The position numbers and the translations under genes are program-made. Positions 1 to 64,000 of a DNA stretch of 64,000 bases are shown here, piece after piece. Position 1 is the first letter of the stretch. The number at the start of each line of letters is the position of its first letter. The notes below the pieces were generated by a model. It was not told the DNA's origin, did no database searches, and was given only the letters and a program-made list of their open reading frames with translations. This stretch comes from Coprinus comatus (lineage: Eukaryota; Basidiomycota; Agaricomycetes; Agaricales; Agaricaceae): NCBI GenBank assembly GCA_034638255.1, contig JAWPGT010000002.1, forward strand, positions 2,224,501-2,288,500, read 5' to 3'.

Positions 1-3000
1 TCTGTTGAAGAGCCAGCGCATGACGTCACAGAAGAGCCGTCTGCACCTCCTCCCAAAGAAGAAAGCCCCGCGCCAAATACGGAAGAGAAGGAACAAGAGG
101 AGGAACAACGTTCAGAAGAGCAAGCACAGGAACCAGAACAAGAAGAGGATGAAGACGCTCGTAAAAAACGAATTGCAGAGAAATTGGCTTCGATGGGAGG
201 TGTTAATCCATTTTCTCTACCTCCTATTCGTAGACCTTCGTCTGGTTCTGTTGATTTTACTTCTCCTCCTACTTCCCCACCATTGCCCGGAAGGAAACCC
301 AGTTTGAGGAAGGATAGTACAGGTTCTGTTGAAGTGCCGTTATCTCCACCACCACGTAGATCTAGCGTTGGATCAATCAAGGGAGCAATCCCTCCACCAC
401 GTAGGTCGAGTGTTGGATCAATCAAGGAAGTAGTCCCACCTCCACGTAGGTCTAGTGTTGGATCGGTTAAGAGTGTCGTTGCAGAAGTTGAGCCTGTTGT
501 TACGGAGGAACCTGAGTCTGTTCTTGATGATGCGATACCCGAAGAAGAAGAGGAGGGTGAAGGTGTAAAGATGACGAAGAAACAATCGGAAGGAGTTACA
601 GAGGTATCGACTGAACCTCCTCAAGAGAAAGAGATAGGTCTCCCAGCCAAGTTAGATGAGAAGAAGGAATCTGAGCAGGAAATCGAGCTTTCCAAGACTA
701 AATTTGAAGTGGAGAAGCGATCGGATGATGATGATGAATTGGAAATGCCAATGAAGAAGTACTCCCTGGAATCACCGGGTTCACCCGCTAAGGTTGAAAA
801 GAAGGACAAATCATCTGGAATTGTTGAACAGGATGGTAAATATTAAACTCTTTCAATTTTTCACTTCTCCCTTTTCACTCCTCTCCTCTCCTCTTTTTCT
901 TTCCATTCTTTTTAAAAAGAAGAAAACCCAACTTTTTCCCACGTCTTTTGTAAAAAGAAAGCTCTATCTAAAAACTTTTTGTGAAAAATGTATTGATTTA
1001 TCTTTTCCTTTTTCTGTTCTTCGTCAGAGTGCGATATTAAGGAAACAACGACAAGCTCGAAATTTTCGACTATGGATTCTCATTATGATGAGAGTGAAAG
1101 TGATAACGAGAAGGAATACGAAGGCGACCGTACACCTCATGCACCTTATCAAGGTATTTCAGAAGTTGCTATGAGAGGGGGGAGGGAATTGGATTCTCAG
1201 GAAGATGATGATGAGGAGGAGGAGGAAAGGGGAAGATCGGTGTCAAAATCTTTTGAAACTGGTGGCTCACCAATTGAAGGAAATCTTGTTACGGTTACTC
1301 TATCGGATAACAATAACGATATTCAACAAACTCCGATTCCGAGACCTAGCTTCCCAAGAAGAATCGTACAACAACAATCGAGATCGAATTCTTTGGATGT
1401 ATTGAGTGTTCCTGCTTTACCAAGAAGAATTGTTCCTCAAACTCCGGAGGGTAGTGGGGATGAAGATGATGATAAATATGATGAGGAGAGTAATGAGGGA
1501 GATGAGGATGGTGAAGATCTGGAGAAATCGACTTTATTTGTTCCTCCTCCCAAGAATCAAGTTTCAGTACAACAGCAACAACAACAACAGCGTGAAAGTG
1601 ATAATGAAAGTCAGGCTATTACTCAAGTTCCTCCTCCTAGAGCTCAAGTTTCACCCCGAGATGTAGATCAAGATCAAGAACCGTTACGTGTTCCTCCACG
1701 TACTATCCCAACCAATTTAATTCAAGATGATAAAGATACGGATACGGAATCAAATGCTCCTTTACCTGTTCCATTGCCTATAAGAAGAAGCGTGTTGGAA
1801 GGAGGAGGGGATGGGTATTCGCCTGCTGTTAGTGAGAGGAGTTTGAGTTTGGATGATGGTGATGATAATTCTGGGATAGGAGTGACGGTTTCGAGTCCAC
1901 TTTCTAAACCCAATCGTGCTATTCCACCACCACCACCTCCACCTCCACATCTTCCAAGTGGAGGAGATGTTGATTCTGGCTCGGATTATGGTGACGATGA
2001 AGATGGTGAAGATGATTTGGAACGTAATAAGCGATATCATGAAAGGGAAAGGGAACAGGAGAAGGATGAAGAAGAAGAACCATTACCCGTACCTATACCT
2101 ATCCACTCTTCTCATCCTGGACAACATTCATCTTCAACAACGCATGGAAATGTGAATCCTCCTCCTATGAGAAATTTACCTTCTCCACCTCATGCTCCTG
2201 TTAGAAGAATTCCTCAAATACCTGTACCTATTTATCTACAGGATCAAGATCGTGATTATGGAAGTGGAAGTGGTTATGGTTATGGAGAGGTTGAAGAGGT
2301 TGAAGGTGAAGTTTTAGATGAAGAAGAAGGCGGTAAGTCAATTTTTTTCTTCTTTCTTCTCAAGTTTAAAAAATAAAATAAAAAATTACATACTAACTTG
2401 ACTTAAACTTTATAGATCCAATTGATCCTGCATTCCATAGTCCAAGTCGTCGTTCTTCGACTATTCTTCCATCTCAACCAAATACGGGATCTAGTCTTGG
2501 ATTTGGATATAATGCGAATACGGATAAGGATAGATTGTCACCTTTGGGTGCTACTTTACCTAAACCTGTACCTCCTCCTCACCGTGCGACCGAACAAGAA
2601 CATGAACATGAACATGAACAAGGGCAAGAGCAAGAACCATTACCTGTCCCTGTCCCTGTCCCTGTCCCTGTTTCCGTTGAAAAGGTTGATGAAGAAAAAG
2701 AGAAGGAAAAGGAAAGAGATGAAGAAGAAGAGGAAGTTCCTGAACGATCTCATCGGAGTACTATTGCTGAACGTATGGCTAAACTTGGTGGTATCAAGTT
2801 TGGTGCTGCTCATCCTGGTTTGGGTATGGGTAGACCTCCTGTTAAGAAACGTACGATTGATGTTGATGTTCAAGATGAAGAAAAAAGAGATAATGATAAT
2901 GAAATGAAAAAGAATCCCAAGTTGAAGGTGATACTGAGGAGAAGGAGAGGGATGATAATGAAGGTGGAAGTAGAGGTAGAGTTGAACAGGATGATGATGG

Positions 3001-4550
3001 TGAAGAAGATGAAGAAGAGGAGAGAGCTAGAAGGGAAAGGATAGCTGCTAAACTTTCTGGAATGGGTGGTATGAGAATTGGAATGATGCCTATGGGAATG
3101 GGAATGGGTGGCATGAAACAAAAGTCGCATATACTTAAGGAGGAAACTGATGAAGAGAAGGAAATAACCCCTGTTCATTCACCAAAGGTATCGTCACCGC
3201 ATTATCCTCCACCACCTCCTCCACACAGGACTATTCCTCAACACCAAGCCGTATCATCGTCGGCATATGAAACTGGATCGGATAAAGAGAGTTTGGATAA
3301 TTCGGATGATGGTGTTAAAGTTGAAGCTGAAGATAGTGAGGCTGAAGAGGTCGAGTACGTTGATGTTAAAAACCAACAGAAGAGGAAGTTCCACCTCCTG
3401 TACCGACTCGTGGCCCAAGAAGATCTTCGAGCGCTACTTCACCTGTGATAAGACCACCTATTCCTATGGGGTTACCGTTTAGAAAGGCCAGTGGTGGGTC
3501 TGTTAAGGGATCTGGATTTGCTCCGCAGCAGCAACACTCGGAATATGTGATGGTGGAAGAACCTCAAAGTATCGCTGAAGAAGGTCTTGGAACTGAAACA
3601 GAAGAAGAGGATGTCGCACCACCGCCACCTGCTAGACCTGCCAACCGTGGTGGTCCGCCTAGTCGAGTTCCACCTACCGTACCTTCTTCCACTTCAGCTT
3701 CATCCGCAAACTTGGGAACGAAAACTGCATCTGATAGTATTTCTTCACAATGGGAATTACCTACCATTCCAAGTTCTTCGTTGAATATGGGATCGGGAAC
3801 TGTAGATTTGAGTATGAGTTGGGCAGATGCTTCCTTAGATGATTCGACAGTTGAACCCGTTCCTGTTCCTCCTCCTTCTTCCACTTCCATTTTGAAATCC
3901 CCAGAAGCTCTTAATTTGACTTCTGATGATTTAATGGTGATGTGGGGTCGTGTAGGTGTACATATTCACGAAGCCGCCACTTCACTTCTCAACAAATCAA
4001 AAACGTTGTTAGTAGGTGATGGAACCTACCGTGGATTTGTTAACGCGGTTTTGAAAGAAGTACCCAATGCTTCTTGCCCTCCTTTAAATCAACCTCATGT
4101 TATACCTTATGGGTATTTGGTTTACTTACAAAGTGGAAGTTCGGTACAGAAGAGAGCTAGTGAGATTATGCCGGGTGATGTTGTAGAATTTGTGGATGCG
4201 AGGTTTAAGGGACATAAAGGGTTACAAGGGTATTCATTACATGTTGGTGGTGGTGAGGGAAATGGTAATGTGCCGCTTGTTGGTGTCATTGCGGAATTTG
4301 AACCGAAGAAGAGTAAAGTTAGAGTTTATCAAGCGAATCAACGTGTTGGACAACAGGTATGATATACTTTTGATTTCCGTTATTCCCCCGTGCTGATTGA
4401 TGGGTATGAAATGTAGACTGTTGAAGCTGTTAGTTATCGATTAGATGATTTGAAGAGTGGTTTGGTCAAAGTGAGCCTCTTGCGTCTCTCAACGTTTATT
4501 GAACTGACGATAGGTGATAAATTAAGGTTTATCGTGTTTTGGAAGCTTGA
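1..4550 (+). CDS. BBC1: BBC1-like actin-patch protein (5' partial, two apparent frameshifts)
   Basis: Open from base 1, so the N-terminus (an SH3 domain in this family) lies outside. Exons: 1-835, 1028-2332, 2416-4356, 4417-4470, 4527-4550; phases agree. The middle is proline-rich and acidic, with PPPRRSSVGS repeats, a poly-Q run, and three copies of an IA-(E/A)-(K/R)-(L/M)-x-x-(M/L)-G-G motif (about 172-201, 2764-2793, 3043-3070). The C-terminal domain (about 3910-4550) has GDGTYRGFVNAVL, ASEIMPGD, KGHKGLQ and VGVIAEFEPKKSKVR, ending VKVYRVLEA, the hallmark of the BBC1/AIM3 C-terminal domain. Family role: binds type I myosin at cortical actin patches and tempers Arp2/3 during endocytosis. 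Exon 3 changes frame twice, near 2903 and 3368-3372, each explained by one missing A. Identification is firm; whether the shifts are real is not. Confidence 0.85.
349..480 (+). repeat. Triplicated 48-nt coding repeat in BBC1
   Basis: Three tandem copies encode PPPRRSSVGSIK-type units. Each has an RRSS core that resembles a basophilic-kinase (PKA-type) site; that role is inferred. Confidence 0.75.
2599..2670 (+). repeat. Hexanucleotide microsatellites in BBC1
   Basis: GAACAT units (His-Glu) at about 2599-2620 and CCTGTC units (Pro-Val) at about 2642-2670 lie in frame within the low-complexity linker, so they are expected to vary in length between strains. Confidence 0.7.
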
Positions 4551-4745
4551 TGGTTTCTTTCTGTTTGAGTTTGAATGATTGGGACTTTTTTCTGAGTTTC
4601 TAAGTTCATCCGTGTATTATGTAGTGATTTCTTTTGTTTGTCGGTCGATTGCAAGAAATGGTACCTGCACGGTACCCATATTGACCTGTGACTTCGTAAC
4701 GGTGTTACACCATGTGTTGTGATCAGACGCGACTTCCCCCACAAT

Positions 4746-6056
4746 ATGGATTCCGTTTCCAGCACATCACTAGACCTTGACAAGGATGCTGACGAACCAT
4801 CGACACCTGAAATTGGGAAATATATTAGGGACGCGGATTTCTACTTCTATGATGGAAATTGCGTACTTTTAGCGGAGAATCGACTGTTTAGGGTGCGTGG
4901 TAGGATTTTCTCTCATCTAGGCGTACCTGAACGCCTCATAATAGGTCCATAAATCTCTTTTGAGCCGCGAACCCTCGTTCTTTCAAGAACTTCTGACTAT
5001 GTACTCCTTACCTCAAGACTCAAGAGACGACGATGAGGACATGGAAGTCTGTAAGGAATTAGACACGTCCGTCACCAATAGATGTCTTGAAGGAGAGTCG
5101 GATGAAAATCCCATCATATGTCAAGATACTGCACGGGGGATTCGAGATCTGTGCTGGGCGTTGAATGCCAGGTGAGATTGATACGATTTTCAAGGAAATT
5201 CTTGAAGACTGGACTTACGTACCATTTCCAAGTCCCGGAGAAATAATTCAGCAACAATCTTATGAGAGCATCGACCTTCACAAGATTATCAGGGTTCTTG
5301 AAATGGCGCACAAATACCAGTTTGAAAATCTACAGAATTGGGCCTTAAATACCATACACAATGCTTCCAAAGATTTCCCCCAGAAAAATTTAAAACTTCT
5401 CACTCGTTGCAAAACTATGGACAAATTTGAGACGCTTTTCAAACTTGTGCACGCTTGCAATCATGTGTCTTTAATAAATCACACCCAGGAGGAACTACTG
5501 TGGCGGCTGAAGAGAGCGAAAAAAGGATTGCCGGTCCATTTGAAGTTCTTCTCCGATGTACTCTTGATGGTTGGCAAAGTCCCATCACTTCGCCTATTTC
5601 GGGGGAAGGTCTTCCATACCTTTCTTTGCTCTATGGATGTTTTCTATCGCCAAGCATATCATCGTCGATCATACGATACAGCAATCATGGCCGATGATTC
5701 AGCGTCATACCTCGACAAGATCCTGGAAAACCCGGACATCAAAGAATATCAACTGAGCCTGTTGAAGGGCTCATGGTCGCTGACCCAACTTGGACGTCGT
5801 TTATTCATCCCACCAAAGGGCCTGGGCGATCCACTTTGTCCCCATTGCACGATAATTTGGAAAAAAATGGTGGTTAGAGTGTATGACTACCATGACTACC
5901 ATAAATCCCCTTGTAATCATCGACGAATTGTGGTCGAAATTGGAGATGGGCCTCGCCAGAGTCTGTGATACATGTTCCGACAAACTCCGTGACAATTTGG
6001 AGGATATCAAAGGGAAAATAGAAGACAGTTTGCCTGATCATTTCGGAATCCCATAA
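4746..6056 (+). CDS. BTB/POZ domain protein A (one-base frameshift)
   Basis: Three exons: 4746-4892, 4945-5171, 5233-6056. Residues about 25-125 form a BTB/POZ core: YFYDGNCVLLAENRLFR, then VHKSLLSREPSFF, then GESDENPIICQD and DLCWALNA. The large third exon holds a helical region (IIRVLEMAHKYQFENLQ) found in every BTB paralog here. In the run of seven A at 5861-5867 the frame shifts. Removing one A gives a continuation with VCDTC and the family ending LPDHFGIP, about 398 residues in all. Start chosen at ATGGATTCC because the paralogs begin comparably. BTB proteins of this sort may serve as CUL3 adaptors or oligomerise; the target is unknown. Convergent with protein B. Confidence 0.78.
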
Positions 6057-6868
6057 ATATGTCCCTTTATCACTTATCTAATAAGACTAGCATACTGGTT
6101 GTGATAATATAACTGTATAACGTTCCTTGTTTGATCCACATTCTCAGTTTTCATCTCCTCACCCAACCAAAAATCCTGCCCACCGTGGTTGAGGCTCCTG
6201 ATTAACATCCACCCCGACATAAATACGGTGATGTCCCCATTCTGGGGCCCATATGTTTGTCACTTGTAGATGAAGCAAGCGTATATATATGTAAATAAAA
6301 TAAAAAAGAAGAGTAGATCTGTATATTTTGCGATGACTTGCTGAGGAATATTTTTCTCTGCATATCTATTATCTAACACCCACTAACAACATGTAGTTTC
6401 CAGCTACTACCTGTTCAGGTACTTAAATAGTACTAGCGACATCTGTAATAGTTAAGGCCTTGAGGACTAGTGAGTGTTCAAACACTTGTTTCTACTGAGT
6501 ATTTACGATTCAAGTTTCTCCCGGTAAATATTGTGGCTTGATACTAGGTCGAATTAGCTAGATTTCTCGCAGTGGGAGCCTGAACTCAAATGTCATCTTA
6601 GTGCAAGTTGCAACTATATGCCCAATTACTGACTTAACAAAAGTTTGTAACATCCTCTCTATTATTGCAGAGGTTATAGAGCATCCCTACATTTCCCGGT
6701 GGGTTAGACAAGCTGCAAACAGATATTGGCTGGTATTTAAAAACGCGGATCAAACAAGCAAATAGCATTACATGTACACCAGCATTACACATATACATGT
6801 TTAATGCATAATCACAATATAAATAAATCAAAAAATATGGGAACGTTAGATGGATGAGGCAGTACTAC
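6057..6868. other. Intergenic between convergent BTB genes
   Basis: AT-rich 3'-flanking sequence of two convergent genes. I see no convincing coding or RNA gene here. Confidence 0.6.
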
Positions 6869-8276
6869 TTATGGAATTCCGAAATGATCAGGCAGACTTG
6901 CTTCTACCCTCACCTTTATTTCCTCCAACTTCGCACCGAGATTATCGAAGCATGTTTCACAAATCAACTCCAAGCAATCCATCCTAGTGTATAACTCGTC
7001 TATGATCTCAATGGGATCAATGGTAATCATACCGCTTGTGCACCCTGACCACCAATCTTTCCAAATTGTCGTACATTCCGCGCCGTCGGGACAATGTGGA
7101 ATGTTTAGTTCCTCTGGTGGGGAAAATAAACGACGCCCCAGTTGCGTCAGCGACCATAAGCCTTTTAAGAGACCTAATTGACTCGTCTTGATTGTTGGGT
7201 TTTGCAATATTGTGTCGAGATAGGATGCTGGATCATCGACCATCATTTTGGTGTCGTAATCTCGAGGTTGTGATCCTTCACGAAGAAAAACCTTCATTGA
7301 GGAAAGAAGGGCATAATAGACCTTCCCTCGAAGTACGCGGAGTGACAGTGGGACATTGTCAAGTACCGAAAGTATCTCGGAAAAGTACTTTAAGCGGGTC
7401 GTTAATGGTGTTTTGGATTGGATCAAGCAGAGTATTTCTTCCTCCATGTCTTTTGCCAAAGACACATGATTGCAAAGGTGCACGATTTTGAATAGCGTCT
7501 CAACTTTATCAAAAGTTCTACAACAGCTGAGGAGCTTGACTTTTTCGTTGGGGCAATCTTTGAAGGCATTGTATATGGTGTTGAAAGCCCAACTCTGCAG
7601 GTTTTCGAATTGGTACTTGTGAGCTATTGCAAGAACTCTGATGATTTTTGGGATGTCGATGGTCTCGTGGGATTGCTGCTGGATTATTTCCCCAGGGCTT
7701 GAAAAGGATAAGTAACACACTTGAGACTTGAAGGTCATATCAATTTCTCACCTGGCGTATAATGCCCAGCACAAATCTCGAATCTCCTCTGCAGAATCCC
7801 GACATACGATGGGATATTCATCTGACTCTCCCTCGGTACATCTACCAACGGACGTTGATTCCTTACTAACTTCCATATCCTCATCTTCAGGTAAAGAGTA
7901 CATAGACAGTAGTTCTCGAAAAAACGAAGGCTCCCGGGTCAAAAGGGATTTATGGATCTATTCATGAGGTACTCTCAGATATAGATGAGGTTTTAGAAAT
8001 TCCGGTGCGCACCCTGAACAGTCGATTCTGCGCTAAGAGCACACAATTTCCGTCATAGAAATAGAAATCCGTGTCTCTGATACATTTTCCGATTTCAGGT
8101 ATTGATGGTTCGTCGGCACCCTTTGGAGATGAGCTATCTTTAGCAAAGTCAACTGAGTTGTTGGAATCTATTGATTCCAAGGCGCGTTCTGTCACATCGG
8201 TCACCGGTACGTGATGGTGTAACACCGCGACAACGTGACAATAGGCCGCTGTAGGCAGCAGAGTCCAGACCCGCAA
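6869..8276 (-). CDS. BTB/POZ domain protein B (start codon apparently lost)
   Basis: Exons on the minus strand: about 8276-8013, 7957-7752, 7697-6869, with the same three-exon layout and phases as protein A. The BTB core (YFYDGNCVLLAQNRLFR, IHKSLLTREPSFF, GESDEYPIVCRD, DLCWALYA) and long helical exon are intact. It ends ICETCFDN...LPDHFGIP. Where protein A starts ATGGATTCC, this copy has ATAGATTCC (about 8169-8161), and the exon-1 frame has no ATG back to an upstream stop near 8280. An additional upstream coding exon would be needed for translation. The upstream sequence still resembles that of gene A (shared CGGTGTTACACCAT), so the two arose by duplication. Either a pseudogene in its 5' end or mis-assembled. 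Confidence 0.7.
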
Positions 8277-8467
8277 ACTTCAAGCTTCAAGAGCAAAAGG
8301 AGGAATCGTAAAAACACATACATTACCAAAATCTAACAGAAATATAACACATACTTGTCAACACCCAATAACCGCCCACTGCAAGGTAATACTTATTACT
8401 GTTAATACACACCTCTCCTATCTCCTTCCATTTGAAAACCAAAAAGGAATATTTGTAGTCAAAGAGG

Positions 8468-9847
8468 TTATGGAATACCAAAGTAAGCTGGCAAGTTTTC
8501 CTCCACTGTTTTTTGAATTTTCGTAATTTGCGAACGGAAGGTTCTATAACACGAATGGCAAACCTTATTCTTCAAACTTGTCGTCATTTCTTCATGCAGT
8601 ATCTCCACGATTGCTATCGGGTCGACGTGACACAACTTCGACGGGTTGAGCGTGGCATTCCACCATTTGTTTCTGACACTGATATCATTTGGACAGAGAG
8701 GTTTATCTCCTTCTCCAGCCTCTATCTTTGGTGGGACCAGAAGTCGACGTCCGAGCTGCGTGAGTGACCATGATCCTTGATATATCCGGAGTCGGTGTCT
8801 TTCTTTTAATTGTGTGCTTGTTGAGATGCTGTCGAAATATGATGCTGTGTTCCCCACGACCAACGAATAACAATCATTCAACTCGTGTGATTGTCTACGA
8901 GCAAAGACGTCCAAAGAGCACAAGAAAGCATGGTACACCTTTCCGTGAAGATGGTGAAGTGATGGTGTGGTTTCGATAATATAAAGTATGGAAGCAAATG
9001 TCCATCTTCCATGCTCGGTGGCTTTTAATCCGCGTACGTGATCAATAATTTGTTTTTCAATGCCCATCGCTAGAGCCTCTTTCTTGCACACGTGAAAGAG
9101 ATTAAGGAGTCTTCCCACATTCCCCCATGTTTGACATTGAGAGACAAGATTCGAGCCCTTTCCGCGATCCAATAGAGAATCTATAATGCATATTGCCCAT
9201 GTTTGCAATGCATCAAACTCATATTTGTGAGCCATTGCAAGAACTCTGATCATTCTTGGAAGATCGGCGGTATTTCGCGTGTGTTGGCAGAGTATGTCAT
9301 ATGGTCTTTGTAGTATGATCATTAATATATTGTCGATCCGTCTCTAAAATAGCTGATCAAGTACCTTGCATATAATACCCAGCATAGAGCCCGGAAATCA
9401 TCCGATGAGTCGCGGCATATGATAGGATTGTCATCTGAACTACCTTCTCCAGTACACATACTGGAGACATAGGGATGGTCGTTTGAGCTTGGGCTTCGAG
9501 GCAAAGTAAAAAGAGTTCGGAAAAAGGGGGAATCACGTTCCAACAACGATCGTTGGACCTATATCACAGTGTGAGCAGTGTAAAGAGGAGGGTATAACCC
9601 TATGACACACCCTGAATAATACACCTTCCACTAACAGTACACAACTTCCATCATAGAAGTAGTATTCCGCATCCCTTACAGGAACGGTTTTTTGTGTTTG
9701 GATAATTAGCGTGAATTTTCTTTTTGACTGAGTTCTCTCGCTATCGGAAGACTGGGCTGTCAAATTGACAGATGAATCTTCAGATCCAGACCTAGGTGCA
9801 CCACCAGGGTCAGTTGCAACTTGGCCATTTTCATCGTTGTTGATCAT
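8468..9847 (-). CDS. BTB/POZ domain protein C
   Basis: Exons 9847-9611, 9558-9365, 9305-8468, all in phase, giving about 422 residues. A Ser/Asp-rich N-terminus of about 50 residues precedes the BTB core (YFYDGSCVLLVEGVLFR, VQRSLLERDSPFF, GSSDDNPIICRD, ALCWVLYA). Exon 3 has the helical block MIRVLAMAHKYEFDALQTW, then WSLTQLGRRL, a CP...W stretch and the terminal VCHSC...LPAYFGIP. Fully open, with no sign of damage. It lies head-to-tail with B and D in the tandem cluster. Function unknown beyond BTB-mediated protein interaction. Confidence 0.85.
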
Positions 9848-9996
9848 AGTTAAATGCAATGAGCGCTACCTTAAATTAGTGTTGATGTCACAACGTGATT
9901 CTAATTTAGTGATATTCTAACTCAGTTCTTTAGGGTGTGCTTTGATTTTTCAGAATCGACTCTGTTCCAGCGTATTCCTTTCATACTACATTTCAT

Positions 9997-11230
9997 TCAG
10001 TTTGTAGGAATATTGAAGTGATCAGGGACCGATTCCACCAATTTACGCGCAAGCTCCTCCAACCACGTTGTGAGATTCGTTTTACACGTGGCACAAACAT
10101 TGTGGGCATTACGATTGTAGTAACCATACATGTCCCGCTGATTTAACTTGCCAAGCCCTTTTTGCAGTGCGTGACAAAGTTGGAGAGGGCTATGTGTTAT
10201 ATTCGATTCCCCTTTCCTCCCGTCTCCTATTGTCTTGTCCACCATGTTTGCAGAGTAGGTAGGTCCCGATATAGGACCCCACAGTTCAAAGCAGCTCCAA
10301 TACCAGGCATGACAAGTAATTGGTGATGAAGACGCATTAAGGACCAGAATCCACCGTGAAGGCGACGTAGACGTAATTCGTTAACTTGTTGGGGTAGAAT
10401 GATGTATGTACGTTGTCGCGTCACCAACCACGAGAGAGCCCACTCTATTACCCCTAGAGCTGAGCATTCCGGTCCCTCCAAGATGTTCAAGATAGACGTT
10501 CCCATGAAATTGACGAGACTCTGGGAGACCTTCCACAGTATCTAATGCCCCATTGAATGCATCAAGATTATATGACCCAATGACCTTCAACCACTCTTCT
10601 TGAATACGCCCAACTAATGAGCTTCTGCCACATTGATCAGAAAGTGTAAGCAGCCGTCCGGCTTCTGCCCATGGACCGCATTTGAAGGAATTCAGATGGA
10701 TTTGTAGCGCAATGTGTGTCAAGAAGATCCAGCACCCAGTCACGGAGGTTGTTAAATTCATATTTGTGGGTCATCGCAAACAGACCAATCAGCTTCGGTA
10801 TATCCGCCGTGTTCCAACTAAGATCCTTTGCGACCTCCATAGGTCTGTTGAAATGAGTATGTACCTAATAATCACAATAGAGAAAAGAACTTACCTAGCA
10901 TACAAACCCCAGCAAAGAGCCTTGAAGTCCAAGAGGGTATCATGACATACGATTGGATTCTCCTCGGATTCTCCCTCGCGAGGTGCCACATGAGTATCAG
11001 ATGTTTCACCCTGATTGGATTGAGGCAATGAAAATAAGGTCTTGAAGACTCCAGAGTCCTGTTCAAGAAGTGATCGATGGATCTATGGTTTGAGTCAGAA
11101 TTAGTGTTCTTTATTTTCTCTGAAGTTATGAGGAACAAACCTTAAAGATTTCGTTAGAAACAAGAAACACGCAACTTCCATCAGAGAAGTGATATTTTTG
11201 CGTTTTCCAGTCATTGATTAGTGCAGTCAT
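9997..11230 (-). pseudogene. BTB/POZ gene D, broken by at least three frameshifts
   Basis: Exons 1 (11230-11141) and 2 (11082-10895) are intact and encode YHFSDGSCVFLVSNEIFK and the IHRSLLEQDSGVF...GESEENPIVCHD...LCWGLYA core. Exon 3 (10844-9997) moves between three frames: near 10679-10685 (before CGPWAEAGRLL), near 10385-10393 (before VNELRLRRLHGG) and near 10227-10250 (after LQTWW). It still ends VCATC...VPDHFNIP. Closest to proteins E and G. Three shifts in one exon suggest real decay more than chance consensus errors. Confidence 0.75.
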
Positions 11231-11475
11231 CTTGTTGGATTGAAGCAGAGAGGCAAAATGAAAATGTGACAGGTCAAACGTTAACCTCTAAGTGCAGCAA
11301 TCATTGATTAGTTTATTTTGTCCCATCAATACACTGATCGTACTGAAGGAAATCAGTTCACAAAAGCATATCCAATACTGCACTCGTACTTGAAAGAAAT
11401 GGAAAAGTGTATACTAACTTTACATTCTTGTATATAGTTCACATAACAAAGAAAACTTTAAGACCGCAGATGTTA

Positions 11476-12787
11476 CTATGTGACGGACCGCCCCTGTAAA
11501 TTGGTCTCTGGCTGACATGGAGGAATATCGAAGTGATCTGGAAGTGATTGATCCAGATTACGCGCAATTTCCTGCAGCTTTTCTGTGAGGCCCGACATAC
11601 ACGAATCACAAATTGTCACCCTTTTTCTCGCAGGACTGGAGCCCTCGTTGGGAATAAAGTTTTTTCTGTCACTATTTCGCAATTTTTCCTGCAACGCTTT
11701 ACAAATATAAAAAGGATCATGAATCACGTTCGGCTTGTTTTTACCCAGGTCTTCTATCATAACCTCCCACCAAGATTTCATCACAGTCATGTCGTGATTG
11801 ACATTACTGCAACTAAGTCCCGATACGCTTGGTGCGATGAACAGTCGATTACGAAGTTGCATCAATGACCAGAGGCCTCCTTGTAAGCGGCGAAGTCGTG
11901 ATATTTTGAGTGTAGGAATAGAAGGACTGGCATATGACACCATATCATCTCCGGTGAGAGAATTTGTAGCTCCTCCGCCCCCCACATTGAACACCCCAGT
12001 TCCTTTCAGGTATTCAAAATATATTTTTCCATGCAGCCGGCGAAGCTCTGGAAGATCCTCTACAACATCCAATATGGCATTGAATTTATCAAGGCTGAAT
12101 GGTTTGGAAGACATAGACTTCACCCACTCATCTTCAATGCGTCTAGATATTGAACTCCTTCCACATTGGCGGGTGAGGATAAGTAGTCGACCAACATCTT
12201 TCCATGGACCACATCTAGGAAGAAATTGTGCAGGATCATAAGCGCTATGTGTATCAAGAAGATCCAGTGCCCAATTACGGAGGCCTTGAAATTCATATTT
12301 GTGGGTAATGGCAAGAAGACTGATTAGCTTGGGAATGGTTGAAGTCTCCCATTTCAGCTCTTTTGAAACCTCCATTGGGCTGTCCAAAAACAATAGTAAG
12401 CGGGTAGATATTTACAACAATTTCCCAGTGCCCAATTTCACCTGGCATAGAGACCCCAGCAAAGAGCCTTGAAGTCCGCTAGACTATCTTGACACACAAT
12501 TGGGTTATCATCTGATTCTCCTTCACGGGGTAACGATGACCTTTCAGACTCGGTCTCGCCTTGAGAGTCGGATTGTGGCAGCGTGAACATAGTACTAAAG
12601 AAACCCGAGTTTTCTTCAAGAAGGGATCGATGGATCTAGCAGTAGCCCCTCAGAAATGTGAAGTTAGATAAGAGTTTGCACAAACTTTAAGTATCTCGTT
12701 ACAAACCAACAGCACGCAACTCCCATCAGAGAAATAGTATTTCTTCTTGACCCAGTCGAACAATTTATCTTGGGATAACGATGCCAT
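11476..12787 (-). CDS. BTB/POZ domain protein E
   Basis: Exons 12787-12686, 12635-12442, 12379-11476; phases agree, 399 residues. BTB core: YYFSDGSCVLLVCNEILK, IHRSLLEENSGFF, GESDDNPIVCQD, ALCWGLYA. The third exon reads MEVSKELKWETSTIPKLISL, THKYEFQGLRNW, CGPWKDVGRLLILTRQCG, then WSLMQLRNRLFIAP and ICDSC...LPDHFDIP. Undamaged. Strongly resembles protein G about 40 kb away (51438-52794), so the pair is a dispersed duplicate of one gene. Confidence 0.87.
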
Positions 12788-12896
12788 GGTTCTTCTCCCC
12801 CAACCACTTGAATTAAACAAGTTTTGCATAAGTGTCGTATCGTTGATAGCGAAGTCGAGAGTGACGTGACGTGACGATGAATCAGGATTACTATCT

Positions 12897-12906
12897 ATAT
12901 TTATAG
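12897..12906 (-). promoter_or_regulatory. TATA-like box upstream of BTB gene E
   Basis: CTATAAATAT-type sequence on the minus strand, about 110 bp before the ATG at 12787. Placement is plausible for a core promoter, but this is motif evidence only. Confidence 0.35.
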
Positions 12907-13396
12907 CACGTCATCTATAAAGTAGTTTTGAGTTCAAACGTTCAACGTTCAACGTCAACATGCGTGTTCTTGAGAATGGCTGGAGGATGGTACTACCTAT
13001 GTTTGTTTATACATTTTTTTGATGCACACTATCTTAGAAATGACTTTGCAACTTGAGAGTGGATCATTCCCTGTTCTTAACGAAGTGAAACAACAGATGA
13101 AGCTGAGTATTACTAACAAAAACGAGCTACTTTACTTTTATTAGTAATACCGGTATCCTATTATTCCCCGTGTCGTTGGGATGAGTGTTGTGGAAGAACC
13201 TCGCAGCTTGTTAAAACATATTTTATTTTTATTTTTATTAGCCCATATGTTGGTAGACATCTTGTAACTCCAGTCCGACATCGATTACTTATACCACTTA
13301 TTTATATCTGCATTGTTATACATTCATAACAAACCCGGGTGTATGCTCGATGAAACAAAAAAAAAATAGGTAAATACTTCGCCCAGCGGGGTGCAT

Positions 13397-13403
13397 TATA
13401 AAT
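13397..13403 (+). promoter_or_regulatory. TATA box of the thiolase gene
   Basis: TATAAAT lies only 17 bp before the first ATG (13420). A start site about 30 bp downstream would favour the second in-frame ATG (13456). Confidence 0.45.
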
Positions 13404-13419
13404 CCTATAGTGTTTGTTC

Positions 13420-14716
13420 ATGGCCTCCTGCCCACAACCTTCCACACCGACCGTTATGTCCAAGTCTGCCAATTACCAACGCATTCTGGAAAAGAATGAT
13501 GACGATGTTGTTATTGTCTCCGCCATCCGCTCTGCCATAACCAAGGCCAAGAAGGGTGGCTTCAAGGATACCGAGGCCGACTTCATTCTTTCGAATGTCC
13601 TCCGTAATGTCTATGAGCGTGTCAACTTAGACCCCAGGCTCATCGAGGATATTGCCGTTGGTAACGTCCTCCTTCCTATTGGTGGTGCTTCCCAGACTCG
13701 TATGGCCGCTCTCCATGCGGGCATTCCCAACACTACCTCACTCAACACTGTCAACCGCCAATGTTCATCTGGTCTTACTGCCATTACCCAAATTGCCAAT
13801 GCTATAAAATTTGGCCAGATCGACATCGGTATTGGTATGTGATATTCGTGCACGCGATGATGTTCAAATGCTTACCTTTAATTTCTTAGGTGCTGGTGTT
13901 GAGTTCATGACCAGCGGTTATGGTCCCTTTGCCGTATCTGAGGAGGTTCTAGACAACCAGGAGTCTAAGGACTGCCTTATTCCCATGGGTGTCACCTCCG
14001 ACAACGTCGCCAAAGACTTCAATATCAGCCGTGCCGTTCAGGACGCATTTGCTGCCAAGTCCTTCCAGAAGGCTGCTGCTGCCAATAAGGCTGGTAAATT
14101 TAAGGACGAGATCGTACCTATTAAGGTAAAGATCATTGATCCGAAGACAGAGAAGAAGATTGAGATCATTGTTGACTCTGATGATGGTGTCCGTGATGGC
14201 GTCACCACCGAAATTCTTACTAAACTCAAGCCCGCTTTTTCCAAGGATGGTACCACCCATGCTGGTAATTCCGCCCAAGTTTCCGATGGTGCTGCTGCCG
14301 TCCTCCTCACCCGCCGTTCTGTCGCCAAGAAACTCGGTCTCCCTATCCTTGGCAAGTTCGTTAACGCTGTCACTATTGGTGTTCCCCCACGCATCATGGG
14401 TGTCGGCCCAGCTTTCGCTATTCCCAAGGTTCTAAAGCTTGTTGGCCTCACAACAGATGATATTGATTTCTACGAGATCAACGAGGCTTTCGCCAGCCAG
14501 GCTGTCATGTGTATTGAACACCTAAAACTTCCCTACGAAAAGGTCAACATCAATGGTGGCGCTATTGCCATAGGTCACCCTCTCGGATGTACTGGCACTC
14601 GTCAAGTTGTTACCGGTCTTAACATCTCCAAGCAGACAGGTGGTCGTATATTCGTTACATCAACATGCAATGGTTCTGGAATGGGTATGGCTGTTGTCTT
14701 CGTTAGTGAGCATTAG
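13420..14716 (+). CDS. POT1: 3-ketoacyl-CoA thiolase (acetyl-CoA acyltransferase)
   Basis: Exons 13420-13834 and 13890-14716 (55-nt intron) give 413 residues, or 401 if the ATG at 13456 is used, which the nearby TATA box favours. The last step of fatty-acid beta-oxidation: CoA-dependent cleavage of 3-ketoacyl-CoA. Seen: nucleophile Cys in NRQCSSG (residue 115 from the first ATG), NEAFASQ, GGAIAIGHPLGCTGTRQ with the catalytic His, and the second Cys in TCNGSGMGM. Length and order fit the peroxisomal POT1 class (DVVIVSAIRSAI). I cannot see a convincing PTS2 near the N-terminus, and the C-terminus (SEH) is not a PTS1, so location is uncertain. Intact; a mitochondrial or cytosolic thiolase remains possible. 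Confidence 0.93.
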
Positions 14717-15501
14717 ATGTGGGGACGAGATTGGGATTTTCTGTGGATCGTATTCAATGTTTTATAGTTTTATTTCATGCATGTTATTATCATCATTATA
14801 TGTATAAAACAATGGTCTCACAAGTCCAATATCAATATCATCACGTTCTACATCTACATTCAATACCGATCTTGTTTGTTCTACTATTGAATTCTACTAG
14901 GTATTATGATCATTCATTCAGACGTCTGCTGGGTAACAATAGGTACCACACCTTGAACGACCTCTCTCTCTGTCCATGTCAAGAACAAACAAATCCATGG
15001 GAAATATGTGTGCCATCCAAGCCACTGAACTCGCGTTGGAGAAGCAAATTCTGACCTCTAATACCAAAATACTCAGTTCCGAATCACCTAGAATCAATGT
15101 CCACTATCTGCCCGAAATACTCTCCGCAGTCTTCTGCACGCATGCGATGGAAACGCATCTGAAGGGAGTATTCTGTCAATCAAACTCGGTGCCATATGCT
15201 CCGAATGGCACCACATTGCAGGGACTGCACATCAAGATAGTTAGGATTAGGGATTATGAGGGTTTTAATCAGAAAAAGCGTTGGTTCTTTAACAGTTCTT
15301 TTGAACTTTGTCTTTAAGGAACTTTTTTTTTCATCACTAATTAGGTGAACGATTCAAGTAAAACATGAAGGGAAAAAATCGGGAAAAATTCTAAACCTCA
15401 CAGAAATTCCAGAAACGGAGCGTAGAAACTAACAATATAATACCGACATGAATCAGTGTTTCTTTGTGTATTCATACCACCCCTTATCATTGTTTGCCAA
15501 C
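14717..15501. other. Intergenic, thiolase to MYND pseudogene
   Basis: Convergent 3' regions. A 113-codon open frame at 14976-15317 has no recognisable domain and I do not call it. Confidence 0.5.
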
Positions 15502-16950
15502 TTACCCTATTCCTATTTCCTCACCTCCTGACCCAGCTCCTTCGCAGTGATTTTCCCATGTTGCTGTTTCTTTATTAACCCAAGCATCACGGTCATCTAG
15601 GTCTGGCATTCCATCGCACTTTCCAGGATCGGGAGCAAACCGATGTTTGGGCGGTTCATCTGGGTAACCCAAGTAATCCCTACGATGCAGGTTATCAATC
15701 ATACAAAACACCTTGGTCTGTGTGATTTCCACAGCAAAAGCTTCTTCAAATTTATGTCCCACATGTTCCATGAAAGGACAGAATACCTTTATCTCAGAAT
15801 TTCCTCAATCATCCCGATCCCAATGCCTCACAATCGCTTGTAACACCTCATTATTCAATGCCGAGAATCTCTGCTTCTCGTAATGAATAGTCGGACTTTA
15901 TCCCGCATTTCTCGGGTCAAAAAATATCCTCCGAGTTGATCTATTTTAAAGTTGGGTAACCCAGATGATTAGGTATGTACGGTCCTGGATCATTCACAAC
16001 TGTACACCTATTAAAAGTGAAAGAGTATAAATCCAGTAGGAAGTCGTTTCCTTTGAGCGCTTTGAAGTATATCCAATAGTGGTCGTTGGGATCTTGGACT
16101 CGAAAAAAGTCAAAACCACCATCATTTTTAGGAACGAAATAGCCAAACGTATCCTCTGTGTTCACCGCGATACTCCCTTTACAAATCCCAAAATCAGCGA
16201 TGGGACTACCTTCACAATTCAATCGGACCCGTTGATTAAATCGATCAGGATCATCGTCGAAGGCTGAATCGAAACTGAGATCATAGGTCGTGGTGTACAT
16301 TTCCGCCAACAAAGAGGAGCAGATTGAGAGGCATATAGGAAGGGCGTGACCTTCCCGAAGTATCCTGAAGAAGAGTTTATTTCCTTATTACCGAACTTGA
16401 TACAGTTGGCCACCACTTCTCCAATGATAGCGCCCCTTGTGAATCAACCATATCCATAGGGTCAATATTGCCAAGAAAAATGACGTTGGAGGTCTCGTCG
16501 GGGAGTGTGTAAGCTCTGGAGTTGGGTACCGGGTCATTAATTATTTGATGGGAAAAGCTGGGTGTTCTGCTAGCATATGATGCATCCGATCGAGTCCTGC
16601 TAGATAAGCAAGAAATGGCCAAAAAGTATGTAAGTCTAGGCGTTGAATGTTTCCCTTCCCTATAGTATGAAAGTCACTTAACAAAGTCACCCCTCGACAT
16701 AGTGTTCGCGCACCACATATCCTTTTATGCTTCTTCCGACCTGCGTTTTGGCAATCAAGAGAACAGTAGATACGCTAAAGGCTGTGTGGTGAGATGCTAA
16801 ACAATTGAAGTTTAAGTTAAAGTTTTTATTCACCTCACCACACGATGAGCAAAGTTTTAAATTAGTGTCATTGCCACAAACACAACACTTGTCGAGCTGC
16901 TGGAGAGGGACATAAACGACACGACCATCGGTGACAGAATTAACATTCAT
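15502..16950 (-). pseudogene. MYND zinc-finger protein, multiply disrupted
   Basis: Exon 1 (16950-16834) and the start of exon 2 (from 16774) together make a full MYND finger: CCVCGNDTNLKLCSSCG, then IYCSLDCQ and KKHKRIC. The body then carries Agaricomycete-type sequence (TFWPFLAYLAGLDR, HQIINDPVPN, IDPMDMVDSQGALSLEKWWP, LLAEMYTTTYD, GYFLTREMRDKVRLFI, VFCPFMEHVGHKFEEAF). The frame breaks near 16553-16556 (one A short), near 16385-16395, near 15950-15960 and near 15875, and a TGA falls after HWDRDD near 15811. Each fragment is itself well preserved. Role of the family is unknown; MYND fingers bind proline-rich partners. Called a pseudogene, with consensus errors as the alternative. Confidence 0.65.
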
Positions 16951-17703
16951 CGAAGTAGAGGACAAGAAGTGAAAATGGTTAAAATCGATTACGTGGCATG
17001 ACGTCTAAGACCAAGTCTGAGACACCCCAAGCATATACCTCTAGTTCCACCCGTTTGAGTAAGTCTTGTTCAGTTGAACAGTATATTGGAGTATGCAGAC
17101 TCAAAACAGAATACCAGCATGCCCTTACGTGCGGGATGGAATAATTTACAACGGAAGTGCGCTTCCAGACTCACTGCAGTCTGCCGGAAGATCAGTGAAT
17201 GACCTGTGCTTTATCGGATGAGTACTCGAAATATGTGGTAGCTTCATGGTGTATTATATGTTGAACCTTAAGGTATGAGTTGGTAGAGTCGGTCGAAGCC
17301 AGGTCGAAGCCAAAATAGAATAAAACTGAAATCACGTGCAACGCAATCCTTATGGTTGATTTCGTTACTTATTATTCTCCGTTGTGCTCGCCTTGTACTC
17401 CCTGGCGGATCTAAACATACGTACAACGCGTTCCATTTAACCCATCTTTGATTAAAACGGTTAACAAGCGTAGTTATACCGTGCATCTGGCAACTATCAT
17501 CACAACGTCACGCACATCAGACTCTTGCTAGACAACCAGCTTTGGGCGGCCTTGCAACTACCCCATGAAACCCATTGCAACAATATAAACATATGTCACC
17601 TATGGTAAATCTTTCCATGAGGTGAGGTTAAAATACGGAAGCCTGCAACACGCCCGCAACTCAACCCTCGTTCACCAATGCCTCTTTGACTTTACTTCCC
17701 CCT
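16951..17703. other. Intergenic
   Basis: Divergent upstream region. A 72-codon minus-strand frame at 17268-17486 lacks any domain signal. Nothing else seen. Confidence 0.5.
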
Positions 17704-19194
17704 ATGCATTCACACAGTTATGGGCCAGGGGCCCTTCTCGTCCTTTTGTCTCTCTTTTTCTGTATTCTAAATTCTGTTTCCGCCGTGTCGGTGAATCGAA
17801 CTATCGATGATACCTTTGGAGATTCGGAAACGGGCAAGATCCCTATTTTCGCTCCTCGAATGAGCGGGGTGTGGAAAGACCAAACATGTCAAGATTGCCG
17901 AATCGTACCGGATACAAAGCTGGCCTTTGAACATACGTACACTTCTGCGACATATATTCCACGAAACGGACCTGTTAACATTACAATGGATTTTAATGGT
18001 TAGTTTCATCATCATCCCACGAATTTCAAACCAATGCTCACTTCAAGACTAGGAACCGCAGTCTATGTGTTCTTGATAGTCTCCAATCAAAAGGACCCAA
18101 GTTTCGTACGCAACACAAATTGCGTCTTCAAATTGGATGGGCAAATAGCTGGAAAATTTGACCATGTCCCAGACCTTTCAAGACCTGAGATTGAATTCCA
18201 CGTCCTCGCATTTGCAAAGAAGGATATACCATTTGGTCAACATACACTCATCACCGCAATTGAAAATATCGATACTAACTCATACATTAATTTTGACTAT
18301 GCCATCTACACGTGAGCTTGAAGTCATTGTATTAATTCTTCGAATACTGATACTAGAATAATGGAGATCAGTTACGACAGTCCATTTGCTTTTAATTCTA
18401 ATGATACAACCCCTTCTGGTACAGCCTCACCGATGACAGGAGGATCAGACTCAACATCACCTGAAACCACACCAACAGATCGCTCGAAGGCAGGCGTAAT
18501 AGCAGGGGGTCTCATAGGTGGCGTTGCGTGCACCACTATAATCATCATCCTATGGTGGTTCTACTTCCACCGCCCCAGAAGAAACCAAACTCAGAAGCCT
18601 GATTTACTCAGTGATGACAGTGGTTCCGATAATTTCATACTCCCTATGCATCAGAGACAGGATTCCAACCGACGCCCAGCTCATCTACCTCTTAATCCAC
18701 CCCAAAGAGATATACTCAACACATTTGCTGCTACAGACACTCCTTTCGACAACACGAGCTTACAGTCTTCTTCCGATCATACCGGTCCTTCAAATCCACA
18801 AATTATTTCGGAAATACCCACAACGCACCATCACCACCATCGTCCCCATCATCATATACCCATGCATACTACCAATCCCGATCAACAACGCGCTTCCCAA
18901 ATTCTAGAAGAAGAATTGAATAATCGACTTTGGAAGATGCAGGACGAAGTTGATGTTTTGACTGCACGCCTCATGACCTTGGAGTCAGCCTCTACTGTCA
19001 GCTCTATAACCGGTGCCCCATATCCACGCCCTCCAAGTCCGCATTCAAAGATGAACCAAGATATGGATAAACACGGAGGAATAAACAGCATCCCAGAATT
19101 GAAAATGCGAATTAACTTATTACATCAACAAATCAAGGAGTTGAGATCTCCACAAATTCTTGGTTTGACAGATGACCCACCTAGTTATTCATAG
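17704..19194 (+). CDS. Single-pass membrane protein with secreted ectodomain
   Basis: Exons 17704-17998, 18053-18311, 18357-19194; phases agree, 463 residues. Signal peptide (GALLVLLSLFFCILNSVSA), then an ectodomain beginning VNRTIDDTFGD with GTAVYVFLIV and a closing FDYAIYT, as in many Agaricomycete membrane proteins. After a Ser/Thr-rich stalk comes one transmembrane helix (KAGVIAGGLIGGVACTTIII) and a cytoplasmic tail with a His-rich patch, a short coiled coil (LEEELNNRLWKMQDEVDVL) and a DPPSYS end, which resembles a PPxY signal. The ectodomain may bind carbohydrate, but that is inference. The start is the ATG directly before the hydrophobic segment. Intact. Confidence 0.82.
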
Positions 19195-20351
19195 GCTGCT
19201 GCCACAATCAATCATGTATTCATAGTACCTACACTAACATTTTAATCCTCATAATCAATAGTAAGGCCACAAAAACTTTGCATTCATTTTTTATACCTGT
19301 ACTATAGACGAAGCGCTCAAATATTATATTCGAATATTTGAACCCTAATGTTGTATATTATATTCTTGTGCCTATACTTACCACGTTGTTCATCCTCATC
19401 GCTATTGAGTCTTCATCGTTTTTTATCACAATTCTTGCCATATCGCTATAGAGTTTATCTAAATATTGCAATTCTTCTAGTATTATAATCTATGCTAATG
19501 TCTCCTGGAGTATCATCCGGTACTTCACATTCTAACTCGTTGTTCATGTCACAGCAACTTCTGATGTTGTTCTGAACTTGGGAGTCTCTCGGCCTCTTTA
19601 AGAGAATGCCCTCTTTGTCGGATTATCACCTCAATTAACATCGACGGCCAATGAGGTAAAATTGGGTGTGAGGTCAAGTGCTCAAGTGCTCAGCGCTCAG
19701 CTTCAGGGCTAGCCTTAAAGACATCATGATATTTCGCCAACATGAACGGTGTCCTTGCAATTGGAAACGCCTTTGTTGATTTTCTTAGAATCATACAGGA
19801 TAACAAGTGGACCAATGGCTCGGTGTCACTTCGATAAAATAAGTTCGCACTATCACCGTTGCACTACATTATATGCTGATCGAGAATCGAGATGTAGTAA
19901 TTGATTCTCGTCATGTCCAGATTTAACTAACCATCAGTGGCAGTAAACATGAATTGCACTTCTTGAGGTCTAGTGAGCTCTTGGCAGCACTAGTGTCTCC
20001 GACGTTCATGACCAAAAATAGAGTGCAACCTATCATGGGGTCATGTTTTGAGTGCCCTGAGTCTGTTGCTACACCATCATCGCCTCAGTCAGCTGAGTCG
20101 TGCACTAGTGGTGGGGTCCGTTTCACATAGCGATGTTCACAAAACGGCCAGTACAAATACTACAATCCAGTAGACCCACCATCAATTTTTGAAACCTCTT
20201 CGGATATGGGTGGATGATCAGATTCAAGAATGATGTATTAATACTCAGCTCAGCACATTCGTTTCTTGAACGCCGGCAGGGTTTCATTATAAAGTCCACT
20301 TCTGAAGCCTGCTTAAACCCAATTATAACTTCATTTTTCCACCACCGTACT
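19195..20351. other. Intergenic, 1.15 kb
   Basis: AT-rich, no open frame of note on either strand. It includes the presumed promoter of the DUF6533 gene. Confidence 0.5.
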
Positions 20352-22471
20352 ATGAGTGATACAGCTGCTATGCTTGAATACTACGGTGTGACTGCCGATG
20401 ATATACTACTAGATGCAATAACCGTTCGATTTATGGGGTATATGTACTGTTAGTTCCTAGCTTCCTTCGCTTCATGCAAAATTTCTGACTATTCTTATTC
20501 AGACTCATTACTCACAGTTTGTGTATACGACTTCTTGTGCCGACTATCACGAGAGGTACGTCTGGTTCAGTTGAAACTATCGGGCAATGAGTTCATGCAG
20601 ATATGTAGGTCAAATATGTTCACATGTATTTCCATCCCACTGCTTCAAATATACCACAGCCTGTTAGTTTAACGAGATTCATGTAGGAAACGTTGTTGGT
20701 CCTTAGTTCGTATCATCTATATTTTGATTGGAGTAATGGTTTTGGTTACTATTTTGTACGAGGTTTTTACTTTTATCCTATGATGATTTGTAGGCTGATT
20801 ATCTCTCAGACTATCACATTATCGTAAGTTAGAATGCACCGATATGTGTCTTACGATGTCTTATGTTGAAAATTGGACATTTGATTTAAACAAAATAGTT
20901 ATGGTGAACACAATTCCGTCTGTTAAAGTGAGTTAGAACAATGACTTCTGAAATTACGTCATTTCTGAGTTAAAATAGATGTAAACTTCCCTTATATCCT
21001 ACCTCAACTACTCTAAAAGCATTACAGATGCATGGCCCTTACTCCCATACGATTCTTGTTTGTCCTTCATCTTTTTCTTACCTTAAACGGATTCAAATTT
21101 GCAATTACCAGATTCATTGATGTATTGCTTCCTGGCGCTATTAAAACATTACTTGTATTGCGGCTGCGTGCATTGTGGAATAACAATCTACTAGGTGATA
21201 TTACATCCCAATTGTTATATACAGTCTTACTCATCTGGCGACCTCTGATATAGTTTCAGTGATACTTGCCTTTGCGGTACTATGTGAGTTTTTATACCTA
21301 GTACATCTATCAAGAGACATTAGTCATAAGATTATTGAACGTTACTATTGCTAGTGGAGATTGGTGTAAGTTATCACTCTCGGTAGCCCTGACTTTCATA
21401 CTCATTGTTGCTTCAGGCTGGACTGTTAATAACAGTATATCAATCTATCCAAAACTCAACCGTGAAGATAGCTCCTCCTATCCATGGATGTATTTTTGAG
21501 TATTCATCCAAAAAGGTGTTAAGAATAACTATATATTTGGCGGGTTTACTCTGGTGAGTGCCTCAATCTGTTCACATTGCAACTTTTTTCTGTAAAATAT
21601 ATCATTGCCTCAGGTTCTAACTAGTCTTATATTTTACTAGGGGTCTTCGAGTATCCGCTACTGGTACGTCACCCAGACCACAATCAAAAAAAAATGAATC
21701 AAAGTCATACCAAATTAACAGGCCTTGAACTTGCACTTACTTTTGTCAAGCTGTTCCAATTTCTTCATGATGCGAGACTACTACGAGCTAGTATATTCAC
21801 ATCCAACATATTGGGGACTCTCAGGGAAATGACACCTGTCCTATATGTATTTTACCGTGACGGTACCCTTTATTTTATCCCGTAAGAGATTATTTAGTAT
21901 TTTTGAACAATGGATAATGTATGTACTAACAACGGTATTTCCTTGGTAGGATACTTGGTAAGTCCATTCAAGACGAATACCTATGACTGAGTACTGATGC
22001 ATTAACTGGGTATACCCTACTCTCAGTCATTAGTTCTTTTGGTTTCTTTGAGAAGACTGGCATTACCCAGATAACAGTATTATCTGTTGTTGACTGGACC
22101 ACGTACGTGTTTTCCCTTTCAATTCTTTAAGATCAATCCATGTAAATTTGTTCCCATTGAATAGCTGTCTTGGAGTGGTTTATTACCTATGTGTATGTCT
22201 AACTTAACGCTTGTGATATCCAAAGGGGCTGACAAAACATCTACAGGGAACTCGATTGATTTTGAACCTTCGTGAAGCAAATTGCAAACTCACCGAAGGT
22301 TTGGTAGCGCGACAAGTTACAACTTTACGTTTTACAATTGGTACTACTCATCAATATGAGTCCTATGACTCGAACGAATGTCAGTCAGAAGAGCGTGTAC
22401 GGTTTGATGAAGGGGAATCAATCACCACTGAAATAGAGGAAGTGGAAAGTCGCCAGGACAACTGGAGCTAG
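20352..22471 (+). CDS. DUF6533-family seven-helix membrane protein A
   Basis: A gene of many tiny exons. Clear parts: exon 1 20352-20448 (MSDTAAMLEYYGVTADDILL...), exon 2 20503-20555 (SLLTVCVYDFLCRLSRE), a membrane exon near 20700-20770 (SLVRIIYILIGVMVLVTIL), one near 21120-21190 (KTLLVLRLRALWNNN), one near 21720-21876 (ELALTFVKLFQFLHDARLL to VFYRDGTLYFIP), and the last exon 22247-22471 (GTRLILNLREANCKLTEG). The order matches DUF6533 proteins: N-terminal YD motif, seven hydrophobic segments, a YRDG loop and a short acidic tail. Function unknown; a receptor-like role is only a guess from topology. Internal splice sites between 20556 and 22246 were not all resolved, so the end points are firmer than the middle. 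Confidence 0.7.
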
Positions 22472-22774
22472 CTTGTACTATATAATACTAAATATTTCTA
22501 TGTATATCTCTTAGGTGGTCAGGGATATAGTGTCATAATTTTTTTTTCTCAGTATTAGAAATGAAAATATTGTGAAAGAACAGGATAAAACCGCTAACCC
22601 ATTCGTGAATTAATCATCCCGGGGTCGAAAACACAAGTCCATCTCAAGCTCAGACACTGGACCCAGAGAGAACTTGAGAGAACGAAAATCAATTGGATTT
22701 TTACATAGGACATTACAACTAATAACAATCTCAAAATCTCAACCTAACAAATAACAAATAGCACCATAAAACCT

Positions 22775-25072
22775 TCAAATTCGCACTCCTTGATCTTCAA
22801 CAGGAGGAGAACCACCATTCCCAACCATAACTCTAACACCTACACTACTCACATCATCAACCGTCAAGTAAATATATGCTACAATAAACAATATATCACA
22901 ATTCGTCAAACAACTTTCTCGTTTCAAATGTTATAAGCAAATAAGTTTCTTACCTGGACCCGGTGGATAAACTCTATTATTCGGAGGACTACTGATAGTC
23001 AAAGTTTTTCTATCCTTCGAAAGTTGAGTTTCCATGAATACAAGTCTAGAACTTTGATGAAAGGCATGAGTCGAAAACCCAAGATCAATCAAAGCAACTA
23101 TCACAATTCCAAATAAAAAAAAAAAAAAAGTAAGTTAGAGTCACTGGCATGTTCAACAATTTCTTTCAAATCCTACCTTTTATTTCTCCTTGTCCGATAT
23201 TCAATGGAATATCAACATCAATATCAAATTTCGTATTAAAAGCAATTTGTTTTGGAGCTTTAAGTATTTGAGGTCTTTCAAGTGTCATATAAGGTGGATT
23301 CAAATATTCGACGCGGAGTTCACTAGGATTACGAGATTAATCAAACTCATTCACGAATTATCTGAACCAAGAGATTTTAATTACCTATGGTACTGTGTCC
23401 CATTCACGATCATTGTATTAGGATTAGAACCAGCGATCAAAATGTTGCTGTAAGTGTACTGTTAGTATACTAGCCATAAGAGATAGTTTTGGAGGACTCA
23501 CCCTTTAGGTGTTAAAGTAGCCGAAGAATGATACACACGAGCAATATCCGTAGTCGGCATTCCCTCATTACTAATCCTCTTTCCAAGCTTAGCATCAGGA
23601 GTATACAAAGAAGGTGTAAACCTATAAAAAAAAAATCATGAACGTTCAATTAATTGTAACTTGTGAAAAAAAGAAGATATCAACATCAACAACTCACGCA
23701 GGATGATCCGCATTTGAATTATCACCAACAGTATCACCAACAGATCCAGAATCCGCATACCCAGTTTGAGCACCATTAACAATCAAAACCTTTCCATTCG
23801 GTAACAAAATCATTTCAGGCATAATCCTAGGTTCCAACATTCTTTCAACTTCCCAACCTTTTTTAATACCTTCACCACTCAACACCATCCGACTACATTG
23901 ATCAGAAGCCATATCTTGTGATGATAATTGTATTGAAGGGATTTGATCACTACTATTTGAACCTCCACATAATAGAACTTCAGGAATATAATGAGGTGGA
24001 TGAAGTGGTAATAATGTAGCTGTTCCATCGAATGGATTTGAATTTCGAACACCATTTGGAAGTTCAGGCAAGATTGTTTCGGTGTTGGTCTCGATGTCGT
24101 AAATAATTGATTGATTGTTTGCAGCTATGAAGACTTTTCCATCTGGTAAAGCGAGAGCTCTGAGAAACAGTAGGTTTGTCATTAAAACTCTATAGGACGT
24201 GAAAGGGGATGTTCGACACTTACCGAGGGAATAAATTTACAGGAAGAGTTCTTTCAAGGAAATCCATATGTCTCGAAACACCACCATCCTTCTTAGGGAA
24301 AAACTCAACACTATTGACAGGTCTGTCATTATAAAAAACAGTTCCAATCTCAATACCACCAAGAATCATCTTTCAAAAACATTAAAATTAAAATTAACAT
24401 TGACATTGTGACAAAATACTAGATTGAAAACTCACCAATGAACCATCGAAAATCCTTAAACTAGAAGGATACCATCTCATCTTTTCCAATCTCAAATTCT
24501 CATTATCCAAATCCTCAAAAATCGTACATCCATCACCATTAGGTTCATCACAAGGTTCAAAAATTCTTAATCCCATACGTCCATCTTCAGCTTCCGGCAT
24601 AACCGCAACATTACCTCCAACACTAACCTAAATAATAAAATAAAATAAATAATAAAAAAATTCATTGTCAATTGTTTCATTAACGGTTTAAAAACAAACT
24701 CACCATAGTCCCATTACTCAAAAACCCACCAGACGCACAAAAACTATTAGTAACAAGATCAACAGGCAACGCAACATTCTTTTCCAAATTCCATAAAGCA
24801 CCCCAAGCCGTATGATTATTAATTAGTAAAGGATCATTCGAAGGTCTATCAAAAAAGATAGCCAAATTATCAGAAACAATTATACTTTCCAAAGCCACAA
24901 GTCCTGATGTTCCGTTTTGTATAAAGTGCCATTTTCCTATTATGGTTTCGGTTTCGGTTTCGATTTTTTTGAGTTTGGGTGTTATTGGTACGACGACAGC
25001 GGCGGAGGTGGTGGGGATGGCGTAGATAGTGGTGAATAATGGTAGAAGAGGAATAAAGCCAAAGCGTCTCAT
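22775..25072 (-). CDS. Copper radical oxidase, glyoxal-oxidase-like (AA5)
   Basis: Nine exons: 25072-24704, 24627-24436, 24369-24224, 24159-23698, 23621-23502, 23447-23385, 23322-23177, 23097-22954, 22878-22775. All phases agree; 581 residues. Signal peptide ([18 protein letters not shown]). Glyoxal-oxidase N-terminal beta-propeller with SFCASGG (Cys of the Tyr-Cys cofactor), RWYPSS (its Tyr partner), GAQTGYA (axial Tyr) and YHSSATL. The C-terminal DUF1929 domain carries [15 protein letters not shown] with the last His ligand. Family reaction: O2-dependent oxidation of aldehydes or alcohols to acids or aldehydes with H2O2 release, feeding extracellular peroxidases in lignin and wall turnover. 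All four Cu/radical residues are present, so it should be active. Substrate cannot be read from sequence. Confidence 0.92.
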
Positions 25073-25854
25073 AATGAATAATGGGATATGGATGTGACGA
25101 TAGTTGTGGACTGGAGGTTATAACAAAGAGAGTAAAGTTGTCAGTCTAACAACCTATTGAAGTAAAAAAAAAAAAGAGGGCAAACAAACTATCTTACTTT
25201 ATACTCAAAAGCCTCACCTTCCAAGAACAAGAACCACCGCTCCCATCAAATTTTATATCACGATTTCATCATAACAACTAAAGTCCCACTGAGCTCCGCT
25301 GAACTTAAAACCTACATGTGTATACTTCAAAAAAAAAAAGCATGGAAATAAATCGACATAAGTAGGAAGCCCCTAACAGTAATATAACCATGAATACTCC
25401 ACATTCCATTTCAATCTTTTAAACAAAGGGAAGTACTTACTCACAAGACGGATATCTTGCATTCACTTCCCAGAAGAAGCTCACAGTGTGACCGTTTACG
25501 TACCCAGTCTCAAAATAATATTAATCATTGCAACTTAAAATCATGTAAGCTTCCCAATCCCAGATATTTCGGACACGTTCACGAGTATACATCTACCCGC
25601 GGCAGATGAGGTCCTTCGCGAAGACAAGGAACTGGAGCCCCGTGGGGTTGTCCGCATGTTGTCATTGAGCCGTTGAAGTGCCATTGACGTTGATCCGTTT
25701 CTGTGAAAGGACATGAAGTGAACATACAGCCTCACAAAAGACTGCCAAGCTAACGGAGACCACGTATCCAAGGGGAAGGTGGGACAACAAACACGAAATA
25801 AAATCGCATTGCATCAATAAAACAACAACATAAAGGTGGGGGGGATATAAAAGC
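25073..25854. other. Intergenic
   Basis: Promoter side of the oxidase gene and 3' flank of the MYND gene. A 76-codon minus-strand frame at 25541-25771 has no domain support. Confidence 0.5.
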
Positions 25855-27187
25855 CTACGACGCATTCACCGGTTCAACAAGAGGAGCAGCCTTGACACAA
25901 ACTCTCTTATGTTCCGCCCAATCATTAAACTGATGAGCCTGGCAACAATACCTCACCAATCGACACTTTCCACAAACCTGCCCATACGTAGTTCTCAACG
26001 TTTCTCCATCTTCGCTACCCTCTCCTCCGTCACGTTCAGATTCATCCGACCCAATAGATTCTTCAGTCCCATCGGCACTATGGTGATCTTCACTTCTTCC
26101 TTCATTATCACCTTCACTACACAACGATCCAAAGGCAACATCACACTCAATCCAATTACACATCTCTCTCCTCTTAACCTTTCTCCTTCTCCCTCTCTTA
26201 TTCACAATTGCCAATATCGCTGCTCCATCCACACCTCTCCTTGGAAACCTAACCATCTCACATTCTTCGGTACAGCTCGGATTTGGACATCCAGTAGGAT
26301 AATCGTGGAAGATATCAGGATCGGGTACAAAATCTGGATGTGTAAAGAATATCTGCGAATACGATGTCGTTTGATGAGAGAACAAGATGATAAAAGGTGG
26401 TCTCTTCTCATGCAGAATCGCTCGCAACGTCAAATCAATTTGAGGAAAACAAGGCAATCGGTTATGTTGAGCCAACATATGTTTCAATCGCATATCTAAA
26501 CAAATGAAAAAGGTCAGATTGTTGACGTGTCTGTATCGAAAAAAAAAATATGCATACGTTCATACCGCATCTGCTCTTCTATACTTGGCCGTCGAGTCCG
26601 ACTAAGCATATATTGAGTAACATACTGAAAATATGCTGTAACTGCGTCCATTTCAGGTCTCTTAAGGTCGGTAACGATGATATAGATATCATCGCAACCT
26701 CCATCGTGCATTCCTCGAAGTAACATTAACTCTGGTAACTGAAGAGTTCTCATCAAAGGAGGCCATTTTTGTCAACAATGTCACAATAGCACATACATAG
26801 AATGCTCACCATAGTAAACACCACAGGCATCATGCTCAATTTCCTCTCCGACATGGTATGATGATGAAACACATGTGTTGTCCAGGTCCTGTCCAAAGGG
26901 ATCAAACGACCTGTATCGACAGTCCTACAAAAGATATTCTCAGGAACAAAGTCTCCTTTGTTCCAAGCAATAATCTGTTTCTTGTGAGGGTTTTGAGCAG
27001 CGTGTTTGCGTAGACGAAGATCGAGAAACCAGTCATGGTAAGCATCATGACCGGGGGAACGATGTTGAAGCCATTTGTCAATAAGAATATCAGTTGAATC
27101 GTGATCAAGCAGAGTGTGTACGAGTTCTGAAGTAGACAAAGGAGGTGGAGTAAAGATGCTATAAGGACGGTGTTTGTGTGGGGACAT
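25855..27187 (-). CDS. MYND-type zinc-finger protein with acidic insert in the finger
   Basis: Exons 27187-26810, 26738-26558, 26495-25855; phases agree, 399 residues. No recognised domain in the first 290 residues, which include HDAYHDWFLDLRLRKHA and a Tyr/Phe-rich stretch (AYFQYVTQYMLS). The C-terminus is a MYND-like finger: CNWIEC, then about 55 residues rich in Glu, Asp, Ser and Gly, then CGKCRLVRYC, CQAHQFNDW and HKRVC. MYND fingers bind PxLxP-like peptides in transcriptional and signalling proteins. The start is the first ATG of the frame. Intact, and unrelated in its body to the damaged MYND gene at 15.5 kb. Targets unknown. Confidence 0.78.
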
Positions 27188-27310
27188 GGTGGTGGAGGAG
27201 TAAGATACGATTAAAGGCAACTTGTCTATTCCCGGCAATTGGCGCGACTCAGCCGGCCCTGAACATTACTATCAAGAGTATTACTACTATCAATATATCT
27301 CTACGCAATA

Positions 27311-28260
27311 CTAGAAAGGGCAGGCTGGACTATGGGGATGGTGAGGAGTGCAAGGAGAAGGAGAGGGAGTAGGAATGACAATAACTGGGTGGTGGGGAGA
27401 GCAAGGACTGTGATGATCAGGAGTGCAAGGGCTGTGATGGTGATGTTGATGTTGGAAATGGTGTGCATCTATTATTGGGAGAATTAGCCCCCTATCCAAT
27501 AAGTCAGAGAGAATAATAAACCAACGTACCAATAACCAGTTTAATCGCACGATCTTCAACAGAGCCATGGCCATTGCTCAAGAAGCTGAGGATATGGGTA
27601 TCCTCAGTAAGCTTCTGACCGCACTTGGTTTGCCAGTGAACCAAAGGCCTGTAGTGAGCAGGGAGGTACCCATTTCCGAAGACATAGTTAGTCAAGTGAG
27701 CAAGATGCTCGAGCTTGAGTCCCTGGTTCAAACGAACGCGCTGAGTAGAAACCTTGGCGTTGGGGGAGTGAACGTAGTGGTAGGTAAACCACAAAGTAGT
27801 AGGAGCATCGTCTGTCAATGAGGGATTAATATACCACCGCGTACTCTAGTATACAGCACATACCAATAAGCAACTTGATAGCAGTCTCAGAACACCTGCC
27901 GACACCTTGCTTCAACAACTCATCGACATTATCAGATGCGCGAACAGCAACACCATCCTTGCGAGCCCAAGTAGTAACAGGCGATGACGAGCCTCAACAA
28001 AACCTTGACGGAAGACTTGAATATCGGTATGGAACATAGACATAGACATAGTAGATTGAACGTCATTTTCAGAAGCGGCTGCAAGTCAATATATCATTCA
28101 ACTCTGGATAGTAAGAAAACCACATACCATAATCTAAAACGTCTTCGAGGTCAATAAGTTTCTGGTGTTGGTACTCGAGCTCAATGAGCTGAGAAGTTGC
28201 AGCAGCATTACCCCTGGAGGCAAACTGATATGCAAGCCAAAATTCACCAGCATGTACCAT
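27311..28260 (-). CDS. Unknown protein with His/Pro/Cys-rich tail (one-base frameshift)
   Basis: Exons 28260-28128, 28078-27864, 27811-27530, 27468-27311. Splice phases close only if one base is added in exon 2, where GG at 27980-27981 breaks the frame between VEARHR and TTWARKDGVAVRASDN; about 262 residues result. No domain recognised. Two exons end with nearly the same words (AIKLLID and AIKLVID), hinting at an internal duplication. The last exon is extraordinary: HHFQHQHHHHSPC, then repeated SPC/TPH units to the end, suggestive of metal binding. No clear signal peptide from the chosen ATG. Seems a real gene because four introns fit, but its function is open. Confidence 0.6.
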
Positions 28261-28743
28261 TGTGAAAGACGAAGATATTAATAGAGCAAGTAAAGTCGAA
28301 AGGAATCCGAAGAGCTCAGAAGGAGTCAAAGGGAACCAGGATTTTTAGGAGACATTTAACAGGTTTTTATAGCATTTTTTGGGGGTGCCTGTGAGCTGGC
28401 AATGCATTTCTCTGTTACGCAAACGGTTGAAAGTAGCATAGGGTCAATAAATTATCACTTTGAATTATTGACAGGTATTTTAGGTAAGTACGTCAGTTGC
28501 AAAAGGATGTGCCGAGTCTCCGGAGGGGTAAAAGTGTCCGTGAACCCAGATCCTCGTCCGCCCCGTTATCACCATACACCGCGTTGTGGAATTGCTTCTG
28601 CATGAAAATATCACCGTGTAAGCATGGTGTTCTGACATGTTTCTGTTGTGCTTCCACATGCAATGATTTGAAGACATAAAAATAGCACATGGGATCACAT
28701 GTTTAAATAGGAGGTTTTTTAGGTAAAAGAATTGACCCCTGCA

Positions 28744-31020
28744 ATGGCTTACATTCCCGCTGTCCTCTCCTTTATATTCCTCTTCGCCTCTGTAACAAAT
28801 GCAGAGCTCTCACGCATCGTCGGGCCTCAAGCCATCAATCTTTGGCGTCTTGGACAACATGAAGCCCGTGAACAAATAGCATCCCGACGTGATCTCCCAT
28901 TCCGTACCTCCGGTCTCACAGTCCAGCATGGATGGAAGCCTTCTGAAGACGACATTCGAGCTTTCGAAGCTTCAACTAGGGCTGTGGAATTCGAACCACA
29001 ATGGTTCGAACAGCCTTTGGATCACTTTGATGCGTCCAATGAGCATACTTGGAAACAACGCTACTGGGTTAATAAAAGGCACTACAAGCCTCGTGTAGGA
29101 GCACCTGTCTTTGTCCTTGATGGTGGTGAGACTAGTGGAGAGGGTAGGATTCCGTTCTTGGATACTGGTATTGTCGATATTCTTGCTAGTGCAACCGATG
29201 GTTTGGGAATTGTATTGGAACATCGTTACTATGGTATGTTGATCAATTCAATTACAACACACCATCTCATCCATTACACAGGCGAATCACTGCCCGTACA
29301 AAACTTGACCACTGACTCTCTTCGGTAAATCATTCCCATCTACATCATATCTGTACTTTAGGCTCATTATTGTTAGTTGGCTCACCAATGAACAAGCTGC
29401 TGCCGACAGTGCCAACTTCTTGGCAAAAGTTAAATTCGACGGTATTGATCAAGATTTGACTGCACCTGGAACTCCATGGATCTACTATGGCGTAAGTGTC
29501 TTATAAACTTCTTGTAAAAGTATACTCAATAGATGTTTCGAACTCAAGGGTTCATATGCAGGTGCACGTTCCGCACACATGAAAATTCTTTACCCAGACT
29601 TGGTTTATGGTGCTATTGCTTCCAGTGGTAAGTAGAAAACCCTCTTCTTCTCACCAACACTTCTCATTTTTCTAATATTCCAAACTCGTAGGTGTCACTC
29701 ATGCTTCTATCGAAAACTGGGAATACATGGAAATAATCCGAAATGCAGCTGATCCTGAATGCTCTAATCATGTCGTTAACAGCGTCCGTATCATTGATGG
29801 GATCCTTATCAGTGGGAAATTCAAGAAACAATTGAAAAATCTTTTCGGTTTGGTTGATTTGGCTCATGATGAAGATTTTGCTTCTATCATTTCTGTAAGT
29901 TTTTTTTGAGTGAACTGAAAAGTGTCGTTTGTAGTTTTTTTTTTTTTTGGCTGATATATATGAATGCGCATTATAGTCACCTTTGGATAGTTGGCAATCA
30001 AAAAATTGGGATCCAGCAGTTGGAAGTACACGATTTGATGAATTTTGTCAAGCTCTTAGTAAACCTCTTATTGGAAAAGGAAGTTCAGCGAAAGATTTGG
30101 AGGTTTTACCGTTTGGAAGTCCTAAACGAATGGTTGAAATTGAGAAAGGATTTAGTTTGGATTTCTCAATTGTTAATTATGCTAATTATTTCAAGAATAC
30201 GACTTTGGCGAGGTGTAGGAGTACGGTTGAGGAAGTAAGTAACAAGTTTTTTTTTTGTTAGCGTGAAGTTAAATACTTTATAATTTAGTGCTTTGGAACG
30301 TATAATGATGAAGTTTATCAACAAACTGGACTTGATCAAGATTGGAGATTATGGATATTCCAAGTATGCACACAATGGGGTTACTTTGCTGTACGTACCC
30401 GTCTCCCAAAAAAAAAAAGATCCAACGTATATATACTCATAATGTTTTGTCAGACTTCCCCACCAAACCCAACTCAACCACGATTCCTCTCTCGTCTCTT
30501 GACTTTAAGTTATCAATCTAAAATCTGTAAACAAGCATTCCCACCTGGTCAACATATTACTGTTCCTCCTTTACCTAACGTTACTGCTGTTAACGCTCTT
30601 GGTGATTTTGATATTGCTGCTGATAGACTTGCTATTATTGATGGTGAAGGTACGCTCGTTTAATGTTGTTATTGTTAACCTTAGAAGAGACGATATTGAT
30701 TGAAATTAAAATAGTTGATCCATGGAGACCTGAAACACCACATAGTCAATATGCGAGAGATAGACCTGATACGATTCTTCAACCATTTAAATTGATTCCT
30801 GGTACGTTTTTTTTTCCCTTTTCCCTTCTATCTGTTCCTCTATTTCTATGGTTTTCGGTTTGTGTTGATTGTAAATTGTTTCGTAGGTGCTGTACATCAT
30901 TGGGATGAAAATGGATTAAGGAATTTAAGTGAGGAACCGGAGATTATTAGGAATATTCATATGGAAATGGTTCAGTTTGTGGAAAGTTGGTTGGAAGATT
31001 GGAGTCCTCCTTCCTCTTAA
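28744..31020 (+). CDS. Secreted serine peptidase, family S28
   Basis: Ten exons: 28744-29233, 29282-29324, 29377-29491, 29549-29627, 29692-29894, 29977-30234, 30289-30390, 30454-30649, 30715-30801, 30887-31020. They join in phase to 568 residues. Signal peptide (AVLSFIFLFASVTNA). S28 marks: WFEQPLDHFD, FVLDGGE, LEHRYYG, nucleophile Ser218 in GGSYAG, catalytic Asp in DPWRPETPH and His in AVHHWDENG. S28 enzymes (prolyl carboxypeptidase, dipeptidyl peptidase II, thymus-specific serine protease) remove residues next to proline. Probably extracellular or vacuolar peptide digestion. Intact, divergent from the unknown gene upstream. Confidence 0.92.
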
Positions 31021-31320
31021 GATGGAACGAAGCTAGGTTGAAGAGAGTTGTGAATATATATATTGTGAGGAGGAAGGGGTATTATGATTGATCTATGTAA
31101 ACAAATTTTTTCTTGAATACTCAAGTGTGCATTGTTGTGTGAATGTTTTCGTATAGTGAAGAAGAGGCTAAGAATAGAATGATTAATGATTGGGTACCGC
31201 AAGCGAGTTTTATTTTACTTACATCATTGTTTTTTGTTGTGACTCCCATCAATTACTCCCATCAGTCGAAACACAACATCTTAACATCTCTCTTCTCTCT
31301 TACCATACAACTATATAACC
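31021..31320. other. Short intergenic, S28 to sirtuin
   Basis: 3' flank of the peptidase and promoter of the sirtuin gene in the same direction. No gene seen. Confidence 0.55.
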
Positions 31321-33075
31321 ATGCCTCGGGATTCCAGAAACTCTAAATCCAAATCAGGTGATCATTGGAAATGGAAAATGCAACAAAAACCACAAAGATT
31401 GGAGAGTAAAGATATTAAAGGAGTTGCGAAGTATATGAAATCGAAGAAATGTATGGATGTTGTGTTGATGGTAAGTGTCTCTCTCCCCTCCTACTCCCCC
31501 TCAGCCCGTTGACCTCTCTTTATTCATTCGTATGGCTTTTTTTGATTGATTGTGTTGTGAATTGGTTAATTAGATAGGTGCAGGTGAATATTGATAATTG
31601 ATATACCCAATGTCAACCGTTATTCAATGAAGTTGTTGTTTGTTTGTTTTGGATACTATAGGTGTTAGTACGTCTGCTGGTATTCCGGATTTTAGATCAC
31701 CTGGGACAGGTACGTTTTGTTTTTTGTATTAGGGTTTTTCAATGTTGGTTTTGACCATATTTTATTTTATTTTTAATAGGACTTTATGTGAGTTTTTTTA
31801 CGATTAAAAAAAAAAAAGAAACGCTGAATGGAAATTGAATATGTATATTGTGAACAGTCGAATCTCAAAAGATTGAATCTTCCTCATCCCGAAGCTGTTT
31901 TTGAAATCAACTATTTCAGACGTAATCCCGTACCTTGTACGCACATCTCTCGAGTAAAAAAAAAAAAAAACTAACAACTCCCTCCCCCTTCTCTCTCCTC
32001 TATAGTCTACACCTTAGCTCAAGAACTCTACCCAGGCAAATTCCGACCAACCCTAACTCACTCATTCATTAAACTTCTCGAATCAAAACACATTCTCTTA
32101 AAATGTTTCACTCAAAACATTGATACATTAGAAAGAAGAGCAGGTGTTTCAAATGATAAAATAATTGAAGCTCATGGAAGTTTTGCTACTCAACGTTGTA
32201 TTGATTGTAAATTTCCTTATGATGAGGAATTGATCAAGGTTCATATTAAAGAGAAAAGTATACCCAGATGTGAGAGAGTTGGTTGTGGTGGTTTGGTTAA
32301 ACCTGATATTGTGTTTTTTGGAGAATCGGTGAGTTTTTATTTTAATTTTATAATATTCATTTTAATTTTTGGGTTTTAAATTTTGTTTCTCTTTTGCGGA
32401 TAAAAACTGACACTATGATAGCTCCCAGATGAATTCTTAAACTCAATAACATTACTAAACGAAGCCGATTTACTAATAGTAATGGGAACCTCGTTACAAG
32501 TTCATCCATTTGCAATGTTAGCAGAATTACCACAAGATGATATACCGAGAGTTTTAATTAATATGGAACGTGTTGGAGATTTTGCTGATAGGAGCGATGA
32601 TGTTTTGTTACTTGGGAAATGTGATGAAATGGTTTTAGAGTTGTGTAAAGAATTGGGTTGGGATGATGAGTTGATGGATATGTGGAAAGAAACTGAAGGT
32701 TCGGTTGTTGTTGATAATGAAGATGGGAAGAATATCGGAAAAGAGGGAGTGGAGGCGGAAAAAAAGGACGAGAGTGGAAAGGAAGAGAAGGACTCGGAGG
32801 AAGAGGAAATGACGAAAGGCGAGGCAGAAAATGTCAAAAAAAAGTCTGAAGAAGGGCCAGAGAGCGACAAGGACGACGACGAAGAAATAAGACAACTTAT
32901 CAAAGAAGTCGAATTTCTAACCTCCGCCATTGAAAAAAGCCTTGCCATCTCCGACTCTGCTCCCCCTCCTGAGGAAGAAACACCAACCCCACCAATAAAT
33001 AGTGAGGCCGAAATTCTGGAGATACCCAAACCTAAACTCAAATCTACGGAACCGGATGCTTCAACATCGGCGTAA
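31321..33075 (+). CDS. HST2: NAD-dependent protein deacetylase, Hst2/SIRT2 class
   Basis: Exons 31321-31470, 31574-31583 (10 nt), 31662-31709, 31780-31787 (8 nt), 31858-31936, 32006-32328, 32422-33075; all in phase, 423 residues. Sirtuin core: [33 protein letters not shown], catalyt­ic His in EAHGSF, zinc site CIDC...C-x4-C, LVKPDIVFFGE, and VMGTSLQVHPFA. Best fit is the Hst2/SIRT2 group, cytosolic or shuttling deacetylases of histone H4K16, tubulin or metabolic enzymes, using NAD+ and releasing nicotinamide. From about residue 300 there is a long Lys/Glu/Asp-rich tail, low in complexity. Two microexons encode part of the NAD-binding loop, so this region is easily mis-annotated. Intact. Confidence 0.93.
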
Positions 33076-34027
33076 TCGCCACTCGAAAAAAACTCGGTTT
33101 AATTTTAATTTGTTCAGTTTCAGTCTCAGTTTCAGTTTCAAATTTGTACGAATAATGATCTTGATATTTCTATGTACAGTACACTTTTTTCCCCCAGAAA
33201 TCACAGAAAATAAAAATAAAAATAAAAATATGTATGCCTCATATACTACTCCAATGCCAGCACATACCTTGCTATAGCCGAAGTCCCCACAGAGGCAACG
33301 CATGTAAAAACTAACAACAAGTCTATCCATTACTCTTCCACTTTTTAGAGAAAGAGAAAGAGAAAACGATTTGTGTCAGAGAACCACTCATGCGTGTTAT
33401 TTAATATTGCCCCTTTTCTTTTTCTTTTTGTGAAAAAAGAGAAACACCGATTAGCGGTCGCTGTTAAGCATCGAGAATCAATTCGGAGGTTGGAGGAGGG
33501 TTGCTCGAAAGCGTCCCTATCCCCCGAATGATCTGATAAATTGGGCGAGAGAAAGAGACAAATGACAAATTGTGATACAAGACAGTGTTTTTTTGTCTTT
33601 GTTTCGTTTTTGAGACTTACAAGAGCAAGGATAGCCAGACCCCAACCAAGACTAGATCAAAGCGAACAGAGAAAGCACAAACATATGCCTATTATTTTAA
33701 TGATAGGCAAATGGGTAAGAGCTACAGCACAAAAAAAAACACCGAGATGAAAACCCGAAAGTGGATCCTAAACAGAAGATAGAAGAAAGCGCCAAAGGTG
33801 AGCAAAACGCAAAACCAAATAGGACAAAAGAAATCATCCAATCTAAAAAAAAGAAAGGAGAAATAATGAATTTTATTGAATATGAAAGCGAAGGAAATGA
33901 AATGTCGACAGCGTCCAAGTTCGATTTCAAATATATGATGTACGAAGTGGATCGGATGATTAGAAGGATTAGGGAGTTCATGCAAGAGAGAGATGGTAGT
34001 TATACAGATTGCTTTTGAAAAATGTTT
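33076..34027. other. Intergenic, sirtuin to FYR gene
   Basis: Convergent 3' regions. A-rich and GA-rich; an 85-codon plus-strand frame (33761-34018) is compositionally biased and without homology cues, so not called. Confidence 0.5.
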
Positions 34028-36997
34028 TCATGAGGGCGCTGACGTGTTGGCAGGGACGGGATAAGCATTCATGAGGCTTGCAATAGTGGTAGGGACAGCG
34101 GCAGATACCCCTTGGTTGTGAACATGTTCCTGTTGAGGAACAATGTGTAGTTGTTCATTTGGTGGGGGTGAAGGAATGACCTGGCCATTCGAGATTTGAG
34201 AGGCAGAGGGGGTGGAGGTTGGTAAATGATGTGGTTGAGGAACAGGTGGAACTTGAGCGACGTGCTGATGGCCATTACTTATACCTACTGCTTGTCGTTG
34301 GGCTTCTACATGAGCTACAATATGAGGAGGGTAATGGTTTAATCCTCGAGGGCTACCGCTAATATCTCGTTTGAGGCGATCCCTTTCATTTGGATATAAT
34401 GCGCCGATAGGAAGGGTCGAGTCATAATCCTCTGGTAATGCAGGTGTTACAGCTGCATGGCGGCCACCCAAAGGTCTTTTTACAAAAGGTTAATGCGTTT
34501 TTCATTCAAGAGGATCCTGCATCACTCACCCGCCTTCCACGAAATTTTGCCAAACATAATCTCGCAGACGATTCGCATTAGGAAGCTGTTGTATCAAATG
34601 CTTGATTGTATTCTGCCCAAGACCAAAGAAATCTGGCCCTGAAACGGAATTCGAATGTTGGCGATTACGGATTGCGTTTGCCTGCTTCACAATATTCGAC
34701 CAGGCACCAGTCGCCGTACCAGCAATGACAGTTCTTTGAGGCGCGTCGGAGGGTACAATCTGGAACTTGGGTCCATCACCACCATCCAAAATAGTACAAT
34801 GATAGACCACTTCCATGTTAGGATCAAGCGTAGATAAATATCGTCTGGGGTAATCTAGTTTAACAAAAGACAAAATTTCCATATTGCTAGACCCACTCAC
34901 CGCGTCACTTCGTAGCCTACGGGGAAGATATACCTTTCCGTATGGAAGTGTTCTCGCATGCACACTTCCCCCAGTTGAATCACTGTCATGATACCAACGT
35001 TCAATGGAAGCATCGGCTTTCCATTTTTATCCCGTGGAACAACGGGAATGTTGTGGTTACCAGTAGTGACTGTATGCGCCTTCAACCGCTTAGGTTTTGG
35101 TTTTTGGCCATCTGGTTGTTGGGTCTTCTGTTGTTGTGTATTATTTGGAGGCACAAAATTATGATTGGTTGGATATACGCTGGGACCAGCTATTGGGCTG
35201 GGGAGATAATAATATGGATATGGATAAGGAGGTGTATGTGAAGGGAGCGGTGCGCCAGGGCCATAATAGAGAGCATAAGGATTGTACGTTGGTGAGCCGG
35301 CGTTGTTTTTCGTGTAGGCGGTGCTGAGACTTAGATACGGATTGTTTGCGAGCGGACTTTGAGGTAGGCCGGTTGATTTTTTATCGTCAGTGTTGGACGT
35401 CGGCGGCTTAACGCTTCCATTGACATCATTGGGAGTCGGGGTTGGCCGGGATATTGTTTGGTTTGACAAGGGTTGAGACGTCAAGGCAGGGTCGAGATTA
35501 GGATTGTCATTTGCACTTCCGTTCGTAACTTGTTCAGGTATTGATTCCGTGTACACTGAAGGAGAATTATTATTACTCTCCATTTCTGTGCGTTTCGAAC
35601 TACCAGCCTCGACGGAAGTAGATTCCTGCATTTCTACATCTTGAGGGTTTTTGGTAGAGTTCATGTCTGAGAAAGATATTTAAGATCAACGGTGAGTAGT
35701 TGAAGATAACCTTTACGAAACGCACCAGCAGGATGAGCCCATGAAGGCGATGAGGAACCTGTAGCAGAGGAGATTTCTGCGGCACTTCGAATTGTCCTTG
35801 CTACGCCAGTACGAGATCGTTTTGGCGGCTCCTTGGTCTTTGGTTCTGGGGGACGTTTGTTCCGTGGTCTAAGACGTGTGGAAGGTCCATTCGATTGCTC
35901 AGGGCTCTCTCAAGAGAATCTAACTTTCTGACTCTCGGTCTCTTCTCTTCATCGACTAACATAAGAGAGCCATCCGCTATCTGTTCGTTTTCAATACTCG
36001 TTCCGTTAACTGGTGATGGTGATGGGGGGGAATGAGAGGGAGAATTCTGGAAGGGAAATCGTTAGTCTCTGAAAAGAAAAGAAGGGTCAGAAACACAACA
36101 TTTGAAGGAGGGATTGATAAACTTTGGGTCCCGTCTGTGGTAGGCGGCGGTGGTGTAAAAGACGCTTCTTGATGGGAAGGAGTGGAATCCAGCAAGGTTT
36201 GGCCGTGTAATCGTGAAGGCATGTTGCGTGTAAGGAAAGCGTTCAAAGCTGCTCCAGGAGTCTGAAGTGTAGAAGTTGAAATCGCGGGTGGTGTGGTTGA
36301 ATTGGATCGTGAGGGCTCTGGTAGTGAAATATAGCTATCTGGACGCGGTGAATGCTGGTCGATGTGGGAGTCGGGAGAGCCACTAGCATCCGAGGAACTA
36401 TCCAATTGAACATCGAGATTTGTTGGATCAGGCAATGGAGAACTAACAACATAGAAAAGTATTTTAAGTATTCAGAATTTTCTTTTGTTTTGAGTCTATA
36501 ACGCACCCAGATTTTTGTTGACTATCAGTAGTAATGACATCCAACCCCTGGATTAAGCCATTGTGATCCTATTGTGGAAATGAATTACATGGGGATGAAC
36601 ATGTAATTATCATATAAAACAAAATAAATACCTCATTCGCCTTTGAAGAATCTTTTGTTGATTCTTGAGAATTATCAGACTCGTCCTGAGCAGTAGCCGA
36701 TTTCTGGACTGGCTCAGCCGATGATCCGTCTGTTGGAATGGGTATTGAGGTGTCTTGTTGGTCTTTGTCAGGGGCCAAATACATGTTTTTGTATGGCCAA
36801 GTGTGTAGGCCCACGCAACGACGTGGTGGCAGGTGGAGGACGGGAGAAGTAAATACCTTGAACGGCGGAGGAACAAAACCCAGGAAGCAGGGCAAATCAG
36901 AGTGTGACAGAGCCAAACAAACCATATCAAAGCACAACCCATCGCCATCCGATACAAACAATTCATGCCCATTGCCATGTGTTCCAAACACTGTCAT
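34028..36997 (-). CDS. FYRN/FYRC-domain nuclear protein, TBRG1-like (one-base frameshift)
   Basis: Exons 36997-36632, 36568-36507, 36442-36100, 36046-35726, 35666-34901, 34844-34530, 34475-34028; about 873 residues if one missing base in exon 4 (near 35905-35912, a GAGAGAG stretch) is allowed. After a Ser/Pro-rich N-terminal half and a basic KPKPKRLKAH patch come FYRN (QLGEVCMREHFHTERYIFPV then GYEVTRRYLSTLDP) and FYRC (ILDGGDGPKFQI, TATGAWSNIV, FFGLG). FYR domains occur in chromatin proteins such as MLL/Set1-type enzymes and TBRG1. No SET domain is present here, so it is a TBRG1-like factor. The Gln/Pro-rich tail is unstructured. Role inferred: nuclear, chromatin-linked. Confidence 0.8.
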
Positions 36998-37279
36998 CGC
37001 CTTTTCTCCATTCAGCGAATCGCATTTTTGGATTTTAACCTTGGATGTCCACTATTTGCCTTAATTATTAGTTTCTGTTTCATGAATCACCCTTGGCGCC
37101 GGGACCTTGTTCTATTTTAATTTTTCTCAGATCCACAATCCCAATTAATGTGATGGGCCACACTGTAGGTACTGCTAATTATAAATACGCGGACCGTATA
37201 TACTTGCCCTCGTCGTTCTCACCCAGTGATTGGTATATTTTCTTGTCAACAGTATCTATGTACGACTGCAAGAATATCG

Positions 37280-38689
37280 CTAAACTCCTACCAGCAACCT
37301 ATCCTTGAAGAACATAACTGCTTCATCAAACACTGTCCCAAATTCTTTCTCCGCATTTTCAGCATAATCAAACGAATGACCTTTCCCATCGATCTCTACC
37401 AATCGAACCCACACTTTTGCATCTCTCAACACTTTACTCAAATGTTTAGATTCATGAAAATGGACCAAAACATCATCATTTCCATGGATCAAGAATACAT
37501 CCGGCCAGTCAGCTGTAACACTGAGTTGCGGAAATAATTGACGGTGTCGTTCAGGAATTACAAGACGAGTCCACTCTTCCGGCGTCGGTGATATTTCGGT
37601 AGATTCGCATTTCAATATATCTTCCTCCGAAATTCCATTTAAACTTGCCAATAGCACTTCTCGCCTTTTGTCTCGTAATGCTTTACTAAGACCATCCGTA
37701 TGTGCCCCTGTATAATAGTCCAAGAATTCTCCAATTTGAGAGTATAGCCTTGCAAGATACATTCTTGGGTTTGCTGGTATACCAGGCGTGGTGGGATGGT
37801 CACTAGGATAATATTCCGCTTTAGACCCAATCGTCACAGGGAGTAAAATCGAAGATGGATAAATGAATTCCTTGAAGTTATTTGGATCCAAGACTTCACG
37901 TCCCCTAACGAATACTTCTTTCTTCACCTCCAAATAATAAGGTATCTATATAAAAAATCCAAGTTGTTATAGTTTTCAATGCTCATTCTGGATTACATCT
38001 GTCTTACCATAAAGTCCCCTCCCATTCCATACAGTGAGAGTACTGCCCTCGGTTTGGGCTCAACGACCGTAGCAGCAAGATAAGCACACAGACCACCAGC
38101 ACTTGAACCGGCAACACCAATCGCATCGGGATCGAGAGAATATTCCACGGAATTCTGTCCTGGTCCATCATCACTAAAGGTAACTTCGAACGTTCTATCC
38201 GAAGTGCGAATGAACACAAATAAGTCCTTGATATCGGCAACAATATCATGGCCTGTGGACGGGGGTAAGAGTTGATAATCCAAAGTTATGAAAGCCATTC
38301 CAGAGTCAACCACCCTATCTATTCCTCTGATATGAGTATAACATATCACAATCAGATAGAAGCAATACTGTCTTACTATACAACCAGTAAGGAAACCAAC
38401 TCTTTCGGTCACCAACAGTCAGCCCTCCTGCATGGAAATACACAATTGTTGCAACCTTTGGTATTATAACGCCATGATTGTTAATCCTAGGAGGGAAAAT
38501 GTCGAAAGATACAGCCTGGTCTCCTATATGCTTGTACGTAAAGGTATCATGAGGTGGATATCCTGTCGATTTCATCTCAGATAATTGATCATGAACAGTT
38601 ACCCATATTTCGCCAGTTACACTAATCGGGCCGCCTCGGCTATTTCAGACAATCCTTTCAAACGCCGTGGTATCCGACAAGTTCGCCAT
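37280..38689 (-). CDS. Alpha/beta hydrolase fold-3 enzyme, early in-frame stop
   Basis: Exons 38689-38377, 38324-38008, 37945-37280. The oxyanion motif HAGG (FHAGGLTVGD), nucleophile elbow GSSAGG, acid in HGNDDVLV and His in GKGHSFDY mark an alpha/beta hydrolase of the esterase/HSL-like (fold-3) group, intracellular as no signal peptide is seen. The family-like N-terminus MANLSDTTAFERIV at 38689 is followed by TGA (codon 15, 38647-38645) and then RGGPISVTGEIW in the same frame. Translation could instead start at the ATG at 38575, losing 38 residues. Length with the stop read through would be 431. Substrate unknown. Confidence 0.82.
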
Positions 38690-38778
38690 CACAACTGCAA
38701 GCTACACTTGGGAAGACTGAACAAGGTTGCTATAGTATGTAGACAGATATAACTGCATGCAACGAAGCACCAAACATA

Positions 38779-38855
38779 TCTCTGTTAGTATATCGGTTAG
38801 TACACGCGCCTGTCATGGGACGCGCGAAAGCGGGGTTCGACTCCCCGACAGAGAG
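38779..38855 (+). tRNA. tRNA-Asp (anticodon GTC), 5-nt intron
   Basis: The cloverleaf folds by eye. Acceptor stem TCTCTGT/ACAGAGA (7 bp), D stem GTAT/GTAC, anticodon stem CGCGC/GCGCG, T stem CGGGG/CCCCG with loop TTCGACT, discriminator G. The anticodon loop is C-T-GTC-A, followed by five extra bases (TGGGA) before position 38: the canonical place for a nuclear tRNA intron. The T-rich terminator lies some 25 bp downstream. Confidence 0.88.
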
Positions 38856-38907
38856 TTTGAACATCGGAACCTCACGTATTTATTTTTAAAAATACAATTG
38901 TTTATAA

Positions 38908-39729
38908 TTACTGTTCATTGACCTGTTCATACATGAAATCCGATCGTAACGAATATTTAACTCCTTCAATGACCTCTTCACCAGAGTGAATCAACATACG
39001 TTGCTGAAATATGAGTACCCTTCCAAGTTTGGGCTCTACGTCCAAGAAACCACTGTCTGGTTTCCGGGAAGGTGCATGGAAACGTGTTGCACCACCGACT
39101 AGAGGACTCGCAGACGCTGCTGCATCAGAAGATTCCGGATTAGGGTAGTCTGAATCGTTGAGATATATATGAAAGGTGACAAAGGACTTGTGAGTCGGAG
39201 TGCCCTCTTCTTCCAGATAGACTAAACCGTCACAATGACGTTTGAAGTAATGGCCTGGACCGTAACGCAAGAATGAAAGTCGTGGGTTAGCGCTATCCAC
39301 AGTGGTTAGTAAACAAGGAATGACCTTCAGTTTGCCTACAACTTACCAAACAAGTTTCCAAGTAGGACCTTGTTTTCGTCCAACTTTCCCAGTAATAGCG
39401 CTCCACTCTCCTTTTGGCGGAATCTCCCAAATTTCCTCAACATAAGGACGTAAACGTTCATAAATCCAATTCGAGGTTTCAGAATCGATTACTATAATGC
39501 GATCACTATTTCTGAAATCTGTGTGAATAGTTTCTGTAAGTACTGCCATATTCATGCCAGCTGGTGTCCAAGATGAGGGTGTTGATGAAGTGGCTTTGGA
39601 AACTAATTTTATGCACTCTTCAGGTGTGAATACGTTGTCGAGGATTATGGCGTAGAATGGTGAATACGAGTCTTTTAGGTTTTCGATTTGAGAGAAGTCG
39701 ATGCGTTGCTTGGTGATTTTATTGTTCAT
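38908..39729 (-). CDS. 2-oxoglutarate/Fe(II) dioxygenase, prolyl 4-hydroxylase-like
   Basis: Exons 39729-39347 and 39292-38908 (54-nt intron), 255 residues. Fits the 2OG-Fe(II) oxygenase (P4H alpha) fold: FLRYGPGHYFKRHCDG gives the His-x-Asp iron pair, FVTFHIYLND follows, and the distal iron His lies in MLIHSGEE, with a 2OG-binding basic residue expected in the VKYSLRSDFMY end. N-terminal YAIILDNVFTPEECIKL is typical of small fungal members. Such enzymes hydroxylate protein or small-molecule substrates, with succinate and CO2 as products; the substrate is unknown. No signal peptide, so cytosolic. Intact; it lies between the two tRNA-Asp genes. Confidence 0.87.
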
Positions 39730-40350
39730 GGTGAAATTGGTTATGTGGTGATTTCAGGGGTCAGAGCGGCCAGCGCCCAATGCCTTATATAGTGGGTTTA
39801 TGACTCAATGCGATATCAAAAGCCTCATGGTTTCAAAATAGCCAAGATACATGTGTACAGTGTACGTACTTCCCAGATGGGACTGATGGGGTAAGTACAC
39901 AGTAAGCAAATATGTGTTGTAGGGTGATTGCACACTGCGTGGGTGACTCAATAATCTAACTGGATTATCGAGGACATACCTAAACTTTACTCTGAGACCC
40001 ACGCTCACGAGTAAAGTAAAGCTTGGATAAATACTCGCTAGTACTTGATAATCTGTGTGGATTACCAAGTCACTGGCACAGAGTACAAAGCATGGCCAAA
40101 CACACGACTCTCCTCCAACATTTCAGCGTTCAACCTCAAAGTTCCAGCTTCACACTTTCACCACTCTCGATAACTGAATAACACTTTTGGAGTCTACATG
40201 AATTTGAAATTTCGAAATACCGAGACTCCTTTCGTTCTAAAGATAACCTGGAACTTCCGCTTGTTCATGCACGTCATCGATCCACCCACAATGTCTAACT
40301 CTGCAATATATATACCAGGAATCCCTGGCCTGTGAATCTCTACCGTTACC
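39730..40350. other. Divergent promoter region
   Basis: Shared upstream region of the dioxygenase and the hydrophilic protein gene. No gene seen. Confidence 0.5.
40307..40314 (+). promoter_or_regulatory. TATA box of the hydrophilic protein gene
   Basis: TATATATA about 37 bp before the ATG at 40351. Confidence 0.45.
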
Positions 40351-41670
40351 ATGTCTTCACGAAACCAAAACCAAAACGCTGAAATTCATTCATCCCTCCC
40401 TAAACATGTTATCAACGAAACAAACTCGAACGGAACGTCCCCACTCCCACACAACTCTTCAGGCCCAGGCTTACCTTCCCAACAATGTTCTGGGGACTAT
40501 CGTACCAATCCAACCACTGAAGATCGTTATGGTTCCAACGTAGGCACTGGTGTCTATGATCCTAATAGTCACAATGTCGCACAAACCACGTACACGGTTA
40601 ACGATTCAGACTTCAAGAATACTGCTGCGGATTCTGGTGTTGGTATTCATTCTTCACAATATCGCTCTGGTACTTCGAACGATGGCGTCCCCGTTGGCCA
40701 CACTACTTACATACGTGAAACATCCAACATTCTCCATGTTCAAGACCATCCTCATGTAATTGGTACGGAGCCACGTCATGAAGAAAATCTTAAAGAAGAA
40801 AGAGAGAGGGAATATGCTCGTCAACATCGTGAGAATCAACTTGAACGTGAAAGAATCAATCAAGAACAAGCCTTCCACCAAAACGCGCAGGACGAGAAGG
40901 TCGATACTAACGTTGGAAGCATACATGGTCTATTCGGTCATGGTCGTCATAAAGATGCTCTCTTAGCGGGCCGCGATACCGATGCTACTGATTATGGTTC
41001 TAATACTTCGGGCAAATTAGATGCTAGTCGAAACCTTCAAGCTACCACTGGCTCGGAACCCCATAAACTTGTTGGTCGTGTCGAAGGAAGGGAAAAGCTC
41101 GCTAGGGAACAAGATTCAAATATGGGTAGGATGCCTGGTGCGTTCGAAACCGTGACAAGTCTAGACTTGGCGACAATTCGACCTCTGGCATTAGAGGTGT
41201 CGGTGATAATCTTGCATCTGGTGCTGCTGCAGGCGGTGCGCGCAATACGACTAATCCCTTCGTCAACAATCCTTCCAATCCTTCCAACGCTAATACTCGT
41301 GATACGGGTTATTCTGCGACGACCACGGCTGCCAATACTGCATCTGCCACTACTCCATCCGAAAATTACGGCAGGACAGGTGCCAGTCGCATCGACCAAG
41401 CGGTATGTATCATCTACTTTTTTTTAAGAGTTACTCGCTGATTTCTTATGTAGGACAAACGTGACACGAATTTGAATGATGAGAAGGACGCCAAGAAACC
41501 TACGTTAATGGACAAAGTCATTGGTGGGACAGAAGCCGCTATTGGGAAAGGAACAAGTAACCCCACTATGGTAATGAAAGGTGAAGACCGAGCGGTGGGT
41601 TTCTTGTTTCCTGATTATAGTAATGCATTGCTTACTCGAGCTTCTATAGGCTGGTTATGGTAAGAACTGA
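40351..41670 (+). CDS. Hydrophilic, disordered protein (one-base frameshift)
   Basis: Exons 40351-41402, 41454-41594, 41650-41670. Phases close to 404 residues only if one base is restored between about 41125 and 41165. Beyond that point the frame reads Asn/Thr/Gly-rich sequence (DNSTSGIRGVGDNLASGAAA) to the intron. Low complexity, Asn/Ser/Gly-rich, with a charged helix (EENLKEEREREYARQHREN) and a C-terminal module DKVIGGTEAAIGKGTSNP that recurs in basidiomycete proteins of unknown role. No signal peptide or membrane segment. May be a stress or dehydration-type protein by composition; that is inference. Confidence 0.65.
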
Positions 41671-41854
41671 TAGCGTCCATTGTCTATGTACTCTTTTCCG
41701 ACTCTGTTCTCCCGTCATTTGTACTACTAGTTGTAGCTTAGTGTCTGGACTCTGTACTAGTACTCAAATCGATCAATCGTTTAACGATCTGTATGAAGGT
41801 TTAACTAATTGAACATAGTCTTAACGATAAAGAAAAATAAAGTTCATCAAAAGA

Positions 41855-41932
41855 CTCTCTGTCGGGGAGTCGAACCCCGCTTTCGCGCGTCCCAATGACA
41901 GGCGCGTGTACTAACCGATATACTAACAGAGA
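41855..41932 (-). tRNA. tRNA-Asp (anticodon GTC), 6-nt intron
   Basis: Minus-strand near-copy of the tRNA at 38779: identical stems and loops, but six extra bases (TTGGGA) follow the anticodon instead of five. A TTTT tract follows the 3' end. Together the two genes form an inverted repeat around 38.9-41.8 kb. Confidence 0.88.
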
Positions 41933-42909
41933 CTTGTTAAGTGAAATCATTGTTTATCTTTAGAGCTCCCTTAGTATCTTCGCCAAGTCTATAGGTTATC
42001 CTCTTGAACCCGCATGAGGCTAAATAATTTCAATCTTGACAAAAGCATTGGCATGGATGACTGTAATTCTGGTAAATGGAAGCGTTAGAGTCTAGACCTC
42101 ACACCAGTGGCACGAACTTAGCAAAAGCTTAAACCTCAGGTTACCTCATCCAACCCCACTTCACAAGCTACAATCATCAATGTCAATGACCATTGCACCT
42201 TTTTGTCTAACCTCCTGTTGGTATACTTCTCTGTTACTCGGTTCTTCCTCCCACGCGGAAGTTCGGAACGTTCTCTTTCTGATGATCTACCCCACAGTTA
42301 CTCAAGTCAACCCAGCGGCAACCAAAATGCACTGGAAAAATACATGTCTGTGTGTAGTTCTTTGTGTTTGGCCCAGTGATAAGCCAGTAATCAGCAATGG
42401 ACCAGCCATTGTCATCAGTGTGCTGTAGCAGAAGTCCTTGCTGATGGGGATCGGTCACAAGGTGTTCGTCTGTCAAGAAAAATGACAAATGACGATAAGT
42501 ACATCATCTTTTTTCTATTCTTTGGAACACGTTTATACATGCTTAAGTTTGTCACCATATCACAGCGAATTAGAACCCATGTCAATTGCCCTTATATATT
42601 CGACCCTTTCTCTTCCACCCTCCAAAATTAAAAGCCCCCGGAAGAACAAGAACATTAATTCTGCCAGAAGTCGATATTGATACTCTCATCTACATTCCAT
42701 TGGAAGAAAGGGGTGCATTTGTGATCATATCCTTTCGATTATCGCGTTATCGTGATGCACGAGTTGAAGCCTCTTTCAACACGTGTACGCTTCATGTTCC
42801 AACCACGCCTCCCCGCCAATTCCAGATTAAAGCCATTCTGGATAGAACTATTAATGCATTGCCTCTCCTCTTACCCCGCAATCCTTCCTCTGCCTTTGAT
42901 TTGACATCG
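41933..42909. other. Intergenic
   Basis: No domain-bearing frame found. The open frame running 42586-43119 is continuous with the presumed 5' end of the next BTB gene, but its upstream half shows no BTB sequence and may be untranslated. Confidence 0.4.
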
Positions 42910-44222
42910 ATGGCTCATTTGTATCTATTCAACCCGACGCACAAGCTGCGTCTCCTCTCGAAACTCCTTTTCCGGTCCAAACGCCTACTGAGAAACGCAA
43001 ATAAGCCAATCCCAGTCTCTACCGTGAGGTGCAGAGAACATGTGTCCTTTTCTATTGCCCTGGCTACAGCTTCTGGAATATACGATGAGGATCTTGCTTG
43101 CGACCCGGATTCTATTTGAAGGAATCAGAGTCTACTTTTTGTATCCTTCAAGTGGAAAATACGTTATTCAAGGTAATTACTAATATTTATATATTATTAT
43201 TATTTTGTGCTTCGCTCACTATGAGTGGCAGGTTCACCGGTGCATCCTCCTTAGAGAGCCATCCGCATTTGCAGACATGTTTAGTTTATCAAAATACGCT
43301 TTACCTCGGGAAGGAGAAAGTAACACTGCGCCCGTTATACTCTCGGACACTGTTGAACAATTCCGAGATCTCTTGTGGATTCTCTATGCTCCGTAAGGGT
43401 TTACAACTATCTTAGAATACTTGAACTGACTCCTGGTGTTCCAGTCCTAGCGTCTTTCTCCCATCACATGATCGGGCAGCCAAAGTTCCGTTCAATCGTT
43501 TACTGAACATTGCCGAAATGACCAACAAATACTGCTTTGAATCTTATGCGAACTGGGCAACTCAACGTCTCTTATCCATCATTCAAGATCCCAAGGGACC
43601 ATTGCGCAATGCGTCTCCGGAACTCCTTGCACGTGTACTTCATGTAGTGGCGTTATGTGACCATAAAATCCTTCTTGACACACTCATTCGTCACCTCGTT
43701 TCTCGTCTACTTTGGTATAACTTACCTTCCGATGCCATTTTAGTGGTCGCGGAGCGCCACCGCCTGTCAAAAATCATTGGCGTCATCTATTATAAGCAAC
43801 TAATCAATCTCGAACAGGTTTTCGAGAATGATCGTGCTTCACGACCAATCTTTTCATCTGATATCGGTTTTGATAAACGGATGCAATTATTGGCTGCCCA
43901 TGAATCACTGTCTACCCTCTGGCAACGTCTACGACTGACTCCCCCGATATTCCATCACGACGATCGATGCGAAGATCCTGATGAATGCACAAGGTGCTGG
44001 TCACAACTTTGGGTCAATGCTGCATTGGTCACTGGGACGTCTCGTTCAAGAAGTTCCGCCGACGTGCTTGAGCGTTTGAAGGCAATTATGCTGAACCTTA
44101 GAAAATCGTTGTCTGTGACAACGTCGATGGGCGTTCAATGTACTATGGCAGCTTTGGAATCTATATCGCAGACAAGAGATGATATCATAGAAGGGCTCAT
44201 AGATCACTTCATAGAGTTGTGA
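42910..44222 (+). CDS. BTB/POZ domain protein F (frameshift; start uncertain)
   Basis: Exon 1 ends at 43172; exon 2 43232-43392; exon 3 43445-44222. BTB core: FYLKESESTFCILQVENTLFK, VHRCILLREPSAF, PVILSDTVEQFRDLLWILYA. The frame before FYLK continues only if the TT at 43110-43111 is TTT, giving DPDFYLK as in paralogs. The ATG at 42910 is a provisional choice. Exon 3 has MTNKYCFESYANWATQRLL, the equivalent of the helical block in A-G, and C-x5-C-x2-C in CEDPDECTRC, then a last part that lacks the LPDHF end. The most divergent BTB copy here. Confidence 0.7.
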
Positions 44223-45057
44223 TCTTTTCTTTCAGTGCGTATTTTATCTCTAAGTATCGTGTTCGAGGCGCTGATCAATCTCGTAGAGGACCATGCGCAA
44301 TAATTATAAAATAGAGTGCGGGCACACTTTTTATCATTTCAAAGTGATAATGTGAGTATTGCTAGGATCGTTCTCACGCACGAATGGTACTAAGTTGAAA
44401 CACCTTTATTAGTTATGAAGTACTGCACAACTATCAAGATCACCCCGGCGTTTTGCCGTCGTTGTTTACCTCTTGTCCAGGTACATTATTCACTACTACT
44501 TAGATTACACATGGTCTGACTATCACCCCATTAATAGAACGGGAGTCGCGACATATCTTGGAAGTCCCTGCAGTTCTGCTTTCGATCTCAACTTCACTGG
44601 AATATGAAGCAACACATCGCTAGTTATCTGGGCCGTAGTGCGCAGTCGATGTGAAGATATTGATATTATGATTTTTGATGCAAGCATTTACGATCTTTTT
44701 ATAACCTTACCTTTCTTGAAATACCCAAAAGGAGAGTAGACCCTCGAGACGATTCTCCAAAAATAAAATGTACCTGTATCCATTCATCTTGCTCAAACAA
44801 CGGTCGGTCAAAAATTGGCGTTATTTCAGAAAGCCTTCCAGGGTCATTGCTCGGTGTCAGTGATCAAATCGGATATACATAAGAGAAGAAACGCCACAAG
44901 AGCAAGAATAAATATATTTTCCTTGTCATTGGTACTAGCACTAATTCACAATATCTTTCGATAAGACCAGCTATTTATGATTACCAGACCCACGAACACA
45001 CATAAACGAAGCTGATGTTGATATACTGTGACAACAAAGATATTTCCTTCTACAAAT
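44223..45057. other. Intergenic left of MITE
   Basis: AT-rich sequence, no supported gene. Confidence 0.5.
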
Positions 45058-45065
45058 AGTCAGTT

Positions 45066-45621
45066 TAGTGATGTCAAAGCTCGGCTCGGCCTGGAAGCCG
45101 GGGCTTCAAATTATAATAAATAAATTAGAACGAGATATTTAATGTTCAGTAAGCACTACTTGTCGTTTAGATACGTATCTCAACTAAAGTTCAACTGTTC
45201 AGGATCCTCTGCTACTTGATTGCTCTCTTCATCATCCGAAAAATCATAGTTGTTGGAGGGTGATGTCTCGAACTTTCACTTTCCTTATTTATCATATTCA
45301 TTTCCTTTTTCAATCTCTTTTCAGGTTAGACTTAATAAACTGAGCGATTACTTTATTTCTTACGCTGAGACGTCTCTTTTCAATATTCTTCGTCAACACC
45401 CACTTCTCTACAGATGAGCATCTCTTATCATGCATTTTGAAAATTGAAGTGCTTCTACAATATCAGAACTCAGCCAATTTTCTTTGCCTCAAAGCCCCGG
45501 CCTGAGCCCAACGCCTGGGCTTCACAGAAATTGAAGCCATTCAAAAAAGTCGGGCTCGGCTCGGCTTATTAGGGCTCAGCCGTCCCGGCCCCGGCCTCAG
45601 GCTTGAACTTTGACATCACTA
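45066..45621. mobile_element. hAT-type MITE with perfect TIRs and 8-bp TSD
   Basis: The element begins TAGTGATGTCAAAG and ends with its exact reverse complement CTTTGACATCACTA: 14-bp perfect terminal inverted repeats. It is flanked by an identical 8-bp duplication, AGTCAGTT, at 45058-45065 and 45622-45629. The 8-bp target duplication and TAGTGATG-like ends are characteristic of hAT elements. At 556 bp with no transposase frame it is non-autonomous. Subterminal GC-rich CTCGGCTCGG-type repeats occur at both ends and may bind transposase. Confidence 0.88.
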
Positions 45622-45629
45622 AGTCAGTT

Positions 45630-47828
45630 GATATCTGGTTGATATTGTTGAGTGTGTCATCAGAGTGTCATCTGAAGCGTCATCTGAAACCCCGTATTAG
45701 CAAACCCTTTCCGACAGCAAATATTTTTTTTTCGTCATTGGTGGTGGCAGATGACCAGTAGTGATCGATTGATCTATGAATAACTAACGCTATTTTAAGC
45801 CTTTGAGGTCAGTCTGAGACATTAAAATGAACTCGATGGCGCTTCCCCACCCACCTTCATTCCACAATGTCCCTTCTTCATACCCTAGAGCAACCCAGGG
45901 CATCGACGGAGATGTGTAAGAACCGTTCCTTTTAATTCAACGAAGTATCCAGTCCGCTTACGTGCCTAAACTTCGACTGGCACATAGCCGCGATAAAGCA
46001 GTCCAAAGCGGAAGAGGTGCAGAAAGAAGAGCAAGAATCATCTAGGCTCTGTGGTGGAGGAGCTGGAAAGGCAGAGGCAATATTGAATTACCATTACCTT
46101 CTACTCATAACATAGTATTGTATAGGATTGTTTATTAACAATGTTGGCTTGCTTCTTATGTTTTGGCGAGTAGTATTTCCTTTATTTTCAGCGAATAAAT
46201 TCTGATTGTCACCTTATTCGCTATAGAGTGCTGCGAGGTTTGTCCAGGCCCTACCATAGAAAGGCGATTCGCATATTAATGTGATGTAGGTTTGTTGTGA
46301 GTGCTTCGCAGATATCGTGTGTAAGCATATATTCAACTCTTTCCCTCCCACACACTTACCTATTCATTCTAGGTTGCCCTTGCGAATTGTGGTGTTGATT
46401 ACAGAAATACTATTGTTGTAAATTACTTCATTATGTAAATCCTTCATCTTTGGATTTTCATATCGAATACTTCTTAAGTCCTGAGAGGGGAGGATCCTGA
46501 CCTGGCTTTCATTATTGAAAACGTAATAAAGTCGTTGTGTCTTGTGGTCAGGTAATAAATGAAATGAAATAATACCGTGTCTCTTATCATTAGCCTAGCG
46601 CAGGGCATGTAAAAGGAGAAGTGGGTACGTATATTGCTTCGTCAATCGTAATAAAGACATTCTCACAATTAAGCCACAGATAAACACCTCATATATGCAA
46701 GGGTTGTTCCAAAATGATTCTGATCATGATGCAAAGGAATAGATGTCCCGGGCTGCTGGTATAAATGACAGTTTATTTCTAAATACTGGCCTCGACCGAA
46801 CAGGGGCAGACTGGTCGATGATCCTACCTGCCACTGATACATGAAACGTATTTACTATTGAAGGCTTCCCTATAATCTTTCCCTCATTATTTTGCAACAA
46901 TCATGATCGATAAGTAGTAACATCTTAGTTCGCTGAGGGCTTTATTTTAGGTATCGTGTCACTAAAAGCAACAAGGACCTCCCCCGGGTAAGTTGCAACA
47001 CGCAACTCATTGTGACTATGTGGCCTCTGTTTGATGATGTGCGACAAAGTTGGCGTTGGTAATAAGTAGAAGTTTATGTAACTGTAGTATCACCGATGGT
47101 CATGGTAACGGGAAACAACTTGGTACAAAACACTCAAGTACTCAAGCATGATCGATGATGATCGATGGTCGACGAGTTCCGTCTCTAGGACGCCATCATC
47201 GTTGAATATAGTCTAAGTCAGACACAACAGAATCATACTTCAGCTTTCATCAAACCATTATAGTATGAACAAATAGAAACCAGGGGCACTAGAAACCTAA
47301 TTATCAGAGGAATGAGAGAGTAAGAGCATTAATTCTTCCGTCCACGTTCACTGCATCACATTCAAATACCCAATATAAATATAAGAATGGTGTTATTTCT
47401 TCCGGTGGATGTACGTTTGTCACTCACGCTCATATTAAATACGGAGTATGTCAAGAGAACCCTGGTATCACCCGTTAGCAGTATGAGCAGGAGTGAGATT
47501 TCAGAAGAAAAGGAGGTCCCTGTCCCCATCTAAGTTCAGAGAAAAGCTGGTGCCGAGTTCTGGTGCTCGTACTTCGTACTTCCCTAGTTCCCGCATCAAG
47601 CTCAGCCCGACTATATGGAATCAATACAATCTAATGCTAGGTCGTCTACTTTGCGTGGGTGTGTTTAAAAGAATGAGAATCAATTTTACAAGTTGGTTTT
47701 TAGTTATTATAGTATATATATTATAATGAGTCCTGACCTGCGGGTGAAGTTGTCAGCGACACCCCAAATGTCACCCCTTTTGGGAAGTGGATCTCTGAAA
47801 TCACCCTTGAGCATTTTGGATAAATTCT
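45630..47828. other. Gene-poor stretch
   Basis: About 2.2 kb with no confident gene apart from the weak candidate at 45827-46129. AT-rich, with scattered stop codons in all frames. Confidence 0.5.
45827..46129 (+). CDS. Possible small two-exon gene (weak)
   Basis: ATG at 45827 opens MNSMALPHPPSFHN..., then a GTAAGA donor at 45916 and TAG acceptor at 45986-45987. The downstream block in another frame reads KQSKAEEVQKEEQESSRL and CGGGAGKAEA, which looks like conserved small basidiomycete protein sequence, but the two parts do not join in phase. A one-base indel or chance would explain it. Kept only as a candidate. Confidence 0.25.
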
Positions 47829-49040
47829 AGTTACAGTAGTACTCGCATCGGCGGTATTATGTGAGTGGTAACCCGGTCGGTCAGTTATTTGCTAATGAAG
47901 TTTAATGCGTTGTAACAGTGGAGCTTGCTGTAAGCCATGAAAGAATCCCCAGAAACTATTCTCATGAGTCCTATTAATTGCGTTACTAGGTTGCATGTGA
48001 CGGGTTGATACTTGTAACAATTATCGGTGCAAAATGGAGTATCACAGTACCATCTCTCCGTGGATGTTTTGTGGACATACCAGTTTCAATATTTCAGATA
48101 TACATACATTTTGGGAATACGTTATGGTAAGTATACGAACTTCACATGGATAATATATGCCTATATTCATAAATCAAATTCCCTCAAGATTTTACGTGTA
48201 TTTACCACTGGTACGTTTACTATTTATCTTGAGAGTTTTCAAAAGAAAAACAAAGCAGGCCCGGCTCTCATTTTGAACAGGTATTGAACTAGCACTTACT
48301 CTCTACAAGCTATTTCACGTTCTTCGTGAAATAAAGGTGGGGGATACACTCCAAACGAATATAATACATTTCAGAAAAGTAACCCCCGTCATCTATCCCG
48401 TCATCTATGTGTTTTACCGTGACGGGACACTTTATTTCATCCCGTGCGTATTTGAATTTTTCTAGCCATTGCGACAGATATCAACTTCTTATCCGTCAAA
48501 ATGCAGAATATTTAGTAAGCTTTTATCAGTAAACTTAATGGCTCTTTGCATGATACTGACTAGAGGGTTATCCAACAGTCATTAGTGCACTCGGTTTATT
48601 AGAAGATGTCAGCGGACTCCGAAAGCATCCATTAACTCTTCTTGATTGGTCAATGCAAGTTTTATAATTGAAATTTCTCTCGAACATTCTCCTTATTCAT
48701 ATGACTTGGTATAGCTGGCTTTCAGTGGCCTACGTCTGCGTACGCCCAACTATATTCAAATTGGACCATTCGAAAGTATAACCAATAAAATATTATTGAA
48801 CAGGGCACTCGATTGATTTTGAACCTACACGAAGCAAATTGCAAGCTCACAGAAGGTTCGGTAGCTCGACAACTGCCGACTTTACGATTTGGCAGGGATA
48901 ACCATAATTCAAGAGAAGCGGATACTCAACGTGAGTTACATGATGAACATGAACATGAAGAGGATGGTGATAATCAAAGAGAATTGACCGAAATGGAGAG
49001 GCGTGGTTTGGAAAGTTGTATAGAAGAGATGGCAAGGTAA
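47829..49040 (+). CDS. DUF6533-family membrane protein B (5' end not found)
   Basis: Exon blocks align in order with those of DUF6533 gene A: VTVVLASAVL near 47830, ELALTLYKLFHVLRE near 48288, VIYVFYRDGTLYFIP ending near 48444 at a GTGCGT donor, and the terminal exon 48804-49040 (GTRLILNLHEANCKLTEG, acidic tail). A tandem VIYP/VIYV echo marks a small coding duplication. I could not find the first exons with the N-terminal YD motif in the 1.5 kb upstream, so this is either 5'-truncated or has exons too small to see. Function unknown. Confidence 0.5.
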
Positions 49041-49504
49041 TTTTGAGTCATGTACACTGCGATGTGTTAGCCACGGTGATGTGGAATGGTACCCGGTGTA
49101 CTTATGTTCCTTTCGTTCAATATTTGGCAACGTTCAAGTCAGTAATCTGGTTCGTTTTAGTTAAGGTTCTATACAATATCTATAGTCGCGGAATGTCAAT
49201 AAGGGCGGGAGTCCAGATACGGAAGGATGAGCCATTGTTCTAAACAGAAGGTTTTACGATCCCGGAACTGAGCTTGTAATACACAATTGAAGCATCCTCC
49301 GATGTAACGGCGAGAAAGATTTTGGGCGGTTGGTTCAAGGATGCAAAAGAATCATTCAATCTGTTGAATATGATGGGGTATTAGACGTATTATAGTATAA
49401 AAGTATCCCAATTACTTGTACTTGCAGTTGAATTGATAGAGTTTCTGAAAGAGTGCATGGAACAACATGAAGATACTCCTCCTGCGAATGAAAAAAAAAA
49501 AAGA
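49041..49504. other. Intergenic
   Basis: No gene seen. Confidence 0.5.
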
Positions 49505-49876
49505 TCAGCTTCGAATATAAAGGGATCGTGCTTGACTAGTAAAAAAGTTTACAGTATCCTTTTTACGGCCTTTTATAGCACCTCGTGAACATTTTTCAAG
49601 ATCCATCACTGTTACATCTACCCATTGTTGAGCTAATAAGTGACGTGCATGAGTACTGTCACATGAGTTATGACGATCAAAGTACGTACCGTAGACGATA
49701 TCATTATATGCCTGGAACAGTGACCCGCCACTGCGAGGATATTTTTGTAGTAAAGGAGCGAGGATAGGATACTGTATCTGTATGAGAGGTGTATCAAAAG
49801 AGAAAACAAACATTCTTACTGAAGGATGTTTGTTCATGACAACAAGGTATAATTCACACAGTTGTGAGGAGGGCAA
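49505..49876 (-). CDS. Unknown coding fragment
   Basis: A 123-codon frame that looks protein-like: PLIQIQYPILAPLLQKYPRS, GSLFQAYNDIVYG, LLAQQWVDVTVMDLEKC, GAIKGRKKDTVNFFTS, closing soon after. Two GTANGT sites inside (near 49824 and 49689) could be intron donors, so the exact exons are unclear. No known domain recognised. May be the remnant of a longer gene. Confidence 0.35.
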   Translation of the reverse strand: MPSSQLCELYLVVMNKHPSVRMFVFSFDTPLIQIQYPILAPLLQKYPRSGGSLFQAYNDIVYGTYFDRHNSCDSTHARHLLAQQWVDVTVMDLEKCSRGAIKGRKKDTVNFFTSQARSLYIRS

Positions 49877-50233
49877 TCAAGGACAAATAGGCGTCTTAAA
49901 AATAGCAACTTAATGATCCGCTCAGACCGGAGCTGTAGGGTGTGCACTCACCGTCACGGTGCTATTTGAAACATAAGCTAGCCCTATTTGTCTTCTACCA
50001 TAGAGGTCTCTCTTCTCTTTAGAGGTATGTCCTAGTAACAAGCCATGCGTCAAATTTAATCAAGTGGAACAAGTTGGCGCTTTGAACGTTCCATCATTGC
50101 AACTTGCTTGCAACCTCCGGCAAGAGGCATCTCATTCCTAGAGTGAGCTTGGTCGAGGATCTCCGTCAAGACTAGAGCACTCAAGGTATGTAGCTCGCTC
50201 TTCACTTTCCTCGTCTACTAATCAATTTCTAGG
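49877..50233. other. Intergenic
   Basis: No gene seen; presumed promoter of the membrane protein gene. Confidence 0.5.
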
Positions 50234-51112
50234 ATGAATTCCACTATTTTTTCGCACCCATCTTACAGATTGTGGGCTCATAGTAGCGAGGATCACGAAT
50301 TACAGAAACATCCAGGAATAATCCCATTCACCCTTCACGGTTTCGTCAACTCTAGATTATTCGCGCCAGCTCGTTTCTTGTACAGGGTTGTCTCCTCGTC
50401 GCTCCCCTCCCTTCCTGTCTTAATTGGACTAGGACCTCTCATTTGGATCCTATTCGGATGTACTACGGGAAAATCTGACCTCGGTGCAAACCGTGTATGC
50501 TTCGAGATTCTTTTGTCCATTTTCTTTCTTCCTTTCGTGAAACCTCTGCGATGGGTTACCAAATTGACGATCAAGATATCTTTTTGGCCAGCTCATTCCA
50601 TGTACTCTCTAATCCTTAGAGGAATGAATCTGTGGTATCACCTCCTTATCTCGACTAAAAATCTCGTTCTATTGAACAAACATTATTTCGGCCTCGGAAG
50701 ATTGATCACGAACTGGAGGCCTGAAGTTACAGGGTTATGTATTATAGCAGTTATTGCGCACTTCTTTCCTTACGTCAAAGTAACAGACATAGGGTCTGAA
50801 GTGGCTTCGATTGTGTACCGCATGATGAGAACATACGCGTTTTTGCAGTGTTATATACTGTTGGTGGGGAGTCTTCAGTTGTTGTTATTCTTACGAGTGG
50901 ATTGGGTGATGACTTTCTTCAGTCAACCATGCGTTACTTGGTTAATAATTCGAGCGTGGACAGTGATAACTTGGTCCGATTTAATTGTAAGTGATTTACT
51001 TTTGCCTTTGATGCGTTACCGGGACTCTGATAAGACTATTTCTAGTTGGTGTTTTCTCCTTCTGCATGCTATTACCTTCACCTTTCTTTTGAACGAAGAA
51101 ACAAGGAAATAA
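50234..51112 (+). CDS. Orphan multi-pass membrane protein
   Basis: A single 292-codon exon, unusual in this intron-rich region. Hydrophobic segments: LPSLPVLIGLGPLIWILFGC, EILLSIFFLPFV, TGLCIIAVIAHFFPYV, LQCYILLVGSLQLLLFL, PCVTWLIIRAWTVITW and SWCFLLLHAITFTFLL, so about five or six membrane spans. No signature of a transporter, receptor or enzyme seen. The uninterrupted length supports coding. Function not assignable. Confidence 0.6.
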   Translation: MNSTIFSHPSYRLWAHSSEDHELQKHPGIIPFTLHGFVNSRLFAPARFLYRVVSSSLPSLPVLIGLGPLIWILFGCTTGKSDLGANRVCFEILLSIFFLPFVKPLRWVTKLTIKISFWPAHSMYSLILRGMNLWYHLLISTKNLVLLNKHYFGLGRLITNWRPEVTGLCIIAVIAHFFPYVKVTDIGSEVASIVYRMMRTYAFLQCYILLVGSLQLLLFLRVDWVMTFFSQPCVTWLIIRAWTVITWSDLIVSDLLLPLMRYRDSDKTISSWCFLLLHAITFTFLLNEETRK

Positions 51113-51437
51113 TTAAGAGTCTCGCTTAATCAGAGATATACAGGTTCCAAGGAGAAGTGAAGGCTTTCTAAAGATGTGGTTTGGTTGGCCTGACAGGTAC
51201 GGTTTGAGAAGAGGGAAACATAGCCAAAACGCTTGGTATATAAAGTAAAAATGGAAGTCAAACTTATACATAAGAATCCCAATAGCAATAGACAAATTAT
51301 ACTGGGAAGAAGATATAAGATTCTAGAGATGATGATGTTACGAGGTTAAGTTATATTGACGTTGGTGAAGACATTATATATCTACAACTACGTCATGTGA
51401 TGTAATGTCCAACAGAAGAAAGATATGCCCGCTACTG
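51113..51437. other. Intergenic
   Basis: Convergent 3' flanks, nothing seen. Confidence 0.55.
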
Positions 51438-52794
51438 TTAGGTATTTGGGGTATTTGTGGAATCTGCTGATTGGGATGGCGGAATGTTGAAGTGATCTGG
51501 AAGCGATTGCTCTAGCTTGCCCACAACTTCTTCTAGCTTTGCTGTGATATTTAATTTGCACGACGTGCAAATACTATATTTTGGACTGTTGTTGTGGCCC
51601 AGAGGATTGCTCTTAGTGAACCCGAGAAAAATGTCATTTGGCGCCATTTTCATCATTTCCTCCCGTAATAATTGACAAATGCGGAATGCATTGAGTTCAT
51701 TCTTGGCCAGATTTGACATCGTGTTTTCCCAGCAACTTTTCATAGTGGTAGAGTCCTGGATAGGATTTGTGCAAAAAGGCCCAGTCGGTAATTCTGGCGC
51801 AATAAATAGTCGATTACGGAGCTGCATCAATGACCACAGTCCTCCCTGTAAACGGCGAAGGCGTAATTTTTTGAGTTGAGGGATGGAATGATTGACATAG
51901 GACTCTATTTTGTTTTCAAGGATAGAGCTAGCTCCCCCACTCAAGATGAATACACCTGTCCCTTTTAGGTATTCAAAAAATATTTTTCCATGAAGAAGAC
52001 GAAGCTCTGGAAAATCTTCCACAACGTCCAGCATGATATTGAATGTATCGAGGTTGAGTAGTTTGGAAGAGATCGACTTCACCCATTCACCTTCAATGCG
52101 TTCAGATAATACAGTCGACCCACATTGGCGAGTGAGTATAATTAACCGCGCGATATCCTTCCATGGTCCACATCTTGGAAGAAATTCTACAGGTTTGTGA
52201 GCACTATGGGTATCCAGAACCTCCAGTGACCAATCACGGAGTCCTTGAAATTCGTATTTGTGGGTAATGGCAAGGAGACTAATGAGCTTGGGAATGGTTG
52301 CAGTGTCCCATTTCAACTCTTTAGAAACTTCCATTGGACTTTTCAATAGTTGTAAGCATACGTATAGTTACGATTGCTTAGTCTCACCTAGCATACAGAC
52401 CCCAGCACAGAGCTTTGAAGTCCACCAGGCTATCTTGGCACACAATTGGGTTGTCATCTGATTCTCCTTCACGAGGTAATGGTTTCTCAGAAGTGGAAGT
52501 GGTGTCTTGCTCAGATTGGGGTAAAGTGAACATGGTCTTGAAGAAAACAGAGTTTCTTTCAAAAAGAGATCGATGTATCTAGTAACGTTTCAGAAATATG
52601 TGAGATTGATACTATTCCGTACAAACCTTGAGTAGTTCGTTGTTAACCAGTAACACGCAGCTTCCATCAGAGAAATAGTATTTCTCATTGACCCAGTCGG
52701 GCTTGATATCTTGGGTTGGCGCTACTACTTCCTTGGATTTCACACTCGTCGAAGGAGACGGCAGCGATGGGCTCGTAATGGCGAATATAGACAT
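51438..52794 (-). CDS. BTB/POZ domain protein G
   Basis: Exons 52794-52627, 52578-52388, 52338-51438; phases agree, 419 residues. A Ser/Pro-rich start of about 35 residues, then YYFSDGSCVLLVNNELLK, IHRSLFERNSVFF, GESDDNPIVCQD and ALCWGLYA. Exon 3 closely follows protein E (MEVSKELKWDTATIPKLISL, CGPWKDIARLIILTRQCG) and ends ICTSC...LPDHFNIP. Intact. Divergent from eIF3i with only 151 bp between the ATGs. Likely copied from the cluster at 4.7-12.8 kb or the reverse. Confidence 0.87.
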
Positions 52795-52945
52795 GTGTGA
52801 AAGACGTGTTGTGCTAAATAAAGACTGGACGCCATTTCAACCAATATTAGTGCTGACTCAGCACTCACACACGTGACCTGGCGAAAAGTCTAATCTATGG
52901 TCGACGATGTCTGGCTGTGAACAACGCCTTGAATTATATCACAAA

Positions 52946-54420
52946 ATGGTGCGTATCGTTGCCTGATGTCTGCTTAATAACGCTGTATTGACTTTTTTAT
53001 TGCTTCTAGAGGCCTATCCTGCTGCAAGGTCTGTTTCGAGCGCTCTAATGAAACGATTTTCGTTCGGCCGTTAATCTACTTTGTTTGCCCCACTCAAGGT
53101 CATGAACGGTCGCTGACCCAGATCAAGTTCAACGCTGATGGAGACTTGCTTTTCACCTGCTCAAAAGATCATGTCATCAATGTCTGGTATACGCACAATG
53201 GAGAACGGCTGGGAACGTATGACGGAGGTAATGGAACAGTATGGACAGTGGATGTTGATGGTACGTTTCTTTTCTTCTTCTGGACTTGTATGACTGCTAA
53301 TTGATATCTTGTTTCTCTTCATATGTTGCTGTGAAATATTGTTATTGATACTCTGATTGTGTGTTTATAGCCGAGTCCAGATTTATGATCTCTGGCGCTG
53401 CAGATAATACACTAAGACTATGGTCGGTGCAAACAGGAAAGAACCTGTTTACTTGGGAATTCCCAACTGCAGTAAAGAGGGTGGCCTTCAATGATGATGG
53501 ATCTCAAGTTGTGTGTATCACTGAACAACGTATGGGTTACCAATGCGCAATTCGAGTCTTCCAAATCAACCGTGAGGGCGATGGAACAAATCGTGAGTCA
53601 TTCAGACATCCTTGCAATTTTCTTGCGTTAATTATTGACGAAAAATCTGATATGTAGAATCGAAGGAGCCTTTGTACATGTTCAATCCTATCGGATCAAA
53701 AGCAACTGTGTGCGCATTCACGAATACTCCCAATGTCATTTTCACTGGACATGAGTCTGGGAAGGTGTCTTTGTTCAACGTGAAGAGCGGAGAGGAAATT
53801 AATAGCAATGAGCGGGCACATGGTGATGTTGTGACAGACCTTCAGCTAAGTAAGGACCGGACATACTGCATCACAAGCAGCAAGGATAAGTCTGCCCGTG
53901 TACGTTCTTTCCTCTCGAATTTAACATCCGTTTAAACGCTAACATTTTTTATTAGATACATGACACAAAAACTCTTCAAGTGCTGAAGACCTTTGCCACG
54001 GAAACACCTCTGAACAGCGCTGCTATTGTTCCTAATCGCCCATATGTGCGTGTACGAACGATCTAAGATTGAACATCATACTTATTATTTCTACAGGTTT
54101 TATTGGGCGGTGGTCAAGAGGCCATGAATGTTACTACAACCTCAGCGCGCCAAGGCAAATTCGAAACCCGCTTTTGGCACACAATCTTCGAGGAGGAGAT
54201 TGGGCGGGTCAAGGGTCATTTCGGTCCCATCAATACGTACGTTATTGTGTTTTCCGTGTAAGGTTAATAAGGTTTGGGCTCATCGACTATCAGGATCGCT
54301 GTGCATCCTGCAGGAACATGTTACGCCTCAGGAGGAGAGGATGGCTTTGTGCGTGTACACCACTTCGACGAGACATACTTCAAGGCCAAGCCTTACGGCG
54401 ACCTTGAGATTCTGGACTAG
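52946..54420 (+). CDS. TIF34: Translation initiation factor eIF3 subunit i (WD40)
   Basis: Eight exons: 52946-52948, 53010-53028, 53099-53260, 53371-53592, 53658-53899, 53956-54045, 54097-54236, 54294-54420; 334 residues, all in phase. Starts [19 protein letters not shown], with WD repeats ([71 protein letters not shown]), the family's standard beginning and end. eIF3i is a seven-blade propeller in the eIF3 complex on the 40S subunit, binding eIF3b/g. The first exon holds only the ATG, with an intron directly after it. Intact housekeeping gene. Confidence 0.96.
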
Positions 54421-54545
54421 TAGAGGCTTGTCCTTCGATACCTTGTTCTGTTTATTATGTAATTGATAGTTACATAATCACAGCATATCTCACAAAAGTA
54501 ACTCATTTATGGACCATTCACCTCCTGTGCTCGTCGTTCGCAACG

Positions 54546-55903
54546 ATGCGCTTACACCTCCCCCTATTCCATCTGCTGTTCCTGATATCGCATAAAGTAC
54601 TCCTTTGCAATGCTCTGGAATATCTCAATTGGAAACACGTCTTCTCATTACATCGAAGGGTCGAAAGAAATGTTCCTCCGGACGGTTACCACAATCCCAT
54701 TGAGAAAGGAGGGGGCATGTTGACGGTGCGTGCAGGCGAGCAGCCTGGAAATATGACTGTCATTTATGCTGGTATCTAGCTCATACCCGTGACGTTTCCT
54801 ATGGGTCAAGGAGAACCAATAAACGCAATAATAACCGGTTTATCCGACGAACGGGTGCTTGTGGACGCCGAGGTCAACGGTGGGCTGCGGAATTATTTTC
54901 TGTGAGTATCTACTTTTCTTTCTCTTTTGTGGCTGTTGTACTCATACACAATGTGCAGGTCATTTGGTTTCTCTGGCGAATGCCTTGGACAGCACTCTGG
55001 GTCCAACCAGGCAGCGAATCTTGGGGATGGAAACGGATACAGTACGTGCTTGTTTCTATTTATTTATTCATGATATTTTGAAACCTTTCATTGTAGAAAA
55101 CGAAACTTCCGTTATCCGTTGGAATTATGGTGATCCTGAGCTGGGGTCATGTAAGGAAACCATCCAAGGTGGAAATCACTTCCGATACTGGGTTCAAGAT
55201 GGGCCTGACGGAAATAGGTACGCAACACCTCGTGTTACTTTGTGCTATTATATTCACTCTGCCAATCCTAGTGGTGCTATTTTCATGGCTGTGTCTTATG
55301 AACTACCTATATCATGTATGTGTCTTCCGGAAGCAACGTCCGTTGTAAATTTAATTCGTCCATCTGTTCAGTACAACACGATATCATTCCCAACGGGTAC
55401 AATCTCGCCCGGTACGTCCATCATTCTCACAATGTGCCCAACAATCACATAACTTATTAAACCCCGAACAACAGTGACTGGCTAGTGGGGAATATCACCG
55501 GATCGGTTATACCCCCTCCAAATATAACCAACATCACGGCTGGCTCTAGTATTTCCTACTCTGGTACTACCTCATGGGCAGGGTACACGTATCAAACCGA
55601 TATTCGTTATCTTCCGGGGCTACTAGAAAACACCAACGATGGCATCAACCATAACATCACCGTCGGAGTCGGTGATGTGAACTCGACGGATGGACTAGTT
55701 GCCGTGATGGAAGTTCATGTCATAGGCGCCCCAGAACCATCGTACGTTGTGTTGCATATTGCAAAAGTCACCTTGAGGTGCTGATACAATTGAAATGAAT
55801 GAATAGCTCCGCTCAACACATGGCACCACTTCCGCTTACGACATTGTCACTCTCATTTTGCTTGCTAACATTCTCATTGCTCTCGTTTGCACAGGTTTCA
55901 TAA
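54546..55903 (+). CDS. Secreted GPI-anchored protein with internal TAG
   Basis: Seven exons (54546-54901, 54959-55041, 55097-55217, 55272-55315, 55372-55411, 55475-55741, 55807-55903) join perfectly in phase to 335 codons, but codon 78 (54777-54779) is TAG. Signal peptide (LFHLLFLISHKVLLCNA). Then FGFSGECLGQHSG, ANLGDGNGY, IRWNYGDPELGSC, GGNHFRYWVQDG and several NxT/S glycosylation sites, a sequence type common in secreted Agaricomycete proteins. The C-terminus is hydrophobic (LTTLSLSFCLLTFSLLSFA), as for GPI attachment. Function unknown. The stop may be a null allele, a sequencing substitution, or a readthrough site. Confidence 0.75.
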
Positions 55904-56813
55904 TAATAAAAACGGATACCCTCACGGCTTTTTTCTTCTTTACTTATCGTTAGATTTCTGATACTAATCTCACGCGTCCGACGACGTTTTTCTTTTCTTT
56001 TTTTATATACGAGATCCGCATTCCTTGCTTGGGTTATTTTTGAATTCTAATCCGAGTATTGGTTTTTTTTTATTCTTTTTTTTTTCCATATGGGACAGTT
56101 ATCGTTTATGATCATGACATGACTGACACAAGTACATCAAATACTCGCCGATCTTTTTCCTTTCTTTTTTTGGTAATGATTGATTTTGTTTAGATATTAT
56201 CATAGGATGTTATTTTTTTGTTTAAGGTGAACAAGGTTTACACACATCTTTTTTGTTGGAGATTTTTGATGAAATCAGTCTACGAGAACAAGAAGTTGAT
56301 TCGAGAGATGAAGGGGAAAGAATCAATGATCCAAGCAAAGGCTGTGTGGCAAAGTCAGACTCTTCTGCGCCAATTCGACGTTGCTGTGATTGATTGACCA
56401 CATTTTGTTGTGCCATACTCGGATATTTGACGATTGGAGCTTGGAGTCTCACACACCCATCAAGTAATCATGGATATCTGGCTATTTCTCAGAGCCAGAA
56501 GTTCAACTGAGGACTTCGATCAAAGTTTCATCAACACTATTCGCAGTTCTCAACACCCAGAAGTTCTTTCTCTGATACTTGCACTATTAAGTTACAGCGG
56601 GGCTGAGATAAGATATAAGTCACATTACAATTTTCTTGATTCAACGAAACTCCTCACTGTATAGTATCTCAGTCGTGCCTCCCAGTCCCTGCTTCAAGAC
56701 TCGAGTTATAATGGACATATTCCCTCCTCGTCAACCGCCATAGGCCTCAACTTGTTCCAAGACACACTCCCTGAGCTCACATTGCTACTACTGCTCTCAG
56801 CACCTACTCAGAT
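55904..56813. other. Intergenic
   Basis: T-rich 3' flank (several T8-T10 runs). A 76-codon minus-strand frame at 56222-56452 is not supported by any domain. Confidence 0.5.
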
Positions 56814-56889
56814 ATGGACGAATATGGTTTGACAGTTGATGATTTGATACAAGACATGAAAACCACTCGTCAACGAGGGTATATCATCT
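56814..56889 (+). pseudogene. DUF6533-like first exon (fragment C)
   Basis: ATG then DEYGLTVDDLIQDM..., resembling the first exon of DUF6533 gene A (EYYGVTADDILLDA) and ending in the same phase (one base of a codon) before a GTAAGT donor. No matching second exon was found before 57483. Perhaps the 5' end of the copy whose 3' part lies at 61735-62510. Confidence 0.35.
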
Positions 56890-57482
56890 GTAAGTCCTTT
56901 CGGCCTCCGGGAAACTTAAGGTGCCAATCATACCCTAACACTACTCTATATCCTGGGCTCCACACCAACGCCACACCATCTTCTTGAGCTTGAATGTATT
57001 TTTGGATCAAGGAAAAATTACTTGTTCTAGTATATTTTGTAGCACGGAATAATGTATCTTTGACTTCAGGATATGGTTCATATACCCAGACATGCGCTTT
57101 GACTCAAACTCAAACCTACCTTCCTTTGCTTCCGAAGATCAAGTGAGCACTACTACATATTACAAATTTAAACATGAGATTTTACTATGACAGATCATCG
57201 AAAAAAAAACACGTGAGTTCGTCTAAAGATTGTTAGGACGCGTGTAGACGCCACTGAGATCGTCAGTAAAATATGATTTACCAAAATCCATACATTTCAC
57301 TTATTCCCCTTCAGTTCGCTACAATAAAAGATCATCGACTGATCTTCTATATCCCTGGTATTGCAATCCTCACCGTCCCTCACCAGGGTAATATAGAATA
57401 CCTCCAATATAGATAACAGGGTAATTTTTTGGTTTAATATACAATTGTTACATTGGTTATACTGAACTTTTAACTTCACACT
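56890..57482. other. Region between DUF6533 fragment and RBR gene
   Basis: AT-rich; a short inverted repeat CCCTGGT...ACCAGGG near 57351-57390. No gene supported. Confidence 0.45.
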
Positions 57483-60400
57483 TCACATGATGGTGCACCA
57501 GCTCGAGTCCTCTTCAGCCCTACCGCGACGCTCTTGTTCTTGTCTTACTTCTTCATTACGATGTTCTTGCCCCCGTCTTACTTCTTCGATCTGGTGATGC
57601 CGGCGTGCTGCAACTTCAGCACGGCGGCGGCGAGCTTGTTCCTCCTGGAGTCTAGCAAGATTCTGTCTTGCATTTTCAGCTTCCCTCTCTCTGCGTAGCA
57701 GATCCATGACAGGTTGAGCATCAACGCGAGCAATTGGAGGTACCGCCGGTAATGGTTGAACCTGGTGTTCGAATCGACGATATTCTGCCATCTGTGCCAT
57801 AACGGCTTCATGCCCTCCGACTATCTGCACAATGTCAGGCTCTTCATTTCCGGCTTGACCTTGAACCGCATTGTTACGAGGCCTTGGGTTTGGATCAGCA
57901 TAATATGAACCATGGGCTTCAGACATATGCAAATAAATTTGGTCCTGTTCAAATATACCCATGCACATCCAACAAATGTGTTTTCCGCATCTGCAAGTCA
58001 TATGATTGCATCCTTCGATCTTCTCAACCCAGACGTGACAAGAGGGACACCTCTTTACACCATTATCCGTCGCCCAAGCATCATTCAAACGTTCTTGCTC
58101 GGCTGAATCCCTCTGTAAACGCTTTTCGGCACAAGTCATCCCAGCGTGGCTTTCCTCGTGGCATGCAGTACAAACCTCGGAAAAGCACGAAGGACATTGG
58201 AGCTCGTTTGGTAAAGTAGTGACGTGATATACCTGGGAACAATCGGGGGTGGTACAGTATTTGTATTCTTCAGGATTACGGTCGATGTGAGCAATGAAAG
58301 CAGCTTCCAGAAGTTGTTCAAAACGTTGGGCAGGTAAGAATTTTTGGATGAGAGATATAGTGAGGGGTGAATTACAGTTAGCCTCGTTTCCCATACACTT
58401 CAATGGAAATGTATGGTTGTCCAGAGCCGAGAGGACATAGTGACGTAGACATGATGCACAGTAGATGTGTCTGCAGCTGATTTCAACAGGCTGAGAGACG
58501 GAATCATAGCAAATGGGACAGAGGACCTCATCCGAGTTGGGGGGCCGAATCAATAACCCTGCATTGCGGCGTTCGAAATCGACCATGAGTTGTTTCAAGT
58601 GATGTTTTGCCTCTTCCAGATCTGCACCACGAAGCACAAGTTGAGATGTAGGAACCATGAGGGACACATTTTCTTCCCCAAGAAGCCCCCGCATTTTCGC
58701 CAACCCTTCACGAATAAAGTAACCCAACGCTCGACGTTGAAGGGGTATATTCCATTCCTCCTTTGTGAGACGTGCAACCTCCTCCTTTATTTTGGACTTG
58801 GCAGATTCCACAGCCCCAGCTGAACCATGAACACTGATACAATGGCGTTTCCAATCGTATTTGACATAGGCTCCAGTAGAGTCGATTAACTTATTGTGGA
58901 ATGTCTGACCATTTCGAGCACCAAACTGTGGGTGCCAATAAGTTGTGTCAAGCTTCTCTCCTCTGGCCAGATTTTCAATGCGAACTTTGAGTGCACCAAC
59001 GAGTTTCTTATCATTTCCGATAAGTGAAATAGTTACTCTTTTCCCATTTTTTCTATTTCCGCGCCTTATTTGGATACTGGCATTTTCTCCCTTGGATTGT
59101 GCGAGGTCAGTCCATTGATTCTTTTGTGCATCGTATTGGCCTTCTTCCAAAGTTAAAATATACCGGTATGGGTCTGATAAAATGAGTCGGAGTGATGGGA
59201 GTGTTGTTGGTAATCTAATATGGTTATTGAGACTGTCGTAAACAGTTTTAGCATCTTCCCAAGTGCCGAAAATGGCTTTAGCAGAGTCATTATTGAATTT
59301 GGGATTGGGGTCGAGTACAAAGGAATGCAGAGTCTTGACATTTGGCAAAGTTTTGATAATCGTCTCGATGCGGCGAAAAATGTAGTCAGAAGTATAAGAT
59401 GCATCGTCTATTCGCACATGCGGTGTCCCAAGGAAATTCCGGACTTCGGCAATAGTTATATTCATCGGAATCTGCGAGATTTTGATAGTCTTCAGATTAT
59501 CTGAGCCTTCCTCGCCTGAACCTCGATATTCAACATTTATACGGTGTCCTCCGATTTGTCTATTGTGGACACTTCTCACTTTATTCAAGACTTCGAAAGT
59601 CTCGAGGTCATGGAAAGTGGCCAGCATGGTTTGGAAAGGCTTTTCCCAGGATATCCGAAGGTGGAAGGTTTGAACTTTTGCTGTTCCCATTCCACGGTCG
59701 CCTGAACTTCGACGCTCGCAGACCGTGAAATCGAGAGTATTGTCGCGGAACTCTATTCCATCCAATCCGAGAGCCACTATCTCGACATCTACTGCTTTTC
59801 CGAGAACAGTGACATGCTGAACACCTTCAACGAACTCAGTCCGGAGGATAGCCAGATCCTCTTCCTTTATTCCTTGCTGAGTAAACAACTGGATAACTTC
59901 GGATCTCTTAGCATTGGTAGGAAGGTTCTTGACCATGACCTGGGAAACCTCAAACCCACATATAATGTGCTGTATGTTGAGACCTGCCTCATATCGGACG
60001 AACGAATTCATGGTGACTCTTTGAATAGTTATAGTAGCCTCTCTACCCCATTCTTCTTCTTGCCTTGCAATTTTCTCCCTTTCCAAAGCTTCCTTTTGTC
60101 GCAATTTTTTGCGGCGTTTGGCAGCCGCACGTTCCTTTGCAATAATAGTACATGCTTCTTCCTGAGCCCTTTCTCTATGCGCCTCTTCCGCCACATGTTC
60201 CTCTGCCCATTCCTGAGAGAGCGTTTAGTTAGGGTATTACCAAATTCAAAGCAACAACTCACGTTCTCTCTCCTGATCTGTGCCTAAACATCAAAGAATA
60301 GTCAGTTGTGTTCAATAAAGAAAAGGGTAAACTGACCTCCTCTTCAGGGGTGAAGTTAGTGACGATGTTGAAGAGCTTACGAATCTCATCGGGCGGCTTG

Positions 60401-60942
60401 CCCCTGATCATGTTAGCAACAGTCTTGCAGCCAACATCACTGAAAGCGTCTCGATAAGAAATCGATGAGAACGACAAAGATAGAACATACAGTAGAGACT
60501 TGATATCGAGATAGTTGGCAGCAAGGATGATCTCAAAGAGCATCTCCTGGTCTACGGTGATGAATTTTTGGTCCCACTCGCTGATATCGGTCGTCCGTTT
60601 GCGAGTCTCATCTTCGTTGGAATCGGTTTCTGTTGACGGGAGGGGCTCGCCACGGTGGTGTTCGCAATACTCAAGCACCTGAAAGAGATATCAGATGTCC
60701 GTCGATAAAGAGAATCGCGAATTAACTTACCTTCTTGAGTACGCTCGCAGACAGATTAGGAAGAGGGATGGCCTGGTCGGACTCGCCGACATCTGGTAAG
60801 ATGCGAAGATGAGAGGACTGTGGCTCATTTATACAAAGAGAGCAGACGGACCTTCAAGCATATTCTTGATGAGAACACTGCGCTCAACGACTTCCTTGTC
60901 GGGGTTGAATTGTTCGTTGTCAGAGGTGACGAGGAGAACCAT
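57483..60942 (-). CDS. SKP1: SKP1-RBR E3 ubiquitin ligase fusion frame
   Basis: Exons 60942-60852, 60792-60731, 60678-60491, 60439-60337, 60283-60263, 60212-57483; all phases agree, 1064 residues without a stop. Residues 1-160 are a full SKP1: [89 protein letters not shown]1 normally stops there. Here it continues into a charged helix (about 160-215), two RRM/KH-like repeats with [19 protein letters not shown] and [18 protein letters not shown] (215-700), RING1 (CPICYDS, 720-761), IBR (about 781-850) and RING2 (CPSC...GCNHMTC, 877-905; catalytic Cys890), an Arg/Glu coiled coil and C-terminal CTIM, a possible prenylation box. SKP1 links cullin-1 to F-box proteins; RBR enzymes carry ubiquitin on a RING2 cysteine. 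Confidence 0.85.
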
Positions 60943-61734
60943 TTTGAAAATTAGATATATGAGGTGTTTGTATGCAGGGGGGGGATGGAGTTGAAAATAA
61001 ATGAGGGGAGGGTCCCTATACTATCTATCATTCATCAGATGTCCGTATTCCCCCCACATGCTCATATCGTAACGGTGCACCTCATCGTGACTGTGATGTG
61101 TTTTCAGACTCCGTTGGTTGTTTCCAATCCATTTGTACCAAGAAGTACGTACTATCGTTACCCAGAAGTTCGGAATCACCAGAAGATCGGAATGTCACAA
61201 GAGTGACCGTGAGTACATGAGCGTAAGTACATGACACAAACTGGCACTTGGTGTTGACATCATCATTGTTCTCATCAATAATATTCAATTACCGCTTTGC
61301 CGTGAGATCTCGGTAAGCGTGACAATGCCCAGAAGAATCAGCGTCTTAGCTCGCTAAATTTTGCATAAAAAAAGAACATGGAGCTGTACAGAACAACAAG
61401 GAGTATTTGTATATGAAGATACAATATAGCTTTATCGAGGGAAGTACCGTAGAAACGGATAATACGAACATGTGGGAAATATATAATTACCATCGCCGCA
61501 CAGCCGGTGATTGCCAAAGAAAGGTCTCCGTGCCACCTGTGGACTTCTGCCTTTGTACCCAACTCTGCAGCGTGTCCTTCCTCTCTCGTTGTGTCCAGAC
61601 CTCGCGCTCCCCATTCTCGCTTCTTGGTATGTCCAGCTCATCATACACCACTAATTTTTTACTCACCATTTCCAGGCGCAATCAGAACGGCCACCAAACG
61701 TTCAGGAGGCACGGTCCACATCCATATACTAATA
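60943..61734. other. Upstream of SKP1-RBR
   Basis: Promoter region of the SKP1 gene plus sequence before DUF6533 fragment D. A 74-codon minus-strand frame (61338-61562) is hydrophobic but unsupported. Confidence 0.45.
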
Positions 61735-62510
61735 TTATATATTTCAGAAAAGCAACACCTGTTATATATGTGTTTCGCCGTGATGGGACACTTTATTTCA
61801 TCCCATGAGTGTTTATATATCCTGGTAGTAGTACTAGTCCCTTTTCTAAAACAATTAACATTAATATCTCATATACAAAATGAAAATATAGAATCTTTGG
61901 TAAGTTTGCATCAGAAAAAAGTGCTCCTACTGTATCACTGACAAGAGTATTGGTCCAACACTAAATAGTCATTAATGTTATTGGTTTAGCTTTGGCAGTA
62001 GTCGATTCCTTTGATGGTTCCAAGTCGGTATTATCTTATGCTGGCTGGACAACGTATGTTTTTAAGGTTGAAGACTAGTATATGTGTTATATTGATTTCA
62101 ACGTTGCACCATGATGGCAGATGGCTCATAGTCATGTCTTACCTCGGTGTAAGTCTATATCTAATTCTATTCAACCTGGCGATACTGAGGAGCATTACGT
62201 TCATAAACAGGGAACTCGCTTGATCTTGAATCTACGTGAAGCAAATTGGAAGCTCACAGGGGGGAGCTCAGTAGCTCAACAACTAGCTTCTATACGTTTT
62301 GGCGGAAACCCTGGCGGTTCCAGTTCCAGGGGAACTGATAATAGTCAATTTGGGCCAGATACTAGCCAAGCTGAATATGATGACGACCCGAGTGACGATG
62401 ATGGTCATAATCATGATCATGATGAACCAAGAGTGGTAGTGGAGTCTGTGCGAAACCATACCGGTGCTCAACATGATGCTGAAGGCAATATAAAAGAGGT
62501 GTTGCGTTAG
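61735..62510 (+). pseudogene. DUF6533-family copy D, 3' part
   Basis: Contains FRKATPVIYVFRRDGTLYFIP (61745-61805) and, after an intron-bearing middle, the terminal exon about 62212-62510 (GTRLILNLREANWKLTGG, His/Asp-rich tail). The donor after FIP is ATGAGT where copies A and B have GTAAGA and GTGCGT, so that splice site is lost. No N-terminal exons directly upstream. A decayed copy. Confidence 0.5.
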
Positions 62511-63155
62511 GTGTGCCACTTATATACTACAGTGTTGTTTGGTGATATATACTTATTGCTCAAGTACTATTGTATGTATGGAAGATAGTATATAATTTGG
62601 TCGATCTGGAAACGTGTAAATCAGCTTATAGGTGATTATATTTTACATTTGTGGCTCAGACCGGATTTTGGAGTTTTACATAAAGTGAAACCCACACCAA
62701 AAGCCAAAGTTCCGCTGAAAGCAACGATGTAATAAAGATTAAACACTTTGAGAATTTACCAGCCCGATATTACATGGTCCAGTGATAAGTAGTGTGGTGA
62801 TTAATGGCGTACAACAGATTCTCGGTGAGTGTTTTTTTATTGCAACACTGAATCGAGTATCATAGCTACTCTTTAACAAGGGACATTTGATTTTGGACAT
62901 ACATAGGGCCGTTTTAATCTCATAGAAGGCTCTGTCACTCGATTATGACCTCTTTGTATTTTGGTGGGGGTATAAAGGTAGATGGTAAGATGAACATGAT
63001 CCACGAAACAATGATCATGATGATGAACCAAGAGCGATGGGGGTAGTGGATATTACTACATATACTGAACGTATATTCATCTACAAAGCTCAAGTCAATT
63101 GGACATGATACAAACAAATTATCATACATACATTTACAGACCATATTATCATCGA
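62511..63155. other. Intergenic
   Basis: Convergent 3' flanks. A CATGATGATGAACCAAGAG stretch near 63016-63034 echoes 62415-62433 in the tail of DUF6533 copy D, pointing to a partial local duplication. Confidence 0.45.
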
Positions 63156-64000
63156 TCATCCCCAATACTCCTCAAGGAGGCCCTTAACAGAGGTCACAGC
63201 CACATGAGGCACAAGGTTATTTAGCACTGGAGAAAGGAACCCTTCTCCGTCGGCTAAGGAAAAAAGAACTTGGTTATAAAAACGCATTATCGGATCGTCT
63301 TTCAACTCCGCAATAGTTTTTAGAATGGTAGCTTTATCCAAATATTGGACTTCAAACTTCTCGCCCATAATTGTTTCTGCTTCACGGACGACTTGATTAT
63401 AGGTCGTGGTCTCTCCCACCATCTCCAGCTCCAACGGCCATGTTTCTTTTAATTTGACAGCAGCAGCAACGAGACGACCAACGTCCCGTAAAGTTGTGAA
63501 AGTGATTTTTCATCACCAGTACCAGGAATAATGGCCTTTCTCTGGTCGACGTAAACGACGAAGTAGCTCATCCTCAACGGTCCTTCATGTTTCTTTGGTG
63601 CACCTTGTACCAAGTAATCCATGAAAATACCATTATTGAACAAGGTATATTCCATCCCACTTTCCTTCAACTTCGCCCTTGTCTCTTCTTTAGGATCATA
63701 GAGTTTGTATGTATCATAAAATTTGGTAGAAAATGCGTATTCCGCAGGAGCGAAACGACGAACACCAGCAGATTTTGCTGCTTCGACGAGATTGAGGTTA
63801 GGAGTGGCTTCGGGGGACCATATGGTACTGATGACGGTATCAACGCCATTCAAAGCGGATGTGATATCAGGAATGGAATCATAATCGACAGATTTAATGA
63901 TTGCGCCATGGGTTGTGAGGTGGGAGAGCTTTGACGTGTCTGAAGATTTTCGAGTAAGAAGGATTAGCTCGACGTCCGAATCTTGAAGCAAAGCGGAAGA
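63156..64000 (-). CDS. NmrA-like NAD(P)-binding reductase (5' partial, frameshift)
   Basis: Runs off the right edge, so the N-terminal GxxGxxG nucleotide-binding motif is outside. Seen: LILLTRKSS, DTVISTIWSPEATPNLNLVEAAKSAGV, RFAPAEYAFSTK, the substrate-side YTLFNNGIFMDYLVQG and, after the break, GRLVAAAVKL and ELEMVGETTTYNQVVREAE. This order fits the NmrA/isoflavone-reductase-like family of atypical short-chain dehydrogenases, which act as redox sensors or small-molecule reductases. The frame breaks in the run of five T at 63506-63510 (A on the coding strand); one more base restores ITFTTLRDVGRL. Confidence 0.82.

Follow-up and report, generated by a model that had tools for sequence, protein, structure and literature searches.

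An in-frame fusion of SKP1 to an RBR ubiquitin ligase in Coprinus comatus, apparently a chimera of two duplicated genes

Structure of the Fused Gene

The analyzed stretch of DNA (the window) comprises 64,000 nucleotides of Coprinus comatus, C2:2224501-2288500 in a 35.7-Mb assembly. C2 and the other handles used below (C5, C7, C8, C12, and C35) denote contigs of this assembly, the single genome examined. Once five short introns are removed, a gene on the minus strand of the window yields one open frame of 1064 residues, with SKP1 at its beginning and an RBR ubiquitin ligase in its C-terminal part:

57483..60942, minus strand: whole SKP1-RBR gene from ATG to stop, six exons, 1064 aa (splicing, translation, Pfam)
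60852..60942, minus strand: exon 1, start of SKP1 (splicing and translation, as for all exons)
60731..60792, minus strand: exon 2
60491..60678, minus strand: exon 3
60337..60439, minus strand: exon 4
60263..60283, minus strand: exon 5
57483..60212, minus strand: exon 6, final SKP1 codons (EWAE) followed by linker, RRM region, RBR, and tail
60036..60206, minus strand: predicted helical strut, residues 158-214 (structure prediction)
59715..59951, minus strand: RRM fold, residues 243-321 (structure comparison)
58374..58520, minus strand: RING1, conserved Cys/His from C720 to C768 (Pfam, alignment)
58131..58322, minus strand: IBR, residues 786-849 (Pfam)
57945..58058, minus strand: RING2, residues 874-911, with catalytic cysteine C890 in EGCNHM (Pfam, alignment)
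57486..57497, minus strand: C-terminal CTIM, a putative CaaX-like prenylation signal (motif)

An earlier note on this DNA had claimed an in-frame fusion of SKP1 and an RBR ligase within one exon, and translation of the spliced exons confirmed it. The five introns correspond to those of canonical SKP1, and the splice sites match as well. The same note described a complete, correctly spliced SKP1 that passes its usual end without a stop; this description is right, SKP1 lacking no more than its last two codons and stop. Canonical SKP1 ends in ENEWAEDR followed by the stop codon; in the fusion, which lacks that stop, the same exon runs on into the RBR part.

Both SKP1 domains are present in residues 1-160, the N-terminal BTB/POZ-like domain (Pfam Skp1_POZ, 1.1e-20, 73.9 bits, cut-off 21.9) and the C-terminal Skp1 domain (1.4e-25, 89.3 bits, cut-off 22.3), and residues 3-160 align to solved SKP1 chains. 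Among the best 120 of 2792 SKP1 proteins, which served as the conservation set, 80 positions are conserved at 95% or more, and the fused copy retains 76 of them; one of the four departures (161) falls past the join. Before the join, ten amino acids differ from the C5 protein. The C5 residue is commoner in the conservation set at all ten positions, and the changes are therefore assigned to the fused copy, although at 131, 152, and 153 its residue occurs in other SKP1 proteins of the set too. Three changes, V44L, K126R, and N141T, hit positions that are at least 97% conserved in the same 120 proteins. The changes cluster in residues 126-153, the F-box-binding end in known SKP1 structures, where seven of the ten are located (P 0.0013, with the interval picked post hoc); for the Pfam Skp1 domain, residues 111-158, the clustering has P 0.011. 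Because of these seven changes, docking of the fusion on any F-box protein, as inferred in the earlier note, is uncertain.

That note had also considered that, if this were the only SKP1, every SCF in the cell would carry the fusion. The search of the genome leads to the other case, a second and possibly specialised copy. The fusion itself differs from a stand-alone SKP1, which has about 160 residues and stops after ENEWAEDR, and two stand-alone genes, on C5 and C12, encode identical proteins, which rules out the fusion as sole SKP1. They sit in a 5.8-kb stretch found twice with 98.5% identity (C5:1174000-1180000 and C12:746500-752500), representing either a recent duplication or uncollapsed haplotypes. 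A third SKP1-like copy, at C35:204298-204972, has about 75% identity and a disrupted C-terminus, and looks decayed.

In the C-terminal part, RING1, IBR, and RING2 follow in order (Pfam IBR 6.8e-17, IBR_1 1.6e-8). Conserved Cys/His residues are present at 22/22 positions checked, in a list that omitted some RING2 ligands, and C890 in EGCNHM aligns to GGCNHM of ARIH2, in a column nearly invariant among relatives. The RBR described in the earlier note is thus upheld, and it has its catalytic cysteine. In Foldseek, the best matches of the structural model are ARIH2, ARIH1, and RNF216, with a low overall TM because of the many domains; the comparison that gave the RRM fold covers mainly model residues 87-348 and barely the remainder. 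The tail is predicted as low-confidence stretches and one long helix. Neither an Ariadne nor a cullin family is among the 16 Pfam families matched at E up to 1. Cooperation of the fusion with neddylated cullins thus cannot be assumed, and control by neddylation would not be expected, since Pfam detects no Ariadne domain.

The CaaX-like motif at the C-terminus is a putative prenylation signal. The corresponding CxxM end occurs in 71/114 RBR relatives (found by scoring the 7994 candidates sharing most words) and in 52/63 of those whose tail beyond the catalytic motif is 80 aa or longer. In a tail alignment of 38/114 relatives the terminal C and M are invariant, an invariance biased by the preference for complete tails in choosing most of them. 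The signal is likely family-wide in agaricomycete CCCH/RRM/RBR proteins, as far as C-terminal sequences tell. Literature searches found no paper on a prenylated RBR, fungal ones included, and no study of agaric CCCH-RBR proteins.

Origin from Two Donor Genes

Comparison with other loci of the genome divides the gene and its surroundings as follows:

60199..60202, minus strand: fusion junction, a 4-base overlap (AGGA on the coding strand) common to the SKP1- and RBR-derived pieces (DNA comparison)
60199..61724, minus strand: SKP1-derived block with promoter region, broken by a repeat (DNA comparison)
57063..60202, minus strand: RBR-derived block, coding part and about 420 bp of 3' flank (DNA comparison)
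61021..61479, no strand assigned: 459-bp repeat element (genome search and comparison with C5)
61728..62558, plus strand: fragment of a dispersed family, abutting the SKP1 end of the block (comparison with related loci)
56745..56909, plus strand: other fragment of the same dispersed family, beyond the RBR end (comparison with related loci)

The SKP1-derived block is 93.6% identical to C5 over 60199-61020 and 92.7% over 61480-61724, and the RBR-derived block is 89.6% identical to its paralogue on C7 across 3280 columns. The SKP1 piece was cut two codons ahead of the stop, so that these codons and the stop were lost. The RBR piece was cut inside a charged coiled-coil stretch and lost everything upstream, including start, promoter, and zinc fingers. 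The C7 paralogue has two CCCH zinc fingers (Pfam zf-CCCH 1.2e-7, zf-CCCH_4 1.1e-7; two typed fragments); in the fusion Pfam finds none. The 5' region came along with the SKP1 piece. The RBR piece brought none, because the join falls within the RBR coding sequence, and with its start and promoter gone, production of the RBR from this locus requires either fusion to SKP1 or initiation at an internal ATG. A search of the window at E 1e-4 for leftovers of the C7 zinc-finger part and the SKP1 3' flank found none. By these comparisons the gene evidently combines duplicates of two genes, SKP1 on one side and an RBR of the agaric CCCH-zinc-finger type on the other.

The landing site can also be recognized. 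Five related loci carry the dispersed family; both flanking pieces are present in 4/5 of them, spaced 1.36-1.41 kb, and the fifth has one piece. The middles of three related loci align nearly end to end at 66-68% identity, and none of these three matches anything at the fusion locus. Thus, the SKP1-RBR block stands in place of the middle of a dispersed-family gene. With two sources, a junction, and a landing site all readable in a single genome, this is an unusually clear chimeric gene. Elsewhere in the window there are related multi-copy ORFs at 4782-6059, 6866-8123, 8468-9343, 11476-12411, and 51438-52367; the four that were scanned (at 5168, 8471, 11479, and 51441) have no Pfam match. Among seven neighbouring ORFs compared with Pfam, six have no match and the seventh is NmrA.

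Four-fold-site differences amount to 6/63 in the SKP1 half vs 38/357 in the RBR half (Fisher P 1.0), and the introns of the SKP1 half differ at 19/265 positions (7.2%), the RBR 3' flank at 26/418 (6.2%). The 76-bp 5' flank differs at 12/76, above the introns, and was left out of the dating. Both halves look equally old, and one event probably made the duplicates and the fusion together. This is the simplest origin, because the halves are equally diverged and form one block at a single landing site. For example, repair of a break may have copied both donors, switching templates at the short overlap. The resulting chimeric gene is, by its frame and divergence, apparently intact and fairly young.

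The 459-bp repeat interrupts the promoter region beside a TATA-like sequence, about 80 bp ahead of the ATG. The C5 copy has no repeat, and the TATA-like site is uninterrupted there. The element has 46 other matches in the genome, mostly partial. A second repeat family lies inside it, at about its positions 129-192. This promoter insertion, the loss of the zinc fingers, and the CaaX-like end are all additions to the earlier note.

Selective Constraint on the Two Halves

Indels in the coding sequence, fusion vs C7, are multiples of three in 8/8 cases, against 1/6 in the 3' flank (Fisher P 0.003). The charged repeat-like linker accounts for four of the eight and the tail for two, and in these regions repeat units may by themselves bias indels toward multiples of three. 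Free drift along one branch would be expected to produce about 3.6-4.8 stops, at 3-4% change per site, and, at non-coding indel rates, 12-19 frameshifts, figures that presuppose a fusion as old as the duplications; neither stops nor frameshifts are present.

Pairwise dN/dS is 0.24 in the RBR part (bootstrap 0.18-0.31), 0.145 in the RBR domains, and 0.19 in SKP1 (bootstrap 0.075-0.45). Assigning changes to branches alters the picture. Among 77 aligned amino-acid differences in the RBR part, 26 fall on the branch of the fused copy and 13 on that of C7, and 38 are not assignable; the fused copy thus changes faster by its assignable differences. Its RBR branch has a deficit of nonsynonymous changes, with P 2e-4 if silent changes are split evenly and 0.03 under a less even split. 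Overall, the RBR half looks constrained. The fused SKP1 branch has 10 nonsynonymous vs about 6 silent changes at an even split (P 0.26), not distinguishable from neutrality. With C35 as an outgroup, itself a decayed copy about 25% diverged, exon changes divide into 9 on the fused copy, 8 on the canonical one, and 6 undecided, and intron changes into 3, 11, and 5, respectively. Polarised in this way, silent and intron changes fall largely on the canonical side, which weakens the case for constraint further; the SKP1 half would then lie close to neutrality or above it. By these counts the SKP1 half is intact and either relaxed or being changed, constraint on it not being demonstrable.

Possible Function and Alternative Explanations

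SKP1 bridges CUL1 and F-box proteins. We tentatively favour, at slightly short of an even chance, the reading that the fusion serves as a specialised SCF adaptor that carries an RBR of its own and is perhaps tethered to membranes. Its SKP1 part would enter CUL1-F-box complexes. The last SKP1 helix would continue as a helix of about 57 residues, holding the RRM/RBR body beside the F-box protein; by analogy with the known systems compared below, such a rigid helix would place the RBR next to it. The RBR would receive ubiquitin from an E2 on C890 and transfer it to the F-box protein or its bound substrates, with no need for an Ariadne-type protein as a separate partner. Prenylation of the CTIM end would, if it occurs, bring this SCF variant to membranes. 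The C5 and C12 genes would keep the ordinary SCF work, leaving the fused copy free to specialise. The repeat in the promoter weighs against this reading, as do the ten SKP1 changes assigned to the fused copy and the faster change of its RBR part. An elaborated version, in which a membrane-anchored prenylated SKP1 variant with its own RBR module recognises a subset of F-box proteins through a retuned interface and transfers ubiquitin independently of ARIH1 and neddylation, we consider unlikely.

The contrast in constraint between the halves also agrees with another scenario, to which we give a real chance, though one well below even: the rearrangement supplied an RBR copy with a new promoter and N-terminus, the protein works as an RBR, and SKP1 is a passenger from which nothing is required beyond folding and an unbroken frame. 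Because production of the RBR depends on an open SKP1 frame, the intactness of that frame would be explained, and assignment by majority residue places all ten SKP1 differences on the fused copy, three of them at the positions conserved at 97% or more. Yet several of these changes are conservative, they are unevenly distributed toward residues 126-153, and 76/80 conserved positions are retained relative to the best 120 of 2792 proteins, all of which speaks against a passenger. A recent chimeric pseudogene, open by chance and weakly or not transcribed, would likewise account for the faster protein change in both halves, the repeat beside the TATA-like site, the decay already seen in the C35 duplicate, and a fusion known from a single genome. 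Several stops and 12-19 frameshifts would then be expected, however, and their absence, together with the in-frame coding indels (8/8) and the constraint on the RBR half, makes this explanation improbable.

The locus might instead make two products: a SKP1-like protein, through early polyadenylation or retention of an intron, and an RBR initiated internally. An in-frame ATG is available for the latter at M223, near 60011, and the open-frame listing indicates that retention of intron 4 would yield a short SKP1-like end; but the last SKP1 helix would be lost in that case, the splice sites match the canonical ones, and the RBR promoter was not carried over, the join being inside coding sequence. 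We regard this as very improbable. Least credible of all is an assembly artefact joining two unrelated loci. It could appeal to a junction that is a 4-base overlap within a charged repeat-like stretch. Against it, each piece occurs once in the assembly and is 6-10% different from its closest relative, and a misjoin would thus have to bring two orphan fragments together in frame; moreover, the gene is about 130 kb from an end of its 2.4-Mb contig. The assembly contains no second copy of the junction and no allelic contig for an 8-kb stretch of the window.

Comparison with Known Systems

The earlier note knew of no protein of this layout, and none appeared in the protein-database and literature searches made here. 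SKP1 residues 1-160, searched against proteins about 585-1860 residues long, matched 22, none with a listed IBR domain, and a SKP1 domain is listed for none of the 114 RBR relatives, one of which lists no domains. The absence of the fusion elsewhere is weak evidence, because the species seems absent from the protein database searched (nearest RBR at most 58% identical). The literature searches returned no natural SKP1 fusion and nothing on F-box expansion.

Six agaricomycete proteins of the 22 join SKP1 to mRNA guanylyltransferase domains. Like the fusion, they have a SKP1 domain in a long predicted protein, but the partner is not an RBR. Since the guanylyltransferase partner recurs, merged gene models are suspected, and these proteins are probably merged models of conserved neighbour genes.

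One precedent is CUL9 (PARC), a natural cullin-RBR chimera of vertebrates according to PMC11257990, which arose by gene fusion, as stated in PMC2785787. Both CUL9 and the fusion are single polypeptides of gene-fusion origin that unite an RBR ligase with a component of the SCF class. However, CUL9 has a cullin and an ARIH-type RBR with an Ariadne domain, whereas the fusion has the SKP1 adaptor and an RBR in which Ariadne is not detected. According to PMC7904520, ARIH1 joins neddylated SCF via its Ariadne domain and ubiquitylates F-box-bound substrates. In this SCF-ARIH1 E3-E3 super-assembly the RBR acts on substrates held by SKP1-F-box proteins, as proposed for the fusion, but ARIH1 is a separate protein binding neddylated CUL1-RBX1, whereas the link in the fusion is covalent and runs via SKP1. 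The described SCF-RBR cooperation is thus non-covalent ARIH1 binding, and a natural SKP1-RBR would be another wiring, via the adaptor. Such a fusion could alter the chemistry of many SCFs at once, because SKP1 is common to F-box proteins in general.

Engineered Skp1-TIR1 fusions act in fission yeast and are reportedly toxic when driven from a strong promoter (PMC8727963). In these degrons the fused SKP1 still drives SCF-dependent degradation (PMC8229956 and PMC8727963). They are artificial and the partner is an F-box protein, in contrast to the ligase domain in the SKP1-RBR gene.

On the RBR side, the closest relatives belong to Agaricaceae (Macrolepiota, Leucocoprinus, Leucoagaricus, and Agaricus) and are about 50-58% identical. 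The agaricomycete CCCH-RRM-RBR proteins, including C7 and those of Macrolepiota, Leucocoprinus, and Agaricus, have in common with the fusion an RRM/KH-like body, the RBR, and the CxxM end, but many have CCCH zinc fingers where the fusion has SKP1. Pfam zf_CCCH_4 is found in 20/38 RBR relatives scanned, and the CCCH motif in 44/114. The genome also contains a local RBR gene cluster, with ten IBR-domain matches inside about 20 kb at C8:405107-424788.
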